DNA of 64,000 nucleotides from Dillenia suffruticosa (taxonomy: Eukaryota > Streptophyta > Magnoliopsida > Dilleniales > Dilleniaceae), in contig JAVTVX010000031.1 in assembly GCA_033439265.1 (NCBI GenBank), positions 1,039,501 to 1,103,500 of the forward strand, written 5' to 3'. Below are positions 1-64,000 of the stretch, one piece after another. Position 1 is the first letter of the stretch. Every line of letters begins with the position of its first letter. The translations under genes and the position numbers were made by a program. The notes under the pieces are model-generated. The model was not told the origin of the DNA. It did not search any database and saw only the letters and a program-made list of their open reading frames with translations.

Positions 1-751
1 AACTGAACAAATGGCGAGAGGGAGGGAGAGAGAGAGAGAGAGAGAGATGATAAGTGGATGAATTTGATCATCAAGTGATGTGGATATAAAGCTTTTGGCA
101 AAATCTTAGGTTCTCTTTTCCCATCTCTTGCTTGTTGCCTTTCCTTTCCGAGTTATCCTTCAAATGTTCTTTCCTAGCTTTTTGTTATGCTTTTCTACAA
201 ATGTTACCTTTTAGAGGACTCTATTTCCAAAGTGATTTATTAAAAATACTCTCCATTTATCAACAGATGGAAAGAATTTAAAGAAACTTGCTTAAATGTA
301 TACAATAGATATTCTCTAGTTCATCAACTCCCTCAGTCATTTCATTCATCTCAAAGTTAGTTGAAGCTATCTTTCCATGATACCTAGCGCATATATGCTG
401 CTAAAAGCTATAGCATCCTGGTACTCCAGGAAAAATTTGGCAACATATATTGCAAAGTGATCATACATCAAGTACAAAAACTGCTACACATTCCATCTAT
501 AAGCAATCCACTACTATTTTTCTCAAAGCATCAGAAACAGGATCTACAATTATATTTGGCAAGAAGAGTTTTTGTTTTTTCAGTTTGGGCTTCCAAATTC
601 TAGTTCTCTCACTTGAAACATATTCATATCACCAACTACATACCTTTTTTTAAAATGAAACGCCAAGTACATATTTTAAATGAATATGATTTAAAAATCA
701 ACCAGGATAGGAGAGAATACATGTGATACAGATAATCTGGAACTACATTAC

Positions 752-3700
752 CTGGGTTTGTTCCAGCAAAGATGCCATACCATAGATCATCAGTTATGAA
801 AGATGTTGCCCTCTCCACGGCACCCAGATATACACCAGGTCCAAGACTGGGAGGCAGAGGATGGAACATCTTTTGACTTGGATAATCTAAGTCAACTGCT
901 ACATGCCGATTTGTCAAGAAACCAACCTGTCGATTCCCTGTCCGGCTTTTAACTATAGCACCCAAAGTTCCATAAGTCTCCTGGCTAGCAACCTAGATAA
1001 GGAAACAAAAAGCTTAACAACCTTAAAAGAAACCATGCAGAAGCCATTTCAAATTATAAATCATGACCTGCCATTATCTAATGATGAAATTTCTAACCAA
1101 GTTACTCTTCCTCATTGGGTAATTTCTTCAATTTAATTCAACAAGGTTGAAAAGTATTCATAGCATAACTCAGCCTTCAAATTAAATGTAATCTAGCATG
1201 ATTAAACTAAGTTTCAGACTTCAGAAAATAAACTAGGTGATATACTTGCAAGAGAGAGCTTATCAAAGCCCCTTCTAGTTTGCTTACGCTGAAGATACAA
1301 ACTCATCAAGTAGTGATGAAACTTTGGGTGACTCATTGTCCTAAAAATCCCAAAAAATTGCTACTGAATAGATTTGGGCCTGCATGAACTTCTTACCCCT
1401 CCATCACCCCAAAAACAAAAAAAAAAAGGAGAGTAAGAGGAAAATGGTTTTGCTCTGATGCAAAAGGAAACATCTGTGCTACATTATGACCTAGAAGCCA
1501 AGGACTCGATGCATAAAGAGAGCTTCTCTATTTGCTAGGATAAGGCTGCAAACAACAATCCTCCCTATACGTCACAATGGGAGCATTAGGCTACCTAGAA
1601 AGGAGTTGTATCTTGATAATTAGACGTGCAGCAAAGTTGGTGGATCACATCACATCTATTAACAGTGAATATTAGCTATGACCTTGTAAGATATTAATTC
1701 CTATTTCCAACATGTTTTACATAGCAGTATGCTCTGTTAGGAATGAGCTTTTGGCCTCAAAAAGCAGAAGGATTCATATGATCAACTCATGGGAACTAGG
1801 AACTTGAGTCTTAGACCAACTCAAGGCAATTAATTGAAGTTACTCAGTGTATTCCCATTTAGAGATACAACAACAATAACAATCTGGATCTTAATCCCAA
1901 CAATTTGGGATCGGCCATTTGAGAGACAATTATGAGGATTTATAATTAAAAAATAAAAATAAAATAATAAATAAATGAAAAAAAATTAATAACAATAATA
2001 ATAAAATGAATAGATAAAAAATAAAAGTTTAATTTGTGCGGATTCTTTTACGTCACTCATTCCTATCCAACTTCATCCTCTCGTTTAAATCCTTAACTAT
2101 CATATTTTTACTGATAACTTGCATCCAAATTTTTAGCGGTCTATCTCTACGTTTTACTAAATCTCCTACATTCAAATTTTCTACTTTTCTAACCGGTGCG
2201 TCTTCGGGTCTTCTTTACACATGCTCAAACTATCTCAATCGACACTCTTATATTTTATCCACAATTGAACTAATTCTCAATTTTCTACGAATCTCTTCAT
2301 TTTTAATTCTATCTCTTCTTGTTTTACCACGCATCTAGCTAAACATTCTCATTTCTGCTACAGCCATTTTTGTTCTTGTTGCTATTTAATAGCCAACACT
2401 CAGTACCATATAATAATGCAGGTTTTACTGTGATTTTATAAAACTTTCCCTTCAAATATAGTGATATCGTATGTTCACAAAGAATTCCGAATGCTTTTCT
2501 CCATTTCATCAAATCCGCTTAAATTCTATAATTCACATATCCATCTATATTACTATCATTTTGAATTATGGGACCAAAATATCTAAATCGTTCACTTTTT
2601 TGTACATCTTGTCTATCTAACATAATCGTTTCTTCATCGTTCTGATCATTGTTGCTAAACCATATCTCATATACTCAGTTTTCAATCTACTCAATCCAAA
2701 CCCTCTGGATTCCGATGTGTACCTCCATAACTCTAATTTAACAACAATATATTCTCAAGTTTCATCAACCAACACCATATCATCTGCAAAAAACATACAC
2801 CGTGGTATTTCATCTAGAATATTTTTTGTGATTTCGTCTATCACTATTACAAAAAGGATGGAATTTAATACCGAACCTTGATGGAGTCCAATGTTAATGA
2901 GGAAACTATTGCTCATACCCCCGCAAGTTCTTACATTAGTTGTAACTTCATCATACATATCTTTAATGAAATTTATGTATCTCAAGAAGAGCCCTTTCTT
3001 CATCAGCACCCACCAAATTGTCTCTAGGACCTTATCATAAGCTTTTTCTAGATCAATGAATACCATATGTAGGTCTCTGTTATGTGCTCTATGTATGTCT
3101 CCTTTATTCTTTTATAGTGATACAATTATACTCTCCCTTCATATTTGGGACATTCTCTTAATTTGTCAAATTTTATTGAAAATATTCGTTAGCATTAATA
3201 TACCAAATTCACCCACACATTTCCATACTTTTATGAGAATACCATCTGGTCCTATGACTTTATTACTTTTCATTCTTTTTAAAGCCTCCTTAACTCATTA
3301 GGACGAATTTTACGTTTAAAGTCTCTAATAATCTCTTCTATATTCTCTATACCTGTTGTACTCTTAACATTAAATAGATGATCAAAATAATCCCTCCAAT
3401 ATTTTCTTATATCCTCATTCTTTACAAATATACTATCTGTTTCGCTCTTAATACATCTAACACCATTTAGATCTCTTCCCTTTTTCTCCCTTAATTTGGC
3501 AATTCTGTAAATCTCCCTTTCTTCGTCTTTAGTCTCTAATCTCTTGTATATTTCATTATACACCTTACTCTTTGCTTCTTGGATAATCTTTTTCACCTCT
3601 TTTTTTGCACTTTTGTATTTTTCATATGTATCGCTATTACTATTACTTTTACGATTCCTATAACACTTTCGTTTGATTCGAATAGCAGTTTGTATTTCTT

Positions 3701-6700
3701 CATTCCACCACCATGATTCCTTGCCTATGGGGGCTTGACCCTTAGATACACCAATAATCATTCTACCTATATTCTTAATATTAATAGACATCTTTTTCCA
3801 TATTGTTTCCGAATCATCATTAGTGAACTAATTTGCTAATTGAATTTATTTATCTCTATAGGTGTTCACCATTTCTCCTTTAAAATTCCACCACCTTTTC
3901 CTCGACTCCACAAATGGACAACACTTCTTTTGCCTTTTAGGCACACATATATCTAATACTAGAAGTGTATACTGATTTGCTACACTCTCCCCTAGTATAA
4001 CTTTGCAATCCTTATAGGTCATTTTATCAAATCTCCTAGTGAGAAAAAAATCTATTTGGCTAGCATTAGATCCACTTCTATATGTAACTAAGTGCGCTTC
4101 TCTTTTCTTAAAGATGGCGTTTACGAGTACCAAATCAAATGTTGTGGCTAATTCTAAAATGGTATCTCCCGCCTCATTCCAATAACCAAATCCAAAGTTT
4201 CCATGAACGGTTTCGAATCCTTCATTTCTCTCTCCTACATGTCCATTTAAATCTCCTCCAATAAATAATTTCTCTCTACTAGGTATGGTTTGTATAAATT
4301 TATCTAAATCCTCCCAAAATTGTCTTTTATTAATTACATCTGTACCTATTTGGAGTGCATACACACTGACTATATTAACTATATTTTCTCCATCTACTAA
4401 CTTAACAAGTATAATTCTATCTTTCTTTCTTCTTATCTCTATTACATCCTTTAGTAGATCCTTATGTACAATTATTCCAACCTCGTTCTTAGTTCTATCC
4501 CTCCTTGTATACCAAAGCTTATGTCCAGAAGGTTCTAATACCTTAGCCTTCTCCCCCACCCACTTAGTTTCTTGAAGACGTGATATGAATCCTTCGTCTA
4601 TTCATAGTTTCTCCTATCTCTCCTAACTTACCGGTCAAAGATCCTATATTTTAAGTAGCTAAACAACTTCTATCTTCATATACTAACTTATTTAACCGCA
4701 CCCTAGGATCCCTTGTTAATTTATCGCTACACCCGGGATCCGATGTAACGCGTCGCTGAAGGGGAAACGCCCCAATAATCAGATATTCTAAACTATGTAT
4801 CCATATGAGTGTGCATGCGTCAACTGATGTAGCACACCACATGTACAATAGTCAGTGTCACACAGTAAGATATCCACTCTACGTTTTCAATCAAAGTAAA
4901 AGAGTTATACTCCAAAATCAGTGGATTTTTGGGTCAGCACTTGTCTCCTTTATGTTTAGCTAGTGAAATACAGATCAATTTCAATTTGGACTCAAATTCT
5001 TAATACATGTTAATTGCAGAAGACACAGCCCATTACAAAGTGAACCTAAAACAAAATATTCAAAATGCAAATCTAGCAAAACAAGTATGGGTTTAAATAG
5101 TGATCATATATCACCCAAAACCAAGCAACTTACAATTTAGGAACTCGAGAATTCACAATTCAGAAGGTGAAGATAATAAATAAAGTCACATATGACTAGC
5201 ATGATTAAAAAAAAAGTCACATATAACTACGATAGGGTGAATAAGTAGGATAGGCTTAACAATGAATAAGTATATTTATTATTTGTTACGAGCAACTTGT
5301 GTCTGAAATACAAGAAAAATTTTCGAGTAAGGATATTGAAAGTTGCATAAGTATAACAAAAAAAATGAAGATATGAAATTAACTACACTAGAAAAGATTA
5401 ATTTTAACAAGTTTGGATTGAAGAGGAATGAAATAATTTGAACATTTGTTAGAGAGAGCAAAATTAATTAGAAGCACCGAGGATGGCAATTTTGATCCAT
5501 CCGGACTAAACCCACCCCGCCCACCCGTAATATGCCAGATTTGAACAGCCTGTTTAAGAGTTAGTGGCAGGTTTTGGAGGGAAAAACTAACCCCAACATG
5601 GGTTCAAGGTGGACACAGGATTTACATAAACCCTGAACCAACTCCCCTGCCACATCCCTGATCACTATTAGGGGTGGGTGGGGCGTGCCTTGAATTGTAA
5701 TAATAATAATAACAACAACAACTATGCTAAGTTAAAAAGCGTGATATTGCGTCATGTTTAAAAGATATGAGTGGCACCGACTAACACATCAAAAACTATC
5801 AGATCCCCAGTGAGGTCCCTGACATGCCTTGAATTGTCAGGTTGGTATATATGGAAACGGAGTGTGATCCAGAACATACAATGGACCATTAGAAAGGTCC
5901 AATATCATACACAATGAGAAGTTTCTCAGAGATCAAAAGGAGGTATTTGGACAAGATTGAGGCCCACATCTATACCTTTGATTTGCCAATACATGAAGCT
6001 ATAGAAATTAAGGAAAGACAATGAAAAGAAGTTTGTAAAGTATTATAACTTTTAACAGATTAGGGGATTCACCGGATTCTTCTCCATGATTTCTCTCTCT
6101 TATGTTTCTGGTTCTCTTAACAATTTCGAACAAGCTCTTGTCCACATTTTGGCATCATTAGGTAGAGTCGTCCCCAGCTCAATGTACTTGTCACACCTAC
6201 ACCTAAGCACTAAAGTGTGCAATTCCAACAACCTGCTTGGCTCTATGTTATGCCTTTTTCAACAATAAATGAAATAGCTTTTACACTGCTTAAAACCTTA
6301 GCACTTGGTCCACGAGTGGACCCTTAAAACACCATATACCAAGCCATATATGATTAATTATATTGTTTCCTGGTACTGTACCACCATTACTTGAGAATTT
6401 CAATGATGAGATTGCAACTGAATTTAGATAGGAAAGCAGATGGAAGGAGAATAAGGTCGTCACTGCATGCAGATAGATCATAGGACATCTATGCCTTGAG
6501 CCTCTGGGCTCTACTTCAGGTATCTATAGGGATTAAAACTTTAACGAGTTGAAGGAGGATTTGAATGCAGAATACTAATTTCTGCTACACTCCTTGTTTT
6601 TTCTTGCTTCTAAGGACATCTATCCTTCGAGATTTAACTATCTTTTCTAATATATCCGATACAATCACCTTTCTATCAAGAAAACATCCATGCCTTGTGC

Positions 6701-9700
6701 TCTGATTCTGATTAGAGGGCTATTAAAGATTGGTTAAGACTTAAGAGGGAAAGTCATTGACCAAGCTCATTTCAGTGCAGCTTGCACTATTTTTTCCGGA
6801 ATCAATGCAACTCACTTTACTAGGTGAGATTGAGATGTCAGAATGTAGTATATAATTGTGCTTTGATTATAATAGGAAAGTTTCTTATCTATCTGTTGCC
6901 AGCCATGGTCATGGAGGAGGGGGATTTCCATAATTTCCTTTCATAACCTGGGCAAGACACACTCAAAGAAAATGAACAAGCCGAATGAATCAAAATGATC
7001 CATTATGCTTGTTTATATCCTATAAAACACGGACTAGAATAGAGGAAACAAAGATGATACAACACTAACACAATGGCAACAAATTTTGAATAAGGTTGGA
7101 CATGATACAATTAGGACACGGCAATAAAAGAATATTACTTCCACATAACATTATTTCATACTGTTCATAGATTTTGCTCACTAATATTTCAAATTAGAAC
7201 ATGGATCAACCATTAGCAAACAGTTGCTACTACAAGTTTCTTCTAGCAAAGAGGCTCTAATGAAAATTTGAAAATGTAATTACAATCATTGTTGATTTTA
7301 ATGGGTGATGAATCAAGTTGCAGAAGTAGCTCCTCTGTTCAAAGTGCCAAACCTACAACCATAGAATTAGCTTAGACTCACCGGCATGAGCTCTCCAACA
7401 GTGATTGGAAGTGGGCTACTTTAGAGAGGTGAGCGCATGAGAGAGAGAGTTACTCAAGGAGAGGTTCATTGGTGAGAACCTACTCTTTTTTCCTGATGTG
7501 AGATGCCATCTTAAACCCACTCTTTGTCCTTTCACCTAGGACACGTGAATGGGATCTTTTTGAAGAGTATGCTCGTGGCAGTCCTGCATGGTTGATATGC
7601 TGGGAATCCTTAGATAGTGACCTACATATTTTTTATGATGGAAGAAGCCTTCTTATAACCCATCTTCTTCTTCCTTTCACCAAGGACACGTGAATGGAAT
7701 TATCTTGGAAAGATTTCTTACAACAGTCCCACATGGTCATAACACGTTCGACCTTAAACGAGAGCCTCCTAGTTGGCCTACAGCTGGGTATCCGCCAATA
7801 ACTGTGGGGCCTTATGAAATGGGCTTCCCTCAGTTTCCAATTTGAGAAGTCGCTGGCCCTGCTCAGCCAAGATTTGGCCTCATACCCCCCTAGCTGATGG
7901 TTGTCCAAACCACATGGCGAGCAAGCTTTTTAATTTGGTGGGAAAATTGAAATTTGAATCTCGTCAACTAAAAAGTCATCCTTTCAAATGACACATTGCT
8001 TTATTACTCAAGACTAGTGGGGAGCACGGTGCCACTAATTTTATTTTTAAAATTTATTAATATTTTTATTTTTTTATCACTTTTTAATGGATTTATAACA
8101 ATTTATTTATTAAAAATGAGTCAAATTAAATAATTTCATGAATTAAAAAGCAAAGGAAAGCCATGTGATAAAGGGAAAATATCAAAAGGCCCTTCTTCTA
8201 TGCGTGTATAAAAAATTATTCATCATATCCTCATTATCGTCGTCACATCTCTCTCTCTCTCTCTCTCTAAAATCTATGTACCTTAAAACCCCCCCCCACA
8301 AACTCATTACCTTCATCTTATTTTACTTTTTGTTATTGTTTTGAAACGTTTTACTTTCATAATCATTCTCACATGCATTGCAAAGATCAAACCACCCCAA
8401 ATCAATTCATTATACAGACTATTGCCATTGGTCATACCCCCACCGGAACGCCAAAATACTTACGTCAATGCACGTGTGTAAGAACCACATAATGTTACCA
8501 TACTAAATTTCCATTCACTTTGACAATCAACTATATCTCGATATAAATTATGGAAATCAAGATTTTCTTTGCATTTAGAGCATTTTCAAATAATTTTACT
8601 AAAATTAGTATGACTTATGTATTAATTAATTAGTTAAAAATCAAATATAAAATAGAAATTCTTGTTTGGTTATCAAATCCATGCTCAATATAAAAGAGTA
8701 TATAAAAAAATTGATTTCTAAAGATTTTATCAAATAGAACTTTTTTCTACAAATGATTTTTTCAAGTGATTTTTAGTCTAAATAAGGGTACCTACTTAAC
8801 ATTAGAGGAGAAAAGGCATTAGAAGGCGCTCTTTTCGATTAGTATCTTTTTATTAATAACAATTTACCCACACGAAAAATATTATCATGTGCTTCTTAAT
8901 TTAAAAAAAAAAAGAACTTAATTAAGTATCTTTAGATTAAAAAATATTTTTATTCATGTGTTATGTATTTAAGAAATGTTAATAAAATTATTACAACAAC
9001 AACAAATTAAATTATAATCCCAAATTTTAGAGTCAGTCGTCAGAAAAACCAATATAGGAGAGAGAGGGGGAAAAAAAGGAAAGAAAGAAAGAAAACATAA
9101 AATTAAAGTTTGAAAATAAAAACAGAGAACATAAAATTAAAAAAGAAAAAGAAAAATGAAAAGAAAAAAATAAAAATAAACTATCCATAGAAATTTAAAA
9201 ATAATAATAACAACAATAATAATAATGATTAAATAACTCAATTAATTTGGAATCTTGTACGCCACTCATTCATATGTAAAATCATCAACTCAACTAAGCT
9301 TTTGACACTTACATATTTTCGAATAATTTGCATCCAGATTTTTAACGGCCTATTACTTCTTACATTTAAGATTTTGCTCCTAATTGCTGCATCTTCGGGT
9401 CTACATTGCACATGTCCAAACCATTTTGGACAATACTCTCTCCTTTTATCCACAATTAAATTCACTTCTAACTTATTTCGTATTTCTTCATTTTTAATTC
9501 TATCTTTTCTAATTTTATCACGCATCCATTTGAGCATCTTATTTTCAGTTACAGTCATTTTATACTCTTTTTGTTGTTTAACCGCCTAACATTCTGTGTC
9601 ATGCAATAACGCAAGTCTTATTGCGATTCTATAAAACTTTCCCTTCAATTGCAATGGTATCATACGATTGCAAAGAACTCAAAATGCACTTCTCCATTTC

Positions 9701-12700
9701 ATCCGATCCGATTAGATCCTATGATTCATATCTCCATCTAGTTGTCATCGCTTTGAATGATACCCAAAATATCTAAAACATTCACTCGTTGGTACATTTT
9801 ATCCTTTTAAATTAATCATTTTTTAATCATTCGAATGACTATCACCAAACGTACATCTCATATACTTAGTTTTTGACCGACTCAATATAAATTTTCTAGT
9901 GTGTCCCTCCATAATTCCAATTTGACACAAATACCCTCTCTATTTTTATCGATAAGTACTATATCATCTACAGATAGCATATACCATGGTAGTTTATCAT
10001 GCATTTTTTTGTTATTTCATCTATCACCATTGCAAAAAGGAGAAAACTTAATGCCAAACCTCAGTCAAATCCAATGTTAATCGGAAAGTTATCACTTAAG
10101 CTCTTATGGGTTCTTACATCGGTAACATCTCCCTCATACATATCTTTGATGAGAACGATATATCTCAAGGAGATTTACTTCTATCAATGCCCACCATAGT
10201 ATGTTTCTAAAACCCTAACATATGTTTTTTCTAAATCAATGAATACCATATACAAATCTCTTTTCTGTCTAAAAGTTTCCATCAAATGTATAAGCAAGAA
10301 AATGGCATCAATGGTGGATCGTCCTCACATGAACAAAAATCCATCAACATTCATATCCCTACTTCATTCAAACGCTTCCACACCTCAATTAGGATGTTAT
10401 CGGGTCCTATAACTTTATTATTCTTCATTTTCTTTAAGGTCTCTCTTATACCCTCAATATTAAAAGGGTTATTAAAATAATTCTTCCAATGATTTTTTAT
10501 ATTCTTACTCCTTACAAGAACACTATTGGTCTCTCTTAATATACGTAACACCATTTAAAACTTCTCTTCCTATCCCTTAGTTTGGCAATACCGTAAATCT
10601 TCTTTTCTCCATTTTTAATTTCTTATTTATTAAATAATTCGTTATATACTTTACTTTTTAATTCGCAAATAATCTTTTTCACCTCTTTTTTTTTTTTGAT
10701 CTTGAATTTCTGAAATACATCACTATCACTTTTACTCTTAAGAATCCCATAACACTCATTTAGTTTATATAACAGTTTGGATTTTCTCATTCCTCCACCA
10801 TGACTCATTGCCTATCAGTGCCCGACCCCCTAAATGTGCAAGAACCCTTTTACATAAGTTCTTAATATTATTAAACATTTCTACCCACATAATTCCCAAA
10901 TCATCATTAGCATACCAGCTAACTACTTGAATTAATTTGTCTCTAAACGTTGCCACCTTTTTCTCTATCAAATTCCACCATTTAATTCTTGACTCCCTAA
11001 ATTACAATCTTTCTTTTGCTTTTTAAACACATGTATATCTAAAACTAAAAAGCTATATTGAATTGCTACACTCTCCCCTGGTATAGACTTGGGATCTCTA
11101 TAGGTCATTCTATCGCCCCTCCTCGTGAGTAAAAAATCTATTTGACTACCATTTGACCCACTTTTGTATGTAACTATGTGCGACTTTCTTTTCTTAAATA
11201 AAGTGTTAACAACAATCAAATCGAATGCCGTGACAAACTCTCCTCACCTCATTTCTACTACCAAAGTCAAAGTTTCCATATACGGCTTTTCTCACGTGCC
11301 CATTTAGATCTACTCCAATGAATAATTTCTCCCCACTAGTTATACTTGTATATATTCATTTAGATCTTCCAAAAACCGTTGTTTATTAGTTGCATCCACA
11401 CATATTTGAAATGCATAAACACTAACTATATTAATTACGTTTTCTACATTAACTAACTTAACAAGTAAAATTTTATCTCCCTTCCTTGTGATCTCCACTA
11501 TATCCTCTTGTAAATCCTTATGAACAATTATTCTCACCTTAGTTTTAGTTCTATTCTTACATGTGTACCAAAACTTATGACCATAAGGCTCTACTGCTCC
11601 CCCACCCACTTAGTTTCTTGAAGACATATGATATTAATTCTCCATCTAGTCATTATTTCTCCTCTCTATCCTACTTTAATGGTTAAGGATCCTATATTCC
11701 AAGTGGCCAGTCAAATTCTATTTTCATAGACCAACTTTGTCCATATAAATGAACCCTTGCCTATTCAACACTACATCGAAGCAGCAATATGGCACGTCAC
11801 TTCTGGGCAACACCCTAGAGACTCTTTCTAACTTGTCACTATACCTGGAATCCAATGCAATGCAACACTGAGAAGGGAGCGCCTCGAAGAATTTTCTATA
11901 TCTGTCACTTATTTTCGTTTTGACAAAAATTTTATACCGACTATCAATTTACCGCAACCCTCCTCCTTTACTTGGGCTTGGTACCTGGGACCGGCCATGA
12001 CGAAATTTTAATAAAATCATTATACTATTAAAAATTATTTATTAAAGGACTTATAATTCATAATAAATGTTCGAGAGTACCCGTACAAAAATCTTTCCTA
12101 AATTCGGCAATAGGAATAAAAGATTTGTTTGGGTTCGAGACAAGGAAAAGAATTGGTGATATAGTGGTTTAGAAGACCAATTCTTATGCAAGAGAGAGAA
12201 AACTGATGTACTTCTTTATTTAAAAAATGATTATATATAATATTTTATTTTTAAAAAATTTGTTATTTATATGAATCATTTTTTGAGTAGCCCATAGTTT
12301 CAAAAGGCGAAGCAAAAAAATTTATAATGAAAGCAACAATACAACTATGATATGTATTTATAATTATATGTGTCTAAATAGCCTGTTCTTTTTTAACTCT
12401 TTTTAAATTTTCACAGGATCCATTGATATATAGTGAGTATTCCCAAGAGTGGCAACCTTGTGTGGTTTTGTATTACCAATAATCAAAAACTAAATTGCTT
12501 GTGCACAATAAACTTTGCATGAAAAAGAAAAAGTTAGAAAAAAAGGTTTATTGGACCGTACATGAAAACCATAGTTTACCCGCAATTTGCTTATTTCACA
12601 AAGTTGATCTAGAAGTCTTTTAATATTAAATACTAATAATATAATAATAATTTTAATTTTTATAAATAATTTTTTTGGCTTGTAAATTCCATATATATAT

Positions 12701-15046
12701 AAATATGCAGCCTTGACAACCAAATCGTGATTTTTGATGATGTTGTTAATCTGAAAGGATGAAGTAAATGATAATTTGTTAACTTTTTCATCTCTATTAT
12801 CCAACATATATTTGCTACAGCCATGGATTATTTGATATCTCTTGGTGTTTATCGAAAAAGATAATTGATATACATTTTGAATGGACAAATATGTTATTCT
12901 TTATGTTTAGTGACAAATATGTGCAACATTTTTTCATTATATTGGTCCACTTCTGATTTAGTTTTTCTTGGGTCAGGTCCTGCTAATATGCTACCCATTT
13001 CTCTGGTTGAAACTTTATCTGCATTTATTCAAGAAAATAAGGTCAAAACTGGGTAGGCAGCAGGAAAAGAAGAAAAAAATGACACTTTCAAAATCCATCA
13101 CTCCCAAACCCCACTTTCTCTCTCTCTTCCTCACTATTATTTTTTTCTCTCAAAACCCACCTCCTCTCTCTCCTTCAAAAGCGCAACATCAAAACCACTC
13201 TAATAAAAGCCTCATCCTCTTCTTTCAAATTCTAATCCCCAGAACCCCATTTCCAAATCCGAAACCCTATTAAAATCTGCTTCTTGTGTCACTATTGCCA
13301 CCGCAGCTCTTGTCCTGCACCGCTTCTCCGCCATCTCTACCACCATTCCACCACCACAACCACCACCAACGGTTGAGTCCGCTGCTTCATATGAAGAAAC
13401 ATGGAGAAGATAATTGATAAGCAATTGAGCTCAAACCTTGAAGATACTGAAGCTCTTAGGGCTCTTTCGGAAGTCAAAATTAAGACCTGAAAACTTAATG
13501 AAGCGATTGACATAAATGATGGGAAAATTGGATTCGAGAGCACTGGAAATGACGAAAGCGGAAGCTATTGAAGGATGGTAGAAGAGGTCTGGTTTCAAAG
13601 GCAGCTAACTCACTCCCTCATCATCATCTTCTTCTTTATCCTCTCCATCTCTCTCTCTCCCCCCCCCCCCGAAATGCTTGTTTTGTGAGGACAGTAGGAT
13701 TTGATATTGTTGAAAATGGGGATGAAAATGGACATATTTTGTCAATTTTATAGAATCAACATGATGGGTTTTGACAATCCAGAGCTAGAGGCCGTCTATG
13801 GGTAGATGTCACATCCCACATGCATGCCCAGCATATTGCAAATGTGGTTGTGGGGCCGCTGCCAGCAAGTGTAGACTACACTCGCAAAGCAAAGCGACAC
13901 CGTAATATTGCTCGTGACATCCATGTGGGGGTGTATAGATATGGGGGATGCACAATGTCATGCACTAGATGGATGCCATGTGTTGCTCGTGCATCACCTG
14001 ACCTGTCCACTAAACATATATTATTAATTCATCTATTGTTAAATACTAGTATTATGCCAAACCCAACCGCAAAGCATAAGACCCTATCTTCGCCAAGCAA
14101 GCCTAAGAGACCTTGTAGACATGAAATCAACACAGCCATTTCATAAAGGCCCATGATTATGAGTGAAGGCTTACTGATAACTAACGGCTCTCCGTCTAAC
14201 ATCTCCCATAGAAGTATTAGACACGGATTCAAGTAGACAGGAGCCAGACAAATACTGGAATATTCCACATGGTTGATCTCATAGTTTATTATTGTTAAAC
14301 CTAGATACAGTCAAGAGATGTCCCAGATATGCCCAAGATAAGTAGAAAATGAATTAATGATACAATGGCAGTCAAAATGAATTATTTTCTAGAAAAAATG
14401 GGGGCCTAAGTGTGATATTAAAAGGGTTGGATGGAGTTTGAAGGCGGCTTTAAATTTTATGAAAAGATGATTAAAAGCCCAAACGACATTGGGCATCTCA
14501 CTTCTTCACTTTATTTGGTGAATAACCCTAAACCCTTCAACAAAGGCTCCCTTGGGGACAATGGAAGATATGGAGAAGGGGTAGATAACACCAAGCAGTT
14601 CGTCTCCTTCTTAGTCAACAGTTTCTTCTTTTATTGTTTGAATTTTTCATTCACACTCCCTATGTGGGATCGCTTCCATTTTTCATCATTAGTTTTGCAA
14701 AATCATGTCCAGCAGCTGCTTCTTTTTTTTTTTTTTTCTTTTTTCTTTTGGTGCCTCACAATTCTATTTTTCTTCCCAAACATGGAAGAAGACAATTTGA
14801 AGTTTAATGAAGTACAACTAAGTTCAGAAACTTTACATTGCTTAGAAACATCTAAAGGTAAAAGAATTTACTAACAAAATTCAATTTATTTTTGTTAAAT
14901 AATGTCCGCATATCCTAGCTCATGGAAATTATCTATATTGCCATCTCCCTATCGTGTAGGACATGACACCCTTGTCCGCATGAGTGCTCCTTAGGTTATA
15001 AGGCATCAATAAAATCATGAAAAAAAAAGCATGATCTCACCAATGA

Positions 15047-15083
<37 letters not shown>

Positions 15084-17363
15084 CATTTCCAATCACTCTC
15101 TTAACCTTAGTGAGCTACCCCAGCAGAGCCCAGCCTGTGTTTCTCCTGGCAGGCAGTTTGGACCACAGAACTACCTCCAGGGCTCATCTAATCCCCCATC
15201 GACATCAACAATTGAACTAGTAAAATATCTCTCAATTATCTAAGATGTACTTAGCAGTTTAAATTACTTAAAACATTGGAAAAATCATGCAGCTTATCCT
15301 ACAGGTTTTATTGCAATTGACTAGCAAGAATCAAGGATCCATTTTAGTCTCCATGCTTCACTTTTTCCATCAACATATGTGGAGCACCTAGGAGAAATTT
15401 CTACCTACCTGTTTTGCTTTTGAACATACAGGATAATGCATAACCTTGGTCACAACACATTGATACTTGAAGACCCAAAAGGAAGTCCACATGTCTATGC
15501 ATAAATATAAGTTGTTACCATTCGCAATTTTACAAAAGGAAGTCCACATTATATTCACTATGAGTTAGCTTAAGAATGCTGAATCTAGGTGTTGTCAAGG
15601 CATCACAGATGACAAACAGATTGTTCCACTCAAGTGGAATACCTAAGGATCAGGTTGGCCAACAAAAATTGATGAAACTACGATTTTAGACTCTTACAAA
15701 AATGCATAGACCAGCCACAGAAGAACCCAAGACAAACTCTTAGATCACATTTTTAGCTTCTCATTTTAAATATAAATGCATAAATGTGCCTTTATTTTAT
15801 GCAGAAGCCATATCTGACGTTTCCAGGGGGCAAAGATTTGGGAAAGTTGTTCTTGATTATATGAAGTGTATGCACAACAGCTGGAGAAAGATATGGAAGT
15901 CCTGACTTTCGGGATTCTATGAGCTGTCAACTGAAATGTCGGTATAAGAGACATAAGGGAGGATAACATGCATCCGCATGGAACAAACCATGAGAATTCT
16001 ACAGTGCCTCTTTTATAAATCATGAGATTTCATACTTCAATGAGTGATTCCAAACTAGTTAGCCTTCAGTAGTCCCCATGCCCCTTCATCAAAATTTGTA
16101 TCATCCTTCACAATCTCCTTTTTGCATAACACTAGTGACCAAGGACAACAAAGTTTGTGATACAATTTACTCTATGCTCTCAAAATAAAGCAATTCGTTT
16201 GCAGCAATACCAATCAACCACAAACTTAATAGCACCACACTCCCTCTAAATCGTCTGAAAGCCTAGGCCTAATCATGAATCTTAACACAAGAAATTCGCG
16301 TCAAACTAGACGCACAATTATTAATCTAAATCCTATGTCCTATCTGCACAATAACCACCAATACTTGCAGTGCGAAGTATTAAGTATTCACTTCCCTCAG
16401 AAAGAATAAAGAAGCTATTTCAGAAAAGCATGGTACCTGAGAACCCGAACCAATGGATGGGTCACTTCCTCGTAAGCCATCTACAAGTTCGTTATATAAT
16501 TGCTCCTTCGGAGTGGGGGCAGGTGCACCATAATAAGAAAATTCCACAACATCGACATCACACCATACACCTCCTGGTCCCTGCTCAAGAGTTGAAATAC
16601 ATCTCAAGCTCTAAAGAAACAGATAAAGTGCTAAAAACAAAACACATCTCAACATAATTTCAAAATCTCAATTATAATCTGAAAATAAAGATTCACTTAC
16701 ATCTCCTAGATTTCATGCATGCCATAATTTTGAGACTAAAAAGGCAGTATAAACAGAAAATAACAGAAATCCAATCTCTCCTAACGCCCCAAAACAAAGG
16801 AAAAATGGACCATAACAGAAATTTATAAATATAACAGCGAGAGAGTTAAAAAATGACAAGTGATTCACCTCAAGGTAAGCAGGTAGGCACTGTATGTGGT
16901 TAAGCCACTGTCTATGAACTTTCCGTGCAACAAAGACAAGAATTGCTGGTATATCTGTCAATGCAGCCCGTCGAATACGGAATCCAATAGCAGTTCCAAG
17001 ACTAAAACGGCGCAAGATCTTGCTATGAAATGCTCTGATGGTCATCAGCTCAAGCAAGGTGGTTGCTTGTTGCCCAGTTGGTAGCCGTCCTAAGGTTTCA
17101 GGCAAAACTCCTTTTTGAAGGTTGGCGAAATAATTTGCCCTGTCTTCTGCTGCATCATTCAACCTACTAGAAGTAGGCCACGAGAAGTAAGCAGCATTAC
17201 TTTCAGAATGCTGGCCACCAGAAGTAAAGGCATGAAGTGGTGGCGGACTTGACGAAAACAAATTGGGATAATTGCAGCAGTTTCTTTCCAAATCCAGAGC
17301 CGATTCCTCTGATGGGGTTGATCCGGAATGATGCAATCTCAAATCCAGTGCAGTCTTCTCCAT
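752..17363 (-). CDS. NAL1-like: NARROW LEAF 1-type trypsin-like protein, 5' half: join 17363..16869, 16580..16437, 992..752
   Basis: Homologue of rice NARROW LEAF 1, a protein with a trypsin-like fold that controls leaf width, vein patterning and cell division. Three coding exons are visible. Exon 1 (165 codons) holds the family N-terminus, including residues FHSKILRRFSLGTAIGFR. Exon 2 (48 codons) starts GPGGVWCDVDVVEF. Exon 3 (241 nt, open phase) starts VASQETYGTLGAIVKS and contains FLTNRHVAVDL, with the family's catalytic-type His at about residue 243. All junctions are GT-AG and keep frame: GAG|GTGAAT at 16869, AG|GGACCA at 16580, CAG|GTACCA at 16437, TAG|GTTGCT at 992 and CAG|GTAATG at 752. 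The ATG at 17363 gives the N-terminus expected for the family. The following exon (family sequence after GTNP) was not found in bases 1-751, so the Ser/Asp part of the protease domain lies outside the window. The visible exons carry no stop or shift, so the gene looks functional. Confidence 0.95.
1867..4850 (-). mobile_element. RTE-clade LINE copy 1 (endonuclease plus reverse transcriptase), decayed
   Basis: Non-LTR retrotransposon read on the minus strand. Bases 4559-3846 encode an APE-type endonuclease: GGDLNGHVGE, then QIDFFLTRR and the typical plant-RTE end RKRWWNFKGEMV. Bases 3791-3279 encode the linker, with SWWWNEEIQ. Bases 3066-2755 encode the reverse transcriptase core, with IDLEKAYDKV, GLHQGSVLN and the catalytic FFADDMVLVDET. 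The 3' end (plus-strand left, about 1867-1935) carries a short TTG-type tail, as RTE elements do. The endonuclease frame is open for 237 codons, but the reading frame is interrupted between linker and polymerase and again in the C-terminal part, so the copy is not competent. A region at 4650-4850 looks like element 5' sequence; the 5' edge is uncertain and no target duplication was found. Confidence 0.88.
5699..5824 (-). mobile_element. 126 bp SINE-like retroposon in the NAL1 intron with 13 bp target duplication
   Basis: The 13-mer TGCCTTGAATTGT occurs exactly at 5686-5698 and 5825-5837. The insert between the copies ends, read on the minus strand, in a GTT/ATT microsatellite tail (plus strand (TAA)n(CAA)n at 5699-5722). 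This is the pattern of a non-LTR retroposition event. I found no convincing pol III A and B boxes, so whether it is a true SINE or a truncated LINE tail is open. Its tail resembles the TTG tails of the RTE LINEs in the same intron. Confidence 0.6.
7528..7745. repeat. Short direct duplication in the NAL1 intron
   Basis: Two diverged copies of a roughly 70-80 bp unit sharing CCTTTCACC..AGGACACGTGAATGG start near 7530 and 7675, about 145 bp apart. Each is followed by a similar CAGTCC.(A/G)CATGGT segment. Neither copy codes for anything recognisable. This could be a piece of a larger repeat family. Confidence 0.6.
8994..12001 (-). mobile_element. RTE-clade LINE copy 2, essentially full length, decayed, with about 21 bp target duplication
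   Basis: The copy ends at its 3' side in a (TTG)n tail (plus-strand CAACAACAACAA from 8994). It begins at its 5' side with a GGCCGGTCCC..AAGCCC segment near 11980-12000. The flanks GAAATGTTAATAAAATTATT (8973-8992) and GAAATTTTAATAAAATCATT (12002-12021) match at 18 of 20 positions, continuing one base further, and read as the target-site duplication. Internal coding is recognisable but broken: endonuclease pieces at 11609-11340 and 11219-10968, linker at 10971-10623, a reverse transcriptase active-site region near 9975 on the minus strand (SVDDIVLI instead of FADD), and the C-terminal domain at 9558-9238 with KWFGHVQCRPED. It is older than copy 1, judging by its more frequent breaks. Confidence 0.88.
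12960..14300. other. Less AT-rich unassigned block inside the NAL1 intron
   Basis: This block is less AT-rich than the surrounding intron and contains short gene-like stretches. One plus-strand stretch at 13280-13480 has a Pro-rich segment followed by MEKIIDKQLSSNLEDTEALR, but stops in all frames prevent a continuous product. A second part (13750-14280) is moderately GC-rich and also lacks a long frame. It might be a captured or retroposed gene fragment or an unrecognised repeat. I do not recognise it. Confidence 0.3.
15049..15079. repeat. (TC)n microsatellite
   Basis: About 15 uninterrupted TC units in the NAL1 intron. Confidence 0.9.
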
Positions 17364-18115
17364 CCTTCAGCTCTCCTACATGAATACAATCCAACACTCT
17401 TTAACTCTGTCACACGCTTTAAGATTTTCAGAAAACGATACTAAGACAAGACTCGTAAAAATTTCACATCATCATAGGCCAAGAGACTATCAATAAAATC
17501 AAGAGAATCCAAAGTGGGTCCTGAGAAGTAGCAGCAATACGACCAAAAATTTGCAATAGGACAGTGATGACAATAACACCCTATTTTTCAGAAATTAAGC
17601 TGTTTTCACAAATTTCTTGTTTTAATGAATGAGAGTAATCAATCATTTGCTTCTAAAGCTCACATCACAAGGTAAACAAAATTACAATCACAAGCATCCT
17701 AAGAAGTGAACCAAGAAAAAGTGCTAGTCTCACCATTGTATGAAAAGTTTACGAATCAATTGATGGTAATCAGCAATTGAGAGTGAGAGAGAGAGAGAGA
17801 GCAGGAGAGGAAAAATCTCCAATACCCACTTCATTAGAGAACAGAGGACTAAGTTAGGACCACTGGAAAATCCATAAAGGCTAAGAAATAAAAGAATCAG
17901 TCGAAACCCAGAAAGCAGAATTGAAAACCCAGATGAAAAAAAATCAGATCTTGAGGCAAATTGAAAAGATAAAAGAAGGCTCACCCGACAGCTCGGGAAT
18001 GGCGACGAAGCAAACAACACAGGTGGATTTGAAACACTTTCATGCCCTAATCTCCCCCAAACCCATATCATTATTTTGACGATCCAATAGTACCCCACTC
18101 CACTTCACTCTCACT
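17364..18115 (-). other. NAL1-like 5' leader with a leader intron
   Basis: Upstream of the ATG, an acceptor (TGTAG|GAGAGC, exon starting 17375) leaves an 11-12 nt leader piece next to the start codon. Candidate donors are TCGG|GTGAGC ending at 17985 and CAATG|GTGAGA ending at 17734. The upstream leader exon probably begins near 18100-18120. A GA/CT microsatellite (17784-17802) lies between the two donors and a long (TC)n lies at 18120-18172. The transcription start is inferred; there is no transcript evidence. Confidence 0.5.
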
Positions 18116-18119
18116 CACT

Positions 18120-18120
18120 C

Positions 18121-18168
<48 letters not shown>

Positions 18169-18172
18169 CCTC
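18120..18172. repeat. (TC)n microsatellite at the NAL1 promoter/leader boundary
   Basis: CACTCTCACTC-type sequence grades into a long TC run and then CCCTCCCTCCC. On the NAL1 transcript strand this is a GA tract at or just upstream of the inferred transcription start. GA/CT tracts are common core-promoter elements in plants. Confidence 0.85.
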
Positions 18173-18321
18173 CCTCGCTGTCAAAATTCACATGTTGCCC
18201 CCCAATATGTCAAAACCCGTGGAAAAAATGAGGGGGAGAGAGAGAGAGTGAGAGAGAGATTTATTTTATTCATTTTGTTGAATATCATACGACTAACAAA
18301 TAAGAAAGACAAATAAAAGAA

Positions 18322-18628
18322 GTGTTAATTATTTGTTTAATCCTTAAATTTTATTTCGAATTCACAAATTCATTTCTAAATTTTAAAATGCAACGGATAA
18401 AGACCTATACTTCAAAAATCATTATTTGTTAGTCCCTCTGTTAGTAACGGTGTCAATCTGTCTGTTAACTACTGAGCTGGTCGAACGATGGAGATGATCT
18501 AGATGCCGCGTGTTTGGGTTTTGCTAGCGTGTCTAATGACACATCGGTAGTCAACCGTGCTTATAATGCCACGTAAGATAATTTGCTAACGTGGCATGAC
18601 ACGTCAGCTGGGTTGCTTACGTTTCGTT
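18322..18628 (+). repeat. MULE left terminal inverted repeat
   Basis: Pairs with the reverse complement of 23634-23938. Shared landmarks in order are TATACTT.AAAAATC.TTATTTGTT, GTCCCTCTGTTAGT.ACGG, TCGAACGAT.GAGATGATCT, GTGTTTGGGTTTT and GTCAGCTGGG. The TIR sits between the divergently transcribed NAL1 leader and the GRF gene. Confidence 0.93.
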
Positions 18629-18920
18629 GCCATGTTATTTTATTTATAGCGCCATTTTTCCCTCCATAGCGTAGGTTACAAAGAGTTTAGTTGGTTTATA
18701 ATAAAAAAAATGAAAAAGTGTTAAAGAGGGCGAACGCAAGTCAAAGGATTGGAGGGTTAGGGTTTTTGAGCAAGATTCGGAGGGTTGAATGTTCGAGGAG
18801 AAAACGAATTTAGGATTTTAGTTCTTGCAATATCCTTACGAAGAAGAGTTAGGTTTTGGGCACTGTTTTCAATCATATATTTTTCACCAAAGCAATAGCC
18901 ATACAATGTCATCATGAAGT

Positions 18921-19482
18921 ATGGTAAAAGGTACCTTGAAGTGCAGATGCAATCTCGATGCTGTTCTGGTGACTTCATGGTCAGAACGAAATTCATCACG
19001 AAGGTTTTATGGTTGCCCTAATTTTTGGGTATGTGAAAACTTATTTTATTGAAACATAATTTTTGGAATATATTTGCCATAAATTTTATTGTGATGAATG
19101 TTAATGTCTCTTGCAGGAAGGTAACGTTTGCAATTTTTTTGAATGGTATGATCCATCATTCTGCCCTCGAGCAATAGAAGTCATTCATGGGCTGAAAAAA
19201 AAAGTTGATGAGCTGAACATTGTACGGAACTCTGTAATACTTGTTTGGAGTTTGAGAATGCAGAATGCACGAAACACCATCGACAGGTTGATGGAAGAAA
19301 ACAATCGTTTGTTGCGCTGTGTTGAAGAGCTTAAGGAAATGAATTTGTCAATGAATGAGGATATTTGGAAGTTGCAGGAGATAGAGGAGAAAGTTAAATA
19401 CAGTTGGAAAATTTTTATACGCATAGGTGGAATATTGTCAATGGAAGTGCTATTTTTTGGTATTTTGTATAAAGCTAGATAG
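18921..19482 (+). CDS. GRF-zinc-finger, coiled-coil, single-membrane-segment protein (join 18921..19028, 19117..19482)
   Basis: A 157-residue protein of the plant GRF zinc-finger family (resembling the uncharacterised Arabidopsis At1g43920/At4g04775 type). Exon 1 encodes the start, with CRC at residues 8-10 and RRFYGC ending at Cys32. Exon 2 continues EGNVCNFFEWYD with Cys41. Together these make the CxC...C...C zinc finger with the RxF and FFEW signatures. Residues about 54-130 are Leu/Glu/Lys-rich heptad-like sequence, probably a coiled coil. Residues about 132-153 (FIRIGGILSMEVLFFGIL) form a hydrophobic C-terminal anchor. The junction is TGG|GTATGTG ... TTGCAG|GAAGG in phase 0. The ATG at 18921 is preceded in frame by a stop, so the start is fixed. 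The gene lies wholly inside the MULE, convergent with the transposase. The frame is open, unlike the transposase. Function is unknown; single-stranded nucleic-acid binding is known for GRF fingers in other proteins. Confidence 0.8.
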
Positions 19483-19975
19483 GTAATGAGTTTGGTTGCT
19501 GTAAGCATTAATGTAATATAGGAGGTTTTTTTATTTTTATTATTATTATTTTTTTGAATCTTATAACACTAATATTATTTAATGGCGGTGGTTTATGAAG
19601 AATGTAATATTATCTTTGGTCAGAAATGCATGAACAACGTGACAGCATTCTGAGTTTGCATTCTGAGTTAAGAAGAAAATATCAGCATTCTGAGTCAAGA
19701 AGAAAAAATCACATTCTGAGTTTGACAACACCATCGAGAATCTAATCACAATCTGGAGTTTAGAAGAAAAGAACATGACAACATTACAATCTAAGTTAAA
19801 AAAAAAACTGCACTTCATTTGCAATTCTGAGTTATACAATATCATAAAGTTCCTAAACAGAGTTCTGAGCATTCAAACATCAGAAATTGTTAAAAATATC
19901 AAAAGTAGAATCTGATTATAATTTTTACAATACAAGTCTTGTTAAAACATGAGAAATTATTCAAAACATTAAAGT

Positions 19976-20261
19976 TTACAACATTGCCTTCTGAACTATT
20001 GGGAGTAAGGTTGCTCGGATGCTTATGAAGCAGGTTGGTTTCTGAAGTGCTGGGAAGAAGGTTCTGTGACTGTTGTGATGGAGCTTGGCTTCTGAAGGGT
20101 TGAGAAAAAGGTGCAGTTGCCTAAGACCCTCGTGATGGAGGTTGCCTTCTAAAGTGGTGGCAAGAAGGTGTTGGTGCCTGTGACCTTTGTGATGGAGGTT
20201 GGCTTCTAAACTGTTGGGAAGATGGTGGCTGTAACCCTTGTGATGTACCATATTGCTGGCC
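19976..20261 (-). repeat. Imperfect tandem repeats in the MULE transposase C-terminus
   Basis: About five diverged copies of a roughly 55-60 bp unit (plus-strand landmark GATGGAGGTTGGCTTCTAAA) encode FRSQPPSQ-type Gln/Pro/Ser repeats in the transposase frame. Such low-complexity tails after the zinc knuckle are usual for this transposase type. The reading frame closes partway through, near 20130. Confidence 0.75.
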
Positions 20262-22867
20262 CTGCATGGAATGTTACTGGATTAGTTGTTCATGCATTTA
20301 GAACTACAAGCATAGTATGGATTCATGAAACTAATCATTTACCTGGTTGGCATTTGAGCCGCATGACTTCATGTTGTGTCTTGCTTGCTTGCAAATGGTA
20401 CACTTGATGATGGTTCCAACTCTAGAAAGTGTATGAGGATTTCTAGGTGGGATATCAGTGGGCTCTTTTCGCCTTTTTTTTATGGCCTTCCAGCTTTTCT
20501 TTTATAGTTAGGAGACAATAAGGTTGAGAGTTGACATTTGTCTCATACATGTGGTCCATTGCAAGGATAAATAATAGATGCGTAGCACTCCGCATAACAG
20601 GCTGGAATATAACAATTAGATACATATTTCTTTGGTTTTTCTCTACAAAGAAACATGCAACTAATTGCATGACCACAACGAATGCCACATAAATCCCATG
20701 CCCTACAGCTACAGGTCCTGTTATCCAAATCAACAATGAATTTATTAAAAAATAATGTCACCTCATATATCCCACCACCTGCTAAGGTTGGAAACCAATG
20801 TCTACTTAGTTTCTTCTGTTTTTCAAGTTTCCTTTGAATAGCAAAACAAATATCACCATGGAAAGATGATATTTTGGTCATATTTTCAGAAAATTTTGAC
20901 ATCTGCCCATACCTAATTGCCTCTAACAAGCTGATAATAGGCACGTCTCTTGCCTCCAAAATCTTAGCATTGAATGATTCACAAATATTGTTAATGAATA
21001 AATCACACTTACTGTAATCAAAAATGCAGGCCATGTCCATGTATGAGTTGGCTTCTCCATGAGCCAAGTATAGGCAGCAGCATTTGAGGTCTGAATCTCT
21101 CTCATCACTCAAATGAACTCAGCCTCATATATGACCCTGGCAGTAGCATAGAATATGTTCTTCAACTCCTAGTCTTTGAACTTCTTGTGAAGATTATTAT
21201 ATAGATGTTGGACACAGATTCTATGTTCCGAATATAGAGACAGGTTTGAAATAGCATTAAATAGTCCCTGTAGAGAAACATGTTCACACAGTTGAAGGAT
21301 GTGGAGACAGTTGAAATAATATAGAAAGTGAATGAATAATTGTCCAATTTTATACCTTTTGTTAGTCAGACATGAAAGTCCATTTCCTATCATCTCCAAT
21401 GTCACCAAGTAAGAGTTGCAGGAATCACATCCAAGAATCTGTCTCCTCCAACTCCACAATTGCAAAAGCTAGTAGAAAAATTCTATCATTTGGGTCTTTT
21501 CCAACCGTAACCAGGAACTAACCTCCATAACTAGATTTCAGAAAACAACCATCCAATCCAATAAATGGCCTACAAGCTGTCAAAAAACCCTTCTTACAAG
21601 CCTCCAGACAAATGTACAATCTTTTAAAAATTGGAGTTAGAGGATATTGGATGGATAAGGGATGCTCATCACCACAAGATAGATAACTCTCTATTTTACA
21701 AGTACTACCATTGTTTGTTCTCAAAAGCTCTTCAAAATATAGTTTTAACAAAAAGGATTGCTCTTTAACCTGCCCTTGGGCTAGTTCCTTAGCCACAACT
21801 TTTGCCCTCCATGCTTTCATTCTCCCACAATTGACCATAAATTTCTTTTTAGTCTTTTATTGAAAACTACACACTTTTAAGTTAGAATCACTTTACACAC
21901 TCTTGACCCATTTCCCTGCAAGCCACTTAGTTGATGCATGCTTATTATTCCAACTTCTAACACAGCTATGTTTAGGCTTACATGTCACCACCACTGTTGT
22001 CTTCTCATGATCTCGAACTTTTTTTGCATGCACCAACCAATCACAACCCTCAATACATCTAACTCTCACTCTATTTTTGTCATTTTTAACAAATCTTAAA
22101 TTTGTTCCACTGTACACAACATAATCTATCCTTAGTTCTTTGAAAATTTTCAGACTTTCATATATCTGGCCCTGCTTGAATTCAATAAATTTAGGATTAT
22201 AATCTCTCATGAACTCTTCATATCTACGTTTTTCTCCACCCTCATCCCCTTCATCATCACTTCCAGTCTTTCTCATTATGTATTTTAAGTCTGAATCCTC
22301 ATCTGCCTCCTCCCAATCAGAGAAATGAACCCATCTTAAGTTTTCCTCTTCTTGTGGTTATACAAGGCCCTCTTTATCACTTGCATTGGGATCTTCACCT
22401 TCTATGGGATTATCACTGCATATTGAATCATCCCCTTCTTCCCTTGAGATCTCATCATTACTTTGTTCAGAATCACTACTCACTAAATTCTCAAAACTAA
22501 AAACCTCATTTTCCCCTTTATCTTCATTACTTTCATTAAATAAATCAGTATCATTTTCTAATACACAAGTATCATCAACACCATGTTCTATATAAAAATG
22601 AACTTCCTCATCTTTTTTCCTTTCATCAAAATAACATAACAATGCAGAATCAGTTAAGATTGGGCTGAAACCATCTCCAAGCAAATGTATCTATGACCTT
22701 ACATAATTTTTATAACCTAACTCTCCTATCATGTGTTCTAATTCAAATATTGACATTCTATCCATATCACAATTATCAATATATGTTATATCACCACCTT
22801 CATAGCTAATTGTTCCTATCAATTTACCACCATGATGTACTGCAACTGTGAATTTGGTTGAATCCAT
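20140..22867 (-). pseudogene. MuDR-type MULE transposase, decayed (exons about 22867..21356, 21267..20344, 20261..about 20140)
   Basis: Domain order is that of plant MuDR transposases. A PB1-like N-terminal domain starts at 22867 (MDSTKFTVAVHHGGKLIG). An acidic linker follows, then the MuDR DNA-binding domain (22276-21893, CIEGCDWLVHAKKVRDHEKT). The MULE catalytic region starts near 21838 (GRMKAWRAK, GLDGCFLKSSYGG). Then come NNICESFNAKIL and the SWIM zinc finger CSCRAWDLCGIRCGHA at about 20717-20670. A basic tail with a CX2CX4HX4C zinc knuckle (CTICKQARHNMKSC) and Gln/Pro/Ser repeats close the protein. Two introns are recognisable: 21355-21268 (GTATAA...CTACAG) and 20343-20262 (GTAAAT...ATGCAG). 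About ten in-frame stops are visible, for example after NYVRS, GLV, KWVKSV, SSYGG, SWM, MSD and FKD. There are shifts near 21030 and in the A-run near 20480. It cannot make a working transposase. Confidence 0.92.
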
Positions 22868-23633
22868 ATATGAGAAACGAAAAATTATGAAAAATGCTAA
22901 GACACTATTCACACAGTATTTAAATAATTTCAACAATCTCAGCATATGCAGTATAATACAATTTATTAACAGAATATTAACAAAATATAATACAGAGTTT
23001 ATAATAATATAAACAATCTCAATATAAACAATATAAACAAAAATTATAAATTAAATAATATTTTATTAACAATAATAAAGAAACCTTAATTTTTAAAACT
23101 TAAAACCCTAATATTTAATGAACCATAATAATACAGACTTAATTACATTTTATTAATAAGTTTAAAGAAATAACTTTTTCAAAATCTTAGTTTTTCCGTT
23201 TTTCAGAAACCCTAATTTTTTCGAAACCCTAATTTTAAACACTTCAAATTATAGTAATAAAAATAGTATGGTTAGATTTCATACCTTATATGGACCCCAC
23301 CTTCAGGAAATAACCACAATCACGACCGCAAACCAAGGATCGGGACCACAAGCCTCAATTTTTAAAAGGACAGTAAAACAAAAGCAAAAACCAAATATGG
23401 ACTCCTTCTCGATATTCAAAATCAACTATTGTTTCTTTCGATTACAGTAAAAAATTCCTAATCTTCACTACTCCGACTATTATTTCCTTTGAATACAATA
23501 AAAAATCCATAATCTTCACTAACCCTATTCGACGAGTTACCTTCGCTTTCTCTCCGCCTATAAATGTTCTATCGTTCTCTCTTCCTTTTGTTTTTACTTT
23601 ATTAAGACTTAACCTCTCGATTCTTACCCCTTC

Positions 23634-23938
23634 GAAAAAGTAAACAGCCCAGCTGACGAGTCATGCCACATAAACAAATTATCTGGCGTAGTATCATAAG
23701 TATAGTTGACTACCGACGTGTCATGTGACACGCCAGTAAAACCCAAACACACAGTATCCAGATCATCTCTATCGTTCGATCAGCTCAACAGTTAACGGAG
23801 AAGTTGACGCCGTCACTAACAGAGGGACAAACAAATAACGATTTTTTAAGTATAGGTTCTCATCCGTAACATTTTGAAGTTCATAGATAAATTTGTGAAT
23901 TTAAAATAAAATTCAAGAACTAAACAAGTTATTAACAC
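23634..23938 (-). repeat. MULE right terminal inverted repeat
   Basis: Inverted partner of 18322-18628. It starts after AAAAGTAAACAGCCCAGCTGACG and ends ATTAACAC. It would carry the transposase promoter, and the transposase coding start lies about 770 bp inside it. Bases 22870-23630 between the two are AT-rich, without another gene. Confidence 0.93.
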
Positions 23939-23947
23939 ATAAAATAA

Positions 23948-25436
<1,489 letters not shown>

Positions 25437-25452
25437 CCATCCAAATGGTTAT

Positions 25453-25533
25453 TATTTTTTTTTATAAGGATTTGAACCTGGAATCATCAGATCGGGGGAG
25501 TGGATTTGTACCACTAGACTATGCTTTTGGGGA
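25453..25533 (-). mobile_element. 81 bp tRNA-type retroposon (mini-SINE) with a perfect 16 bp target duplication
   Basis: CCATCCAAATGGTTAT occurs exactly at 25437-25452 and 25534-25549. On the minus strand the 81 bp insert begins TCCCCAAAAGC. It carries a pol III A-box-like TAGTCTAGTGG, then a B box GGTTCAAATCC that fits the GGTTCRANNCC consensus exactly, and ends in an A-rich tail after CCTTAT. The distance between the boxes is tRNA-like. There is no further body: it is a tRNA-like head plus tail only. The perfect duplication points to a recent insertion. Confidence 0.85.
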
Positions 25534-26569
25534 CCATCCAAATGGTTATGAATGAAGATAGAACAAGATCATTAATGTCAATCATACAAGGGTGCGTTGG
25601 GTAAGTAAAAATTAAATTTAATTAAAATTAGGTAATTTTAATAAAACATTATTATTATAATAATTAATTTATACCCTTTTATGTAGAAATTCAATTTAAA
25701 TTCTAAAATTTCTATAATGAAAATTTTTACTTGATTTTAAATAGTTTTATAAATAATATAAAATAATGATAACAATAAGTTGAATCAAATTTGAAATTCT
25801 CCAAATGTTCAAAAACTTCCTCCAAAAGTTCATTATAGACCTTCATGTGGAGGTTTTGATCAATTATGCACAACTGGACATCCAACTCTTCCATTGTAGA
25901 CCATCCTCGATGCCTCCAAAATTTGAAAATTTTGATCAATATTTTAGTTTTGATTTTCATTTTCATTTTGAATGAGTTTTGTTCGGAGGGTTAATAATTT
26001 AGAAAAATTTTTTTAAAAAATGTTTTAATCATATTGATATATGCAGAACAAATACCGCTATTTTTAATTATCATTTTCTTGATATTTTAAATGTTCATAG
26101 TTTTGAGTATTTATTTTGCAATGAGTTGGTTAAATCTGGCTTTTGAAGTCTCTCATTTCTCATTCAACTTGCTTGCTTGAGTAACACTATTAATCATTAT
26201 TAGTAATGTGTTATTTCTCCTTATTATATGACTGTTCTTCAATGTTCTTAAGTGTCAATTTTGTTTATATGCATTACTATCTCTTCCTACTAGTGAGTCG
26301 ACTACACTATAAATTCTTTTCTTAAATCAATTTAATTAAGTTTATCTTCAAATTCTTTTCTTAATCAATCTAACCATATTTTATTCATCATTAAAATCTA
26401 TAAATATACTAACAATCTTTCCCTTTTTTATAATGACAAAATATATTAGTTTAAACGAGTTGAATGAAATTGAAAAATGTATTTAGAGTTTTTTACAATC
26501 GCACGATACCATTGCAATTGAAAGGGAAGATTTATAGAAATGTAATAAGACATATCTTATTATATAGTA

Positions 26570-27160
26570 TCAAGTGTTAGACTATTAAACAATAATAAGA
26601 GTATAAAATGGATATAACTGAAATAAAAATATTCATATAGTTATGTAATAAAACTATAAAAGATTGAATTAGAAATGAAATGATATATATTAAGTTGAGA
26701 GTGAATTCAATTAAGAATATGATACAAGAGTATCGTTTAAATTGATTTGAACATATATAACAAAAATAAAAAAACATAACAGTTAGGAGGAGTGAAACCT
26801 TAAATATAAAAGATTTAGTGAAAACGTCATGGTAAACTATTAAAAATCTGAACGTAAATTATCCGTAAAAATATAAATATTAAGAATTTAGTTGAGAAAA
26901 TAATTTTAGAGAGAAATAAATGGCGTAAGAGAATTCGAATCAATTAAATCAATTTTTTTATTATTTTAAGTTTTCATGGATAGTTCATTTTTATTTCTTT
27001 TTTTCATTATTTTTATTTTTTTAATATTTTTTTCTCTATTTTTACTTTCTAAATTTAATTGTATTTTTTTTAATTTTTAATTTTTTTATATTATATTTGT
27101 TTCTCAAATGGTTAACCCAAAATTTGAGATTAAATCTCAGATTGTTGTTATTGTTTCCAA
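26570..27160 (+). mobile_element. RTE LINE 3' end, 5'-truncated and heavily decayed
   Basis: Read on the plus strand, with stops, the sequence follows the C-terminal domain seen in the other RTE copies: TE.K..., KDRIRNEMI-like, then a FGHVQ-like segment, and it closes ERNKWRKRIRIN (compare the end of copy 2, MNEWRTRFQIN). Downstream are the family's T-rich stretch, TTTCTCAAATGG....AAATTTGAGATTAA and a TTGTTGTTATTG tail. It is much more diverged than copies 1 and 2. Confidence 0.7.
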
Positions 27161-27779
27161 AAATCGATTCTTTTAGAAAATACTAAAGACGAAAGCAAGA
27201 AATAGTTTTTAGTTATACTACCAAGAGGCAGACATAGCACACGTTGTGCAATGTGTGTCACGAAAAGAAACAGTTAAAAACAATTATAATTTGTTAGGTT
27301 TATGATATAGCTACCAAATTATAGATAATACATTCCAAAATATTAAGATTTAACTTATAATCAAATATTTTGATAATTTTTAAATCTTTTTTAACATATT
27401 TAGGAGTTTTTAAATTTTAAAACTAAAATCGGTTCGGATCAATCTTATCTTTGAGACTTACATTATCTAAATGTGTTAAGATTTAAAGTTTCAAAAGGAT
27501 ATCTAAGTCTTAAAGTAAAGCGGCAGATGGAAATGATGAACAAATACTAAATAGAGACGTGAACAGATTTAAATAATTTTTTGACTTTTTTAGACAGAGA
27601 TCACGTATTGGTCACGTAAAAGAACGATCATGCTCATTAATTTTTTTCTTTTATATTTAAAGTTAGTGCGGGGTGCCCACAAAATGTGGATTATATTTTT
27701 TTTATTATACAAATACTTGTTAGATCTATATTTAACTAAATATCTAAACTAAATTATTGTATAAATCAATAAAAAATAC

Positions 27780-28500
27780 GATATAAATAAACGAGACTAA
27801 CTGCTTGACTTTTAAAAAAAACTAATGAGTAAGATAAAAAAGAGTAATAAGTGAACTAAAAATGTAATAGAAATAAATAGACGACTATCCATGTCGTAAA
27901 AAAATAAAAGGGGAAAATCAATTTAAAAAAAAAGATGAACGATTTAAGAGAAAAAAAATAGACAAAAAAAAAAGAATAAGAAGTTGAATGTAAAAAAAAG
28001 AAATAAAAAACTATGGCCTAAAAATTAAGAAGTGACAATTCATAAGGCCAAAAAAAGGAGAAAAATAAATATTTAAAAAAGACGATGGAGTTAAGTGCAA
28101 AAAAAAAATAGATAAAAAAAAGAATAAGAATTTGAATGGACAAGTGGAGCCAAAAAGGGAGAGAAAAACCTATATAAAAAAACGAAGGATTTAAGGAAAA
28201 AAGGGTAAAAAAATAAAAAGAAGAAGGTTCTGAATAAAAAAAATGGGTAAGAAAAGAGGAATAATCTGAATGAAAAAAATGATAAAAAATGAAAAAACAA
28301 GAATGAAAAAAAAAAAAAACTATGGTCAACAAGCGAGACAAAAAAAATAAAAATGGAAAAAATTATGTCCCAAAAAAATGAAAAACCGAAGTAAAAAACA
28401 AAATCGGGTAAAAAAATAAAATAAGAAAAAAATTCAAATGGAAAAAATGAATAAAAAAAGAGAAAGGATTTAAATGAAAAATCTGGAGTCCCAAAAATAG
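27780..28500. repeat. A-rich degenerate repeat block
   Basis: About 700 bp of A-dominated sequence contains recurring short phrases, such as AGAATAAGAA(G/T)TTGAATG, AAAACTATGG and GGATTTAAG.AAAA, at irregular spacing. It is not coding; lysine-rich frames on one strand and Phe-rich frames on the other are by-products. Confidence 0.7.
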
Positions 28501-29099
28501 GACGGCGACACCCACCCCACTTTTTATTTTATACCCAGATAAAATCTTATTTTTTAGAACAAATTTCCTTCCTATTGAAGGCTATTCTTACCAATACTAT
28601 CAATATTTTTATAATGGTTTTTTTTTTCGGTGCAAATTCAAATTCACATAAATTACCAAGGCTACCTTTTTTCTTTTTTTTTTTCTCGTTCAAACCATAT
28701 ATTTGTCACAGTAAATGGATACATTCTAATGCAACCTTGTTCTCTTCTTAGTTTGTAAAAGCTTATGCATAACAAAGTTTATATATATTAAAATTGATTT
28801 TCTGATATCAACTCTCCATATATATATATATATATTTCAAACTGTTTTTATATTTCAATAATACATGTAATTATTAATAAAAATATGATTTATGAAAGGT
28901 CTTCGTTCTAAAATTTCTCTCTTTTTGTTAATGAAGGAAAATTATAATTTTTCAAATTTAAATTCTCATTTTATGTTAGTCCACCCATCAAATATTTCAC
29001 AAGAATTTTCATGAAAAATATATATCTTACTATTATAGAAAAAAACAAGTGGGGGAGGGGGTGTGGGAGGAAGTGCCACGTCGGATGGAAACAGTATGC

Positions 29100-30420
29100 A
29101 ATTGTTCTCTTTTTTTTTTTTTCTCTTTTTTTGGATTTCTTTTTTTTACCCATTTATCTTTTTTTTTTTTTTTTTTACCTTTTTTACCTTTCCCCTTTCT
29201 TTCTTTTTTGTTTTTTTTGTTTTTTTTGTTTTTTTTTTACTTTTTTTTGGGTTTCTTCTTCTTTATTTTTTTTCCACCCTTCACCCTTCATTTTTTTCAC
29301 TCATTTTTTTTTTAGGTTCCACGGTTACCATTTTGTTAATATTCTTTTTTTAACTTCTTTTTTTTTTTCACTCATTTACCCATTTTTTTGCTTCTTTTTT
29401 TTTACTTCTTTTTTTTTACCCTTCACCCTTCCCTCCCTTTTTTTTTTAACATTTTTTGGGTTTTTTCTTTTTTTTTTTTCATCCTTTACCTTTCTTTTTT
29501 TTTTCTTTTTTTTTTTAAGTTCCACTGTTACCGATTTACTACTGTTCCTATTTTTCTTTCTTTTTTGGGGTTTTTTCTTCCCTTTTTTTTTTACTTCTTT
29601 TTTTTTTTCACCCTTCACATTTTTTTGTTTCTTTTTTTTTCACTCTCCACCATTTTTTTCATTTTTTTCTTTTGGGTTCCACTATTACTAATTTGTTACT
29701 ATTCTTTTTTTTTTACTTCTTTTTTTGTTTCTTCTTTTTTTTTTTACTCTTTTTTTTCCCCACCCTTCACCCTCCATTTTTTTTATTTTTTTACTTTTTT
29801 TGGGTCTCTTTTATTTCACTTTTTTTTTGGATTCCAAATTATCGGTTTATTACTATTCCTTTTTTTGTTTTCTTCTTTTTCTTCTTTACTTTTTTTTCTT
29901 CCTTCACTATTTTTCCTTATTAATCTATCTCTTCTCCTCTCTCCGCTTTTTTTTCATTTCTTTTTTGTGGGTTTCACTATTTTCACAACTCTTTCTGAAA
30001 GTCCCTCCTCCTCTTAATGCCTCTTGATTCAATTTGATTTTTTTCTAGTCATTTTCTTTTTTTTTTTACCATTTTTTATTATCTAATTTACTAAAATACT
30101 CTCCGATAAAAAACTATGTGCATGTACAATTACACACCATTGAATATTTTTTAAAAAATTAAAACAAGTGGGGAGGGAGAGATGAGAGGAATTACCACCT
30201 TGAATAGGAACAGTTTGCTACTATTCCTTTTTTTGGGTTTCTTCTTTCTTTTTTTTTTCATCCTTTATCTTGTAGTTTTTTTCTTTTTTTTTTTTTCACT
30301 GCTTTTTTTGGGTTCCCCTGTTACCCGTTTCCGCCTATTTCCATTTTTTTTTGGTTTTTTTTTTTTTTTTTTTTTTACTTTTTTTTTCACTCTTTTATCC
30401 TTTTCTTTCGACAATTGTAA
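29100..30420. repeat. Pyrimidine-rich degenerate minisatellite, about 140-200 bp unit
   Basis: The T/C-dominated tract is broken by a recurring anchor resembling GGGTTCCACTATTAC followed by ATTTGTTACTATTC. The anchor is seen near 29314, 29517, 29673 and 29830, with weaker copies near 29968 and 30310. An A/G-rich boundary phrase (AAAACAAGTGGGG...ACAGT.TGC) occurs at both 29042-29115 and about 30160-30222. Long Phe-rich open frames across it are low-complexity artefacts. Confidence 0.75.
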
Positions 30421-30564
30421 CGCAGGCATAAACCCGGTCAGAACCCTCCTGGTATTTTAAAATTAATCTTTACAGGCGTTCGTTTGGGTCCGGGTTTTAA
30501 AACGGTTAAGATTTGACGAGAAGCAAGGTGGCGTTTAAAGGCGAGTTGGAAGGGAAAACAAAAG

Positions 30565-30849
30565 ATGGAAGTAGGAAAGGGCGAGCGCGAGGGCGAAGGA
30601 AGATGCGAGCGCCTGCAGCGGTCGCTGACGGAGTGTCACCGGCGGATTCCGGCGGGGCCGGGACGAGAGGTGGCTTGCAGGCACCTGAACAGGTCCTTCG
30701 CTGAATGCTTGGTGTCCATGATCTGTCCGGACGAGTCGGAGGCTGTTAAATCATTCTGCTCCAGCAGCGGCACTTCTCACAAGCGCTCTCTCTGCCAACA
30801 AGCTCAGCTCTCTCTCTCCCTCTGTCTCTCTTTTCATCAACAGCCCTAA
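30565..30849 (+). CDS. CX9C-repeat (CHCH-type) small protein, probably mitochondrial intermembrane space
   Basis: Single-exon, 94-residue cysteine-rich protein. Cysteines are spaced C14-X9-C24 and C38-X9-C48, the classic twin CX9C (coiled-coil-helix-coiled-coil-helix) arrangement. C54-X10-C65 and C77-X9-C87 follow, with two more helical hairpin-like segments. Proteins of this type are imported into the mitochondrial intermembrane space and oxidised by the Mia40/Erv1 relay, and many serve respiratory-chain assembly. The sequence CERLQRSLTECHRRIPAGP and CRHLNRSFAEC matches an uncharacterised plant family that I recognise by pattern but cannot name. The ATG at 30565 (AAAGATGGAAG) gives the start just before the first helix. 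There is no cleavable signal peptide, as expected. The gene follows directly on the pyrimidine-rich repeat block. Confidence 0.8.
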   Translation: MEVGKGEREGEGRCERLQRSLTECHRRIPAGPGREVACRHLNRSFAECLVSMICPDESEAVKSFCSSSGTSHKRSLCQQAQLSLSLCLSFHQQP

Positions 30850-33379
30850 TTTCATTCCCCAAGTAATTCCCTTTTCCCAACTGAAATTATTTTATTATAG
30901 AACCTGATGCATTTGACAATCTAGGGTTGTTTGATTGTTTCTTACCCCTTTTTTCCTAGATGTAATTGTGATTTTATGCTGTTTTCAAAGACTAATTAAC
31001 CCTTCTTTTTTTACCTAAATATTTTGTCGAAGAATAAACTCAAATAAACTGTAGGAAATGCGGATATGCTTTGACAGAATTTTCGTGGAGATAGAGAAAA
31101 TATCATGGCTCTCAAACCACCAAATCTCGAACTCCCACATTTTTTTTTTCAATTTATTTGATCACTTGCCTTTCTGAAATCCAACATGTATCAAGAATTT
31201 CTCTGTTTTGGAAGGAGCCCCTTAATCTTACTGTCCATTTTGATTACTGGTCAAATCTTCACCAACACTACAGAGGACATTCCTGTATGACTTGAGAGCA
31301 ACAAAAGTAGCAAAATCAGATGGAGCAGCAAAAGTGAAATTAAGACTTCCCACAAAGTTAAGAAAGAGCATTCACAGATTTTTGATACTACCTTTAAATT
31401 ATCTCTGAGCTATGATTTAACATTGTAGCTTGAGCTTTACCCCATTGAGCTCATTCGAAGCCTCCAGTTTTGGAAGCCAATTTTGAGAATTGAACTGAAT
31501 TTACCAGAGTTTAAAGGAGTAACCTGTTGCCTTTGTCAGTTAAGGATAAGGATATCACCCTTTGCCTGAATATTTTATGACCAGCCACATGGCATATTTT
31601 GAACATTTATTATTACAAGGATACAACATTAAATGTTAATTTGATTTATAGAATTACGTACTTATGATTATCTATTGGTAAAGCTTTCCTATAACTATTC
31701 AAACATGGCAAATGAAAAGTTACATGGTTCGAAATTACTGCCGGTGAGATTATTCTTTTTGATTGAGACTGTTATAAACATCTTAAACAATAGAAACTAC
31801 TAAAACCTATTTCATGCACTGTGCATCTTCGTTTACATAGTTCAGTGTCAGTGAATGTTAAACTCTTTTTCCCTGCAACATTGGGGTTTTTCAGCTGCTG
31901 TTGCAGCTTCTGGTTAACATCTTCATTTCCTTATTCTGTTACTTTGTGGACTTTTCGCATCGTCTTACAAGCCCTCAGCTTACATGTCTGTGGTTTTCTT
32001 ATCAGTTAAATGCTCCTTGATACAATGTCTGGAGTTCTCTCCTGAAGTACATCTTCCCCATGTAGTGGGGACATCCTTTTTGGCAGCTTCTTAAACTTCA
32101 ATATCATCTCTCGGAGCTGGAAAGAATTGCCATTGTTTCAGCTCTGGGGCTGAATACTACTGCATTGCTGCCACACTGCTCCTGCATCATCATTTTGGCC
32201 TTCTTAACCATTAAGAATTGGTCATAGTTTGGGAATTATAAGCATCTCTACAGATCTAGCCTCCTGTTCCAGTCATCTCCCTCGCTTAAACTAGCTTTTA
32301 CCATTTGAAAACTAAATCAGAATTTTGGTTGTCAATCCTTTTTTTCCTCCTTTAAAGCAGAAACCATGCTGGACACCAACTTATTCACTTTACACTTTGA
32401 ATGTGTGAGACCAGAAAAGCCACCTCCCTCCTAGTTGACCTCCTTATTCAACTTTTCTGCTGCTTGATTACCAGCCTCAAATCTAAAAATAGGACGTAGT
32501 GGTGGACCATGTGAACCCAGTGTTAAACTAGTCAACAAGCCGTTTTTTTCTTGCAGAACTACCTACTGAGCCTGAACCAGGCTTGTAATGGTTCTATGGG
32601 CCTCCAAAATCTGAAGCTCATTCAGCTCTTTCCTGTCAAGTAAGCCTCAGTGCATCTGGATCAACTTCAGGGCTACCCTTTTAAAGAAAATTTCTGGCCA
32701 ACGAATAAGAACTGTAGATTTAATGTACTATTTCAAAGAATACGGTATCTGTGCATAAATTGCAAAAGCTATTTGATCCTATATCAACTGAAACAAATGG
32801 TAGAAGTACCAAATAAGTGCTAAATCACAATCCTAATATGAGCCAAAGTAATCACTTCAGAAGTCCTAGAAGCAAAACCATGCATAAAGATGAGGAAAAT
32901 TATCTTACACATTTCTATAACAAATATGCCTTAAATTGGAATTTTGTTTGAAATAAATGCAGAAAACTCTTTCAATTATATTCCCTTGCTTGCCTCTTCC
33001 TTTCAGTTCCGAACTTTGTAAGAAGAATCTAAGAAATCTAACAGGAAATACACTGCTTACTAAGAACAACAAAACCCAGGCTAAAGAAACAAAAAGTATA
33101 TTTATAGTAAAATGTTATGGAAATTCTGCTGTTTACTCATCTTAGACCTGGTTCTAAAACAAGCATTAAGGGTGGACTTGAACCCATGTGAAAGTGTCTG
33201 TGTAGTGCATTGTCATTGTCGAGGGCCAGAAGATGAGCTGAAGTATTCAGTTTGTCAATTGCAAAACTCGTAATTGACCAAAAAAGGGGAAAATTGAAAA
33301 AACAATGATTTGTCTGGCTGCTTTTAGTTGATGATGGTTGGCTTTCATTTATAAAATTCAGGTCCACTGAAAGCATCCT
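30850..33379. other. Intergenic sequence after the CX9C gene, no gene seen
   Basis: This probably contains the 3' untranslated region of the CX9C gene in its first few hundred bases. No coding similarity, RNA gene or complete repeat was recognised. Confidence 0.5.
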
Positions 33380-34284
33380 TTGTGCCCGTTTTCTCTATCT
33401 GCTTTTCGCCCACGTTCTCGGTCGCCCTTATTTGCACGCGTTCGGTCACTCTCTCAAGCACACACTATTGTTATTGCTGGCACATGCTTGGTCATTGTGT
33501 CACGGATCAACTCTACTTACACACAGCGTGTGCGACACTAACACTCCTTAAGACTAACTAAAAGATGTTGCTAGTTCAGCATATGCTCGATGGATTTCTA
33601 AGTGTTTGGAAAGTGATAAAGGAAGGCAACTGAGGAAACTTGTAGAGAACTTTGTTTGCTTGATTGCTTGATTGCTTGATTGCTACAAAGGCCTATTTAT
33701 AGGCAAGCTAAAGAGTTCTTGATAGTTCTGGAGAATTCTACAAAATTGCCCACAATACTTTATCTCTATAACTTCTCTAGACTATTCTAGAAGTCCCTAC
33801 ACAATTCTACACTATACAAGCCTCTTATCTACAAGTCTAGGGCTTTCTACAACATTCAAGAGTGATCTAGAGTGTTCTGGAAACTCCATGGTTTTTGGGC
33901 CTCTTGGGCCAAGAATTGGACTGGGAATGTGCAGTCCATGTCATTCTCCCCCATTTGAGTTAGACATCGTTCTTGATAGGTCTCAAGTAGTCTATGAAGT
34001 TCATGGCAAAGACTATTATAATCGTCTAATGGGGCAATAGAGAATGTGGTCATACCTGTCCATTGGCCCATCCGGACTGGCATGTTCTTGGCTTCCCCCT
34101 CGAGGGATGTCCACTTGCCATTTACACCCTTGAACTGCCCCTTTGTCGGCATCCACATTAGCCCCAACTTGCATGTAGTGTGCCGGTTCATGTAGCGTCC
34201 GAGGGAACTCTTTACTAGTATTCTGCAAATGAGCAAGAGTATCGTGTGAAACAATTAACCCAAGAAGTTCACTCTTGGTCAAAC
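33380..34284 (-). mobile_element. Fossil LTR retrotransposon end (Ty3/gypsy-like), one LTR plus a short internal remnant
   Basis: On the minus strand an LTR begins TGACATGG at 33943, directly after a polypurine tract (AAATGGGGGAGAA). It contains a TATAAATAGG box near 33700 and extends to an uncertain end around 33380. Upstream of the tract is an internal remnant resembling the gag-protease linker of Ty3 elements (VRMGQWTGMTTFSIAPLDDY). The polymerase region is absent and no second LTR was found nearby. The element is broken and mostly lost; its age could not be estimated because there is no LTR pair. An 8-bp tandem GCTTGATT motif lies inside the LTR near 33655-33683. Confidence 0.65.
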
Positions 34285-35975
34285 TGATCTTAAGCCAGGA
34301 GATTCTCTAAAAAAATATTAAGAAGAGCGACCATGTCCCTAAAATCACCCCTATCCTCTTTACAAAAGAGGAGAATATCATCTGCAAACTGATGATTGGA
34401 CATCACAACTAGAGAAAATATAAGCGTGAATCCCTCTTAATCATCTTACTTGAGGGGTTTACGACGAGTAAAAAGAAAAGGAGAACGAAGGCGATCTTGT
34501 CCTAACCCCTGGGACACTGATACCCAAGTTTTTGGCTCTCCATTAATATAAACAGAGAAGTAAGCCAAAACTCAAAACATCCTCTAATCCATCTTCTCCG
34601 GCAAGTCCCAAAACCCTGATTCTCCAACACATTATTTAAAATACTTCAACTAACTCTCTAATTAGCTTTTGCAAATTTTAACCTCAAAACAACGCCCATA
34701 TCATCCTTTTTAACAATATCAGCAATCTTGTTGGCCATAAGTACAACATCTATAATATATCAATAAAAGCACTTCAAGCACCACACAATCTATTTAACTA
34801 AAACTTTAGTTAAAAGATAAAGAGTGGTAATCAAAATGATGGGTTTGAAATCCTTCAACTTCAGATAGCGAGATTTCTTAAGTATAAGGGTAGTAAAAGT
34901 AAAAACTCATGTACTTTCCTACCACCGCATTGATATAAAACTCATCAAATAATAAAATCCTCACAAATTACATACTATCAAAATCGAAACTGTCCCTATC
35001 TCATCCCTCTCAAAAGGCCTCTCTAACCATGCGGTTCTCAAACTCTTGATAGGAAACCTATCAATCCCATCAATAATAGGGAGAGCCATATCCTCCATGG
35101 TGTGCAAGTCCTTGTAAAAGGTCATAATAGTTTCCTCAATGGAGGCAATATTGGTGATCACATTACCCTCATCATCCTCTATTTCTCTTATGGATCTCTT
35201 TTGCCTTGTACCATTGGCTACTTCATGAAAAAACCTGGTATTAATATCCCTCTCACAGACCCACTCTGGGTGAGATTATCGGTACAAGCTGACTTCCTCG
35301 TTAAAAATGAGCTCCTCACTATCTTAGATTCGCCTTATGACTAGAAAGATCCCCATTCAAACCTCACTCTACCTCTAACATATCTATCTATGGAACTCTT
35401 TTGCCTCGTACTATTGGCTACTTGATGAAAAAACCTGGTATTTTTAATATCCCTCTCTCGGACCCACTTTGGGTGAGATTTCCGCGCAAGCTAACTTCCT
35501 CCTTCAAGGTGAGCCCCTCACATTAGAATTCTCCCTATGACTAGAAAGATCCCTATTCAAACCTCCCTCTTCTTTTTGATATCCATCTCTCGGACCCACA
35601 TATCTATCTTTTTGATATCCCTAAGAATATAACTTTTTCAATATCACCAAAGACCTCCTCATTCCAATTCTTAAGTGCTTGCTTTAACTTATTTAGCTTT
35701 CTCATTAATTTGAACTCCTCCCACCCTACTACACCAATATCTCTCCATGATGACTTGATTTTCCGAAGGTCTTTATGAGATAACCACATGTTCAATCTAA
35801 AGGGTGTGGGATCTGAGTTGATTTGATTAGACTTCAACAAAACAGGAAAAATGGTCTGATGTGGTTCTAGTGACTGTTTCGCATCTTAAATTAGAGAAAT
35901 GGGATTCCAAACATTAGAACAAAGAAAATCATCAATACGAGAAGCACCCCAATGCTCCCTGGTAACTGATCAAAG
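34285..35975 (-). mobile_element. L1-type LINE fragment (endonuclease end plus reverse transcriptase)
   Basis: Read on the minus strand from right to left: an endonuclease C-terminus (SRIDDFLCSN near 35960); PTPFRLNMWLSHKDL and GWEEFKLMRKL (35840-35604); the linker TNIASIEETIMTFYKDLH (35161-34961); reverse transcriptase motifs equivalent to LKDFKPI near 34850; then a LRSPFLF-like segment near 34480 and QFADDILLFCKED near 34390. Order and content are those of plant L1 elements, but the frame is interrupted many times and both ends are missing. Its left edge abuts the LTR fossil. Confidence 0.85.
35172..35571. repeat. 200 bp tandem duplication inside the L1 fragment
   Basis: Two units repeat at exactly 200 bp spacing: TTGCCT(T/C)GTAC.ATTGGCTAC at 35201 and 35401, and CTAGAAAGATCCC.ATTCAA at 35341 and 35541. 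A partial third copy of the TCTCGGACCCAC segment follows near 35590. The duplication arose after or during decay, since it breaks the linker coding region. Confidence 0.85.
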
Positions 35976-37877
35976 TAATTTAAGAATTGGACAAACGAAT
36001 ATCCTTTGTTTCGGAGAGTTTTGTACACAGAAAAAGCATTTTTAGGAACTACCTCATGGTATGATTCTAATCTGAGCAATGATAGATTCAACTTGTAACA
36101 TTGCATGTTCTTTATAATTGGGTTCATCCTTGAGGGTGGGATAAGATTGGAGTTCAAACCTGTTGGTTTGAAGTGTAGCGTAGGGCAAGTTACATTGCAT
36201 AAACTTCAGCTGCCTGTATTGAATTGAAATTAGACTGATATGCTTGATCTTAGGATGGAAGAATCACCTCAGACGGACCTATTTATGCATTAATTATGGG
36301 AGAGTGCACTATATGCTCTGAGTACACCACTTGTAATGCTGATAATTTTATATCTCTCAGTAATTTTTGTGTAAATCCAACAAGACAGTACAATTTTTTT
36401 TCTTTTCTCCTTTTTTTTTTTTTTTGAAATTTTCACTTGTGTACATTATATAGAACCTTTAAAAAACTTGAGAAAAGAATTTTCAATATGGAAAACAAAA
36501 TACGATTAATGGTGTTTGATATGCCACTAAACTGAAGATTCACCATAAATTTGAATTGTGAAAAGATACAGTACACATCTAAAATATTTTTTCAATTTTC
36601 ACTTTCCAAGACAATCTTTGCTTTTACCAGTTGGCAATTTTGAAAGGTTTCATTCTATTACAATTGGCAATTGCAAATTTGCATTCCTTTTATTTTATTT
36701 TATTTTGTTTTTCTATTCATGTGCAAACAAACTCTTAGTCTAAGAAAGGTTTTTCTATTCATATGCATTCCTTTTATTTTTAAAGGTTTCATCCTTGTGG
36801 ACTTGCATAACTTTTCTATCCTGCACACACACAATCAGCACCCCTCTTCTCTCCCTAGGAAGTGGATTTTGAAAACGCATTGTATTTATTTTATACTATC
36901 ATTATTTGTCTTCATAATTTATGCAAATGTTGTTCATGCACACATTTCTGTCTGTGTTGCTACTATTTTTAGGGGCAGTTGCAGATCGTAGAAGAGCTAT
37001 GCAAGTGCAGATTTCAGACAACTTGCATCAGTTCTTACCTTCCACACAGATGACTCTGTGAGCTGTGTCTTGAAGCCCACCATAATGTGATATATTGTTG
37101 TGGCAGAATATGTTCAATTTTCCAGCTTGTGAAGTCCAGAATGTGGGAATAGATGAATGGCGGCAAGTGCAGCTGTTAACTGCTGTTCTTCAATCAAGTG
37201 TCATTGGTCAAATATCAGTCACTTTAATGCACAATAGTGGCTGAATAAGTAAATTTGTTTCTTTCATACATGCAATAAGGGTTAGCCCAGAAGGTGGCAT
37301 TCTTATGTAAATGAAACTAACTATTCCAATGTACTCTTTGCCAAGTGCATCCCAGCCTTTGTACTTCTGTTTTTGCATGATGGAATATAGCCCCTCTTAG
37401 GGTCATTATCAGGGAACATGATGATACAGAAATACTTGTTAGAAGTGCTTGGAAAACAATGTCGGCCAACATTGCTGCGCCATGATTCTGTAAGATTAGA
37501 GAGAGAGAGAGGAAGTGCCCTATTGATTTGTGTAGATTGTATTTGGAAATTCTAATCCGACATTTGAATGTCCGGTTTGTAAGTGTCAGTTGGAACCCTT
37601 GGCAAAACATAGCAACTCTAGCCACGAAGAAAATAGCACATAATTATTTGTTCGAGCAATAGCAGTTATTACAGACCGACAAATCTTAGTTAAGTCACAC
37701 ATAATAACATGCAACCATCCTAGAAGAAAATGATAAGTCAATAGCACTCTTAATTTGTACTATGCATTTCTCAACAACAATGCATGAAAAAAGTAGATGT
37801 CTGCCCTGCAACCAGGTCATTCACAAAAGTACAAATAGTTGATAAGGCACTTATCGAGTTGCAAGTACATTGCTTTT
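35976..37877. other. Intergenic region between the L1 fragment and the GHR gene
   Basis: No gene is recognised. A stretch near 36970-37250 is less AT-rich and has a splice-acceptor-like TTTTTAG|GGG, but no conserved product. Bases just left of 37878 should hold the GHR 3' untranslated region. Confidence 0.45.
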
Positions 37878-40800
37878 CTAAAGGGAGAACTTGTCTCTAT
37901 CATGTGGCGAAGAATAGTTGATACTGGGCCCGATAGGTATGATTCCACAAGGATCAATAGAAGGATGGCTTCCGTAATAATTCCGCTTAATGTGTTCCAT
38001 GTTGACAGTGCTACTGATTCCTGGAATTTGATAAATGTCTTTGATGTAATTGAACAGGTTTGGAAACTCTCGAACCAACTTCTTGTTGCACTTGAAGTGA
38101 ACTGCATAGACCTATATTTTTAGGCGAATCCCACTTAGTTAGATGCTTGAATTAACAGGTGAAATATGAAAATTAGGATTTGCGTGATTCAAGGATATAG
38201 AGAAAGCAAGCACTTGACCAATATCTTAATTTTCTTCACTCATTATTCAGAAATTCAGCCTCATATTCTTATATTGATGTTCAATGCAATAAACTGAAAG
38301 TATTGTCTGTCCAAAGTTTCAGTTAACAGCCAGATCTCTGACAATGCATAGGGGAAAGCTCACTAGATCAGTAGAAGAGGTGTCATTTGAGCACGTTCTC
38401 TCAATTCTGGCAGCTATGGGAGGGTAAGATAATTCAATCATTTACAATAGCAAAAGAACATACCTAATTGATGTTTAATGAATTGCCAACAAAAAAGCAT
38501 TGTTTTTGCATTTGTCTTTTCACTCCACTATTTGGAGCAAGCTCTTAACAGTGAAGAATATCTGATCATGTCAGATATATGTTTGAACAAGTGTACACTC
38601 AGTAGTCAGAGTGGTGTATTGAGCGGATGTTACTTGACTTTTGAAAAGAACTAAAAATGTTGTCAAGATTACACACCATTTCATTAAGAAGATATTAAGA
38701 ACTAGACTCATAGTTCTGAAACCAGGTTTCAGGCTGGTTAACAAGAGAGCTCCTTGGACATCCAAACTAGAATTACTCTCAGGAAATTGCTGACACCGTG
38801 GGTTGACCAGACAAACTACAAACCATTCGATTTGTCACAGGACAAGTGACCATGTTCAATATAGCCACTAATGAATCCATAAATAGAACCCAGCTCGCCA
38901 ATGTATTGAAACAATAACTTTACCTGCTGGCGAGCCTATATCAGTCTTAATGCAGGATCTGGTCAATGGATGCTCTGTGGTGAATTCCTCTTACTGATGT
39001 TGGACAACATGTTCTTAGGAGTTATCGAGATCAGATAGACCACATGATGGAGGATAGGGTAAGTTAACTAATTGTATGCATCACAATCATAATACAATCG
39101 AGTTTTTTTCTAGTTCACTACTATATGTCACATTTATATTTTCATTTTTCATTTTCAATTCATCTGGATGTCATATTCAGACCTCAGTTTAGATGCATTG
39201 TTGCCTTACTGTGTCTAGGGTAGTGACATTTGGCATACATCAATTCCACTTATATGCTTCGAGATTGTAGAGTTCCATCTTTCAAAGAGAGTCCTGAGAT
39301 AGTTAGGCATCCAACAGGGCATACCGGTCGATGCAGATACTGTATCGGATTTGCAACGCATCGATCGATGTGAGAGAGTGGGCCGGGATTGGAGTAGGAT
39401 TCATGCATTGTATATAGAGAGATGCAAGGATTGTTGCAATTATGTTGTCATGGACCAGCGATCCACGGTTTTGTTAAAATGTCTCCGAAGTACATGCCCT
39501 AGTATCGCGGACATAGTTCCATAACCAGTTTTCGCCCTACCGTATCACAGTTAAAAGTTACTGTAAGTTTAAATAACTTATCTATTTTTATCTCATCTTT
39601 TATTTTTTGACTGATTAATTGATCAACATTCTACTATAGGATTAATCAATCGGACACATTCACCGGATTATGTGCAATATCCTGGCCCCAAATCCATCCG
39701 ATCCTATAGCGATCAAGGTCAGAGACTTAACATTACGTGCACTTTTTCATTTTGATAGTGATCAATCCTTGGCCTCTGCAGCAACGGACGACAATGGTCA
39801 TCCGTTGACGTCTAGTCAGACGAATGAGGATGATGCAATACAGATAGTGATTGACTCTACATATCCAACGTTAAGTCCTACGCCAAATTTTGGTGTTAGT
39901 CTTGATGATCTTTCATCCATTGTTCCTCCATGCAGGAGTGACCACCATCGACACCGTAGTCAATTATCTCAGACAATGGAGTCCCAACCAATCGTTCCCA
40001 CCTTCAATGAGACTACGAAGCCATTTCACAGACCTGGTCCTCATCCCACTAGACGTCAGCCCTGTAAAAATGCTGATCGTCCTCCATGTGGCACTTAGAC
40101 TTACTCATAGTTGTAGATCCTACCTTTACATATATATGTGTGTGTGTTTTTCATTTGATCACCAAGTATGTACATATTTCTCACCTTTATATATATTTTT
40201 CACCAACTCATCTTGTGACAATTAATTTATATTTTTCATAATTCTCATAGGATGATAATAGTTTTCAAGACAAACACTTGTCCTAAATAATTTTAAAAAT
40301 TAGATATACATTTAATTTATGATGATGTTATCAAATCATTTAATTTATAAAAATAAGGTCATTTGAAATCATTCTAATAAAATAATTTATAAATTCATTC
40401 ATTTTTAATTTATGTCAATTTTATAAAATCATTTCATTTATGTTAATTTTATAAAATCCTTTAATTTATAATTTTATATTAATTTTATCAAAAACATTTT
40501 ATAAAAACCATTTTATTTTATAAAAATCATTTAATTTGAATCATTTTAAATCATTTAATTAAATTGATATAAATCATTTAATTTATGTTATTTTTTAAAA
40601 AATTATTAATTAAATTTACTTTATTTTTAAAATTTAAATGATTTCCAAAAATTAATCAACTTGCAAATAAATATTATTATTTAAATTACTTCATTATTAA
40701 AATTAAGCATTATTATTATACATATAGATTAAATGAATTTATCCGTAAAGTTATAACAGTTATGGATTTAGTTGAAAGATAACTTTAGATACGAATGAAT

Positions 40801-42672
40801 AACGTAGGAGAATTCGAACAAATTAAATCACCTCTATTGTCATTTTAAGTTTCTATAGATTTTTTTTTTAATTTTAACTATATATATTTTTTGTATTTCT
40901 CTTGTATTTGTCTCTCAAATGACTGATTCCAAAATTTGAAATTAAGGTACAGATTATTGTTGTATATAGCTTAAATGAATTGTAAAATAAATTAAAATTA
41001 TATAATCAATTAATGATGTGTTAGGTGAGAGAGAGAGATGACTAGATTAGAAAACACGTGAAGTCGACTTCACTTAAGTCAACTTTAAAGTCGATTTTAG
41101 AGAAATCGACTTATATATATATATATATATATATATTTTCGCGGGCAAGCTAACCAGTCACTATTTGAAATCGATATCACAGAAATCTACTTTGAAGTCG
41201 ATTTTTGTATTTCTGTGATATTAACTTCACTACTTTGGGACGAAAAAAAAAAACCCTCGGATTTTGTGCAATTTTTTGCAATATTTTCAGAAATAACCCT
41301 ACTGCCACTGATTATACTATTGCATTTTACTGAATAGAGTATTGTAGGTTTATCCTCAGATATATACAAACTACCAAGATGCAGAAGGTATGTGATAAAG
41401 AGAGAATGATTATGCATGGAGTGCGTGAACACGTATTGTTCATATATATGTTACAGACTACAATAAAATGTGTCCTCAATTTACTTTTGTTCTTCTTTCA
41501 GTAGTCCCAGAGCATTGAACAGGTTATTGGTTAATGAAGAAGAATGTGAAAAAGGAGAAAAAGAAGGGCATATATAGAGGAAGATAGAATTCGAAATTGG
41601 AGGGTCAAATATCTGTACCTCATCAAACCTTACAAGAGTGACAAACAACCGAATATCCGCTTCTGAGAGACTTGTCCCACATAAGTAACGCTGCTTGCTG
41701 AGTATTTCCTCACATCTGTCCAGAGCATTGTACAAATTCTTTATGGCCTGCAGGAGGAGAAATGATAATAAACCTTAGTCAGATGGAATATTATCCATAT
41801 AAATTACGGTCAATTCTTGCTTTCGTCTTGTTTGCTAATTCGATTTGTTTTTTTCTTCTTATGCATTTTTATTTCTTGTTTTTCCTCCTTTTTGTGTGGT
41901 ACCATTCATATTTACCTCATCATAAGGCTCTTGCTTTCTAGCAAATCCACATCTGTAGACACCATTGTTAATTGCATCATATATCCATTCATTAGTCCTA
42001 TGGATTTCAGTCTGCAAGTGCAGAGGATAGAGGTCCACAGTTGTATTCTCTGCCACATCATCAAATTCAGTATTCAGCATGCGAACAATCTCTGAACTCT
42101 CATTGTTGACAATTGTCTTGAGTTTCTTGTCCCACAGAACCTAACACAAAGCATAAATTCTTAGACTTATGTTCCAGAGAACCAAAGCTCCATTTCATGA
42201 AATGCTACATACAGGAACTGAATATTTTCCAGTGTAGTTTGCACTTGCAAACTCATAAAGTTCTCTTATACTTCTCACGCCATACAAAGGATCGGGCTCT
42301 GCTCCAGGCTCTTCATCATCTGACTTGGGAAAAACCCATCCCATGTGCTGATCAGTCTCCTTTGTTCTTTCCCATTTGGATTTGACTACCTCTACAGCAG
42401 TTAATTACCATGTCAACATCATTACAGAAGTACTAATGACCATATGAGCCCACAGAAAAACTTACTGTGAAACTGATAGCTTTTTCAAGTCCTTTGATCT
42501 TCAAGCACATAAGGCACCTGCATGCCCAAGGACAGGCATATGATACATACAGATGGTATCTGCCAGGTTCTGCTAGGAAAACCCCATCTCGTGATATAAA
42601 ACTACGGAAGGCAGACTGACTTCTCGCGAAAGCACCGGATTCTGAAATCTCGTCAATTGAAGACCTTGCCAT
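37878..42672 (-). CDS. GHR: Glutathionyl-hydroquinone reductase, xi-class GST (join 42672..42466, 42389..42213, 42140..41916, 41747..41619, 38111..37878)
   Basis: Reduces glutathionyl-hydroquinones and related quinone adducts with glutathione (ECM4/YqjG family, xi-class glutathione transferase). Five exons of 69, 59, 75, 43 and 77 codons, all phase 0 with GT-AG borders, give a complete 323-residue protein, the usual length for a plant enzyme without transit peptide. The N-terminal thioredoxin fold contains [11 protein letters not shown], with catalytic-type Cys47 in the CPW motif. Then come HMGWVFP, YSVPVLWDKKL and [11 protein letters not shown] for glutathione binding. The C-terminal helical domain has [34 protein letters not shown] and ends [17 protein letters not shown]. 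No disabling change is seen. Intron 4 is 3.5 kb and repeat-filled. The ATG at 42672 gives the family's [15 protein letters not shown] start. A leader intron further upstream is likely. Confidence 0.95.
38960..40100 (+). mobile_element. Plant mobile domain (PMD) gene remnant in GHR intron 4
   Basis: On the plus strand, antisense to GHR, separated segments follow the PMD (MAIN/MAIL-like, PF10536-type) family pattern. [20 protein letters not shown] lies near 38995-39055. [18 protein letters not shown] and [13 protein letters not shown], then [14 protein letters not shown], lie at 39225-39420. A Ser/Asp-rich C-terminal stretch lies at 39670-40098. An intron may separate the first two parts. The coding is interrupted, so this is a remnant. 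PMD genes travel with transposons in plants; which carrier brought this one is unclear. Confidence 0.65.
40290..40620. repeat. AT-only degenerate tandem repeat in GHR intron 4
   Basis: Roughly a dozen diverged copies of a 22-26 bp unit close to TTTATAAAATCATTTAATTT, with almost no G or C. Confidence 0.7.
40735..40975 (+). mobile_element. RTE LINE 3' tail fragment in GHR intron 4
   Basis: ATTTATCCGTAAAGTT, TTTAGTTGAAAGA, a GAATGAATAACGTAGGAGAA segment, GAATTCGAACAAATTAAATC, CTCTCAAATGACTG and AGATTATTGTTG occur in the same order as in the remnant at 26570-27160 and in the reverse complements of RTE copies 1 and 2. Only the last few hundred bases are present. Confidence 0.75.
41058..41221. repeat. 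Palindrome cluster with GTCGAYTT cores
   Basis: A perfect 16 bp palindrome, GTGAAGTCGACTTCAC, lies at 41058-41073. A 10 bp stem with 5 nt loop (AAGTCGATTT / AAATCGACTT) lies at 41088-41112. A TA run follows at 41111-41138. A 13 bp inverted repeat (ATATCACAGAAAT / ATTTCTGTGATAT) lies at 41174-41186 and 41209-41221. The cluster sits in GHR intron 4 near the PMD and RTE remnants and may be the terminal part of a transposon. Confidence 0.8.
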
Positions 42673-45600
42673 TACAATGTTCCTGGTAGGTACATCATAT
42701 TCAAACTTTAAATGATCTCCCTGTGCATACTATACAGAACTAGTTATAAAGTAAATTAGTCCAAAAAACGAGTGGACCTGATACAAGAGAAACAGAAACC
42801 AAACCTAAGAGAGAAGTCAAGTGCTACAGTGGTCTTTATGGCCCACATGAGAAAAACCTCACCAGCACAGCAAAAGATAGAACATAACAAACTCAACAGA
42901 AGACAAAAACACACCTCCCAACACCACCTCACAAGAACAAAGGGTTGAACCTGGAGGAAGATAAGAAAAAATTATCAGAGCCAAGTAAGAAACCAACACT
43001 CCTAGCACCAGCTTTGGCTGGGGAGCTGGCTGATGAACTTTACCATGTTTAAAAATGCTGAGAAGAAACTAACCTGAAAAGTTCGATTACATTTTTATTT
43101 TCTTAGAATTATTATGCAACTTCCAATTGATATTACTAAAGGCATCCATTCAGGATCAACTATTACTAAAAAGGACCTTAACCTAAGTAGACTCCACAAT
43201 AGCTCCACCACCATCACAGCAATAATCTTAGCTTACAAACTATAGGAACATATACTTCAAATTCGCACTGGATGCGAACATTGACATCGTATGAATGCCA
43301 CCTTTGCCTGGTTTTAAAGTGGAATAACTTTTGCTATGCCAAAGTGAAGAGGGTTTTGGTTTAGAGGAAGTAGAGCCTCTAACTTTTACATGAGTTTTAA
43401 AATAATTGTATCTAAAATAGAAAAGCCTAAAATTATTAGCATGAGATTTGTTCTTAGAATATAGTTTTGCAGATTCGTGTAATTATAATATGCTTTTGAT
43501 TTTGTATTTCTGTGAAATGCAAGAGGGAATTGGTAGAAAGAAGGGGCTTCGCACTTTTTCATTTGTACTTGTATGTTCTATAGTCCACTGGTTTCCCTTC
43601 CAGAATCGTTATCCCAAAGACTTTCTGTAATCAGTATGCTACTAGTCCATACTGCCAGCCCGAGATTTATAAGGTCAGAAGAACTGAAAATGGCATTTAT
43701 AATCAAAATTTAATTCATATCCAGCCAACCATATCAACCAAAGGACTATAATAAGAGTTGTTACCAGACCCTCTGATACTCCATGATACAAGAAGAAATA
43801 CACAATCTAACACCCATTACAGCCGATTTCAACCTCTCTCATAATGAGAGAAAAAATATGCAAAGGAAGAGAGAGACTACTATTTATAGCAACCCACTGG
43901 AGAGTCTGCGGAGAGGCTCCATTTTGAAGGTGGACACACCCCCACAACTTCGCTAAATTGAAAGAATAGGCAAATGATGAAACAAATCTTCCAAATTTGA
44001 CACAAAGAGATTTGACAAAGAATTTCAGGACAAAATTGACTTCAATGTAACTCTTCAGATGATAGCCTATTAGAGGCTAATCTACTGCTCTTCAACTTCC
44101 AAATCAAAGCATCCCTCATACACTGAATCTCCATATCAGATCAGTCCTCTCCAGCACCCATTTTGGCAAACAAAACCTTCCTTTTTGATACCCAAATCAT
44201 GTAACTTGATGGACAGGCTCATCTATAAAGCCCAGTCTATAGGTCCAAAGTTAACCTAGATCCTCAAGACCAACTGAAACATCATTACTAAAAGAGAAGA
44301 ACTAGATGGAGACCTACCTTTATTATCTAATTTTATGCTCTAGCCCCAATGTGTGTCTTCCAAATTCTCCTACCAATGCTTAAGCTAAATCAGAACCAAA
44401 GAGTGTTCTCCCAACTCTCCCAACCACTCTTAAGAAAACTCAGAAATTAAAAGGTATATGCACTTTCTCTGCCCAAAAGTCTAGTGAGATGGACTTAGGC
44501 CATTGTTCTAATGGTTGTAAACGGGAAATCATACACCATGGTCATGATGAGAAGAAATCTCAATTCCGACTCAAAGATAAAAATGTATTTAGCAAGAAGA
44601 GGACGACAGGAAACTTGCAGATCGTCGCACATGCAAATTAGCAGCATTTTCAATCTTTTACATGTCATAATATATGTCAGCTACTGAAAGAAAATACGGT
44701 CAGTAGAATCCATTTGGCAATTAGCATATACATTAAGGTCCTGTTCGGTTATCCCATGATACAAATATTTTTCTTTTCATTTGTAAGATTAGCAAACCGA
44801 AATAATTCCCTTAAAAGTGATACAATTTTCTCTTGTTTTGTTACAGCAAGGCAGGGGGCAACGGTATTGCTACCCCCTCTGGGCATGACTGTAAGGGCTT
44901 CCTCCTGCAGTGCAATATCTGGTCTTAGGGATAGCTGCTGGCCTTAGGGCGAGTGTGTCACCACAGCCCCACCAATCTTAAAATGAAACCATTCAATTCC
45001 ATTGGTGGGTGAAACTATAGCAACATAATTAAGTTGTTAAAGTTCAATTTTCTGGAAATAGCCTCTCCCCGATAAAATGAAGGTAAGGCTATCTACAGGT
45101 CGTCCAATCTTGGACTCTGACCTTTTCATTCAAAATTGTTTTATCTAGACTTCATTTAGCCATGGAAAGGTCAAGGGGTGCAATTCCAGTAATAGAAGAA
45201 ACCTTTTCTTTCCCTGATTATAATGTATAACAATAGATCTACACTCAAGGTTCAGTATGGGTGAAAATGAAATCATTTTGGATTCCAAAATTTTATTCCT
45301 AGAATTTTACCTGTAAAATGTTCACATGAATGCAATGAAGTAGAATATTAAACCTTTCTGGGATTGTCATCTTAAATTTCTCCTATCCAAGCATATATTC
45401 CAGCTAAGAAATCAAATTTATCCTAAGCACATGTAAAAGGATCGTTACCAAAAGAAAAATGACTAGAAATAGTTCACAAATCAATTAATTTCTACAAGAA
45501 CAGAGCAACCCAGTTAAATTCCACTTGAGTTGAAAATCCACCCAATGAGAGAAAACCTAAGTGAGGTAAACCCTATTCCAATGGAAGCATTGATTCAGGC

Positions 45601-45800
45601 ATACATCAACATAACTTCTAAAGAACCCAAAAAAGAAAAATATCAATCATAATGTGGGAATTAATTTACTTGTATAGAATTCTGAGAAATCAACACCCAT
45701 ATCAAGAATTTTCAAGAGACAGAGAGAGAGAGAGAGATCTAGCATACAAGGTGTTCGTAGTTGAAGGGAAGCGGCGGCGTTCCCCCATCAATGGCACATC
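42673..45800 (-). other. GHR 5' leader and inferred 3.1 kb leader intron
   Basis: Just before the ATG an acceptor CTACCAG|GAAC (exon starting 42682) leaves a 10 nt leader piece. A plausible partner donor, CCTT|GTATGC, ends a leader exon at 45748, immediately followed inside the intron by a CT-type microsatellite (GA on the plus strand, 45720-45738). That exon would start near 45800. The sequence between contains no other recognisable gene. Exon choice is inference. Confidence 0.4.
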
Positions 45801-45989
45801 TTAGAAATGGGAAAAAATTATAGAGTCCCGCATCGATAATCGAGTAATGTTATTTTCTGTTTTTTTTTTTTTTTATTTATTTATTTATTTTTTTTATTTG
45901 GCGAAGGCGCGTTCCTAACACGCATCGATGTATTATGCCTTTTGATATACATATATGATTATGGTTTAGGACTGAGAAAGATTAGTGCA

Positions 45990-46880
45990 GAATATTGGCA
46001 AAATTAAATCAAAATTAAATTGAATTAAAGATAAATTAGAGTTAATTCATATTGCTATACTGTAATTAAGATAAAATTAGAGCAAAATTAAGACAGAATT
46101 AGAATAAAATTAGCACAAAATTAAGATTAAATTAGAATATGTTTGTATTATCATGTAATAATTAGGAAAAAAATAGTTCAAAATTAAGACAAAATTAGGA
46201 TTAAAAATTTTGTATTTTTTTAATTCAACAAATAAATTAGGAAGATATTTTTTTTTTAAATAAAATAAAGAGATGGATAATGACTTTCAATTGGCAAGTC
46301 GCTTTTGACTTTCAAATTCATAAAATGTAATAACACTCTGTCTCTGTATGGTAGAATATTTTTTCAGTTTCTCTTCTCCTTATAAGAAGAAATTCTGTCA
46401 AATAATATTTTTAGAAACTTAAAAAAAGTTTTTTTTAAGAAGAAAAATTTAAAAAGTAATTTTTAAGAAAAAGTTTTTGAGAATAGTTTTTTCTTTTCCT
46501 TTTTTTTAATACTTTATTTTTTCATAAATATATATTTTTTATTTCATTTATATCTTCATATAATTATTTTTATTTTATTAATATAATCATTTAAATGATA
46601 CAAATTTTTAAATTTGACCACTAATTTTTAATTTTTAATTTTACTTCAAAAGTAAAAAAATAAAAATGAAATTAACTTGAGAAAAGCTAAATTTATCAAG
46701 TAAGCATTTTGGGTGCTGTGTTTATGTTTATGTTATTGGTTTAATGCTTGCTTATGTCACATATTTATGTAATTTCATACTTTGTTTTATGTTTGCTTAT
46801 ATTTCATGCTTAGTTTATATTTCATGAATATGATGTTAGTTTATATTTCATGCTTACTTATATTTTAAGTTTAGTTTATA
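45990..46880. repeat. Two AT-rich degenerate minisatellites
   Basis: Bases 45995-46205 repeat AAAATTA(A/G)GA(C/T)A-like units of about 12-15 bp. Bases 46730-46880 repeat CTTAGTTTATATTTCATG-like units of about 18 bp. The sequence between is AT-rich with T runs. No gene was seen. Confidence 0.6.
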
Positions 46881-47525
46881 TAACTCTGATATGATTCTTT
46901 TGATGATATTCACATATTATTATATTTTATATTTGTTTAAATTAAACTAATATGTTACAAATTTTTAATTTTTGTACTACAAATAGACATCAACGTGTCT
47001 CAAGAAATAAGAAAATTTAAGAGAATTAAAATTATAGAATCATTCGAATAAGCATCCGAATAACCACTACCTTACGAGACACTAAATCTAGTAATTTATC
47101 AAAGTTTAGTATTAATTATAAGTATATTGAGTTTGATCATTTATTAATTTTTTATTATATTTTACAATTGGTGATGATCAAATTACTCGAAAAAGGGGGA
47201 GGACCACTCTCAATGACATAAGAAATTTAAGATCACAACGAATTGTAGTGTCCTTCAATTCTGAATTGTAATCATTGGATGGAAGTCACAAAAACAAACC
47301 AGTTTTTGTGGTCTTATGGTTAGAAGTTTACGATCTTACCCTCTTAGTCACAAGTATCGATTCAATGTCTTTACGATTTCAAAAAACAAATAAAATCTTT
47401 CGTAAAGATAATTTCAAAATTTAAAGCATTTTTTTAGGCAAAGATTTCTAATTATTTTACCATCTGTTTTAATTCAAGCGTTTTCTTTTACAATAAATTA
47501 TTTAAAACAAAAAATAACGATAGCG

Positions 47526-48350
47526 TTGATACATTCATCCTCAAAATCAATTTCTATAAAATTATTTAAAAAGTATAAGTATACTCTAAAATATATATAT
47601 TATGATGAGAACAAAACTGTTAAAAAGATCTTAGCAAATGTCTCAGGGGCTCACAATTCTCGTAAAATGGGAGGCTATAGTTTCATACCAGTACCACCGA
47701 CGTGGAAAGGTAATAGCATATTTTGATAAATAACGTTTCATTTATTTTTATATTCTTACTATAACAACATAATTTTTTATAGAAGAAGTTTGAAGCAAGG
47801 AAATAAAGCCAATTGTAACAAACATATCCACACACTTGCTCAAAGTCATTTGCAAGGTGAGTAAGAGAACAAATAATTATTTTATATACTGATAATGTAT
47901 TTAATAGTATTTTTTAGTTACTAATAATTTAGTTCTAGGAATTAGAGACGGGATACCCATGATAGAATTGAACTATACAAAATTATCCATAAGAAAAATG
48001 ATGCCTCATGTGAATTCAGAGTTTACTAATATGATGGTAAGTTACATAAACTTTGAATATCACTTCATAATTAGTGTTTATATTGATATTTCTATAAGAA
48101 TTTATACTGATATTTTTAATACTTTTTTATATGCAGGAACAACAAAACGAAACAATGACAACTCAACAAAGCATCTTAACATAAGAGTTCATCAATCAAA
48201 TTGAGGATAAAAGTATGTTCTTAAGATTACTGATAAAGAACGTATGGATAGATTTAGAGATAAAAGGATAGAGTCAACACCCAATGGTTACTATGTTACA
48301 TCTTCATCCAATGATACAAATATTAGCTCCAATAAATAGTTGACCAAGAT
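47526..48350 (+). mobile_element. Possible remnant of a CACTA (En/Spm-like) plant transposon accessory gene
   Basis: The segment HDRIELYKIIHKKNDASCEF at about 47958-48018 resembles the conserved RIELYKxTHxKKDG core of plant Transposase_24 (PF03004) proteins carried by CACTA elements. It is preceded by a HNSRKMGG-like segment near 47660 and followed after an intron-like gap by a Gln-rich stretch. Frames are broken. No certain CACTA ends were found, although the GTCGGCAAAT-like phrases at 48960-49260 could be subterminal repeats. This is a weak call. Confidence 0.35.
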
Positions 48351-48949
48351 GTGGCCTCAAATGAAGGAAAAAAAAAAAAATTCAAATATTTACTTCAAAA
48401 TTTCTAGATATACAAATATATTTTTAGATATTGAAATAGATAATATACTAACTTTTGTTTTTTTTACACGATAGAAATTATTTTATGTGATATTCTATAA
48501 TTGTTTTAATTATAAATATATTATTTTCAAAGAATGATGATAGTTCGTCTGGTGAAGGCAATGACTTTCAATCCATACAAAGTCCTATGCTTGAGGCTAT
48601 TACATGTAATGGGAGGTTATGCTTATTGATTAACTATTTTTTGTAATTTTATTTGACTTATAAAATGTTTTTTAATGAATTATTTATTTTTGTAGTTTAA
48701 ATTTACGTGTGAATAGTTATTTATTTGTTAGAAATGTACATTATATTTAAAGTAATGAGTTATTTATGGTTCAAAGGCCATAGTTCATTAGATTTGCTTG
48801 GAGTATGAAGCATTTGATAATTAATGGTTTTTTGTTTGAAGCATGAAATATAGATCAAATTTCGGATATAAAGTGTAGATTATGTTTATTTGATAATTGA
48901 TGACAATGCGATAAATAAATTTAGGTGTAGAAGCTAAACTAACCATTTA

Positions 48950-50475
48950 AAAAAATAGCCCTCGTTAACATTTTTACAGTATCGGCAGTTGCATATAAAT
49001 TTGTCGACATTTATGCTTTGAAATGTCGGCAAATTCTTAACCTTTACTAAGGTTTCTTGAGTAAATGTCGGGACATACTCACTTCTCCTAAAAGTTTATT
49101 CATCAAACGTATTAGAAAATTTTGAAAATTTTTTAACATTTTTGTAATAAAAATATCGATAAAGATCAAAAGTTTTCCCGATATTTTTCTATAAATGTGA
49201 GGAAATCCATGACTTTTTCTCCGATATTTTGTCCGACCCTTTTTATTTCGTCGCAAAATTCTTTAGGGACGGTGTTGGTAATGGTAGAAAAATATAGAAA
49301 AAGATTGTATTTTTTTTGTGGTGTCTGTGTTTTCACATTGCCACTTTGCTCGCTTGTGTAAACGTTCTCTCATTTTACCTCTTACGTTACCACTTTACTC
49401 CCATGTGGGGTTTGCTCCATTTGATATTTTCATTGATTTGACCAGTGCAAGTCATGTGTATCAATAAAAAAGAGGGGAAAAAAAAAATAATACTTCTCCA
49501 TGTCTTCTCACTTCTCTCACTTCCCACCTTAGTTATTTTTCTCCCCCGCTCTCTCTCACCGTACGTAGCACTCATACCCCTTTTCCTCCTTGCCTTTCGT
49601 CTGCAATTCTCTCTCTCTCCCTCGCTCATAGGGGTATTAAGTGCAATTAGGGATTTGAGCTTATGCAAAATAGGCGCATAGAAAGCAAACTTTTTTATTT
49701 TGTTCATTCAACAAATTATGGTAGGCTATGAATGGAAAGGGTCATATGTTATCAATCTTTGAAATACAGTGACAATGTGCAAATAGTCCTCAAATTAGAG
49801 GGCGCCTCTCAACATTTACCCTTATTTTCAAGGGCCATTATTTAAATTGCCATAATTGAGTGGATAGAAGAGTGGGAAGTTTAAGAAGTATAAATGAATT
49901 CAAATTATAGTGCAACATTCATATGATTCATAACATACAATATATCGTCATCATTAATTTTATAAAAACAATCGTCTTATCATATTTAAAGTGTAATTAG
50001 AATTCAAAATAACTTAATACGATACTAATGTCTATTAATTTTTTAAAATACTTGAGTGAAAAAGAATTTTTATTCAAATATTTTTCCCAAAATCTAATAT
50101 TCGAAACTTTTTGGACCCACGTATTTTTGCAATTTTCAAAATTCTATATAACAAAAAAGATGTCTATTAATTTTTTAACAACACAAAAAAGGGCTAAACA
50201 GGCTCTTAGGTGTCAAAAAGAACACATGACAGATTGTGCATTCAATGTGTTTCATTCATCTAAAAGACATCCCGTCCAGGCCAAACACTGATATTCCAAT
50301 TTAAAAATCAGGCTGTGTCTGCCCCCGATGACAACAGGAACACTGCAAAATCTTACCTTTGAGGGGACAACAAGTACACTCATGACTATATCAGGTCATT
50401 ATTTGGGCATATAGAACGAAGGGCTCCAACTCCCGCTGCAGATCTTCTACAAAACATGAGTCAGCAGGAAATATT
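48950..50475. other. Intergenic stretch without a recognisable gene
   Basis: Bases 48960-49260 contain short inverted phrases (TCGGCA, TGTCGGCAAAT, GTCGGGACA) reminiscent of transposon subterminal repeats. Bases 49300-50300 are AT-rich with no coding similarity. Bases 50300-50475 probably include the uL22m 3' untranslated region. Confidence 0.45.
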
Positions 50476-53451
50476 TTAGGAAGCCATAGCACTAGCATGA
50501 CTGTTTGTTTTGCCTTTGCGATTCCAAATGGGAGTGGTCTCGATAAGCTGATGTGGTACAAGCCGTCTTTCACGCTTTGTTAGCTTACGGAAGTTGCTAA
50601 CTCTCAGCCTGGCTATTTCTGCCTCCTCCTCTGGAGTAATCTCACGAACTACCACTGTCAGTCTACATTCTGGCCTCACTTTTATCCCAGATCTTCCTTT
50701 AGAATGGTAGGAGACTCTCTTCTTAAAAAATCCTTTTCCCACAAATGCCTCAGCTGGAGAAAGACAATATCAGACCATGCAGCTTGCTGAAAAGTAGAAT
50801 GATCTCTATGCAAAAGGGGAGGAAGTGTTGTTACCAACAAGGAGACGATCTGGATCCAATCCATGATTATGTGTTGCATTAGCACGAGCAGAGTGAATAA
50901 CCTGTGGTTAGAAGATACATTAGATCCCCATGCAATTGAGGGTTATGCTTAAGTGCTTGGTTGGATATCCCTTAAGAAATGATTTGATGTGCAGTTGAGA
51001 AAAAAAAAAAAAAAAAAAAATCTCAAATGAGTCATAAAAAATGAAACCATTTCAACAGAAATGTTTAAATTCATTGAATTCCAACCATATTTAGCAATGC
51101 AAAGAGGGTTAGGGGGATTTAAATAATAGGAAAAATGGTTCGACTCCAACATGAAATCTATGACAATAGATTGACATCCAAAAATTAGCATGGATTAGAA
51201 ATGAAACCCTTTTCATTACAAACAACCCCTATAAGTTGGACCATCCCTTTTGTAAAAAACAAAACTACAAGAATTTAGGAGCAAAACTTGCATAATCTGT
51301 TAGTAATGTTTTTCTATCTCTGTGGAACATGAACTTTTGAGCTAATCCTGGGCAAGAGCCCCTGACACTTGAACAAAATTAATTCTAAAAATAAAGTGAT
51401 GAGATTTAAAAAAAAAAAAAAAAAAGACAGAGAATCAGTGAAGTTTCATTAACCTTGGGTTAGAAATTAAGAAAACTAGAGTCTTCTGAAGTAAGAAATA
51501 GGGTTCAGAATGGTGATTGCACCTGATAAACAGTCTTTGCAGCTCGCTTTACTGTCACTTGCAACTGCAATAATGCATCTTCAACACGCATGCCACGAAC
51601 TAATGCAGCAACCAAGTTGACCTTTTTGGGACTCTACAATGAAGTTATAAGTGGTGAATACAAGTTCAAAGGAACTAATATTGTCATTTAACAGTTAAAT
51701 TTTTTCTCTAAAATAGCACAAAAACCTCTCCAGGCCTCTCTAAAGCATTATATCAAAAATATTTAACCAGCTATAAAGTAGTTATGCAGTTTACATTGGG
51801 GACATTATCTGCAGAAGATGTAATCACTTATACTTCCAAGTATGTTAACATTGGAACAAGAAATCAAAGAATAATTTCATTCTATGATGGCTAACCTCTA
51901 AGCACAAGCAAAGCAATATTGCTTTCTAGATACGAACGACCAAAAATGTGCACCAACCCCTTTGTACCTCCAAGACAGAAACATGCAGAGACAAGGAGAA
52001 AAAACAATTTTCCACATAAATGGTATTTGGGACCAACTGTATTCATAATTGCAGTTACAAATCATGCAAGACTGAATCATGGCATTAACATTAACACTTA
52101 AATTTCATAAAGATGATCAACAATGTTTTGTAATGTGAGAAACATATGCTTTCGCGAGTTTATGAAAAGTGAGAAAAATGGAAGCTTATTTGTGATTAGG
52201 CACAGTGAGCTCATACAAACACCATCAAATGCATTTGATCATTAATATGCTTTTCACATATTAAACACAAACTTGTTAACTAGCTCATTCAATCCTTCCA
52301 GGATAAAGAACTTTCAAATGCTTGGAATAACTAGCTTGTGATATTTGATACCTGCTTTATTTCTTTTAAAACTGCTTGAACTTTCGAACGCTTGGACATT
52401 GCTTTCGGCAATTCAGTTTCGGCATTGCTTGAGGGGAGAAGGGGTATTAAGGGAGAAGGAACGGGTGTTAGGTCAGATGAATCTGCAAGTAATTTTCTCG
52501 AGGTAGATATTCCCTGAAAAAGCAGCCTTTATTTGTCAGATGACAAAATGGCATTCTTCTTGAGCATGCCCCAAAGAGAGAGAGAAGAAACAAAAGGAAT
52601 TCTGCCTTCTACCAATCAACGAGGCAAATAATTCAATTATGATCCCCTACATAAATCTCCAAACTGCAGAGAATTTCATTTGTCAAAAAGTTCCTGGAGA
52701 TGTATTCATCTACCCATAGAACCTCAGATTGTGTCACTTGCTCTCATGGAAGTGATAGCAACTTTTCAAATGATAGAAGAAAGATTAGAAAAATAAGTGT
52801 GCAGTAACCACGTTTAAAAGGCAGAAAGATACCAGATTCGGAAGATAGCGATAAGTCCTTGAGATGTTTGTAGATGGGGAATTCAACAACCCCTTCAATC
52901 CAGGTGACCCACCTACAAAAATGATCATTTTAATCAACATGATAATTGGCCTTAGAAGAAAGCAAACACTAAAAGGCAGAAGAGACATTTATTTGGGCCA
53001 CTCTGCTTCTCCGTTCATCTCAACTCCAGCACCAAAGGAGGAATATATTATTCTCTTTCTTAAAAAGTAAAAATGATATGATCATGCAGGAGGGACCTAA
53101 TCCTATCCCACTCAAATTTCATGCCCTCAAAAATGAAATAGGGTATAGGTAATCATGTATAACAAAATAACCAAAGGAGGAGCAAACAAGTGTTCTAAGC
53201 ATAGCTTAATTGTTTAACAAAAGGGAGTTGACGCATATAGGATTATGCCTTATGGATGCTTTGCAATTATGTTGCACACTTTTGAAATGATTATGTACTA
53301 AACAAGAGAGCTGAAATGATTTACCAGGCCTCAAAAGGGAGTTAAGGCATATAGGATTATGGTTTAAGGATGCATTGCAATTATGTTGCACACTTTTTCC
53401 AACCTGACGCAGTAAAGACTGTAAATGCCTCTGCCAGCCTGAGCCTACCAT
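50476..53451 (-). CDS. RPL22 (mitochondrial type): Mitochondrial large-subunit ribosomal protein uL22 (join 53451..53325, 52912..52833, 52513..52352, 51633..51523, 50901..50835, 50753..50476)
   Basis: Nuclear gene for the mitochondrial ribosomal protein uL22, which lines the peptide exit tunnel. Six exons with GT-AG borders and matching phases give a complete 274-residue protein. Exon 1 starts MVGSGWQRHLQSLLRQVGKS, the family's mitochondrial targeting start. Exon 3 carries the spacer and KAMSKRSKVQAVLKEIKQ. Exons 4-5 carry the L22 core (SPKKVNLVAALVRGMRVEDA, VIHSARANATHNHGLDP). Exon 6 carries the conserved beta-hairpin (KKRVSYHSKGRSGIKVRPE and CRLTVVVREITPEEEAEI) and the plant mitochondrial C-terminal extension ending HASAMAS. 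No disabling change was seen. Intron 1 contains a second, diverged copy of the 3' half of exon 1. Confidence 0.93.
53206..53400 (-). repeat. Partial exon duplication in uL22m
   Basis: The coding stretch SVQHNCNASLNHNPICLNSL of exon 1 (about 53400-53330) recurs about 120 bp downstream in intron 1 as SVQHNCKASIRHNPICVNSL (53275-53210). The two DNA copies are about 90% alike over roughly 65 bp. Only the first copy is spliced into the inferred mRNA. Confidence 0.85.
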
Positions 53452-53456
53452 GACTG

Positions 53457-53905
53457 TCTAAGCTAAAAGAAGTAAAATACTTAGACAGCAATTTGAAACC
53501 AGACAATGTCAAATCATCTGCACCAAAGTTACAAAAATCAACGTTAGGAATATCAAACTGAAAACATTTTTAAGATATAATTTGGTAATCTTTCACAATT
53601 TTCGTATGGCTTTCGGGAGAATTTGCTAATATTCAGTAATAGAGAAAAGGCTGCCGTGAGATTGCATAGTGGGATTTCTCAAGGCAATTAGAAATATTCT
53701 AGAACAGTGCTTGCAATCGAACAATCACAGGCTAGATTGAAGTCTTTTCCAACATTTTCAATAACTTTGCTGAAACCCTAAATCTGAGAGATTAAAAAAG
53801 AGCAAGGTACCTTTTTTGCGTTCTTTACGTTGACGAAAGATCCTTCGAGTGAAATGAGAGAGAGAGAGTCTCCAGGGCAATGGGAAAGAGGAAGAGGCGG
53901 GCGGA
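53457..53905 (-). other. uL22m 5' leader with leader intron
   Basis: An acceptor GCTTAG|ACAGTC (exon from 53457) lies 6 nt before the ATG, and a donor AAAAAAG|GTACC ends an upstream leader exon at 53811. That exon contains a short CT tract (GA on the plus strand, 53858-53869) and would begin near 53900. The leader intron is about 350 bp. Confidence 0.6.
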
Positions 53906-54380
53906 GGGGTTTATGAAATGGATTTAGGGGTTTGTTCGCCCTGAACGACGTCGTTTCTTCGTGGGGGAAAATTAGATTTAATCTAGACTATTTCTTTCTT
54001 TCTTCAAGCATTTATAAAGTTCTAAAAAACCATGATGACAAGTAATAAGAGATGCACGTACTAGGGTGTGAGGCAAGTATTTTGTGATAATTTTAAAAAA
54101 TATATGTATAATTTTACGTATATATTTTCAGAATATATAAAAAAAAATATGCATATATTATTCATCAATATCTGTATTTTTCGTGATAATATTTTTAAAA
54201 TTTTAAAAGTGAATCAATTATTTTTTTAAAACTAATATTTGCATATGACATTAGTTTAAATTTCTCTCTCTTTCTCCCTTTCTCTCTCTACGCATCATAA
54301 GATTGATCGAGGTATTTTAAAAAATGAATGTTGCATGGGATATGGGCACCCTCTAAAACCAACCGGCAGATTATATCTCA

Positions 54381-55029
54381 CATGCAAACCGAACAAGAAC
54401 TACGGATTGTCTCTGAGGACTCCAAGGTGAGTTCAGACCCCGAAAGATTAGCAATGATTGTTCTTAATTTTGCTTCTTAGAGAAACTGTTTTCTCTGTTC
54501 TTCATCAAAACCATGCTTTTATTTTCAGTTGGGTATGCAAGAAAAGGACATACCGGGTGGAGCTGTAAAAACCCAGCAGGCCATCCGGTAAGTGCACGCC
54601 TTTTCAATGGCCTTTGCCCTTTCATCTGCTTCACCCTTCGTTGATACGGGTTGGTGTCAGGTCTTTGCAGAAGGCTGTTTCAACACTTGAGAAGGAAAAA
54701 GCAGCGGCCCGAAGTTCTGAGGATGTCACTAACCTATGGAAAAGGATGAGTTCGCCCATATTTGGGAAATCAAGGAAGAAGGCATTTGCTGTCATTGGAA
54801 TGAATACGGCTTTTAGCAGCAGAAGAAGGCACAATTCCATCAGGATGACCTGGATGCCTCAAGGTAACCTCTCTGTCTATCCTAAATTCCAAAATAGATG
54901 TATGTAAAGTACATTTATCTGCAATGCATACGTTGCATGGCCCTTTTTTGTTGAAACTGCCTTGGGAGAAAAGCTACTTCAACTCAAAAAAGAGAAGGGA
55001 ATCGTCATCAGGTTCATGATCGGACATAG
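54381..55029 (+). pseudogene. Truncated beta-1,3-galactosyltransferase-like gene (exons to 54426, 54529..54587, 54661..54863, 54969..55029)
   Basis: Four exons of a plant beta-1,3-galactosyltransferase (Golgi type II glycosyltransferase making galactose linkages on glycoproteins) with preserved introns. Exon a has TEQELRIVSEDSK|GTGAGT. Exon b has QEKDIPGGAVKTQQAIR. Exon c has SLQKAVSTLEKEKAAARSSE, FAVIGMNTAFSSRRRHNSIR and MTWMPQG. Exon d has EKLLQLKKEKGIVIRFMIGH. The family's DUF4094 stem region and the start of the galactosyltransferase domain are present. The N-terminal membrane anchor is not recognisable, and everything after GH, including the metal-binding DxD part, is missing from the downstream sequence. 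It is probably a truncated genomic (not retroposed) copy. The acceptor of the last exon looks weak. Confidence 0.8.
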
Positions 55030-56288
55030 GTATATGCTTGCTTATGTTGAATCCAAGAAAAGAAATGCTATGAGTTTCCATCAAGGCAGGCTAGTCTTCT
55101 TTAAGCACAAGGAAGGCTACAATTTCTTTAAGCAGAGAAATGCATCTGTAGTTGAAAGCTTGTTCATACAATCAATGGGCTAAGTGAAGAAAAGTTTCAT
55201 TTCATTTATGTAATCCTTGATGGGCACCAGTCGCATGGTGTTGAGACAGAGAGAGTTGTTTGCATGAAGGATACAAGAAATTTACCACACTTCCATCTCC
55301 AACCATCAAAGCCACAGGACTTCTTCTATGGACTGATTCGAGCAGAAAACTGCAAGTGTTGTCATTGTTCTTCTTTTCTTGGTTGATTTGTTCAGAACGG
55401 AAAATGAACTTTTTTAGCAAGAAACTATCCCTCTCTGACAACTTCACTTTTTGTGATTCAATCCTTAGCTAACAAATTCTGTCTACTTTGGTCTTTTTTG
55501 ATCCTATGGAGGCCTAATTCTGGCAGAGAGTCCATCAGTTGGCAAACAAAAAATCTTTTTCAAATTTCTTGTTTCAGTTGGTGAAGCCTTTAGTAAATAA
55601 CTCCCTTAATGCAATTCTAGTCAATAAAAACCAGCTTCTTGAAGAGCCAAATCAAAATCTAAACACTTACAAGTGTCTACTTGGCAAGTAGCCAATTCTA
55701 AGGAGATTTATCCTTTGCTGTTGTTGCACTTGCACAAGGGGTTTGAAGTAGAACATACAAGCAAGAAAGGCATGACAAACAAATTGAAGCAATGACCAAA
55801 CATGACTAGCACCCACCACATATACCTATCCATTCAAGAAGTTTTACAACAATGGGTATTTGGTAAAACTCCCCAAGTCCCACAACCTTAGATTGATTCT
55901 CCTAGTTCAGTATTTGGTGCTCTCCCAAGGCATCTGTCTCTTCAACGTATTGTCAAGGCATCAACAAAAGTGGTCTAGCACCAGAAGTTTATCTTCTTAA
56001 GAATTGTGGCAAAGCTGTCAGCAATTTCTGAGGAATACTTATCGAGAAAAATCACCAAATGTAAATTATTCATAAAGCAGTAAAAGGGCAATAGATGTTT
56101 CAATCCTCTCTCTTGTAAGTTTGCCTTCCCTTGGCGCTTTTGTAAATTCTCTATATCCCATTATTTTTACAAATATAAATAATGGAAGGAGAAAGAACAT
56201 AATGCAGAGTCTTGATAGTACCACCAAAACATCAGAAGATATATTTGAAGCTGCTTGTAGACATGGGATTGCAGCGGCATCAAAAAAT
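55030..56288. other. Intergenic sequence, no gene seen
   Basis: No continuation of the galactosyltransferase domain and no other coding similarity was recognised. The right end (56050-56288) should hold the OTU gene's 3' untranslated region. Confidence 0.5.
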
Positions 56289-57912
56289 CTATCTGGTCGA
56301 TGTGGGGACAACAGAATTATAATGCTCACCAAGTCCAAATGCATGTTTATGGTACGACAGCTTGACGCTTGATTTACTTAAACCTGTCCCGCATTCAGAT
56401 TTGTACTCTTTCCCCATCTCCACATCGGGGAATGATCCTGAAAATATCAAGATATGCTTTTTCAGGCAATGTGTCAGTGCACCAAGCTCTAGTTGTCCAC
56501 CCCATGCAGCAGTTGACTCCACTTCCTTACAATAGCACTCAAATCTCTCTGCAAGAGAATCATCAGAATCTTCTACAGCACTCTCAGACAGGAAAAATGG
56601 CAGGAAATCAGATGCATGTGTCCTCATATAAGTAGCCACCATCTCTCGAAGTTCTTGGTAAGAGTATGGCGATAAACCCCCAGACATAAGCGCCAGCTGA
56701 TCCTCAACAGCTCTGTAGAGGCAATGCCCATCTGGCTTGATTTCATTAACAGTCAACCCAAGGGGTTCAAGCTTTTGCTCTAATACTTCATTCTCAATAA
56801 TTCGATCACTCACAATGTTGCTCTGCTCTTCTTGTATTCTCTGCTCCCTTGCAGCCTCTTGCTGAGCTCGTTTCTCACGCCTCCTGGCACCCTTGCTAGC
56901 CTTTTGTTTGTCAGCTTGACCAGAAATAGATACACCAGCAACAGCCTTCACCAAATTATCAAAATTGCTCTTCTCACCATTCTTGCAGTTATAGCCCAAG
57001 GAAGCAAGTTCTTTGGCATGCTTTTCTTTAAGCTTAGTAGAAAGTTGAGAAATCTCATCCTCAACCTGCTTCTTTTTCACTTTCTGTTCAGCCTTGCTGC
57101 CTCTAGCAGCAGCCTTCTTCAAAGCAACTTCTTTGTCCTGTAGCTGTGAAATCTCCTTCCTGTCAACGAAGTATACAAAATCATACATTTACAAGTATAA
57201 GGTCCATAGAAAACCTTCCAAAAGATGTCTAAACAAGAGGTTTCAACATAATGCTAGAGCTCATTCAACCAAGAATAATAACAAGAAATGTTCAAGATAG
57301 AGTCCAGCATTTTTGAAACTTTAACATTCGGACATCACAATGTCACTTCATGGGAAAAAGAGCAACTCTAAACAAAGTAAGAACATTAATTAGAAGTTTA
57401 AAACCCATTGGCATTTCATAGAGACAAGTCTGCTTCACAAAATACCTTGCATATATATACATATTTTTTCTCGCAGCATTATTCACCCAACAACTGCTTC
57501 AATTAATTGCACTAGGAAAAACTGGAGAATCAGATACTATAGAATCCTTTTGCAAGAGAAGGAATTGAAGCAGTCTCTTCCTATTTTTTTTTTTTTCCAT
57601 TGAAGCAACACTTTAATCTACTCTAAACTATGAAATAGTTCTAGATGCAATGAACAGGTGATCCAGCATTAGGCAAAGCCTACCTTTTACCTTGAACACT
57701 TACCACACCTCCATGCCCCCCCCAAAAAAAAATTTAACTCCAATAAAAACATCTTTAGTGAATTGCCAATCCAGAACATATAATTAAAAAGGAAAAAAAA
57801 AAAGATACCTGTGCCTAGAAAGCATTTCTTCAAGGGTTTCCAGTTTCTTTGGGGAGTCATTTTGGGAGGTTGTGTCACATAACTTCTCAATGGTTTTTCC
57901 AGATTCCTCCAT
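56289..57912 (-). CDS. OTU5-like: OTU-domain deubiquitinase, OTUD6/AtOTU5 type (join 57912..57809, 57159..56289)
   Basis: Cysteine protease that removes ubiquitin from proteins (OTU family, OTUD6-like branch). Two coding exons give a complete 324-residue protein. The junction is CACAG|GTATC ... TTGACAG|GAAGG, reading SRHR|KEISQ. Residues about 35-145 are a Lys/Glu-rich coiled-coil segment ([39 protein letters not shown]) typical of the OTUD6 N-terminus. The OTU domain follows with [15 protein letters not shown] (Asp178 and nucleophile Cys181), [27 protein letters not shown] and the C-terminal [18 protein letters not shown] with catalytic-type His314. All catalytic residues are present. The ATG at 57912 gives a normal family start ([11 protein letters not shown]). 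A leader intron of about 3.9 kb is inferred. Confidence 0.95.
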
Positions 57913-59217
57913 CTTAATAGTCGAGGGATTGTCAAGGTATACAGAAAATGCACCTAGCAGTGAAGGTATTCAATCTGGAAATATAAACTCACCTAACAAA
58001 GTATCATAAAAGGAAATCATTAACCGAAGATAGACATGAAAAAATAGAACCACAGCAAATGCTCCTTTTCCAAATCAACTCCAATGAAATCAATAATGAA
58101 CAATTTTGTAGGACATTCAAATCAATCAGACAATCATAGGTGCACCTTGGTAGAAGCCAAATTCCATTTAATGGACTTGCGAAGAACTTCTATTGCGATC
58201 AAAAGAATGTCAATTCGTTTGCACAGCTCTAAATGGACAATGTTTTAATAAATATCATGCAGCTCCTGCCCTTTGTACATTGCTTTATGTACCCAAGATA
58301 TTACCATAACTCACAACCATGCACCATCTATCTCTAGCCAAAGCTACTTGTCATAAATTTCTGCAAATAATGTCTCGTTTACTTACACATAGCTTCCTTA
58401 AATTCCAAAATGGAAGTTGCATGCATATAAAATGCGTATGAGTACCGTGGATACATGTCAGATGCTCCACCTGAAAAATCTATCTTGTATTTTTTTTAAA
58501 CACTGGATACCTGTAAGACATTCAAGAGATGCTTCCAGTAGACAACTCTTTGTGACAATTATATTCACCATACCATGTATAATTCTTTTACTTGCTTGTC
58601 AATAATAACACCAGATGCACACAGTAAAACCAAAACTTTTCTACCAATTTGTCATAATTTTTTTTTATACTGCAAAAGAAATTATATTAGGAAAAAGAAA
58701 AATGTACGATATCAAAAAAAAAAAAAAAAAAAAGAGAAAGCACATTTGACAACCCACTTTCTTCCCACTGGGCTGCCCATCTCCAATGAAACGTCAGAAA
58801 CCACCTGAACTAGCCCATTACTAAGCTCTAAATTGCCCTTCACCTCCCCTCATCTTTTTTATTCCTTTTTCTTCTGGACCATAAAATCAGAATTAGCTTC
58901 TAATGGGGCAAGCCAACATTCAAACAACCTCGAGTCCAATGTATTAAACCCTGTTATCCTATAGGACCATACTACGAGTGGTTTCCTTAGAATTGAATGA
59001 ATGTGATAAATCTTTAGTATTCACTTTATAAAGATGTAAGTTATCCATTTGATAAGTTAGGCTTACTATTATATAACAAATTATCAAGACAAGAGCAGAA
59101 GTTCTAACATTTTAAATACATTATTATTATTTTATAGTTGTGCCTTGTATCTATATTCATGCTTTGTAGCATATAACTTACCAATAATGACATTACGCAA
59201 TTAAACTCAAGTATTTA

Positions 59218-59700
59218 GACATGTATATCATATATGGACCCCTTCCATCTTTAAAGACCAGCATTGAAACCAAAAATAAATATTAGGTAGTTAATTCTAG
59301 GATTTGACAAAATGGCACCATTCAGGTCTTGAAACATCAAATATACTCCTAAAAGCATGTTTGGAAAAGGAGCAATCAATGAGAGGTAAATAATACAAAT
59401 AACCATCTAAGCCTCTCAAGATACGCTTCATATTATGTCCTATTTATACAAAATTTGTGTATCTCTGCATCAATGTTTCATAGCTTTGAATTACTAATAA
59501 TGAACTTAATAAATCTCTTAACCATAGACACATATAATCATATATGGCCCTTTCATCCTTAAATATCAGCTTTGAAACCAATAATAAAAGTAAAAACAAA
59601 TATTAGGTAGTAAATTCTAGGATTTCAAGAAATGCCATCATTCACATCTTAAAATATCAAATATACTCCTAGAAGCATGATTTGGTAAGGGACAAGGAGA
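59218..59700. repeat. About 175 bp direct duplication in the OTU leader intron
   Basis: Two copies start near 59218 and 59523, about 305 bp apart. Each has ATCATATATGG.CCC, CAGC.TTGAAACCA, AAATATTAGGTAGT.AATTCTAGGATTT and ATCAAATATACTCCTA.AAGCATG in the same order, with small gaps. Neither copy is coding; the unit could be an unrecognised repeat inserted twice or a local duplication. Confidence 0.85.
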
Positions 59701-59787
59701 GGTCAAAGAGAGAGATTAACCATATAGCCCCCTAAATATCTATTGTGCTCTTGGACATACATTATAGACACACATACACAATAAATA

Positions 59788-59788
<1 letters not shown>

Positions 59789-59818
<30 letters not shown>

Positions 59819-59871
59819 ACACACACACACACACACACACGCGCAGAGAGAGAGAGAGAGAGAGAGAGAGG
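59789..59871. repeat. (TC)n-(CA)n-(GA)n compound microsatellite able to fold as a hairpin
   Basis: A TC run (59789-59818), a CA run with GCGC (59819-59844) and a GA run (59845-59871) are contiguous. The TC and GA arms are reverse complements of each other, with the CA tract as loop. Confidence 0.9.
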
Positions 59872-61808
59872 AGGACTTATTAAGGATATATCGGACATAC
59901 AAGATAAAGTCGAAGAGGATTCTATTATTTATTTCTCTATCTTCAAGTTTTGAATTGCAATGTGCAAAAAGGTATACAACATGCACTGTACTATGCAGTA
60001 TTTTCCTTACTTGAAGAACAGATGTATCCCACTTGAATTAGCAAGAGATCCTGTTATCCATTTCTTTATCTGCAATGCCTGTATCACACATCAATAAGAT
60101 AAATCCACACCACAAACAAAACTAGCTTATTTGAATCCACTTTTCTATTTCTGACATTCGAATTTTACCTAGCTCACTTGAAAATTATGTTGACATTCCA
60201 GCTTAATCACTATAGCATTTTACTACTGCACAACCATTCAAAATCTTAATGCAATTGACCTAACAGCATTTTTGTTGAAGCGAATCCCCAACGTTATGGA
60301 ATTCTAACCGATATCTCTATATTATGATTTTTGATTTAACTATATTATAAATTCAATATTAGCTAATCATTTGTAAAAGACTAAATAAAACAACATTGCA
60401 ATTTGTGGCTTGAAACTAAAGAATGAGTTTACCATAATTGAGACAAAGAAGGTCACTACTAGATATGACCATATTTTCAGAAGTTACAGATTGCAAATCT
60501 ACTAATGTGCAAAGCACATATGCAAAAGACTATATACAAAGAAGTGGCTTATTTTGGCCAATGTTCTTTCTTTTGACATTGCTAAATTACTTCGCCAACT
60601 CGTACACACCTCGAATACAAACAGAATACATGAACATCAAGAGTGTAGCTAGGATAAAATACAACATAACAATGTCTTAATGCTTGCAAGCATGATTCTA
60701 ATTTTAGGAAATGAACACTTCACATAGTTCAACGTCACAGTGATAACTTTGGATATTAACTCAAAGACTACTAAGTATTCACATAATAAAAGTATTTGGA
60801 ACCGGTATTAATTGTTTAGGGGAAAAAAATACTTTAAATGACTTAAGAGAAGCATGCGGAACCTCAGTAAATTCTGCTATTGTCAATCATTGTCCAAAGG
60901 TCATGAAGATAAGTGCATTGACATTCCCTTTTTTTTTTTTTTCTGTTTTTAAGCTATTTTATTCGAACATAGCTGCACTACATCATATGGTATGATTACA
61001 TGAAGGATCATGCATGATGCACATGGACTAAGATATGTCAAAATGGAATGTAGTACTTGAGTCATCAAAGCAATGGGGGTTAATTAATACTTCTTTGCTA
61101 CAAGTGTGGCCAAAAAAAATAAAAATAATAAAAAAAGCAAACTTCAAGTCCTAAACATGGTTTGCTCCAAAACATCTTGTATCATCAGTAAGTATCCCCC
61201 AAGCATCAAACAAGTACTTGAGAAATATTTTGTGTTTTAAAAATTGCAATAGAATTGGATACCATCCAATGTGCATCAAACAAATGGGCCTTTTTAGGCC
61301 AATTGAATGATGGTGGTGAAGAGCCAACCAAGTATATAAGTGTTAGAACGCCAATTCATGAAGATAAATTATTAAAGTTCAAGTAAGACTATCTATATAT
61401 TACATCAAGTATTCATTTTTTAGGGTTGATTTAAAATATGTTGGAATTACTCACATCAAGCATTCTATTATTTATTTTTTTTTTAGGTTCAAGTGGCCAA
61501 TTGAATGGGTTGCAAAGGAATGAAGGCAAGAGAAATGGGGTTGCATTTCCACTAGACTAACAGCTCAAAATGAAATCAAAGAGATTATGTTGCTATTAGC
61601 TCAACAGACAGACGCTTACGAAAGAATAGTCAATCATTAATCATAATCACATTCAGAAAAAGCATATAACAAACCCAGAAACTAGGCAATTTTTACTAAG
61701 GAAACCAAAAAAGAGAGAGAATTTCTCTCTCATTCCACCTGACGCAGCCATGTAAAGATTGATATTTATTACCCAAACCTAATTTTCGTCTGATTCAATT
61801 AAACTAAT

Positions 61809-61812
<4 letters not shown>

Positions 61813-61842
<30 letters not shown>
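61813..61842. repeat. (GA)n microsatellite next to the OTU leader donor
   Basis: About 14 GA units lie 7 bp from the inferred leader-exon donor. Further GA-rich sequence continues through 61880-62010. Confidence 0.9.
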
Positions 61843-61846
<4 letters not shown>

Positions 61847-62050
61847 ATACCTGAAGATGTTAGTGTTTTTAGGGCAAGGGGGAGAGAGGGAGAGAGAGGG
61901 TTTAAGTCGAGAGGACCGGGGAGAGTGAGGAAGAGGAGAGGGAGAGGGAGAGAGAGAGAGGTTTTAAGTCGAGAGGGCTAGGGAGGGTAAGGGAGATTGA
62001 GAGAGAGAGAGTTTAAGTCAGGGATGAATCCAAGTCAGTGTCCGACGCAC

Positions 62051-62619
62051 CACTAACCTCGCCGACGAAGGCTAATAAAGAGGCAAGGGGAAGGGGAAAA
62101 TCTCGAAAAAGGATTCTAAAGAGGAACTAATTACTCTTAACAGATACAAAAACTATGGAATATCATTTCAGGTTAAGATATTAAAATAATTTCAATCGAA
62201 GATAAAACCATCAAACGACTGCTCTGTGGGCCAGCCCAAGAGTTTAATTGATTGAGAGGAATTAAAATAAAAAAAAATGTGGAATTGCGAAAGTACAGAA
62301 GCTCTATGGTCTCATACATTCATAATATTAATATAAAAAACTCGTGATCAAGAGTACATACTAATAAGTTTTATATAAAATATTTATAAAATTTTATAAA
62401 AGTGTTAGCGATTATATTGAAAAATCTGATTAGTAATATCATCAGCTCAGTAATATCATCAGCTCAGTAAAAGTGGATACGAGACATATCATGGAGGGGC
62501 TAATAGTGGTTACTATGGTTGTTATAAGATTCAAAGAAAAAGAAAAATCGATGGTTTTACTTTTAAATAGAATTTGAGAAGATTTAGAATAGAGTTAATT
62601 GAGATTTCTTCGATTATAT
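62051..62619. other. Sequence upstream of the OTU gene, no gene seen
   Basis: Probable OTU promoter region in its first few hundred bases. It is AT-rich beyond 62270 and may include decayed upstream parts of the L1 fragment that follows. Confidence 0.4.
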
Positions 62620-62890
62620 TAAAAATAAAAAGTTTTGGTGAGAAATAGAGAAACTGGATTAGGAAATATATCTTTACTTCATCTGTTTTAGTATTAGTCA
62701 ATGGGAGTCCTACTGAGAAATTCTCAAGGATCCATTGTTACTATTCCTTGGTTACAAAAGGTCTCAATAGATTGAGGGAAGCAGTACAATTCAGAGGTTT
62801 GCCAATAGGGAAGAGCAAGATCATGGTTTCACACTTTTAATTACCGGATGATACTATCTTTTTTAGAAAAAAAAAAAGCACAAAAAATTG
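62620..62890 (+). mobile_element. L1-type LINE reverse transcriptase fragment
   Basis: On the plus strand the segment reads WRNWIRKYI...VLVLVNGSPTEKFS, then KGLNRLREAVQFRGLPIGK and an active-site-like LPDDTIFF in place of FADDT. Order and spacing fit plant L1 reverse transcriptase between motifs 4 and 5, with the QGDPLSPF segment eroded. It is a short, decayed piece from a different place in the element family than the 34-36 kb fragment, and in the opposite orientation. Confidence 0.7.
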
Positions 62891-63037
62891 AAATACTTGA
62901 AAAGATTATTGAGAGTACCAATAGATGAGAAACACAAAAGAAAAGGAAATTTCTAGAGGCCAATTATTAAAAAAAGAAAAAAATGTTGATGACATGAAAA
63001 CATTGTTCAGGTTCTTGTTAGATTAGTGTAAAGTAGC

Positions 63038-64000
63038 TGTTGGATTTATATGCACATACACATGCGGAAGCGTGCAAAATATTTCGGAATCATAAAAGAA
63101 TAGGATTTTCGGGCATACCTCAAAAGTAGATCGCAAAATCTGGGAACGACGAACCTCGATCAATCGACCTCGCAGTCGGGATGATAACCACAAAAGATGA
63201 GCTATCACCGCAGCACCACGACCCCTCAATCGAATCCGGTGACAAATTCTCTTCGCAGAATTTTTCCCTCTTTCTCTCAATTGTCTCCTCACAATCTTTT
63301 GCAATGGTTGTCTGTCCTAGGGTTTTGCCCCTAGTTTCCATATGTCTCCTTCACCACAAATGGTAGGGAATTCAAATCCCATAAGTTACCATTTGTGCAT
63401 ATGGAAAGTGGGATATTTCCTTTTTCCAAATAAGGAAAGATGCCCCACGTGGGCATTCATTCCTTCATCTCCCACTTGCACACGAGGGCATTTACATCCA
63501 TCACGAGATCACAGCTCATGCGATCTCCTGTATCACCCTTCTGGATTTTCATACTAGATTGGGTGTCGTGCGACTGGCGAGTACACCTGCAAATAAAGAC
63601 TTCTCGATACACCTGTTAGGATGTTCGAGGAGTCGTCGTTAATAATAAAACATCTCGCTGTACCCCAGACTCATCACATTTACATCCTTCGAGTCACTTT
63701 CCTCATCGAAAGTCATCCCCAATATATCCTCGAATGTGTATTCACTATTACGTTTTTATCCCAACGTGGATATACGCAACAGACCGGTCGGTGAATACTA
63801 CACAACGATGTAATGTAGATTGGTCTTCCTTTCCCAAACTCGAATCTATCGATCTCAATTCAGCTGCTTTCCTAGACCTGCCCCTTAGACCTCAATTTAT
63901 CTTCCGGGCCATAGGTAAACAGACTAAAGTAGCAAACACTGAATCAAGACTTCTAGAGACAGTCGAAAGTAAAATAAGGGTACTAGAGATCCCATCCAAT
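63038..64000. mobile_element. GC-richer LTR-like fossil block, running off the window end
   Basis: Starts TGTTGGATTTATATGCAC followed by a GCGGAAGCGTG segment, in a style common at the ends of plant LTR and large non-autonomous LTR elements. Its base composition is clearly more GC-rich than its surroundings and it has no long coding frame. No second terminal repeat or target duplication can be seen, because the window ends. Family assignment is a guess; it could equally be another repeat. Confidence 0.3.

Follow-up and report, generated by a model that had tools for sequence, protein, structure and literature searches.

Comparison of copies across the Dillenia suffruticosa genome leads us to propose, with a probability of about 0.85, that the element found in the window (the whole 64,000-nucleotide stretch of DNA analysed here) is a decayed copy within a clade of Mutator-like elements (MULEs), most recovered members of which carry, beside one terminal inverted repeat (TIR), a gene convergent to the transposase and predicted to encode a GRF zinc ribbon, a coil and a hydrophobic tail. 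This gene would have been under purifying selection during the separation of the subfamilies, and its present copies, that of the window among them, are decaying.

Structure of the element in the window

The MULE spans positions 18322..23938 and is bounded by inverted ends (18322-18624 and 23636-23938) that are 82% identical over 303 nt without gaps. The TIRs of a MULE need not be identical at insertion, and the left TIR shares 80-88% identity with near-full-length matches elsewhere. Directly at the TIR edges lie the target site duplications (TSDs) ATAAAAGAA and ATAAAATAA, which match at 8 of 9 positions. Of the 20 regions fetched for this family, 12 provided both ends and flanks for the TSD count (L039, whose right flank is cut, was omitted), and the best of 81 offsets gave 9/9 in seven, 8/9 in four and 6/9 in one; a match of at least 8/9 arises by chance at 1.2% of random places. 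The features of the element are as follows.

18313..18321 (no strand): left TSD, ATAAAAGAA, 8/9 against the right TSD
18322..18624 (+): left TIR, 303 nt, from the alignment of the ends
18906..18917 (+): start place of family A (18906-18908) and stop at the fourth codon (18915-18917), from the comparison of copies
18921..19028 (+): GRF exon 1 from the inner ATG, first part of the zinc ribbon with Cys 8, 10 and 32
19029..19116 (+): GT-AG intron, 88 nt, phase 0, inside the GRF domain
19117..19482 (+): GRF exon 2, carrying the rest of the zinc ribbon with Cys 41, the long helix or coil and the hydrophobic tail at the C-terminus
19411..19467 (+): hydrophobic tail, residues 135-153, from hydropathy
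20237..22865 (-): decayed MuDR-type transposase gene, approximate limits, from frame tracing and Pfam
20543..21118 (-): block T2, SWIM zinc finger PF04434, from Pfam
21518..21856 (-): block T1, query for the genome-wide search
21893..22357 (-): block T0, MuDR DNA-binding domain PF03108, from Pfam
23636..23938 (-): right TIR, from the alignment of the ends
23939..23947 (no strand): right TSD, ATAAAATAA, 8/9 against the left TSD

The transposase matches PF03108 (1.2e-7) and the SWIM domain PF04434 (3.8e-6), both above the cut-offs. Its frame, traced from 22865 to 20237, contains 20 stops, about 12 of which fall, by hand count, outside the stretch where the frame or an intron is lost. No DDE-domain model had a match in the five transposase pieces scanned, outside of which lies 21119-21517. 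Long TIRs, a TSD of about 9 bp and a MuDR-type transposase are thus all present and the element is a MULE, with two genes and a dead transposase as the initial annotation had described it. A Pack-MULE, in which host fragments replace the transposase, was considered and ruled out, as the transposase adjoins the GRF gene. No tRNA genes were found within the window.

The GRF gene and its predicted product

The GRF gene, modelled as 18921-19028 joined to 19117-19482, encodes 157 amino acids with a GT-AG intron and zero internal stops. The claim that the gene is open holds for this frame, which begins at an inner ATG, but fails for the frame of the family. Indeed, 18 of the remaining 19 copies of family A carry an ATG five codons ahead of 18921, where the window has 18906, and the codon at the place of 18921 is ACG in 13 and ATG in 6 of the 19; read from 18906, the window frame hits a stop at 18915-18917 that occurs in 0/19 of these copies. 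Among 41 modelled GRF genes the window copy is the only one without a stop or frameshift in its modelled frame, the remaining 40 having one or the other, and none of the 41 is intact once the stop of the window copy at the family's fourth codon is counted. Since one open copy in 16 is expected by chance (0.75 under Poisson), the open frame from the inner ATG is no sign of preservation.

The predicted accessory protein has the three parts initially described, the last of them as a hydrophobic tail. The GRF domain (PF06839) was recognized with an E-value of 1e-7 at residues 8-48 (32.4 bits, curated cut-off 25.9); the Pfam scan of the 157-residue protein, with E up to 1, returned this domain and three sub-threshold matches, and no plant mobile domain (PMD). 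Cys 8, 10, 32 and 41 of the window copy, which we take to be the zinc ligands, are the commonest residues at those places in all three subfamilies (16 A, 13 B and 7 C genes for these counts and for hydropathy, L076 being left out). A single-sequence structure model of exon 2 consists of one helix over residues 15-120 of 121; the best model reached a pLDDT of 87 and the other four 39-69. In the tail, the best 19-residue Kyte-Doolittle mean of the window copy is 2.0, from residue 135. Over 15 residues, tail maxima are 1.6-2.5 in subfamilies A and B and 2.5-3.5 in C, and maxima elsewhere in the protein are at most 1.5. The maxima of subfamily C average 3.1, against 0.95 +/- 0.79 after an equal number of random substitutions, and 1 of 2000 such trials reached the hydropathy of this subfamily. 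The tail sequence appears to vary freely, with only its hydrophobic character kept. No relative of the protein was found in the viral contigs scanned. The closest solved relatives are the GRF fingers of NEIL3, which bind single-stranded and forked DNA according to the available text of PMC9266487.

Pairing with the transposase, origin and selection

One option of the initial annotation was that the GRF gene has an accessory function in a MULE lineage, and a GRF gene was indeed found at the same place and in the same orientation in other MULEs of this genome. It is convergent to the transposase in 19 of the 20 fetched regions; 18 of these were seen directly, and the nineteenth is the C2 copy, whose GRF-side end lies in L028 with an opposite-strand T1 adjoining. 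The twentieth (L049, C26) is without the GRF gene, just one TIR being found in 9.9 kb. Across the 596-Mb genome, T1 lies within 12 kb of 82 of the 102 listed GRF loci, all 82 pairs being convergent, and 64 of them are 1.9-2.3 kb apart (one overlaps) versus 0.55 expected by chance. The other 20 listed GRF loci lack a T1 at that distance, and no GRF match accompanies 15 of the first 82 T1 rows; truncation or unlisted matches could account for these unpaired loci. Among 27 low-identity GRF loci, hand-picked for an exon-2 match of at most 43% (exon-1 matches of some being higher), T1 accompanies 21, all convergent. One diverged locus, L058, whose identity is 38% over the coil and 58% over T1, has its own TIRs. 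Position, orientation and intron of the GRF gene are thus common to many copies and to diverged subfamilies. The pairing looks old, and selection would have kept it while the clade was active.

The Pfam GRF model has only seven matches in the genome, as would be expected for an intron-split domain. L051 (which is also L056) and L053 read as CCHC plus GRF genes, and L054 likewise, in decayed form; no GRF was seen in the examined strand of L052, L055 and L057. No TIR-like repeat was seen in the 1.5 kb flanking L051 and L053 on each side. Read from the DNA, the host-like L051 is interrupted by a phase-0 intron, and the residue of the GRF domain where this happens is the same as in the element gene. 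This shared intron place suggests an old capture of a host GRF gene at the DNA level, intron included. The host capture raised by the initial annotation is therefore probable, but as an ancient event and not one in the window copy.

Measured as ratios of mean pairwise values (dS A-C of about 1.3, near saturation, and non-independent pairs), dN/dS of the whole GRF gene is 0.38-0.40 between subfamilies (A-B 0.40, A-C 0.39), and that of the zinc ribbon is 0.18 for A-C, which indicates purifying selection on the gene while the subfamilies diverged. L036, L044, L045, L050 and L062 were kept out of the groups, and parts of L037 and L076 were masked. We infer from these values that the gene has a function in the MULE lineage. 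A capture by this single window copy, for which no supporting point was found, is refuted by the 19 of 20 regions and the 82 convergent pairs. It is also improbable that a host GRF gene was captured once and then copied with the element as functionless cargo, in the manner of a Pack-MULE inside an autonomous element. Such a passenger would fit the stops or frameshifts in the 40 other modelled genes, the dN/dS of 0.55 inside the window's family, that of the tail (0.75 for A-B to 1.23 for B-C; 1.1-1.2 against C) and the comparison of A with L058, where the GRF gene (0.43) is less constrained than the transposase (0.26). However, the transposase, compared over the window copy, 16 fetched ones and L058, decays alike within A (0.69), and the constraint between subfamilies, the hydropathy of the tail retained beyond random substitution and the single orientation of all pairs argue against it. 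The further idea that the window gene became useful to the host and stayed open after the transposase died could draw on its being the one copy of 41 without a stop or frameshift. We consider it very improbable and do not retain it: the family frame is closed, openness is expected by chance, dN/dS against 15 sisters is 0.94 (7/15 pairs below 1), and the private changes are 10 nonsynonymous and 0 synonymous. The dN/dS check thus gave purifying selection between subfamilies and a window copy that seems to drift like neutral sequence.

With the GRF gene taken as an accessory gene of the clade, we tentatively propose that a host gene with a GRF domain, taken up at the DNA level together with its intron, may have become a factor by which the element assists its own excision or reinsertion, resembling MURB in role and not in sequence. 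The protein would oligomerise via its coil, contact single-stranded or forked DNA with its zinc ribbon and sit on a membrane, anchored by the tail. A specific form of this model, in which the captured gene defines the clade and its tail-anchored, coiled-coil, DNA-end-binding product keeps intermediates of transposition at the nuclear envelope or at the membrane of the ER, is speculative. An anti-silencing role, like that of VANC in VANDAL elements, is a possible alternative, although we would not favour it. VANC, a DNA-binding protein that the element itself encodes, strips methylation from its own family, as described in the available text of PMC5735166, and the fast change of the GRF protein outside the zinc ribbon would fit an arms race. 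Against this reading, neither VANC domain (DUF1985, DUF287) is among the Pfam matches of the protein, the retained hydrophobic tail would be unexpected in a chromatin factor, and the NEIL3 fingers are described as binding single-stranded or forked DNA (PMC9266487, in part).

Comparison with known systems

Plant MULEs have few accessory genes, and what most of these do is obscure, VANC being an exception. The GRF gene is a further case. The biochemistry of its domain is known and its layout stays constant within a large clade, which makes a helper function testable. If the clade reading is true, many plant annotations of a "small GRF zinc-finger protein" would be transposon genes, and the same may hold for small GRF zinc-finger genes proposed as candidates by mapping work in plants; a transposase lying convergent at a distance of about 2 kb would be a possible tell-tale.

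In maize MuDR the convergent second gene is mudrB. The window element shares with MuDR the MuDR DNA-binding domain and SWIM, long TIRs, a 9-bp TSD and a convergent second gene, but this gene differs from mudrB by description in encoding a GRF ribbon with a coil and a hydrophobic tail; MURB is not known to have such a domain. The MuDR layout with its convergent second gene is also told in the available text of PMC9168764.

Among the matches listed in a search that mostly lay outside subscription journals and Repbase, there was no paper on GRF genes in Mutator or MULE elements. A wheat QTL paper (PMC7729826) contains both "GRF zinc finger" and "transposase", and PMC6059424 both "At4g04775" and "transposon". 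The GRF (Zf-GRF) zinc ribbon is shared by NEIL3, APE2 (PMC9266487, in part) and ZCCHC4; these are repair or RNA-modifying enzymes, whereas in the element the GRF domain stands alone before the coil and tail.

In the available portions of the papers compared, none of the MULE accessory genes (mudrB, VANB/VANC, PMD, ULP1, ORFR) has a GRF domain. VANDAL and Hiun, with VANB and VANC, are likewise a MULE lineage with accessory genes, and the function of VANC has been shown; VANC has DUF1985/DUF287 and no GRF in the part of PMC5735166 available. VANDALs are termed non-TIR MULEs (PMC13317346, in part) and have TIRs of 46-174 bp (Table 1 of PMC6446971, in part), compared with 303 bp in the window. Kaonashi is a MULE with accessory ULP1 genes (PMC13317346, in part). 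The groups with PMD, such as MUDR and MUDRAVI2, are also from plants and often have an antisense second gene, but carry PMD where the window has GRF (PMC6446971, whose main text is without the term "GRF"). Abermu shares the relation to MuDR, the 9-bp TSD and an extra frame, ORFR, opposite the transposase. According to the available text of PMC9168764, ORFR changes more quickly than the transposase, has no known domain assigned to it, occupies varying places and has no similarity between distant plants. The GRF gene, in contrast, forms one homologous family with a constant layout in three subfamilies of one genome.

The window element and copies of its family

The element lies in a genome of 596 Mb (37 contigs), with flanks ATAAAAGAA / ATAAAATAA, and has the following features:

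18322-23938, MULE with TIRs of 303 nt, 82% identical and ungapped
18921-19028 and 19117-19482, plus strand, exons of the GRF gene as modelled in the initial annotation, starting about 280 nt inward of the left TIR

The minus-strand transposase is decayed and retains Pfam matches to the MuDR DNA-binding domain (PF03108, 1.2e-7) and a SWIM finger (PF04434, 3.8e-6), and the 157-amino-acid product of the GRF gene exceeds the Pfam cut-off for the GRF zinc ribbon. The TIRs and these matches confirm that a MULE with a GRF gene convergent to a decayed transposase, as initially described, is real. Close to the 3' end of the transposase gene, a 57-bp unit is repeated 2.7 times (20075-20227); the window also holds a perfect CT microsatellite of 45.5 units (25047-25137) and a 200-bp tandem duplication (35189-35570, 1.9 copies, 84% matches).

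A genome search with the left TIR gave at least 43 matches (40 of 165 candidates scored), 26 of which form, by manual count, 13 inverted pairs spaced 4.8-6.9 kb, window pair included. The initial annotation had proposed looking for the GRF gene at the same place and orientation in other MULEs, and in this genome it was found in 18 of 20 fetched regions, or 19 counting an element on contig C2 whose far end sits in region L028. It lies near one TIR, a few hundred bases inward (about 3.3 kb in region L050), and is directed toward the transposase. Region L049 (contig C26) holds one TIR and the transposase; no GRF gene was found there, nor a second TIR within 9.9 kb. Among 12 tested copies the TSD, taken as the best of 81 offsets, matched at 9/9 in seven, 8/9 in four and 6/9 in one; 8/9 or better arises in this way at 1.2% of random places, and the copies are therefore mostly separate insertions. 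Some are probably segmental duplicates, judging by spacing and likeness only: two on C10 and, at intervals of about 0.45 Mb, five on C16. The C16 copies, at 10.30 (L043), 10.74 (L045), 11.20 (L044), 11.65 (L029) and 12.13 Mb, are very similar, with the spacing that repeated tandem duplication of a large block would give.

Pairing of GRF gene and transposase across the genome

A genome search with the GRF protein, in which 150 of 279 candidates were scored, gave at least 191 matches, with 32-98% identity among the 150 listed, many of which start or stop near residue 36-37, the intron site; the transposase block T1 (21518-21856) gave at least 151 (150 of 211 scored). From the 150 matches listed per search we built 102 GRF and 135 T1 loci. 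Among these, T1 lies within 12 kb of 82 GRF loci, in convergent orientation in all 82; the spacing is 1.9-2.3 kb in 64 of the 82 pairs, with one overlapping, where random placement expects 0.55. No T1 match was listed inside 12 kb of the other 20 GRF loci; conversely, among the first 82 T1 matches listed, 15 lack a GRF match. Unlisted and unscored matches may explain some of these unpaired loci.

The pairing extends to distant GRF loci: of 27 with an exon-2 match at most 43% identical, 21 have T1, always convergent. One of the 27, L058, has both ends, with TIRs spanning about 200 nt in arms of 161 nt (80% complementary) and 42 nt (83%). Its GRF exons come in the same order as in the window element, and its transposase shares 58% identity in T1; its best TSD (8/9, at most 2 nt from the arm edges) was chosen among 750 offsets and is weak evidence. 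More remote T1-block matches (36-42%) occur in seven uninterrupted frames of 546-746 aa (C4:3688839, C18:3793270, C18:3784528, C1:22053265, C4:786009, C18:725441, C11:13382345), which would be either further MULE transposases that are still intact or domesticated copies.

Reading frames and selection

A frame-tolerant alignment of 41 GRF genes was divided by eye into three subfamilies, A (the window's own), B and C, each with zinc ribbon, coil and hydrophobic tail. At the predicted junction GT is exact in 30 genes, AG in 32 and both in 25, and each of the 40 genes besides the window's has at least one stop or frameshift in its modelled frame. The open frame initially claimed for the window gene stands in part: no internal stop follows the ATG at 18921, but in 18 of the 19 other A copies compared an ATG lies five codons upstream, and from that place the window frame is shut at the fourth codon (18915-18917) by a stop that all 19 lack. 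Only the inner ATG thus gives the window gene an open frame, and this codon reads ACG in 13 and ATG in six of these copies. From the mean of 3.07 lesions per gene in 15 other A copies, a Poisson model expects 0.75 open copies among 16 and puts the probability of one or more at 53%.

Pairwise Nei-Gojobori dN/dS (ratio of means) of the GRF gene is 0.40 for A-B, 0.39 for A-C and 0.38 for B-C, to be read with an A-C dS of 1.3, pairs of common history and an alignment fitted to one query; within subfamilies it is 0.55 (A), 0.51 (B) and 0.55 (C). By domain, zinc ribbon, coil and tail give 0.18, 0.39 and 1.10 for A-C, and 0.34, 0.35 and 0.75 for A-B. For the transposase blocks the ratio is 0.72 between the window and 16 copies and 0.69 within A; between A and L058 it is 0.26, and for the GRF gene 0.43. 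On these sequence comparisons, both genes look to have been under selection during family separation and relaxed later, the GRF gene less strictly constrained. Maximal 15-residue tail hydropathy ranges from 1.6 to 2.5 in A and B and from 2.5 to 3.5 in C. With 45 random base substitutions it would be 0.95 +/- 0.79, under a simple null that starts from the window sequence and takes the number 45 from the window-L058 differences among 78 bases compared. At the sequence level, the tail is thus fast-changing with its hydrophobic character retained.

The dN/dS comparison suggested in the initial annotation gives a divided answer, since the window copy itself is near neutral (0.94 against 15 A copies, 7 of 15 pairs below 1) and the ratios between subfamilies are in the purifying range. 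These latter ratios and the consistently convergent pairing favour an accessory gene of a MULE lineage. The proposal that the GRF gene was kept after the transposase died is not supported, given the near-neutral ratio, the private changes of the window gene (10 nonsynonymous, none synonymous, at sites with at least 80% sister agreement) and the one open copy expected by chance; the element in the window is dead and unremarkable.

Origin, possible function and known MULE accessory genes

Two host-like genes, L051 (C19:13002511) and L053 (C5:16029673), combine a CCHC knuckle with GRF fingers, and their GRF-domain intron, with splice sites read by eye, is in phase 0 a few residues past the third cysteine. 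Because the L051 intron falls at the same residue as that of the MULE GRF gene, the sequences suggest that a host GRF gene was captured as DNA. Host capture, also raised initially, would then apply to an old event, prior to the subfamily split.

The solved domains closest to the GRF protein are the NEIL3 GRF fingers (6e-5) and, weakly, ZCCHC4 (0.023). The NEIL3 fingers reportedly bind single-stranded and forked DNA (PMC9266487). Exon 2 modelled alone forms a single long helix (best pLDDT 87, other four models 39-69), and the hydrophobic segment ends a few residues before the C-terminus. Given this finger, helix and C-terminal segment, the simplest reading is that the protein would be a tail-anchored, oligomeric, DNA-binding helper. 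Maize mudrB is reportedly required for new insertions (PMC9168764).

Second genes, often antisense, are described for plant MULE groups, namely mudrB, vanB/vanC and the PMD genes (PMC6446971), ORFR in Abermu (PMC9168764) and ULP1 genes in Kaonashi (PMC13317346). By occurrence count, the term 'GRF' is absent from the main texts of PMC6446971, PMC4334395, PMC9168764, PMC13317346 and PMC5735166, and a literature search, with Repbase and most subscription journals outside its scope, turned up no description of a GRF gene in a MULE among the papers listed; one of these, on wheat QTL (PMC7729826), contains both 'GRF zinc finger' and 'transposase'. The finding is the clade-wide GRF accessory gene and not the window copy itself. 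A second gene opposite the transposase is a known MULE feature; the GRF accessory gene of the window's clade looks new.
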